Shown here piece after piece: positions 1 through 27,460 of a stretch of 27,460 nucleotides of DNA (the first letter of the stretch is position 1; each line of letters opens with the position of its first letter). The stretch is taken from positions 1-27,460 of the forward strand of contig LT642260.1 of NCBI GenBank assembly GCA_900128585.1, written 5' to 3'. Both the position numbers and the translations under genes were made by a program. The DNA is from Stramenopiles sp. TOSAG23-3. Its lineage: Eukaryota > Sar. The notes beneath the pieces are model-generated. The model saw nothing but the letters and a program-made list of their open reading frames with translations, had not been told where the DNA came from and ran no database searches.

Positions 1-2201
1 CACGATTTTTCATGAACCAGAATGTTCTTGCGGTAATCTCTATGGCCGCAATTATACTTGCATGTAAAGTTGCCTTGCCAATGACGCCTTGTACCGACCT
101 GTCTTCGGCCTTGCGTTGCTTCCTGGTTCACCTGGGAGCATATGCTTATTCGTCGCCTCTGTATGTTCTGGATTGTTTTGAAAATAGAATACGCTGGGAT
201 AATTTTCTGCTTCAGTTTCACATGCTTAACGCAATCACTTAAGATCCCCGAAACAATAGTTTCCACGCTCACACCCTCGGCGTCTTTCGTTCGGAAAGTT
301 TGACGAGGGGCAAATGCGTGCCTCGCTGCACTGACTTTCCACTTTCCCTCTGAAAAATTCATCGCCGAGAGTGCTCTACCCAAATCATCTGCGTGGATGT
401 CCCACGCGTCTTTCAGTAAATTCTTGTGTATATGGCGTAAGAGTAGTACGGCAGATTTACCAGTCATGTCAGTTGCTCGTACGCAATGTTTTACATCCGT
501 AACCGCGTACTGGTTTGGTTCCATCACAGTCACGTCTCCGCGTGCCATTGGAATGAAAAAACCGCTGTCAAGGCCAATCCAGCCTTTACTGTCAAAGCAA
601 AGTCGGCAATCGGAAAACAGTCGGAGGGAGATGATCGGTTGAGCAAATCTTTCTCGGTCATCAAAATGAGGACCCAGACCATCGCTGCCATCGTGATATA
701 CATTGCAGGCATGCGAGTTCACGAACCCTTCAGGAATTATTTTGGACTTCACCAAGGGTGTTTCAAGTTTTTCTACAAGCCATGCGGGAGATTTGTTGAC
801 GTCTACCCGGATGCCTTGTGCCCTCATAGCGAGGGACCGGTTTTGCTTTTGGCCTTTCGTCCAAAGGTATCGCGCGTTGAAGAATATTTTTGTTCTCGTC
901 AAATGCGATCTTTTACGAAGTTCATGGTAAGTGTTAGGAAGTAGTTTATTTTGAGAAATTTTCTCCAGGGTTATGTCTATGTCGGCTTCCATTGCCTTCA
1001 ACTCATCGTTAGAATACACGCATTTGTAAGTTGTAATACCGACGGGGCACCTGCCCTTCCGGTCTTTGTACATTTCTATGTTGTAATTTTTTGGCACCTT
1101 TCCTTCGAAAAAGTATTGGCGCTTTATTAAAAATTTATTGGAAAGTGGGATGATGACATCCGTCCAACCGAGTTTATACGTAAACGCGTCTCTCGATGGG
1201 ACGAAACGCCACGGCACAGGCTTCGATAATGGCAAGTGCTCGCACGTTTTGTTCCGTTTTGACAGTTTTATCGATAACGACCGCTCGACCCAATGAATGA
1301 AGAACAACAATTTTGACTTCAGTTTACTGGATGCCTTGTGGTAAAAATCTTTTGCTAAAAATAGCTCCGCCCTAATCTTGCAGACGAACTTGGGTTGCGC
1401 AGCAGTTCTGGTTGTGTTTGGCCCAACATCTTGGTCATTGTTGCCGTGTTGACCGCTCCCCTTAGAGTTCGAGTCGTAGGACGAGGCCGCCGCCTTTTTA
1501 AACAAAATAACGACTTGGATGTTAGAATCCTCATTCAAATGTTTTGTAGGATTCAACCTCGAAAATGCCCCACCACCATCTTCTGCAGATTCACCTGTTG
1601 CATTTGCCATATCGTAGTGATAATTTAAACACAGGAATCTGTCGAATCCAAGATATTGCTCCATTTCCGATAATGACAAGCTAAGTTGGGTGTGCGGGGT
1701 CAACTGTTCGCTGGGGGACAGAACGCTGAACAGGGATTCTCTCGTTCGGGGCGGACGGGACACGTTTAGGACGTAACTACTCATCATATTTGTATTTCCT
1801 GATAAAACCAATACCCCGGCCGTAGGTGTTAGTGCTAAGTTGGTCTTAAAGTAAGATTCCAAGCGCTCTTGTGCAAATGGATGTATTTTCTCCCAATATT
1901 CAGAAACCTTTGGTCTATAAACTATGTGCGGGAGCGGCTTCACCTGTTTCGACTCCGTTTGTTCCACAAAAGAAATGGAGCTAGTGGGGACTATGTCTGA
2001 AACGTTGTCGCTAGACAGCCCAGTTCCACCATAGCGACTGCCGTTGAACTTAAATACTAACTTTTTCTTTGACTGTTGATGCGGTACCGCAGGACACTTT
2101 CGTTTGCCCCCAGGCTTTTTTCTAATGGTGCGTTGCAAGATAAGCCTAGTCCCTCCCCGACCCCCCCCCCTTTTCGGGGTAGTTACAAGGGTATCTTTCA
2201 T
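1..2201 (-). CDS. ALKBH5-like AlkB-family 2OG-Fe(II) dioxygenase, C-terminus beyond left edge
   Basis: The minus frame is open from ATG 2201 to the left edge (733 whole codons, no stop), so the gene is 3'-truncated by the window. The catalytic core at residues about 490-590 matches the ALKBH5 branch. IPEGFVNS leads into N500-x-Y502 (2OG contacts), then H512-F-D514 and H572 (Fe ligands), then R589. The spacings H-x-D, 60 residues to the distal His and 17 to Arg are almost those of ALKBH5. PIISLRLFSD and RGDVTVM also fit. Upstream IFFNARY resembles the ALKBH5 nucleotide-lid region. Known members demethylate m6A in RNA; that substrate is inferred here. The roughly 490-residue N-terminal part has no domain I recognise and starts with a basic, Gly-rich stretch encoded by a C10 run. 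Near the edge, C714-x3-C718-x11-H730 looks like the start of a zinc finger. The residue matching the second 2OG-binding Arg of AlkB/ALKBH5 seems to be Ser583, next to Lys582. The start is uncertain. Confidence 0.85.
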   Translation of the reverse strand, partial: MKDTLVTTPKRGGGRGGTRLILQRTIRKKPGGKRKCPAVPHQQSKKKLVFKFNGSRYGGTGLSSDNVSDIVPTSSISFVEQTESKQVKPLPHIVYRPKVSEYWEKIHPFAQERLESYFKTNLALTPTAGVLVLSGNTNMMSSYVLNVSRPPRTRESLFSVLSPSEQLTPHTQLSLSLSEMEQYLGFDRFLCLNYHYDMANATGESAEDGGGAFSRLNPTKHLNEDSNIQVVILFKKAAASSYDSNSKGSGQHGNNDQDVGPNTTRTAAQPKFVCKIRAELFLAKDFYHKASSKLKSKLLFFIHWVERSLSIKLSKRNKTCEHLPLSKPVPWRFVPSRDAFTYKLGWTDVIIPLSNKFLIKRQYFFEGKVPKNYNIEMYKDRKGRCPVGITTYKCVYSNDELKAMEADIDITLEKISQNKLLPNTYHELRKRSHLTRTKIFFNARYLWTKGQKQNRSLAMRAQGIRVDVNKSPAWLVEKLETPLVKSKIIPEGFVNSHACNVYHDGSDGLGPHFDDRERFAQPIISLRLFSDCRLCFDSKGWIGLDSGFFIPMARGDVTVMEPNQYAVTDVKHCVRATDMTGKSAVLLLRHIHKNLLKDAWDIHADDLGRALSAMNFSEGKWKVSAARHAFAPRQTFRTKDAEGVSVETIVSGILSDCVKHVKLKQKIIPAYSIFKTIQNIQRRRISICSQVNQEATQGRRQVGTRRHWQGNFTCKYNCGHRDYRKNILVHEKS

Positions 2202-2960
2202 GGTTCAACTTGCTGGAAACAAATAGAGGCACCCTGGCCGAATGGTAGGACGAGTCTTCCCAACGGAAAGATGAAAATGTTGATTTTGCACCAGTGCGTA
2301 ATGTTGCAGAAGTAAAAGCAGCTTAATTTGTGAGGCATTATTATGAATAGAATGTTACTTCGTTTATACGTTTTGAGTCGTCGGGCGTATCTTTTTTTTC
2401 TTATTATACCTGCACCTAGACTACAACAACAACAACAAAAAAAGAACAACGAATTTTTCAACCTCCCTGCAACACTGAACACAACAGGAGAAAAAGAAGA
2501 AGAGAGTATTTTTTCTTCACTAAAATAATAATTAATAATAATACTCTATTGTATTACTATTACAATATTAATAAATATTATAATAAACTAACTACTAAAA
2601 ACAATATAATAGTCGGTCTAGATAATCGTGTATGATTTAATTTTTAATACCTTTTTTAGGCCAGCCAAGCTTGAAGAATATTATTTTTTTTGCGAATTTA
2701 TAAATATTTTTTGGGATACATCTTTTGAACAACAAGGAAATACCATCATGTGAACAAGTGTCTTTTTTTTGAAGGTCCTGTTTTTTTTTTGGGAGGAGGA
2801 TGTGGGGTTTGTTACGGCTTACTACTTGTTGATATATCTATTTTATTTTATTACAAAAATTGTTTTATTTAAAAACCAAAATATTGTACATTTTTTAAAA
2901 CAAGAAAATTGGCTGTTATTTTTTATCACCACTCTCACCTTTCCATCAATTATGACCGGT
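2202..2960. other. AT-rich spacer between two minus-strand genes
   Basis: This is the 5' flank of the ALKBH5-like gene and the 3' flank of the M16 peptidase gene. It holds a short AAC/A-rich run near 2423-2443, long AT-only stretches (about 2520-2620) and T-runs. Its last part carries the mirror of CAATTTTCTTGT (2900-2911), which recurs downstream of other genes. I see no gene or RNA here. Confidence 0.7.
2900..2921 (-). repeat. 22-nt element in the 3' flank of the M16 gene, repeated at 16558-16579
   Basis: The plus-strand bases here are identical to 16558-16579. In the sense of the upstream minus-strand gene, the core reads CAATTTTCTTGT, about 40-60 nt past the stop. It may be a 3'-UTR or 3'-end-processing element; that role is inferred. 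Confidence 0.55.
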
Positions 2961-5900
2961 TCAAGCCATACAATCAATCGATTTTGTCATCTCATATTTA
3001 GCATTTTCCTTCTTGTCCATGGTTTCTACTACAAACACCGCGGTTTGACTCGACTTGTCTGGGACATGCGAGTCCATCCATTGTTTGTATTTTTGGTATG
3101 TGACTGCCTTGAGCCCTTCCATCACTGCGCCCTCATCAATGTCTTTCAAGGTTGGCTCCTTTAGCCCATTGGATTCGAACGCTTTTGGAAGTTTTAATGA
3201 CATTCCGCGAAGAATCCCAAACCATTCCTCAATATTCTGTAAATGCGTTTTGTAGTGTCCTTCGATGGACTTCATCACTATCTGGAACATGTCTTTTGCT
3301 ATTATTCTGTCTTTCCCCAGGGCATCTTTGGCTTTGGAGACGCTGAATTCAACATTTAATGGGTCGCTCGCAGGATCCCGCGCATTATATTTACCCGAAC
3401 CCCAGTCAACTGTTCTATAGCCAAAGCCAGGAAACAAAACACTGTGAAATGCATGCTTGCCGACAAAATAAGTAAGGCCTTCGTCCATGCGCAAGTTGCG
3501 CCACAGCTGTTTCTCGATCATCGCAGTAACGATTTGGCGCATCTCCCCCCCGCGAAAGCTGATGCCGTCCTGCGCGGGAACCATCAACATCGGGAACGCT
3601 CGCTCGACGTTGTCGTCGATAAGGTGACAACCAGTCTTCGAGTCGGAACTCCCCCATGCGCGCGTAAAGTGCTGCACGTCCGCTTCGCTGTACACGTCGT
3701 AGCCGACACGTTTGGAATTTGCTGGTCTCTTGATTAAAGTCCCAAAAATTAGTTGGAGGGGCTCTAAGATGATCTTGACGTCGATGTCCCCCACGACGTT
3801 GATTTCTATTCTGTCCGGGTCAAACTGCTCTCGTACCCAACGAGAGAGCGTTTCCGGATTCAAAGACCGAATGTCCGACGGTTCCACACGCCGCATACGG
3901 TGGTCACTTGGAAACCTCGCCTTCAAAATATTGTTAACAGCAGCAGTCTTGATGACTTGACGAGGGTTGCTTTCTCTTTTTTCTTCCATCTTTGCCGACA
4001 GCACGTTGGAATACGCGCGCCTAATGCTCCGTGTGTTGTACATCGGCATCATTTTCAAGCGCATGTCGCTCAGTATGCCAAGCATTTCTTCATGGTTTAA
4101 AGCACTTGTGTCGCACGGGACCTCGGGGGCATCTGGGCCACTTTTTACACACGCGGAGGAAAGTGTAGCCTTAATGCGAAGGAACTCACGGTCGCACAAC
4201 ATTTGAGGGGGTGCTGGCGGCCCTGGGAGCCCCACGCGTTCAATCGGCTTTGCATCTTCGCTAGATCTAATGTTGGAAGCGCGCTGAAATATCTTCATTG
4301 GAAAAATTTCTTTGTCAACTCTGAGTTCCCCAGTAGAGTCATACTCTGCAGCAACAAAGTCCTCCAACCCCATGGCAGCCACGTCGCACGCGCCTTTCGC
4401 GGCCGGGGACTCCGTCGCCCTACCACCGAGACTAACGATTTCTACAACCACAGTCCCGTTTCCTACAATGGGGACCCGCATATTTCCGGACGCAAACGGT
4501 TTGATGTTAACGCCGATGCCATTGAATAGGTTGTATATTCGGATGCCGGAATTCGGCTCCTGCTTCACGGGAAGCGCCCCAAACTTCTCAATTTCTTTCA
4601 TCGCCTTGGGGTTTGCCTTTTCGAATTTTTTTTGCAGCGCGTTGACCCTTTCTTGCAAGCGCACATAGTCCAATAGTTGTGCCGACCTTCCGGCCGGGAT
4701 CCCGTCAGACTTTTTTTTGTCCTTATGGGAACCCCCAGATGCCGACGACGGTGCAAACGCCGGCTGTGCCGTGCGCTTCGTTTTGTCGCTGGGGATTTTC
4801 CTCAGCTCACCCGCTGCTGCTTCCAACTCTGGTCTATGGCGTACGTACGACCGTTTCAACTTTGCACGAAGGTTGTCCTCCTCATCCTTCTTTTTGAAGA
4901 TGCTGTCGCTCTTGGCGTGCCCCTTGGGCGCCTCGGGGGGCTGCACGGTGCTCATAAGCACCTGCCGGGACAGGAGGAGCAGAGAATCTTTTGAAATGGC
5001 AAACTCAGTGTCGGACGCACTCTCTTTGGAGTAAGACACTCGGAGAAGCGTCCGCGGGCTGGTTTGGATCTTTTCCAACCACGCCTTTTCTTCCCCATTG
5101 GTTACGTTAAGGCGGAACGTGTTGATCCAACTCTTCCATACCAAGGAGGCCTCCGCTTTTATAAAGTTGGCAGCATGAACACTCATCCCTTGGGACATCA
5201 TCGGCTTTTCCATCCGGAATATCTCCGTTTGGTGGTAGTAAATGTGATTCGGGGAGAGATCCCCGTACAGGTCCTCCACGATTTCAGTCCCACTCTTCTT
5301 CCTTGACAGGTCCACAGCTTCGTTTTGTATCTTTTCAAAGTACGCATCCATTGCTTCGTTCAAAAGGACCGGGTTTGGCCCGTACAGTGCGAGGCGTCGG
5401 ACCTCTAGCAAAGCAGTAAACAGCAGCGTCCTCCAAGATCCATCGCGGCTGTTTCGAAAATGGACCTCTTCCGCTGCTTTCTCGCCCCCGAAGCCCATCC
5501 CCACCTTCAACCTCATTTCGTGTGCACGCGCGCCGTACTGGTAATTGTCTTCGAAGTTGGCGTCGAAGTCTACTTCTGGGGGGTCCGTTCCGGCCTCTTG
5601 GACCATCTCCTCCACGCCTTCGTACACCATGTGGGAGAGAACGTAACGAAACAGGCCGCTGTGAATGGAGCGGAGCCGCTCCAGGTTGGTCTTTGGCTCG
5701 TTGTCTACGTAGTCCCCGTTCACTGGGTCGGCCATGATAAAGTTGAAGTGGACACCGTTTATTCCTTTGTGGTTCCCCGAGATTTCTATGTTTCGGAATG
5801 CTTTCGCTTTCTCGCCGATCCGCTTTTCACCCTGGCCAAACACGCCCATTTGTGCGCCGGAACTCACCTTCGGAAGGGGTGCCCCCCCGCTTTTAATATC

Positions 5901-7175
5901 CAGCGACCCGTCCCCCCACACCTTCTTGACGACTGCTTCCATGTCGCTGGCTTCGTAATCGCCCGCGACGTACAGGGTGGAGCGTTTGGGAACGTACCAT
6001 TTCTTTCGAAAACTGTCTACGTCCTTGGACGAAAACGCAGCGACCGTCGCATCCGTCCCTTGAGGCGCTCGCGCACACGGGAGGGATTTGCTCCCGAAAA
6101 ACTGGCACATGGTTTGGTGCTCCACCCATGCAAGCGTGGTGTTCCGCATCCGATTTTCACCAATGACTGCGCCCTTTTCGATGTTAACGTGCTTGTCAAC
6201 ACTATTTCCTAACAAAAACTGGTCCACCATTACTTGCAGGGCGCCGGTACTAACGTCGTCTGCTGTGGAGGACATCCCGTCGTGAAAGTCGCCCTCGGAC
6301 CGCGCATTGTTCACTTCATACACAGTGGTCCGGTGGGTAGTGAAGGCATTTGCTTCGACCCCGTTTGCATCCAGGGAGAGCCACACCCCGTACCGGTGCA
6401 GGGATTTCCGGGAAGCATCAAACGCCATGTGCTCCGCGAAATGGGCAATGCCCCGTTCCTTTTCCGTCTCGGACGAGCTCCCGACGTCTACTTTCAGCGC
6501 GGCTGAGAAAAACCCCCGTGGGTACGACCTGACTTTCGATATCACATACTTCAGCCCGCTGGGAAGGGTGCCGGCGAGAGCATACTTGGAAGTCGCAGGG
6601 CCCGTAGCATATGGGCGAAAGCGGAATGGTGCGCCGGTGATGAAGAGCGCGTTGTACACATCGATCGTGCTCCACATCACCAGAATCCCCACCAGGACAT
6701 AAAACGCTACAATGATCAAGGTGTCTATCTTCCTAATGACCCTGTCGCTGGAAGCACTATTATTGCCTTCCCCTTTCGAGCAGAAGCGAAACTTGTTGCT
6801 CATGCCTTTGCCTATCCACACGTCCAGCATACCATACAGGCAGAGGACGGTCCCCGTGACGATCAGGCATATCCGCTTGTACAGCTCTGGCCTGGGGTCT
6901 ATGCCATTGTCCAGCTCAAGGTGCCCGGGAACGAAGAAACTTACCCCCAGGGCCACCAACCCAAACGAAAACCACATGCCTTCTTCGTCCACCTTTCTTT
7001 CGTTCTCCGAAGGCTGCTCTTCAAGCACGTGCACCGGGGAAGCCTCCATCGCGTTCTTCCAGCAAGAACAAAAGGGTCCGTCAACAAACAAATCAGTTTC
7101 TTTCAAAAGCGTTGTCCCTAACTGTTCCAAACACACATCTATACTCCCCTTTGAATCTATCGTAAAGGTAAACAT
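2961..7175 (-). CDS. membrane-anchored M16 (insulinase/pitrilysin-type) zinc metallopeptidase
   Basis: This 1404-residue protein starts at an ATG (7175) and ends in TGA. Three hydrophobic segments (about 67-86, 101-120, 150-171) precede the peptidase, so it should be held in a membrane. The first M16 domain starts near 200. It shows the inverted zinc motif H245-F-A-E248-H249 and then E333-x6-E340, the EX6E signature that supplies the third zinc ligand. The second half (about 870-1390) looks like the non-catalytic M16 partner domain. Its segment at about 1212-1236 has the RNLRMDEGLTY pattern of family C-terminal domains. A charged Lys/Ser-rich linker (about 745-840) joins the halves. M16 enzymes enclose and cut short peptides; the substrate and the membrane are unknown. 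The overall length, about 1.4 times a typical single-chain M16 protein, comes from the anchor and the linker. No introns are apparent. The gene is divergent from CEP120 across about 2 kb. Confidence 0.9.
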   Translation of the reverse strand: MFTFTIDSKGSIDVCLEQLGTTLLKETDLFVDGPFCSCWKNAMEASPVHVLEEQPSENERKVDEEGMWFSFGLVALGVSFFVPGHLELDNGIDPRPELYKRICLIVTGTVLCLYGMLDVWIGKGMSNKFRFCSKGEGNNSASSDRVIRKIDTLIIVAFYVLVGILVMWSTIDVYNALFITGAPFRFRPYATGPATSKYALAGTLPSGLKYVISKVRSYPRGFFSAALKVDVGSSSETEKERGIAHFAEHMAFDASRKSLHRYGVWLSLDANGVEANAFTTHRTTVYEVNNARSEGDFHDGMSSTADDVSTGALQVMVDQFLLGNSVDKHVNIEKGAVIGENRMRNTTLAWVEHQTMCQFFGSKSLPCARAPQGTDATVAAFSSKDVDSFRKKWYVPKRSTLYVAGDYEASDMEAVVKKVWGDGSLDIKSGGAPLPKVSSGAQMGVFGQGEKRIGEKAKAFRNIEISGNHKGINGVHFNFIMADPVNGDYVDNEPKTNLERLRSIHSGLFRYVLSHMVYEGVEEMVQEAGTDPPEVDFDANFEDNYQYGARAHEMRLKVGMGFGGEKAAEEVHFRNSRDGSWRTLLFTALLEVRRLALYGPNPVLLNEAMDAYFEKIQNEAVDLSRKKSGTEIVEDLYGDLSPNHIYYHQTEIFRMEKPMMSQGMSVHAANFIKAEASLVWKSWINTFRLNVTNGEEKAWLEKIQTSPRTLLRVSYSKESASDTEFAISKDSLLLLSRQVLMSTVQPPEAPKGHAKSDSIFKKKDEEDNLRAKLKRSYVRHRPELEAAAGELRKIPSDKTKRTAQPAFAPSSASGGSHKDKKKSDGIPAGRSAQLLDYVRLQERVNALQKKFEKANPKAMKEIEKFGALPVKQEPNSGIRIYNLFNGIGVNIKPFASGNMRVPIVGNGTVVVEIVSLGGRATESPAAKGACDVAAMGLEDFVAAEYDSTGELRVDKEIFPMKIFQRASNIRSSEDAKPIERVGLPGPPAPPQMLCDREFLRIKATLSSACVKSGPDAPEVPCDTSALNHEEMLGILSDMRLKMMPMYNTRSIRRAYSNVLSAKMEEKRESNPRQVIKTAAVNNILKARFPSDHRMRRVEPSDIRSLNPETLSRWVREQFDPDRIEINVVGDIDVKIILEPLQLIFGTLIKRPANSKRVGYDVYSEADVQHFTRAWGSSDSKTGCHLIDDNVERAFPMLMVPAQDGISFRGGEMRQIVTAMIEKQLWRNLRMDEGLTYFVGKHAFHSVLFPGFGYRTVDWGSGKYNARDPASDPLNVEFSVSKAKDALGKDRIIAKDMFQIVMKSIEGHYKTHLQNIEEWFGILRGMSLKLPKAFESNGLKEPTLKDIDEGAVMEGLKAVTYQKYKQWMDSHVPDKSSQTAVFVVETMDKKENAKYEMTKSIDCMA

Positions 7176-7268
7176 TTCCCCTCAATCTTTCTTGTAGTAC
7201 TCGGTGTTGTTATTAATTTATTAACATTTTTTAAAATTATTATTAATAAAAAATAGATCTAATAATTA

Positions 7269-7740
7269 TTTTTTTCTTCTTCTTATTTTTTTTTCTTCCT
7301 TCTTCTTTTCTTTTTTTCTTCTTTTCTTCTTTTCTTCTTTTCTTCTTTTCTTCTTTCTTCTTCTTCTTCTTCTTCTTTTTTTTCTTCTTCCTTCTTCTTC
7401 TTCTCTTCTTCTTTTTTTTCTTCCTTCTCTTCTTTTCTTTTTTTTTTCTTCCTTCTCTTCTTCTTTTTTTTTTTCTTCCTTCTCTTCTTCTTTTTTTTCT
7501 TCTTCCTTCTCTTCTCTTCTTTTCTTTTCTTTTTTTTTTCTTCCTTCTCTTCTTCTTTTTTTTTTTCTTCCTTCACTTCTTCTTTTTTTTTTTCTTCCTT
7601 CTCTTCTCTTCTTTTCTTTTTTTTTTCTTCCTTCTCTTCTTCTTTTTTTTTTTCTTCCTTCTCTTCTTCTTTTTTTTTTCTTTCTTTTTTCTTTCTTCTT
7701 CTTTTTTTTTCTTTTTTTCTTTCGTCTTCTTCTTTTTTTT
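7269..7740. repeat. 472-nt near-pure polypyrimidine tract with an internal minisatellite
   Basis: All plus-strand bases are C or T except A7285, A7575 and G7724. The left third is mostly CTT/CTTTT runs. From about 7430 to 7680 a unit of about 25-30 nt repeats: CTTCCTTCTCTTCTTC followed by 8-11 T, with CTCTTCTTTTC variants. Such homopurine/homopyrimidine mirror-like DNA can form a triplex (H-DNA). It lies about 95 nt upstream of the M16 start codon. Confidence 0.9.
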
Positions 7741-8796
7741 AATTTATTATTATTATTTTATATATTATATTACAGTATTATTATTAGTCTTTTCTAGACG
7801 ACACACTATCTCTTCTTTCTTCTTCTTTCTTCTTCTTACTACGGGCATTAGAATATAATAAATGTGTGGTTTGATAAAATATTGTTATTATCCTCGTAGT
7901 GGACTAGTTCGTATAGGATACGTAGAGAGTAGTATAAGTAATGAATAAGAATAGGAAAGTTGCCAACAAAAAATTGGAAATGTAATGTTGCTTGGGTTGG
8001 TTGCCCATCGATTTCTTCCTTCTATTCGGATTATACTTGTAATAGATTAATATACTTTTAGATTTCTATCTATATTATATTTCATACTTCTTTTCATATT
8101 TTAATATACATATACATTCCTATTTAAATATATTAGATGTATACACCCAATACCATCAAATTTGTTTAATGCTACGGCCTTGTAAAATTCAAACATTAAT
8201 CCCATTATTTATTCGTTATTGGTACATGTTATGAATAAAGTATACATTTAAATCATACTTAGAATATACAATTATACCCTATCAAATAATTCAAAGCACA
8301 CAACAACACAGCAGGTTAAAAGGCACGGTACTGTACTTACTATAAAAACTCTGTTGTTTCCATTTTTTCATTATTTTTAGTTCCTTCCTTCCCCGCGCAA
8401 TTCCATTGGCGCCAATATCAATACTATTTCGATGTATTTTAAATTAATTGACTTGCCTCTTCTTTTTAGTTTTTGAATCAAAAGGACATTTATCTTCCTA
8501 TCATAATACATTCTACACTATTTATTAAAATAAAAGTATAAATATTATTCAACAGTACTATTTCATTGTACTTAAAAAAGAAAAAAGTTGTTGAATCGTT
8601 TCATAAAGTAAGGGTAGGGTATATTAATCTTAAAAAATAATCATTTTATATATATTAAATTATAAGTTAATATTAAATTATATAGAATGTATAATTAGAT
8701 ATACTTACCTTAGACTACCAATTATAGAAATCGTTCACTTAATTGCTCTTTTGAGATTATAAAATCTATTTATTTGTTTACTAGGGGAATTGCATT

Positions 8797-8831
8797 GGGG
8801 GAGGCGGGGCGGGGGCGGGAGGCAGGGCGGG
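8797..8831 (+). other. G-quadruplex-forming candidate
   Basis: Five plus-strand runs of three or more G (5, 4, 5, 3, 3 and 3 with short C or AGGC spacers) sit in DNA that is otherwise AT-rich. The spacing fits the usual G3+N1-7 quadruplex pattern. It lies about 390 nt upstream of the CEP120 start codon. Confidence 0.65.
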
Positions 8832-8910
8832 TATTATATTATTCTACTGTACCACTACTATGGACTATGGTTAATTAAATAATTAAAAATAAAATAAGAA
8901 GAAATAAAAG

Positions 8911-8931
8911 AACAACAACAACAACAACAAC
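8911..8931 (+). repeat. (AAC)7 microsatellite
   Basis: Seven uninterrupted AAC units upstream of CEP120. A similar, shorter AAC run is at about 2423-2437. Confidence 0.85.
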
Positions 8932-9082
8932 AGTGGATCCAATTGTGTTTCATTATTGTTGTAAGCTACATTGACATTATTTATTTGCAAGTAATTGCAC
9001 TTGGAAGAAGAGAAAAAAGACAATAGGCAAAGTGAACGGAAAAAAAAGAGACGGAGAGAGGAACGAACAGAAGGGAAGAAAA

Positions 9083-9119
9083 ACGGACGAACGATCGATC
9101 GATTGAACGAACGAACGAT
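9083..9119 (+). repeat. GAAC/GATC short tandem repeats before CEP120
   Basis: GAACGAACGAAC and GATCGATCGAT units lie about 100 nt upstream of the CEP120 ATG. The reverse-complement form (TTCG)n occurs at 13317-13330 upstream of the kinesin. It may be simple-sequence drift or a shared 5'-UTR feature. Confidence 0.6.
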
Positions 9120-9221
9120 AGAGAGTTTCATTTTAGAGGCCGGAAAGAAGCAAGCCGTTTGAATTTAGCAAAAAAGACGGAGCGCAGTTTACCGTTGTCG
9201 ACCCGAACAGGTTTGCATAAT

Positions 9222-12200
9222 ATGGCTAGCACAGTTCTGGAACTTGTTGTGAACGTTTACTCCGGCAGGAACTTTCCTAGACTTCCTACGGGCCATGGCG
9301 TGCGCGTTCAAGCTACTGTTGCAAACCAAGTATGCGAGACCCTGCCGTCCGTTAAAAAGAACAAGGGCGGGAGAATTGGAAGCATTTTTTGGAAGGACGG
9401 AGGGACGCTGACGTGGACCATAAGCAGGGAACAGTTGGCGGAAATGAAAGCCCGGAACCCCACCGTGAAGCTGTACGTCTTTTCCTCCGGGGCGTCCCAC
9501 GCCGGGGCGCTGAAGGACACCAAGGCCCTGGGCTACATCACCATCGACCTTCGTTCGCCCAACCTGTACATGGCACGGAGCGATATCAAACCGAAGTGGT
9601 GCAAGGTGAAAGCTGGCGGGTCCTTTGGTGGCGAGCTTCAGGTCTCGTCAAAAGTAAGCGCCAAAGCGGCGAACCTTTCGGGTGTGAAAGGGGCGTCCCC
9701 GAACCCGCTGGAGTCGATGGTGGTGTCTGCGGACGCGTCGCACGTGCAAATTGGGCAAGGAAAGAACAACCGCGTGTTCAACCTGGAAGTGACCATAATT
9801 GCAACCAAGGGCTTGGACGGGCTGCCCTTGGAAGCTGGCAGCACGCGAGACTATTGGTTGACGTACTGCATGTTTGGGGTGGTTACGGAAACGGACAAAT
9901 TTACGAGCCCAGACCGCCCGGATTTTCACCCGATCGTAGACTCTTTTCGAATCCGAAGCGACCGCAGAGCATTCGCCGATTTCTTAGAGCACGAGGCCCG
10001 CCCGTTAGATATATACTTGAGGACGGAGGATTCCAGAGTCGCAGTTGCAAAAATTGACCTCTCGAAGCTTGCCTCGGTGATGCGAGGGGCAAACTTCCAT
10101 GGCGCGGAAATTGAGGGGAGCTATATTTTTCATTCACTTTTTGAGACGACGCAAAGCGGCTCTTCCAGGCGGCGCGGTGTCAAGCCGCTACTCGCGGCAA
10201 AAATTGCGATTCGGCCAGCAGATGACGGCAGCCCGATGAGCGAAGAGGAGGTCGATGAGCCAAATGTGTTTGGCACGATCGCGGGCACTACCGTCGAGTC
10301 TGTCGAATCGCAGCAGCCCACCCAAGCAATCGACGACGTTTCCTGCATCGATGCGGAAAAGGCGTCCAGCGCCCGGCGCATAGAAGGCCAGGCCGAGAGC
10401 AAAGTCGGAGCCCCCGCAGAGGAGGAGGGCGAAAACGAAGACGATGGGTACGGGGACGACGACTTCGAGGAGGAGGACGAGCCGGAGACGGCGGAGAAAC
10501 CCGCCGTGGCCCTCAGCAACGGAGGGGACGACGCGGCGGCCGATCCCTCAGCCACAGTGGACCTCTCGGAGAGTGTAAGCTCGTTGCCACCGCGCATCAA
10601 CGATTCTCCCCACAAGTTCCGGGTCTCCATCGACCTTCGCTCCATTAAAGAGGTAGCACAGCGAGGTACCTACTGCCTTGAGTACGCATACCCAGCGATC
10701 GGGTGCATTTCCCCGATCAGAACGCGCCCCCCGATTAAGATTGATAGGAATTCGGAAGTGCTTTTGCCTCATGGGTATACCGCATTTGACTTCGTCATGG
10801 AGCCATCCAAGCTGTACGAAGAGCTGCAGCAGTCGCCACTGACTGTCGAGCTTCGGGTGAAGGACAAGTACCAGAAAGACGAACGCGTTGGAATCGCGAC
10901 GATCCCTTTTCAACCCATCCTTGCCTCGAAAGAGTATTTCCGCGACCCCAAGACCAGGAAAACGTTCGCCACCATGGGCTTGCTGAAGTCCCACCAGCGA
11001 ATGTCGAGGGGAAGGGACAAGAGTACCGGTCAAGCCCCGAAGTACGTCACTGTTAGGGCCCACGACCAGTACTTTCAGTGCATTTCGGAGGTCGAAATGG
11101 CCACGTCGAAGAATGGAGCTGGGTCTCCCCAGTTCGGGGCGCAAAGATTGGCGAAGACAGCGTCAATACGGGTGGTAGTCTACGTCGAAGACCTGGGGCC
11201 TACCAGTACAAAGCCTGCAGAGTCCACGCCCCAGGCGAACGTCGGCGTCTGGAAGGGAGCGCAGCGCATGGATCGCGCCTCAACGATTGTAAAGGACGAC
11301 GCGTCGATTGGACTCCCGTCCCATTCGGACCTTGTCCAGCAAAATTCAGTTTCCTTCGGGCAGACTATTAACGAGAGCAGCGTCCCCCGGAACCCAGAGA
11401 CGCCTATCAGAAAAAGTGCCAGCATGGGCAACGTGACCGCAGAAATGATTGCCACAGATTCCATCACTCAGGCAGCCGTTCAGAAATGGTTTGCGGACGA
11501 GTACATGGAGTGGGAGGAAAAAATGAAAAGGAAAGAGGAGTCAAGAATGCAGCAGTTGGAAACGGAGTGGGCCAGTCGTGAGGGCGAGCGGCACCAAGCT
11601 GTCATAGAGGCGCAGGAGCGTTACGCGACCCTCGAGGAAAAGCTTCGGAGACGCCTGGCCTTGGTAGAGCAGCGGGAGCGCGAGCTGGCTTTAAAAGAGT
11701 CGGACTTACAACGTTCTGCAGAGCTCCAGCTGGCAGAATCGAAAATATTGCAGCGAAGGCTCGAAGAGGAGCTGCACCACAAGCTTGGGATCGAAAGGCA
11801 ACGGGCGAAAGAAATTGAAAAGCGATGGAAAGAAGCAGAAAAGGGGAAGAAAACGGCGAGGTCGCGGGTGGAGGCAGTAGAGGACGACTTTCACAAATAT
11901 AAAGAGGCACAGCGAAGAATGCCGGAATCGAAGCTGCGGCAAAAAATCAACTCGTTGATGGTAGAGAAAGCTGAAATGGAAGCGGGCCTAGTCCAACAAC
12001 AGGCGGAGAACAAATTTAAAGAAGATGCCTTGGATCAATGCCGAAGCCAGTTGTCCAGAGTCGTGAAGGAGCTGCAAGCGGAACGCCGAGCGAAGCGTGA
12101 AGCGTCGGAAAAAGGCTTGGAGCAACTGCGTCTGCAGTACTTGGCGAGAGAGGAACGATACATTTTAGACGGCGATAGACAAGAATTGCGCAGCATTAAG

Positions 12201-12428
12201 GACGAGTTAGATTCTCTCCGACGTGCAAATATGTTTGGCGGGGGCAAGAGCGCACCAACGCCCTCCCGAATAGCAAGGCGTACCAATTACGGAAGCGGGC
12301 AGGATACCAATGTTGAGCGTTTGCAGAAAGAACGGAGTTTACTGCTAGGAACTGGTGCATACGACAACGAACACCCAATCATAAAAGAAATAGACCGTCA
12401 AATAGAAATCGCAGGAGGTCAAGGGTGA
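9222..12428 (+). CDS. CEP120: CEP120/Uni2-type centriolar protein
   Basis: This 1068-residue protein starts at ATG 9222. The open frame extends 63 nt further upstream, but with no ATG, and the first residues after 9222 (MASTVLELVVNVYSGRNFP) align with the CEP120 N-terminus. Domain order fits the family: C2A (about 1-120); C2B/DUF3668 (about 180-330); an acidic linker rich in Asp/Glu (about 395-425); C2C (about 463-625), with the SPIRTRPP and GYTAFDFV signatures; a long Glu/Lys/Arg-rich coiled coil (about 750-1005); and a conserved end (about 1030-1065, ERSLLLGTGAYDNEHPIIKEID). CEP120 drives centriole elongation and recruits other assembly factors in animals. Uni2 is the basal-body homologue in green algae. 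The length is close to the animal protein. No introns are apparent; GTAAG strings in the linkers could be donors but the reading frame needs none. Confidence 0.93.
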   Translation: MASTVLELVVNVYSGRNFPRLPTGHGVRVQATVANQVCETLPSVKKNKGGRIGSIFWKDGGTLTWTISREQLAEMKARNPTVKLYVFSSGASHAGALKDTKALGYITIDLRSPNLYMARSDIKPKWCKVKAGGSFGGELQVSSKVSAKAANLSGVKGASPNPLESMVVSADASHVQIGQGKNNRVFNLEVTIIATKGLDGLPLEAGSTRDYWLTYCMFGVVTETDKFTSPDRPDFHPIVDSFRIRSDRRAFADFLEHEARPLDIYLRTEDSRVAVAKIDLSKLASVMRGANFHGAEIEGSYIFHSLFETTQSGSSRRRGVKPLLAAKIAIRPADDGSPMSEEEVDEPNVFGTIAGTTVESVESQQPTQAIDDVSCIDAEKASSARRIEGQAESKVGAPAEEEGENEDDGYGDDDFEEEDEPETAEKPAVALSNGGDDAAADPSATVDLSESVSSLPPRINDSPHKFRVSIDLRSIKEVAQRGTYCLEYAYPAIGCISPIRTRPPIKIDRNSEVLLPHGYTAFDFVMEPSKLYEELQQSPLTVELRVKDKYQKDERVGIATIPFQPILASKEYFRDPKTRKTFATMGLLKSHQRMSRGRDKSTGQAPKYVTVRAHDQYFQCISEVEMATSKNGAGSPQFGAQRLAKTASIRVVVYVEDLGPTSTKPAESTPQANVGVWKGAQRMDRASTIVKDDASIGLPSHSDLVQQNSVSFGQTINESSVPRNPETPIRKSASMGNVTAEMIATDSITQAAVQKWFADEYMEWEEKMKRKEESRMQQLETEWASREGERHQAVIEAQERYATLEEKLRRRLALVEQRERELALKESDLQRSAELQLAESKILQRRLEEELHHKLGIERQRAKEIEKRWKEAEKGKKTARSRVEAVEDDFHKYKEAQRRMPESKLRQKINSLMVEKAEMEAGLVQQQAENKFKEDALDQCRSQLSRVVKELQAERRAKREASEKGLEQLRLQYLAREERYILDGDRQELRSIKDELDSLRRANMFGGGKSAPTPSRIARRTNYGSGQDTNVERLQKERSLLLGTGAYDNEHPIIKEIDRQIEIAGGQG

Positions 12429-13543
12429 TGCGTACCCGAAAGGAAACCACCTGTAATATTTGTTTTTTGATCTCTATTGTAAAAAATTGCAACAATTCGA
12501 ATAATACATGATGTTAAGTTTTTTATAGAGACTCACAAAAGTCAAAATAAATTTAAAGCAATTTTCTTGTTTTTTAAATTTTAAGCAAAGATACTTAATT
12601 TTATTTTCAACCAAAAATATACTACCATTATATTCGAATGTCAACACAGCATAACGAAACCATTAATAATGCAAAGAACTACTTTCTATTGTTCTTTTCT
12701 ATTTGAATTTGTTTTGGCTCTGTTTTGGTTGGTGGTGTCGTGCGTGTCTGTTGCTTTTGATGTCGTGCGTGTTTGTTGCTGTGTTCCTATAAACGCTTTG
12801 AATGTATGTTGAATTGTTTTTTTTTATTACAAAAAAATCAGTTACACCTTTGATATTATATTTACATAGTAATATTATAGCTTCTTATCAAAATATTCCT
12901 CGTCATTTTTTTCAGTGAATTATAAGAACTGACTTGCTACTACTACAGCTTAGAAGCTCAGTCAAAATTTCAGTCTGAGTTCATATATGTGAAGTAGTAG
13001 TGTTCTTGTAATTCCCTCTTGTAATTGGTTTTTATTTAAATAACTCGCGGCACTGTCGTGAGTCCGTCGCCAATTTCTTAAGGCACATCTATTAGAGATG
13101 TAATATTTATCATTTCATAAGTACTTAGTAGAAGATTATATATAATATAATATTTGCGAGAGAAGCGACAAAAGATTATTTCTATTTGAAAACTATCCTT
13201 AATTTACGAAGCAGCAACAAAGCAATTATTATTTGTTGTGGAAGAATAGTAGCTCTTCTTCCACCACCGATCATTTATATAACCGCCGTTTGTTTTCTTG
13301 TTTTCTTCTTCTTTGTTTGTTCGTTCGTTCTATTGTTGCTAACATGTCGAAAGCGTACATCTTAACGAAACAAGGAATACGTTTTAATAAATAACCATTT
13401 CGTATTAACCAAAAGCCAATTACGACAGCAAAGCTGAATTGATCTTTAACCGGTTATCAATTATTTATCTTGGCTTGCCTTACCTTGCCGAAGAAAACGT
13501 AATTTTACCGTCAGGAGCATTGTCCGAAACGAGGGAAAAAAAG
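12429..13543. other. spacer between CEP120 and the kinesin gene
   Basis: AT-rich spacer between two plus-strand genes. The CEP120 3' flank has an AATAAA (12546-12551) followed closely by CAATTTTCTTGTTTT (12559-12573), a candidate 3'-end element. A 25-nt-period direct duplication is at 12736-12780. Imperfect inverted bases (CTACTACTAC near 12937, GTAGTAG near 12993) could pair, but not convincingly. (TTCG)n at 13317-13330 precedes the kinesin. I see no gene. Confidence 0.65.
12736..12780 (+). repeat. tandem duplication, 25-nt period
   Basis: TGTCGTGCGTGTCTGTTGCT at 12736-12755 recurs at 12761-12780 with one base changed. It lies about 310 nt downstream of CEP120. No function is suggested. Confidence 0.8.
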
Positions 13544-16504
13544 ATGGGGTTGTTTGCAATACTATCGTTAAAACCATACGCGGTTCCGAGCGATGGCCAC
13601 TTGGCAAATGTGTGCTTGTTTCAACTGTTTGTTGTACTTTTCATCGGTCTTTTGTTAAAAATGGACGTCGATTTATTTTGGCAGGAAGGTGCGGGAGACA
13701 GGAACATCGGAACGGAAGAGCCCGTGTCATGGGTCATAATAGTAACCCATGGTCTTCTGATGCTCTATGCGCTGGTGTTGATCATCAAGGAAATTAAAAA
13801 CGCCCCACGGCTCCAGGCCGCCATAAAACAAAGCGAACAACGAAGGAGAGAATTGACACGCAAACAAATTGAATCATGGGCAAAAGGCCGACGCCTGGCT
13901 CTTCTGCGACAAGCGCAGCGTGGGACGAATAGAAGCGGCTCTGACACAAAGAAAGGCGAAGACGCGCATGCCGCAAAAGCACTGTTGCAACTAGAAACGG
14001 AGCAGATAGCGAGAGAAGAAGAAGTTCGAGACGAATATAAGGACATTGCAAAGGATTTGATGGAACTTGACAATGTTGACACCGACGATGTGGTAGCTAA
14101 GGAATTCCTTGAAGGAGAAAAAGAGCGGTTGCTACGTAAGAAAAAAGCACTGGAAGCCCAATTGAAGGATATTATAGATACGCATTCTGTAGAGACTGAT
14201 AAATTATCTAATTATATCGAAAACAAAAAGAAAAGTGCCCACCAACGATTGAAACAGCGGCTAAAGAACCGTCGCGCATCAACACAGGCGCGAGGCCAAG
14301 GACCTGTAAAAATATCACCGGAAGAAGTGCGCCCTGCAGCTCGAGTGGGTAAGCCAAAAAACAAGAACCGGTTTGGAGCGGGCCGGAAAGGGAAACGCAC
14401 CGGCATGAGCCCAATGAAAGTTTCCCGTGGCGCACATGATCTGCATAAAATGATCCAAAAGGTCGATATTGCTGCTACACAAGTCAAAGATACTGCTGCA
14501 CTTATGTTTCAGTTAATTCCCTATTACAAGTCTGGCAACAAGGAAACAGATTCCCTTATTGAAAAGCAGCTGAAGAAGGGTGACCATTTTCGGGAAGCGT
14601 TTGATGAATCCGACCAGCACAATACGCTACTGCACACGGCAGCGGCTCATGGCAATGTTGAAGCCGCAAAATTATTGATCCAGAAGTTCGTTTTCAATGT
14701 CAACGCCGTCAACGAAAAAAATGCAAGCCCACTTCACTACGCGGCAGCTCGGGGCAGCGTTGAGCTATGCTCTTTGCTGATTAAGCACCGTGCCAACGCT
14801 GTTGCCGTTGACAGCTCTGGCCATACCCCACTCAGTTATGCAGCCGAATTGGGGCACAAGAAAGTAGTGACATTATTGAAATCCCCGGCTGCAACATTAC
14901 CTAAGTTGAAGGCTGGAAAAGGAACTCCAAGCAAATCCAAACCTGGCGCGCCTGGTGTCTCCGCGCCGGGCGCCCAGTTCAGGAAGAGCATTGTAAGACT
15001 TAAATGGCAAAATGCAGCTTGGAGGGCAGGACTCAAATCGCTATACACCAAAGGCATTCAGTACAATAAATGGCAAACGACAGCAGCACTAGTCCAGGCC
15101 AGAAAAGAATTGCAGTTCGAAATTGAACGCCGGGAAAAATCATCCTCGCAGACGGAATCGGACGCCAAAGATTTGTCGGAATTAAAAAGAAAGCTGCATC
15201 ATCTGCAAGGGGAATTTGAGAAAGCCCAAACGATTGCCGGCCGTGGGCAAGAAATTGCTAAAGAAAAAGAAAACTTGGAGACTGAAGTAACGAAGCTCCG
15301 CAAAGAACGTAGTGCGATGGGGCACGAGCTGGACAAAGAGTCCAGGCTGCGGAAAAAACTTCATAATACGGTGGAGGACATGAAGGGGAAAATCAGGGTG
15401 TTTGCACGTATTCGTCCATTGTCGGCGAGCGAGCTCGCGAGTGCCTGCAATAATGTCTGCCGTTATTCTTTGAGTGGCACTGCAATAACATTGAGCGACC
15501 CAGAAAACAAAAAGAGGGTCTCTAAGACTTACGAGTTTGACTCCGTTTTTAACCCAGAGAACAGCCAGGAAGAAGTGTTTGAAGACGTGAATAGTTTGAT
15601 TCAATCAACGGTCGATGGTTATAACGTTTGTATATTTGCATACGGCCAGACGGGCAGCGGCAAAACATTTACTATGAGCGGTAACAAAATGTATCCTGGA
15701 ATTCTCCCGAGGGCTATTACTAGTTTGTTTCACGACTTGAAGCTAAATGGTAACAAATTTGAATATAAAGTTTCACTATACATGGCTGAAATTTACTTGG
15801 ACGAAATAATTGACCTTCTGCACAAACATGGAAAGAAATCCGGAAGTGGCGCAAAAGACAAGAAGTTGAAGGTAAAGAAAGACGCGAAAGGCCGGGTATA
15901 TGTGGAGGGTATCAGTACATGCTCACCTTCGACGGCAGAGGAAGTAATGCATTTAATTGAGGATGGTATGAAGAACAGGCACGTGTCGGCTACCAAGATG
16001 AATTCCGAAAGTTCCCGTTCACACTTAATCACGAGTATTTCAATAGAGGGAAAAAACAGAAAGACCAAAGCAGTTTCGGTGGGAAAATTGATGTTGGTCG
16101 ACCTTGCTGGGTCAGAGAGCCAGCAAAAGACTGGGGCGAGCGGCAACACCTTAAAGGAGGCAAATGCAATCAATACAAGCCTTAGTGCTTTAGGCGGGGT
16201 AATTGCTGCTTTAACTTCGGGAGCAAAATTTATTCCGTACAGAGGCAACAAACTAACAGAAATCCTTCAAGATGGGCTCGGGGGCACCGCCAAAACGCTC
16301 ATGTTTGTGAACGCGAGCCCTGCGGACTATAATATGCAGGAAACGATGGGAAGCTTTGAGTTTGCTTTGCGGTGTAAAGATATCAAAAACGAGAAATCAG
16401 CAGCGGTGGTAGAGACCGCTGAAGTGCGCGAACTCAAGCATCGATTGGCTGAAATGCAAAGCGCTTTAGCAGCGAATGGAGTGAAGTTACCTGGTGACAC
16501 GTAA
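13544..16504 (+). CDS. kinesin-14-like C-terminal motor with N-terminal membrane hairpin and ankyrin repeats
   Basis: This 986-residue protein starts at ATG 13544 (good context, AAGATGG). The frame is open further upstream but has no ATG. Two hydrophobic helices (about 22-40 and 61-82) come first, then a charged coiled coil (about 85-250) and a basic Pro/Lys linker. About three ankyrin repeats (365-447) and a second coiled-coil neck (520-613) follow. The motor (614-about 955) starts at KGKIRVFARIRPL. It has the P-loop GQTGSGKT (701-708), switch I NSESSRSH (830-837) and switch II LVDLAGSE (861-868). A motor at the C-terminus after a neck coiled coil is the kinesin-14 plan, which normally means minus-end-directed movement. 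The membrane segments suggest it tethers a membrane to microtubules; that role and the cargo are inferred. Motor motifs look intact. It is convergent with the PhyH gene. Confidence 0.9.
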   Translation: MGLFAILSLKPYAVPSDGHLANVCLFQLFVVLFIGLLLKMDVDLFWQEGAGDRNIGTEEPVSWVIIVTHGLLMLYALVLIIKEIKNAPRLQAAIKQSEQRRRELTRKQIESWAKGRRLALLRQAQRGTNRSGSDTKKGEDAHAAKALLQLETEQIAREEEVRDEYKDIAKDLMELDNVDTDDVVAKEFLEGEKERLLRKKKALEAQLKDIIDTHSVETDKLSNYIENKKKSAHQRLKQRLKNRRASTQARGQGPVKISPEEVRPAARVGKPKNKNRFGAGRKGKRTGMSPMKVSRGAHDLHKMIQKVDIAATQVKDTAALMFQLIPYYKSGNKETDSLIEKQLKKGDHFREAFDESDQHNTLLHTAAAHGNVEAAKLLIQKFVFNVNAVNEKNASPLHYAAARGSVELCSLLIKHRANAVAVDSSGHTPLSYAAELGHKKVVTLLKSPAATLPKLKAGKGTPSKSKPGAPGVSAPGAQFRKSIVRLKWQNAAWRAGLKSLYTKGIQYNKWQTTAALVQARKELQFEIERREKSSSQTESDAKDLSELKRKLHHLQGEFEKAQTIAGRGQEIAKEKENLETEVTKLRKERSAMGHELDKESRLRKKLHNTVEDMKGKIRVFARIRPLSASELASACNNVCRYSLSGTAITLSDPENKKRVSKTYEFDSVFNPENSQEEVFEDVNSLIQSTVDGYNVCIFAYGQTGSGKTFTMSGNKMYPGILPRAITSLFHDLKLNGNKFEYKVSLYMAEIYLDEIIDLLHKHGKKSGSGAKDKKLKVKKDAKGRVYVEGISTCSPSTAEEVMHLIEDGMKNRHVSATKMNSESSRSHLITSISIEGKNRKTKAVSVGKLMLVDLAGSESQQKTGASGNTLKEANAINTSLSALGGVIAALTSGAKFIPYRGNKLTEILQDGLGGTAKTLMFVNASPADYNMQETMGSFEFALRCKDIKNEKSAAVVETAEVRELKHRLAEMQSALAANGVKLPGDT

Positions 16505-16557
16505 CACAAGTTAAAATTTTCGACTCGGGACAAAAATATCTAGTTTTATTATTAAAT

Positions 16558-16579
16558 ACAAGAAAATTGGCTGTTATTT
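16558..16579 (-). repeat. second copy of the 22-nt 3'-flank element
   Basis: Identical to plus-strand 2900-2921. It lies between two converging genes, 54 nt past the kinesin stop and about 155 nt past the PhyH stop. In the PhyH sense the core reads CAATTTTCTTGT, the orientation seen after the M16 and CEP120 genes. Confidence 0.55.
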
Positions 16580-16733
16580 AAGTAATTATATTTAGCTTCC
16601 TCATACTACCCTAATCCTAAATATGGCCATTAAAAAACAAATTATATATAGTATGTCATTAAAATATTTTTTTAAATTGATCTAGACATATGTTAACGAT
16701 ATTAGAGAGCCATAAATTTTAACAAAAACAAAT

Positions 16734-17795
16734 TTATGAATCTCTGGACCCCCCCCTTTGTCCATTTGCAATGCCTTGTAGTATTGCAAGTTCTACCGGG
16801 GTTGGGGCGGACATTCGTTCTATCAACGGACTTATGTTTAAATTGTTTTTCATCGCGATCGAGGGATTGCAGATGGGCCGAATGCTCTGGAAGCCCTCTT
16901 TCCCAAAATTAAAGGATCTGCAATGCAGCATCATTGGGTGCATGAGCAAAACGTCGCCGGGCTCCCCTGTTGTTTCAAATAGCAAACTTTCCGTCGTTTG
17001 CCTTTTAAAATCATTTTTACAGTTTTTGTTTAAGCCAAACATTTCCCTTGCTACAAAACTAACTTTTCCGCTTGGAACCCCCTCTAATGATTTGGTTTCG
17101 TTCCAGAGCATTGACGCCACTCTTTGGTGACTCTTTCTTAACAATAAAGTCCCCCCGCAATCCTGTTTGATTTCCGAAAACAAAAATATAGGCACTAAGC
17201 CCAGCTCACGGCTATAAGGAAAATGATCAAAATGCGCCCCATCAACGTGCCACGAGCCTGCAGCCTTTTCTACTAGTTTGGTTTTGATAGCTTCGCGGGG
17301 TGCCTTGATCCCCAAGTCCCTTTCTCGTGGGAATGTAATTACCCACCACCCCATTTTAAAGCTGTTCGTCTCCCACTTGTTTTTTCCAAGAAGCTGGTCC
17401 AATGCTTGCGTTATTCGAGGGTTAAAACAGCTATTCCAAGGGTGACCTTCTTCCTTCTCGAAGCATCTAGACAGAAATATTTTTTCTGGCCACGTTCTGG
17501 AGTCCAGCTTCTTTACCCCTGGCTTCTCCGTTTCGATTTCTGCCCACAACTTCTCACGAATGTCATTACACACGCTTTTACTGACCACATTTTTTAAAAT
17601 GACAAACCCATCGTGTACAAATTGTTGCACCTGCTTACGTGATAATGGCCCCTGAACATACGATTTTCCTATCCCTTCGCTGTCCTTCTGCCCTTGGCGT
17701 TTCCTTTTCAACCGGTTCGACGGTCTTCCAAACGAGGAAAATCCCAAAGCGTCGTATATCGACCGTTTTCTACAAAATGGCTGCTTCGGCTCCAT
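16734..17795 (-). CDS. phytanoyl-CoA dioxygenase (PhyH) family 2OG-Fe(II) oxygenase
   Basis: This 353-residue protein starts at ATG 17795; the frame is open for 39 nt more without an ATG. It has the PhyH fold signature. LSRKQVQQFVHDGFVILKNV (51-70) is the typical opening helix and strand. H183-V-D185 gives the first Fe ligands. GGTLLLRKSHQ (214-224) is the conserved core strand. GDVLLMHPMMLH (280-291) supplies the distal Fe ligand, probably H291. R306 is the likely 2OG-binding Arg. The family includes peroxisomal phytanoyl-CoA hydroxylase and many enzymes of unknown substrate, so no reaction is assigned. The N-terminus (24-37) is basic with RLKRKRQ, resembling a nuclear signal, and there is no SKL-type C-terminus, which argues against a peroxisomal role. 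It is divergent from the STIM-like gene by about 900 nt. Confidence 0.88.
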   Translation of the reverse strand: MEPKQPFCRKRSIYDALGFSSFGRPSNRLKRKRQGQKDSEGIGKSYVQGPLSRKQVQQFVHDGFVILKNVVSKSVCNDIREKLWAEIETEKPGVKKLDSRTWPEKIFLSRCFEKEEGHPWNSCFNPRITQALDQLLGKNKWETNSFKMGWWVITFPRERDLGIKAPREAIKTKLVEKAAGSWHVDGAHFDHFPYSRELGLVPIFLFSEIKQDCGGTLLLRKSHQRVASMLWNETKSLEGVPSGKVSFVAREMFGLNKNCKNDFKRQTTESLLFETTGEPGDVLLMHPMMLHCRSFNFGKEGFQSIRPICNPSIAMKNNLNISPLIERMSAPTPVELAILQGIANGQRGGSRDS

Positions 17796-18699
17796 AGTTC
17801 TTCTTTCTCTATTTTCTATCGGGAATGGATTCAAGCATTTATGTATATTATTGTTCGCATTGTCAAGATAGGTATTTATTTCTAAATACCAGGTAGAATA
17901 ATATACAAGTCCTTATAATTTTCATTAATTCATTTGAACACAACACTGTTCTTTCTTCTCTTTCTTCTTCTTCCATATTATATTAATATATTTTTTTTAT
18001 AGTCTCTAGAATAAAATAATATTATTATTATTAAAAAAATTAGAGAAGAAGAAGAAGAAGAAAGAAGACGACTGTTGTTTCATTTCTTTTTTGTGACTTC
18101 TTCTTCTTTTTTTTCTCTTATATTATTTCTTCTTCTTCTTCTTCCTCCCTTCTTCCCTCTTCCTCTTCCTTTTATTTTATTTTTATGCGAGCTCCATCCA
18201 CGTGGCGAAATATGGTAAAAAGAAGTGACCTCCTTCTTTATTAGTAGAAATACGGTATAATGTACAATAGGGGGTACTCTCTACTCTCTACCTACTAATA
18301 AAATAAAAGTTTAAATAACGACATAACAACGTCGTTGTGTTCAGTATTCCACTGTGGAAATAACAGAAGGGTGAAGAGAACTATATAATATTATTTTATA
18401 CAACATAACAACAACTTAAAAAAAAAATGAAGAACAACTACTACTGTACCCGTAATAATATGGTGGAGGATGATGGTTGGTATTAATTATTTATGTATAA
18501 TAATAATAATTAATTACGACAAAAAAAAGGAGGAGAAAAGTTTGTTTGTTTGATACCGAGACCAATTACAAATATGTATATATATAAATAAATGAAGATA
18601 AAAGAGGAGAAGTCATTCCGCCAGAAGTTATTTATTTCAACAATATATATATATAAATATACTAGAAGTTTTAGGAACGAGTGCTTTCGGCTTTGAACA
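17796..18699. other. divergent spacer between PhyH and STIM-like genes
   Basis: AT-rich with CTT tracts (17951-17973, 18097-18119, 18128-18174) and a GAA tract (18042-18069) that are complementary and could fold back. TATATATATAAATA-type DNA lies just before the STIM-like ATG (about 18644-18660) and might act in its core promoter. No gene or RNA is recognisable. Confidence 0.65.
17951..18174. repeat. interrupted CTT/GAA inverted simple repeats
   Basis: Pyrimidine tracts flank a 28-nt purine tract of AGA/AGAAG units at 18042-18069, with AT-only DNA between. The tracts can pair as hairpins or form a triplex. It lies about 150-380 nt upstream of the PhyH start and 530-750 nt upstream of the STIM-like start. 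Confidence 0.65.
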
Positions 18700-21222
18700 A
18701 TGGGTGCCACGGGTCGTTCGTTGTGGTCGTTCGCGACTTGTTTGGCAGTTTGGCTGCTTTCGAGTAGCAGTGTCTGCGGATCGGCTGTTCCACTGCCGAC
18801 GCACACGAACAGGGACGATCGCCGGGCGTCCAAATTTTTCCATTCTGTAGAGAAGAAGACCGAGGGGCCGGATGATCAAGTTATTAGGAAGGATGAGTTG
18901 AAGGACTTGTTGGAGAATAGCCTAGGAAGTGAGCACTTCGACGACGCTTCAGAAGTTGCTGACGGGGTCGACGAAGCTTTTAGTAAAATTGACGTCGGTG
19001 GCGACGGGAGTATTAGCTTGTCAGAAATGACCTCGTTTTGGTCTCGGTTAGACTCACTGCAGTCCGTCAACGACGTGGCAGACTGGGTGCGATACGCCGT
19101 ACAACTCCCGCAGTACGAAGAAACCTTTCGAAAGAATGCTATTACGGGGTATGACCTGCCGACGCTCTTGGAAGGGAAAGGGAGGCTTTTGAAGGACGAG
19201 CTGGGGATTCAAAATAACTTGCACAGGAGAATCATCACTCGTAGCATAAACACCAGGCTGTTGGGGATAGGTAAACTGCCGTCGCGTCGTCACAGACTTA
19301 TTTGCACTGTACTTCCAAATTGTGAAGGTATAGAGCTAAACTGGGACATGTATTGGTCGGATGAAAGTGTGCCCACGGGTCAGACGGAGTTCATTCCGAT
19401 TCATCTATACCGCGTCAAACGCCGCAGGGTGCACCCTGGGGCACCAAAGCGGTCATCCTGGTCGGACGACGCAATCGTTCACAGTTTTCCATTTTTGCAC
19501 AGCGCTTTTTCTGACAAAGACAAAGACGCATTTTTTTCATACAAAGTCCAAGCGTGGAACCTCTTTGGGCCCAGCAACTGGTCCGACGAGGCCCTGTGCG
19601 ACCCACTCCCAGCGTCCTGCGAAGCGCTGTTTGTCGACGCCACGGTTTTGGCTAGCCGAGAGAATGGTAATTCCTTGGGGGGCCGGACACGCAGACCTTT
19701 TCCTTTGCAGTTGATGAAGATACCTCAAGAAGCCAATCGACGAACCACAAAGTTTTTCAAAACGTTTGAAGCAGGAACCGACGGTGAAAACAACATGCTA
19801 ATCGATAACAAAGAAATGGAGGAATGGATTCGGGAGAATATCAAAAATTCTGACAGGTTCGACGAAGATGCTGAGATCGAGAGCGCCGTGAAGCGGGCTA
19901 TCTCCAATCTCGATGCAGGCGGAGACGGATTTATATCTCCCTCTGAAATGACTCACTTCTGGGGAAGTTTGAAAGATCTGCGAACCGTAGACCATGTTGT
20001 GGCTTGGTTTCGACACGCCTTACAACTTCCACACTATGAGAAAATGTTACGCGAGAAATCTATAACTGGGTACATGCTGACGAGACTGTTTGTCTCTCCG
20101 CAGACGATGAAAGAAAAAATAGGCATCGAGGATGAACTTCACTTGAAAACACTCACCGATATACTAAAAATTAGGCTCATAGGACTTCGGGATATCCCAG
20201 AACCAGTGACATCGTTGCAGTGTGCAACCAATTGCAATCGATACAAGTTTGCATGGCTGGATCCTCAGAGCAGCACAAACGCAGCGACGGCGTTTCAGCC
20301 GCACAAATACCAAGTGCAAAGCCGGTACGATTCTGTTCAAGGGTGGAACGACAACATTGTAGGGGTGGATACGACAGAATTTATTGTTCCAACCCAGGAT
20401 GATGAAAGTTCTAGTGGGCAAATGCAGTTTCGGGTTCGTGCTTGGAGCAGCCTAGGAGCTTCTAGCTGGAGCAAAATTTCCTCGTGCGATTTCCCTCCTG
20501 AATCGTGCACCAAAGCGCGAAAGTCCTCGTGGGCAAACTTACAGGACGAAAAAGACGAACTGTTGTGGCGGCTAGTGGGGGCAATAATGCCCGGTATTGG
20601 AGATTGGCACCCAGTAGCCCGCTATTCGTTTTATTTTGGTGTTGTTTTCTCAGCGTGGTATCTTATGCTTTACTCGTTGCGAGCTTTCGTTATGTATTAC
20701 AAGAGCAAGCATCTTGATGATGATGTCGACGACGTACAGGATGATTACTTTTTGGGAACAAAAGATGTCGGAATCCGCACCAGAAGAACGTCTTCGTCTG
20801 CTGTAGAGGAGCCCGAGGATCACATCGGTCGCGAAGGCGGTGATGAAAGCGCTACGAGTGAAAGTGTAAAGAAGCAAAAGCAATGCTTCTACGCAAGCTG
20901 TGCGACTCGCGGTAAAAAGAAAACCCAATGGAAGCGATTTTCGCAAAAATTGGGGCTACGGCCCAGGGTTATCCACAATTGCACCAGGTGCTTTGAGGTG
21001 AGTTTCTGTAAGGACCATGGGTATGTTAGCCATAAACGGGGTACCTGCTCATTGGAGTATGGCAGGAACACTTGCCTATGCAACAGTTGCATTGATTTTC
21101 TAATACAAAACGAAGGGGAGACTTGTATTCATAAACACGTAAGAAATTTGACACGAGAACGGGATAGAAAAATTGCAGAAGATGCCTGGTATAGCAGAGG
21201 TGAAGGAGTCGATGCCGATTGA
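18700..21222 (+). CDS. STIM-like membrane protein with duplicated EF-hand/SAM/FN3-like modules
   Basis: This 840-residue protein starts at ATG 18700, with a signal peptide (about 1-28, ending near VCGSA). Two tandem modules follow. Each has an EF-hand loop (D98-x-G-G-D-G...E109; D405-x-G-G-D-G...E416), a SAM domain (about 122-190; 429-497) and an FN3-like domain (about 198-307; 504-603) that ends in a C-D-x-P-x-x-S-C pattern. The first SAM carries LPQYEETFRK, identical as recalled to the STIM1 SAM, and the second has LPHYEKMLREK. One TM helix (about 637-667) follows, then a cytosolic acidic stretch and a Cys/His-rich region (729-812; C761-x2-C764-x5-C770). STIM proteins sense ER-luminal Ca2+ through EF-SAM and open Orai channels by a cytosolic coiled coil; that coiled coil is absent here. 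EF loop position 3 is Gly in both copies, which may weaken binding. A Ca2+-sensing role is inferred. Confidence 0.87.
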   Translation: MGATGRSLWSFATCLAVWLLSSSSVCGSAVPLPTHTNRDDRRASKFFHSVEKKTEGPDDQVIRKDELKDLLENSLGSEHFDDASEVADGVDEAFSKIDVGGDGSISLSEMTSFWSRLDSLQSVNDVADWVRYAVQLPQYEETFRKNAITGYDLPTLLEGKGRLLKDELGIQNNLHRRIITRSINTRLLGIGKLPSRRHRLICTVLPNCEGIELNWDMYWSDESVPTGQTEFIPIHLYRVKRRRVHPGAPKRSSWSDDAIVHSFPFLHSAFSDKDKDAFFSYKVQAWNLFGPSNWSDEALCDPLPASCEALFVDATVLASRENGNSLGGRTRRPFPLQLMKIPQEANRRTTKFFKTFEAGTDGENNMLIDNKEMEEWIRENIKNSDRFDEDAEIESAVKRAISNLDAGGDGFISPSEMTHFWGSLKDLRTVDHVVAWFRHALQLPHYEKMLREKSITGYMLTRLFVSPQTMKEKIGIEDELHLKTLTDILKIRLIGLRDIPEPVTSLQCATNCNRYKFAWLDPQSSTNAATAFQPHKYQVQSRYDSVQGWNDNIVGVDTTEFIVPTQDDESSSGQMQFRVRAWSSLGASSWSKISSCDFPPESCTKARKSSWANLQDEKDELLWRLVGAIMPGIGDWHPVARYSFYFGVVFSAWYLMLYSLRAFVMYYKSKHLDDDVDDVQDDYFLGTKDVGIRTRRTSSSAVEEPEDHIGREGGDESATSESVKKQKQCFYASCATRGKKKTQWKRFSQKLGLRPRVIHNCTRCFEVSFCKDHGYVSHKRGTCSLEYGRNTCLCNSCIDFLIQNEGETCIHKHVRNLTRERDRKIAEDAWYSRGEGVDAD

Positions 21223-21779
21223 TGATAGAAAGGACGGGCGTATTCGGAACCATCAACGATCCGAATGGGTGCCAGCCACCTCACCCAACTGCTCTGTGAT
21301 TTTTCTTGTTGTTTTCTGTAGATAGAATACGACGACATTTTTATACTCTTATTCTATAAGTGTTTTTTGTATTGAACTACTATTTATAAATAGATAAATT
21401 TAATATCAACATAGCATTATTATTATAACTGAATCAACAATAGAATGATCATCAATATTTCTTTTTATATTTTTTCGGCGTGGATGGATGGGTGGAGGCG
21501 AGGGGAGAAAGAAGACAAGAAGAAAAAAGAAAAAAACAGGTTGGTTCCAATCGCTTAAATCGTATTGTTTGTTACATTGCGATGTGTATGTACAAATCCA
21601 ATCATTATCATTGCAACATGGTAACGTCACCCATTCATTCTCACACATGTTCGGATATTTTTCATTGTAACGGCATTGCAAACGTTTTAACTGTGAATTG
21701 AGTTTCAACAACTTTTTTATTGGTATACCAAGCGTGCGTACAGTAGCAAGTGTCCAAACCTCAATATTTTGTGGTCAGG
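21223..21779. other. spacer between STIM-like and U2A' genes
   Basis: The 3' flank of the STIM-like gene contains TTTTTCTTGTTGTTTT (about 21300-21316), loosely like the CAATTTTCTTGT element seen after other genes. A 21-nt sequence at 21397-21417 recurs at 25801-25821. The rest is the 5' flank of the U2A' gene. I see no credible gene. Confidence 0.6.
21397..21417 (+). repeat. 21-nt direct repeat, copy 1
   Basis: AATTTAATATCAACATAGCA plus one T, identical to 25801-25821. It lies about 175 nt past the STIM-like stop codon. The sequence is AT-rich but not simple repeat. Confidence 0.6.
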
Positions 21780-22589
21780 ATGGTCCGCCTTTCAGTAGAA
21801 CAGGTAAAAGAAGCGGCAGGGTTTACAAACCCTCTTAAGGAAAGGGAACTTGACCTACGGTCTTCCAGAATTGACAAACTGGAAAATTTAGGGCTAACGT
21901 TGAACCAGTACGACACACTTGATTTAACTGATAATTTTTTGCGTTCCCTGTCGAACTTTCCTATGCTTCCAAGGCTAAAGTGCATTCTCGCTCACAATAA
22001 CTCGATTGCTAGCGTTGACGTGGACAACGTTAAAGTGTCCCTGCCTAGCCTAGCGTCGCTTATGCTCACCAACAACAACATATCTAGTTTGGACGAAGTG
22101 AGGAGGCTGCAGAAAATAAAATCCCTGCGCCATTTGTCGTTGCACGGAAACCCAGTCACTGCCTCTGCGAATTACCGGAAGGAGACAATAAAAGCCTTGC
22201 CTTTCTTGCGGACGCTCGACCACTGTAAGGTTACGCGGGAGGAGCGGGAAAGTGTTGGGCAGCCTGGGCTTCTGAACAACTACACCGGATCTGTGGACAC
22301 CACCGGGGAATCCAGTAGCAAACATAATAATGAAGCAGAAGCGCCAGCTGAAATAGAAAATGAAGATAGCAACGCAAAAAAAGTAGACCCCAAGTTACTA
22401 CAGCAGGCGTTTGAAAAAGCAATCACGCCCGAGGCTTTGGCTGCTTTAGAGGAGGCGTTGCGAAACAAGAAGTTTGATGCAGCATATTTGGCTGGCATGG
22501 AGAGCCCAACGCATTGTGGGAAACGGAAAGACACAGGGGCACCAGGAAGCGACGCTCCACCACCCAAGAGGGCAAGGAGGGGGAAATAA
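21780..22589 (+). CDS. SNRPA1: U2 small nuclear ribonucleoprotein A' (SNRPA1/Lea1)
   Basis: This 269-residue leucine-rich-repeat protein starts at ATG 21780 (AGGATGG context). It opens MVRLSVEQVKEAAGFTNPLK and then RELDLR, the hallmark N-terminus of U2A'. LRRs cover about 18-135, with LDLTDNFLRSLSNFPMLPRL and LMLTNNNISSLDEV. The LRR cap (about 115-150) has HLSLHGNPVT, YRKETIKALPFLRTLD and KVTREER. U2A' binds U2B'' and stem-loop IV of U2 snRNA in the nuclear spliceosome. The C-terminal tail is low-complexity and ends in a basic PPPKRARRGK, a likely nuclear signal. The length is close to the animal protein. Its presence agrees with the introns in the 26422-27271 gene. It converges with IFT80 across about 270 nt. 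Confidence 0.95.
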   Translation: MVRLSVEQVKEAAGFTNPLKERELDLRSSRIDKLENLGLTLNQYDTLDLTDNFLRSLSNFPMLPRLKCILAHNNSIASVDVDNVKVSLPSLASLMLTNNNISSLDEVRRLQKIKSLRHLSLHGNPVTASANYRKETIKALPFLRTLDHCKVTREERESVGQPGLLNNYTGSVDTTGESSSKHNNEAEAPAEIENEDSNAKKVDPKLLQQAFEKAITPEALAALEEALRNKKFDAAYLAGMESPTHCGKRKDTGAPGSDAPPPKRARRGK

Positions 22590-22859
22590 AGGCGCCACGA
22601 CCTGGGATGAACGGCAGTACCGACCCTTACAATCTCGCCCGCTCGGTATTTTCATAGGGAAACGGAAATGGGTCAAGATGAGCTGGGAGGGGGGGTAAAA
22701 GTACTACGAACGTGTAAGATAAAACTGTAAACACATTTTATCTGTGCCGGAAATGCTCTTACATGCGTTACTAAAAGTGCACCCTTTTCTTTCCCCTAAA
22801 ACTAGTTATATGCATAAATACGGGTCTAACCTTAAATGCGCACCAACACCCGGGCACAA

Positions 22860-25163
22860 TTAATACATGCTCTTTCCCTCTCCGGAACGGGCCTCAGACT
22901 CCCTTTCCTCCGCCTTCTTGGCCATTATTTTCTCTTCATCGATCTCTACTTCGTCAAAATACTGCTTGAAGCGAGGCTCTTTCTCACTGCGGTTGTGGGC
23001 AGTTAAAAATTTCTTGCGGTAGAATAATACAGTGTCTACGTGCGTTTTATTGTTGATAGCCAGTTCCAGGGCCCTGGACCACCTGAAAAGGCGAATGTTC
23101 ATTTTTATGGCACGGTAAATGAGTGGTGGGTTTGCTTGCAGCAAAATCCTCTCCGCTTCCTCCGGCCTGCGTTGGTACAGGGCCAGCTCCGCGTTGCGCC
23201 CCTCTGCCGAGGGAATGTCCTTGATGTAAAGAATGTAGTGTAATTTGTCAATTTCTTTCATGGCAGCTAAGGCGATTTCTGCAGTGTCTAAATGTAGACT
23301 ACCGATCGCCATGCCGGCCAGAGTGGCCCACAAGGCATCACTTCGAACGAACCGACACAATCGGACGGCCTCTTCCCACTCGCCTTTCTTCACGAACTTA
23401 TTCAATTCAATTGGGTACGGCAATACGCTTGCCGTCATCAGGGCGCCGTCTGCCCTTCGAACCTTCAAGTGTGACCCGAAAAACGAGACGATGGTCGCCT
23501 GTTTCCCGAACAAGACACCCTCTTGCTCATCCTTAGACCGACTCAAAAGGGTTTGGTCGACTTCCACAACGTGTGGGTTGTACCATGTCGTAAGCTTTCC
23601 ATCGGCGATTGCAACCAGCAGGTCGGACTCGTCGTTCCACGCTATCGTATCGACCATTGTTGCTAATTTAAATGGTATTTTCACAGTGTCCCCGATGTCC
23701 GTCATGTACAAGTCCCTATTTTTATCGATAAACGCTAGCAAAGGCTTGTTTTTACCGGTTGCCGATTTCGACACGGCGATCTCGGCGATTTCCAGGGCGT
23801 GCTTCGTCGTGGAAAGGACTTCCCCGTTGCTGGAGGTAGCGGAGAAGCATCGAATACTACGGGAGTCGGAAAGGTCCAGGATACCAACGACTTCGTCGGT
23901 GACGCTGAGGACTTTGGGGTTCAAAAACTCTGTCCTTAGCCCGGGGAAGCTCACGTTGCACACAAGCCGCCCTTCGTAAGAATACAGTTTTACGCCCGTG
24001 TGAATGTTGTCCACGAGGGCAAAGTGGGAATGTGACAAGACAATCAGTTTCACCGGGTTCCTCAGGTCGATTTGGGTCAATGGGGTGCTCCAATTCGACG
24101 TCGCGTATACCGTGCACTGCGACGCAGTGGCTGCTACGAGGTAGTCGTAGCCCAGGGCCCACTGGATGATCCTGTCCCTCAGCTCTACGGTGTCCGCCTG
24201 CTCGTTGGCAATGTCGAGCACGCGGATGGCGTCGCTCTCCGTTTGAATGGCCGAAAACCTAGGGTCCTCGCACGCACGCTCTACTACTTGGGCGAACACT
24301 ACGGCACCGTTTCCCCCGGCGCAGGCGAGCTGCGTCCCGTCGGCAGTCCACGCTTGCTGCATGATGGAGCCGCTTTCAGGTCGTTCCCGGCAGTAAGACC
24401 ACCCAGTCTTGTCACAGAGTCGCAAAAAGTTGTACGCGCCCGCGCAGAAGAACTCCCCGCTGGGGCACCACGCGACGCTGGTGATGACGTAATCGAAGGG
24501 TCGGCTTTGGAACAGCTGGCGCCCGTACGTATCCCACACCTTGTACCGGCGATCTTCCCCGCCCGTGACGACCAAGTTCGTCACCGGATTCCAGTCTGCC
24601 TTCATCACCGCCCCATCGTGGGCTTTCCACTTCACTTGCTTCATTTCCACGTTGATCGACTTGATGATGCAGTTCGGGCCGCTCCCGTAGAGAAGCTGGT
24701 TGCTATCCGGGCCCCACGCCAACGTGTAGACCGCGGCTGGTTCGCCCGAGAAATTGTTCCTCAGCATCCCCGACCTCGACCAAAGCTTCACCTTGCCGTC
24801 TTCCCCACCCGTCGCAAGGGAGTTACCGTCAAAGCTCCACTTCAAGCATATCACCGCGCCTCCTGCCACTTCTTTAATCTTCTTTTGCTCCGTTCCCGTC
24901 TTCGATATCATTCGGACGGAACCGTCCGTGCACGCTACTGCAAAAAAATCGGACGTCTGCTGCCCACTGCTGGGAAACCAACTCATGTCCGTGACGTAGG
25001 CGTCCAGGTCGCACACTTTGCCAAGCGTGTCGCCTTGAAGGTTCCACTTCATAATCGATTTGTCGTCGCTGCAAGTGTAAAGCTCGTTGCTTGGAGTCCA
25101 ACAAACCGCCGTGACCATGTCCTTGTGGACGTTCACGGGAAGCTGCGAGACCTTGAACTTCAT
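22860..25163 (-). CDS. IFT80: intraflagellar transport protein IFT80
   Basis: This 767-residue protein starts at ATG 25163; the frame is open 39 nt further upstream without an ATG. It aligns with IFT80 over its full length. The first WD40 propeller occupies about 1-300 (LYTCSDDKSIMKWNL, WKAHDG, GGEDRRYKVWDTYGR, LRLCDKTGWSY). A second propeller covers about 300-590 (LYSYEGR, LLAFIDKNRDLYMTD, MVDTIAWNDESDLL). A helical, TPR-like C-terminus follows (EAVRLCRFVRSDALWATLAGMA; RALELAINNKTHVDTVL, about 690-720). IFT80 is a peripheral IFT-B subunit that helps hold the anterograde train and is needed for cilia. The length nearly equals that of the animal protein. No introns are apparent. Confidence 0.96.
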   Translation of the reverse strand: MKFKVSQLPVNVHKDMVTAVCWTPSNELYTCSDDKSIMKWNLQGDTLGKVCDLDAYVTDMSWFPSSGQQTSDFFAVACTDGSVRMISKTGTEQKKIKEVAGGAVICLKWSFDGNSLATGGEDGKVKLWSRSGMLRNNFSGEPAAVYTLAWGPDSNQLLYGSGPNCIIKSINVEMKQVKWKAHDGAVMKADWNPVTNLVVTGGEDRRYKVWDTYGRQLFQSRPFDYVITSVAWCPSGEFFCAGAYNFLRLCDKTGWSYCRERPESGSIMQQAWTADGTQLACAGGNGAVVFAQVVERACEDPRFSAIQTESDAIRVLDIANEQADTVELRDRIIQWALGYDYLVAATASQCTVYATSNWSTPLTQIDLRNPVKLIVLSHSHFALVDNIHTGVKLYSYEGRLVCNVSFPGLRTEFLNPKVLSVTDEVVGILDLSDSRSIRCFSATSSNGEVLSTTKHALEIAEIAVSKSATGKNKPLLAFIDKNRDLYMTDIGDTVKIPFKLATMVDTIAWNDESDLLVAIADGKLTTWYNPHVVEVDQTLLSRSKDEQEGVLFGKQATIVSFFGSHLKVRRADGALMTASVLPYPIELNKFVKKGEWEEAVRLCRFVRSDALWATLAGMAIGSLHLDTAEIALAAMKEIDKLHYILYIKDIPSAEGRNAELALYQRRPEEAERILLQANPPLIYRAIKMNIRLFRWSRALELAINNKTHVDTVLFYRKKFLTAHNRSEKEPRFKQYFDEVEIDEEKIMAKKAEERESEARSGEGKSMY

Positions 25164-25800
25164 GTTCGTATATTCGTGTACCGCAGAACAATATATTACC
25201 AACGAGTGCTAAACACACAAAATTTACGTTTATAAATTCTTCGTTTCGATTCTTATCTTCTCCGTTCCGATACCACTCCGTATCTTTTAAAAAGACATTT
25301 CAATCCGAATCCACGAACGCTTTCAATACTCACTCAATTCTTCCCATACTTATAGTATTCCAATGAGAATTCACAAAAATAAAAGAAGTATCTTCTTCTT
25401 CTTTTTCTTTTCTTTTCTTCCTTCTCTACTATTCTTATGTATGTAGTCTATGTGTTAGTTACTCTTGTAATAAATAATAATAAAAAATAATATTTTTTAT
25501 TTATCAACGACGATTCTAAATTACCATTTTCGATGGTTCATAAATTAAGGAAAGTAAAATACATTTATTACGATACATTATATTGTTTATTTATCAATAA
25601 TTATCATATGGTATATAACACCTTAATATTGTAGACTAAAAAAATTTGAAATTAAAGTTTGGTTTGGGTTGTTGTAGTGAACGTATTGCTAATAAATTAA
25701 TACTGTATTATTTATATATTATTACACTATATAATTGATGTTGTGATATTGGCTAGATGCTATAGTATTGAATTAATTGCCTTGATGCTTTTTCCAAGTT

Positions 25801-25821
25801 AATTTAATATCAACATAGCAT
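25801..25821 (+). repeat. 21-nt direct repeat, copy 2
   Basis: Identical to 21397-21417. It is about 640 nt upstream of the IFT80 start codon. It may mark an old duplication or a dispersed element. Confidence 0.6.
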
Positions 25822-26348
25822 CAAAAATTTGAATTCTTTTGGTCTTCTGGGCTGAGCTGAGATGAGATGAGATGAGAGAGAGCCTGGAAACTGGGATCTG
25901 GGATGGGATGATTGAGGTACGTAGTTGTAATGTATATAATATACAAATATATACCTATTTAAATTCAATGTGCTGTATAGATGTTATTTATAGTGTTGAT
26001 TTGATTGATGAGAGATGATAAATGATAAACAATTGTTGAATTTGTGTGAAGAGATAATGATGATGGGTACTCTGGTGCTCTGACTTGTATTCCTAGATAC
26101 CGTAGCATTAATAGTCTAATATTCACACAAGCATAAGTAGTATAGAAAGTATTATATAAGTATACTATTATTGGACATTATTATTATATTTTATTATTAT
26201 AATTGTGTTCTTCTAATAAAAATGGAAAAAATAATTTTAATTAATAAAATCCCAAAAAAAAATAAAAAAATGATGATGATGGTTTTATTAATTTTGGTGA
26301 TGAAGAAAGGTAAAACCTACACATTGTGTTTTTCATAAGAGGTATTAT

Positions 26349-26364
26349 TATATATATATATATA
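26349..26364. repeat. (TA)8 dinucleotide repeat
   Basis: A perfect TA run about 60 nt downstream of the ankyrin gene stop codon. Confidence 0.8.
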
Positions 26365-26421
26365 CAGTCGGTCGAAGCAAAATAGCATCACACCCTATAT
26401 GCTCATAGACGATATTGAATT

Positions 26422-27271
26422 CTAACCCACGGCCGTTCCAATGTCAGCCGTCAAATTTGAGCTGTTCACATCTTTTTGTGCACCCCCGGATTTGTCCAGT
26501 ACGTGGCGAAAAATGTCCTTGTGCCCATACCATTTCGCGAGCCCCGTCGCCGTATAGCCTATGGCGTTTTCAATCAGCGGGTTTATCCCTTCTATTGACA
26601 ATAAAAATGTAACCACTTCCCCGTACCCATGTTCGCAAGCGTGCAACAGACAAGAATACCCCGAGTCGTCAGGGTCGTTGACTTTGTTTGCGTGGTTGGA
26701 AAATAAGACGCGGACTGCCTCGACCTGACCGCCGATGGCAGCCCAGTGGGCAGCCGTCCGTCCACACAAATCTGTTTTCGCCGGGTCAGCACCATGTTTC
26801 AATAGGCACTCAATTGTCTGCGAAGGGCCGATCGAGAAGGCAAAAAAAAATTCAGGGTTAGCGTTATTCTTTCTGCCATGAAAATGGTCGATTCTTGTAC
26901 TTACTTTCACAAAGCCTCCTTGGCAAGCACGCATCAAAGCGGTGCGTTTGGAATGGTCTTCAGGCACATTCACGTTTGCCTGGTTGTTGACCAATAGTTT
27001 AACGATGTTGTGGTGGCCCCGGGAGGCGGCAAACACTATGGCGGGAACCCCCGAATGGTCTTTGGCGTTTGAAACGGTAGCAGGAGCATCCTTGCTCTGT
27101 AAAAATGCCACCAAAGACTTCTCGTCACCTTGTAAAACCTAAAGAAGCGGAGGGGGAAAGTGGTATTTCAATGTTAGGGTTGGGTACACACAAAGGGTGA
27201 GGGAGGGTTCAGATGTATAGAAAACTTACGGCTTCGAACAGTCCATTTCTCTCCTTGTCGTTAAGCGCCAT
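26422..27271 (-). CDS. ankyrin-repeat protein, three exons
   Basis: Spliced CDS of 223 residues: exon 1 27271-27230, exon 2 27138-26905, exon 3 26817-26422. Exon 1 begins ATG and encodes MALNDKERNGLFEA. Intron 1 (GTAAGT...TTTAG, 91 nt) falls between codons, and exon 2 continues VLQGDEKS. Intron 2 (GTAAGT...CGCAG, 87 nt) splits an ankyrin repeat. Removing it joins ACQGGFVK to TIECLLKHGADP, a perfect repeat; leaving it in adds 29 non-ankyrin residues without shifting the frame. About five ankyrin repeats fill residues 10-200, with motifs such as VFAASRGHHNIVKLLV and TAAHWAAIGGQVEAV. Ankyrin repeats bind proteins. There is no other domain, so the partner and role are unknown. The C-terminal tail is short and polar. 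Confidence 0.87.
26818..26904 (-). other. intron 2 of the ankyrin gene (87 nt, in frame)
   Basis: In the minus sense it begins GTAAGTACAAG and ends TTCGCAG. Its length is a multiple of three and it has no stop in frame, so retained transcripts would still read through. Removal restores an ankyrin repeat consensus, which is the main evidence that it is an intron. Confidence 0.88.
27139..27229 (-). other. intron 1 of the ankyrin gene (91 nt)
   Basis: In the minus sense it begins GTAAGTTTTC and ends CGCTTCTTTAG, with pyrimidines before the AG. It has stops in frame. It joins a 14-codon first exon to the ankyrin frame between codons (phase 0). Confidence 0.85.
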
Positions 27272-27460
27272 GATTGGAGAGTGGTTCGAAAGAGTGGCCC
27301 CAAAAAAATTCCTTCCTTCTTAATCTTCTTTATTCAACTTTTGTCAGAAAACCTCAAAAATTATTTTCAAATTCATTCAATACATACAATCGTTCTATAG
27401 CTATCCATCCCTCGACAAAAAAGACACAAAAAAAGATATATTTTAATAATAATAAATAAT
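27272..27460. other. 5' flank of the ankyrin gene
   Basis: AT-rich at its far end, with a TTCCTTCCTTCTT run near 27310-27322 and no recognisable gene. It should contain the promoter or 5' UTR of the ankyrin gene. Confidence 0.5.

Follow-up and report, generated by a model that had tools for sequence, protein, structure and literature searches.

Does a stramenopile use the EF-hand and SAM module of the animal Ca2+ sensor STIM, and, if so, in what form? The question is raised by a gene within the window analysed here (the whole stretch of DNA, 27,460 nt), whose product a preliminary description, made from the sequence, had read as a membrane protein with a duplicated STIM-like luminal sensor region. 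The consulted sections of the literature place the emergence of STIM near the base of the metazoans, with ORAI being older (PMC7016017), and note STIM in Monosiga (PMC3194816). According to the section of PMC11085791 covered, Orai-bearing groups outside animals and choanoflagellates have no STIM1, and another protein probably does the same task. For nine oomycete genomes, PMC4820453 reports no STIM or Orai homologs, one SAM-only match aside, in accord with PMC9694693. The stramenopile placement of the present gene is outside the animal and choanoflagellate range published for STIM in these sections, and our partial coverage of the literature on STIM evolution yielded no description of an EF-SAM membrane protein in stramenopiles.

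Architecture of the protein and its relatives

The gene is an intact, intronless open reading frame, opened by ATG and closed by a stop, and encodes a protein consisting of, from N- to C-terminus, a first EF-SAM unit, a Cys-containing beta-type domain, a second EF-SAM unit, another Cys-containing beta-type domain, a helix predicted to cross the membrane and a short tail rich in Cys and His (Table 1). Pfam searches detected SAM_2 twice (2.3e-19) and EF-hand models at two places (EF-hand_1 5.4e-8), and the doubled unit was found in all five members of the family, in agreement with the tandem arrangement first proposed. The preliminary description had assigned a single EF-hand and a SAM to each unit; the SAM was recovered as stated, and the EF part proved to be an EF-hand pair, with four EF motifs in all. 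The FN3-like domain proposed to follow each SAM is present as a Cys-containing beta-type domain, the FN3 assignment being at motif level and unsupported by Pfam. A profile of these domains, built from nine of the ten sequences (domain 1 of P0003 was excluded), gave four PDB matches with E-values of 0.58–1.5, including an entry that is called an FN3 domain (1x4x), and FN3 was dropped as a firm label.

Table 1. Features of the EF-SAM gene and its product, in positions of the window
Feature	Position	Strand	Evidence
ORF, membrane protein with two EF-SAM units, 840 aa	18700..21222	+	full-length alignment with four relatives
Hydrophobic N-terminus, probably a signal peptide, residues 1-30	18700..18789	+	hydropathy peak at residues 14-32
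EF-SAM unit 1, residues 42-190	18823..19269	+	Pfam, PDB search, alignments
Unit 1 EF1 loop, degenerate, EGPDDQVIRKDE	18862..18897	+	alignment of units
Unit 1 EF2 loop, near-canonical, Gly at position 3, DVGGDGSISLSE	18991..19026	+	aligns with STIM hidden EF
SAM domain 1, residues 121-188	19060..19263	+	Pfam, SAM-only profiles
Beta-type domain 1 with Cys, residues 194-310, FN3 resemblance at motif level only	19279..19629	+	family alignment, profile searches
EF-SAM unit 2, residues 347-496	19738..20187	+	Pfam, match of STIM1 against the genome
Unit 2 EF1 loop, degenerate, DGENNMLIDNKE	19780..19815	+	alignment of units
Unit 2 EF2 loop, near-canonical, Gly at position 3, DAGGDGFISPSE	19912..19947	+	alignment of units, pattern match
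SAM domain 2, residues 428-494	19981..20181	+	Pfam, SAM-only profiles
Beta-type domain 2 with Cys, residues 499-606, FN3 resemblance at motif level only	20194..20517	+	family alignment, profile searches
Predicted membrane helix, residues 644-668	20629..20703	+	hydropathy, five of five members
Zinc-finger-like tail cluster, C729, C734, C770, H773, C794 and C797 invariant	20884..21090	+	family alignment, five members

A protein search for relatives, as had been suggested, found four proteins of 834–850 aa with the same layout, and the window protein (P0001) aligned with them at 34–45% identity. Common to all five are the N-terminus, EF-SAM 1, a beta-type domain, EF-SAM 2, a further beta-type domain, a hydrophobic segment and a tail of ~170 aa; the domains and their duplication are conserved throughout. 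Repeat 1 and repeat 2 inside one protein share 38–51% identity, whereas between the five proteins the mean identity is 69% for repeat 1 and 59% for repeat 2. Since the repeats within a protein are less alike than the same repeat across proteins, the duplication predates the split of the five members. A precomputed Pfam entry, PF23564.2, is given for three of the four relatives (P0002, P0003, and P0005), yet it was absent at E ≤ 10 in our own Pfam search. Within the genome, SAM_2 gave eight matches in six ORFs, and the five ORFs other than the window gene, inspected by eye (C270 and C596 in part), show no EF-SAM pattern. One of them, C270:1-1953, is a different double-SAM protein, a 1259-aa ORF with two SAMs around a charged coiled-coil-like stretch and an apparent kinase-domain start.

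The topology of the five members was read from Kyte-Doolittle hydropathy only. With regard to the proposed signal peptide and single membrane pass, an N-terminal hydrophobic segment occurs in four of the five proteins (P0004 being the exception), and all five have the membrane segment. In P0003 and P0004 this segment is doubled into two adjacent hydrophobic peaks, so that a single pass is less certain there, which counts against the sensor reading. Eight luminal Cys residues of the window protein are invariant in all five members and would fit disulphides outside the cytosol, and an RRxS motif follows the membrane helix in four of them. Invariant in every member are also the six Cys and His residues of the tail cluster (Table 1), a feature absent from the preliminary description. 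No Pfam entry matched the tail at E ≤ 10, and in the PDB its similarity was weak at best, to ribosomal protein S29/uS14 (E 0.076 for the top match); neither Pfam nor PDB profiles connect it to a known family, and a search of the genome with the tail from the window protein found only the query itself. The cluster is possibly a new, putative zinc-binding domain. PF16533, which we take to be the SOAR/CAD domain of STIM, was not matched at E ≤ 10 in the window protein or its four relatives, and is among the precomputed Pfam entries of the 14 STIM1 matches described below. A crude heptad score was 0.25–0.62 in the family versus 0.75 in STIM1. At the C-terminus of the window protein no retention signal was seen, and no evidence for ER retention was found, which counts against the sensor reading. 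With two units, beta-type domains, a different tail and SOAR/CAD not matched, the architecture is unlike that of animal STIM, as had been claimed.

Likeness of the EF-SAM units to STIM

When the single window protein was compared with the PDB, STIM1 was found first (2k60, 3.9e-6), followed by STIM2. A profile of the ten units of the family ranked STIM1 first (2.7e-12), STIM2 second (1.3e-10) and C. elegans STIM sixth (2.6e-8). For the SAM-only profile, which gave 49 PDB matches, STIM1 (1.4e-10), STIM2 (1e-9) and C. elegans STIM (4.5e-6) were the top three, the last barely above Liprin-beta-1 (4.9e-6). The SAM of repeat 1 alone matched STIM1 (5.3e-9) and STIM2 (1.5e-7), with ANKS1B third (9.4e-6) and C. 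elegans STIM fourth; that of repeat 2 alone, with 19 matches, found STIM1 (4.1e-9), STIM2 (3.2e-7) and C. elegans STIM (4.8e-4), the best non-STIM match being at 7.5e-4. This profile check against STIM and other SAM families had been called for at the outset, and because the SAM of each repeat places STIM1 and STIM2 on top, the two SAMs do not fall firmly into a non-STIM family.

Comparisons beyond the PDB pointed in the same direction. The family profile was run against a protein collection, with scoring confined to the 7988 candidates that had the most words in common with it, and returned 19 proteins at E ≤ 0.1: the family itself, with its five members, and 14 vertebrate proteins that bear the name STIM1. 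In the reverse direction, the complete genome was searched with a bird STIM1 (E ≤ 10), and the only two matches were to the window ORF, one in each repeat (7.7e-8 and 1.2e-4). A profile-profile comparison with the 14 vertebrate STIM1 pieces, a nearly uniform set, gave a probability of 97.9 and an E-value of 3.5e-13, the 127 aligned columns extending from EF1 through EF2 to the SAM. The preliminary description had noted that the first SAM keeps LPQYEETFRK of STIM1 and that the EF helix runs straight into the SAM as in STIM; the identity was confirmed in the alignment with PDB 2k60, and the alignment with STIM1 has a single one-residue gap. The decapeptide is partly SAM consensus and, among the ten units, occurs only in repeat 1 of the window protein and repeat 2 of P0002. 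The positions aligned with L195 and L199 of STIM1, presumably those that insert into the EF cleft, are occupied by Ile or Leu in all ten units and by Leu in nine units and Phe in one, respectively. The SAM, and the EF-SAM span as a whole, are specifically similar to STIM, and homology between the EF-SAM module and its STIM counterpart is very probable.

The EF-hands themselves differ from those of STIM in their order. Each of the ten units has a degenerate EF1, with loops resembling EGPDDQVIRKDE, and a near-canonical EF2, with loops resembling DVGGDGSISLSE. In the alignment with STIM, EF1 falls on the canonical EF and EF2 on the hidden EF, and thus the better Ca2+ loop has changed place. Position 3 of the EF2 loop is Gly in all ten units, and none of them matches the strict EF-hand pattern (which we take to be PROSITE PS00018); when position 3 was freed, EF2 matched in all ten. 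Because the position-3 ligand is missing and the strict pattern is nowhere matched, the loop may bind Ca2+ weakly, as would be appropriate in a Ca2+-rich compartment, or not at all, and this counts against the sensor reading. Also counting against it is the EF-only profile, for which STIM was absent among the best 60 of 158 PDB matches, the EF pair by itself resembling generic calmodulin-type EF-hands.

For the comparison of predicted structures, an EF-SAM model of unit 1 was generated from ten rows, with a mean pLDDT of 60.4, containing two helix-loop-strand-helix motifs and five SAM helices; a full-length AlphaFold2 model from five sequences (pLDDT 37.5) was unusable and was left out of the fold searches. 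Foldseek placed the C. elegans STIM EF-SAM structure 6pw7 first (E 0.012, TM 0.52 over 161 columns), and among the best 50 rows no other match was above TM 0.42 by query length and none reached E 0.001. The best 50 rows of VIA-align were all EF-hand proteins, the match lying on residues 1-82 in nearly every row, with STIM absent. The structural comparison with STIM EF-SAM, which had been proposed earlier, hence speaks for the likeness through the first Foldseek rank and against it through the absence of any E ≤ 0.001 and of STIM from the VIA-align rows. Packing of the EF pair on the SAM is not demonstrable from this model because its confidence is middling.

Genomic setting and lineage

To place the source organism, a tree was calculated for IFT80, encoded in the same window, with 42 rows, one for the window and the others for 41 proteins chosen among the best 120 of 984. 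The window falls inside a 23-row set (100/100) comprising all ten stramenopile-labelled rows and twelve unlabelled ones, with no otherwise-labelled row, some labels (e.g., Platysulcus) being read from sequence prefixes; the rows closest to the window are environmental. No light-harvesting gene was found. Given this absence and the IFT80 placement, which is based on one gene, the source is likely a marine heterotrophic stramenopile of MAST type. The other neighbors between 2961 and 25202, named from Pfam matches except for U2A', which is our own reading, are an M16 peptidase with an N-terminal extension, Cep120-like, a kinesin with ankyrin repeats, PhyH and a U2A'-like LRR protein; the neighboring genes seen are open and without introns.

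The genome assembly (12.9 Mb, 660 contigs, completeness undefined) was searched for components of Ca2+ signaling. Orai (PF07856) had no match in the whole genome at E ≤ 10, a search in which the controls gave one sub-cut-off match (Haloferax) and so no positive control, and the IP3R families PF08709 and PF01365 were matched neither in the genome nor in the controls. Ion_trans gave 71 matches, with several ORFs having four (e.g., C453, C485, and C266), a rich set of voltage-gated-type channels, and one Ca2+-ATPase-type ORF was seen.

A candidate luminal Ca2+ sensor and its alternatives

We consider it somewhat better than an even chance that the protein serves a heterotrophic stramenopile as a Ca2+ sensor in the membrane, with a STIM-homologous EF-SAM switch used twice and coupled to a non-STIM output. 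From the layout we infer Ca2+ binding, ER location, switching, output and the detailed topology as follows. After the signal peptide, the two EF-SAM units, each with its Cys-containing beta domain, would lie in the lumen of the ER or in another Ca2+-rich compartment. Ca2+ would be held in the second EF of each pair, causing the EF pair to clamp its SAM. A drop in luminal Ca2+ would loosen the clamp and let the SAMs associate, which would bring together the membrane helices and the short, putatively zinc-binding tails. The tail would then signal by a route other than that of the STIM coiled coil onto Orai.

The main rival of this sensor reading is a cell-surface receptor or adhesion protein of the same topology at the plasma membrane, in which the EF-hands would be structural sites permanently loaded with Ca2+ from seawater, the SAMs and beta domains would bind partners and the tail would signal. 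The FN3-like motif and conserved Cys of the beta domains, the C-terminus of the window protein with no retention signal seen and the EF2 loops without a position-3 ligand are all compatible with such a receptor. We nevertheless regard it as unlikely, as both SAMs are specifically similar to STIM, a luminal Ca2+ sensor, the EF-SAM spacing is conserved, and the luminal N-glycosylation sequons are not conserved in position. Convergence, i.e., a generic EF-hand pair fused to a generic SAM independently of STIM, with the resemblance arising from SAM consensus residues such as LPQYEE, would account for the EF part showing no STIM preference by itself and for a near-consensus LPQYEETFRK that recurs in P0002. 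It appears improbable, given that SAM-only profiles favor STIM over all other PDB SAMs even for repeat 2, where the decapeptide is found in one of five proteins, and that the agreement in extent and spacing runs from EF1 across EF2 into the SAM. Transfer from an animal or choanoflagellate into the stramenopile lineage, followed by duplication, would suit the report of STIM from animals and choanoflagellates only (PMC7016017, PMC11085791 and PMC3194816, in the sections covered), but is more improbable still, with an EF order and tail different from STIM, a similarity of ~30% confined to the EF-SAM stretch, a duplication older than the divergence of the five members and a gene GC3 of 0.526, within the range of its neighbors (0.482–0.697).

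The luminal sensor is the reading that we carry forward. The data suggest that the STIM-type Ca2+-sensing module is older or more widespread than thought. A bolder proposal, which we put forward tentatively and hold to be rather doubtful, is that the STIM-type EF-SAM switch predates the opisthokonts and that stramenopiles elaborated it independently into a second sensor of stored Ca2+, represented by this family, in which the use of the EFs is inverted and the output is a zinc finger; on that same proposal, the sensor module would have existed before it joined the Orai-gating coiled coil. With this family, a specific protein can be proposed for luminal Ca2+ sensing beyond the published range of STIM, which makes the question testable, and the family could reveal the form of the STIM module before its tie to Orai. 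In addition, the exchange between EF1 and EF2 is a naturally occurring contrast by which the role of the hidden EF of STIM could be examined.

Among known systems, calmodulin-type and S100-type EF-hand proteins share the EF-hands, as seen in the EF-only profile matches and in the match of the window protein alone to S100A1 over residues 47-111; unlike them, the present EF pair is joined to a SAM within a secreted or membrane protein and lacks the usual position-3 ligand. Liprin, ANKS1B, SARM1/TIR-1, Shank and aveugle have the SAM fold in common and are weaker matches of the SAM-only profile, none of them scoring as high as STIM1 or STIM2 in any of the SAM-only searches. STIM1 and STIM2 resemble the family in having an EF-hand pair that leads into a SAM at nearly equal spacing, presumed to be luminal and located ahead of a membrane helix. 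The protein is, however, not a STIM ortholog, nor is it a STIM by membership, because none of three features tested, the order of the EFs, the count of units and SOAR, has the STIM form. STIM has one EF-SAM unit, in contrast to two in all five members here; the canonical loop of STIM is in EF1 and the near-canonical loop of this family in EF2; a beta-type domain follows each SAM, and thus also stands between the second SAM and the membrane helix; and the C-terminal part is a tail of ~170 aa with a Cys/His cluster and without a SOAR/CAD match at E ≤ 10.
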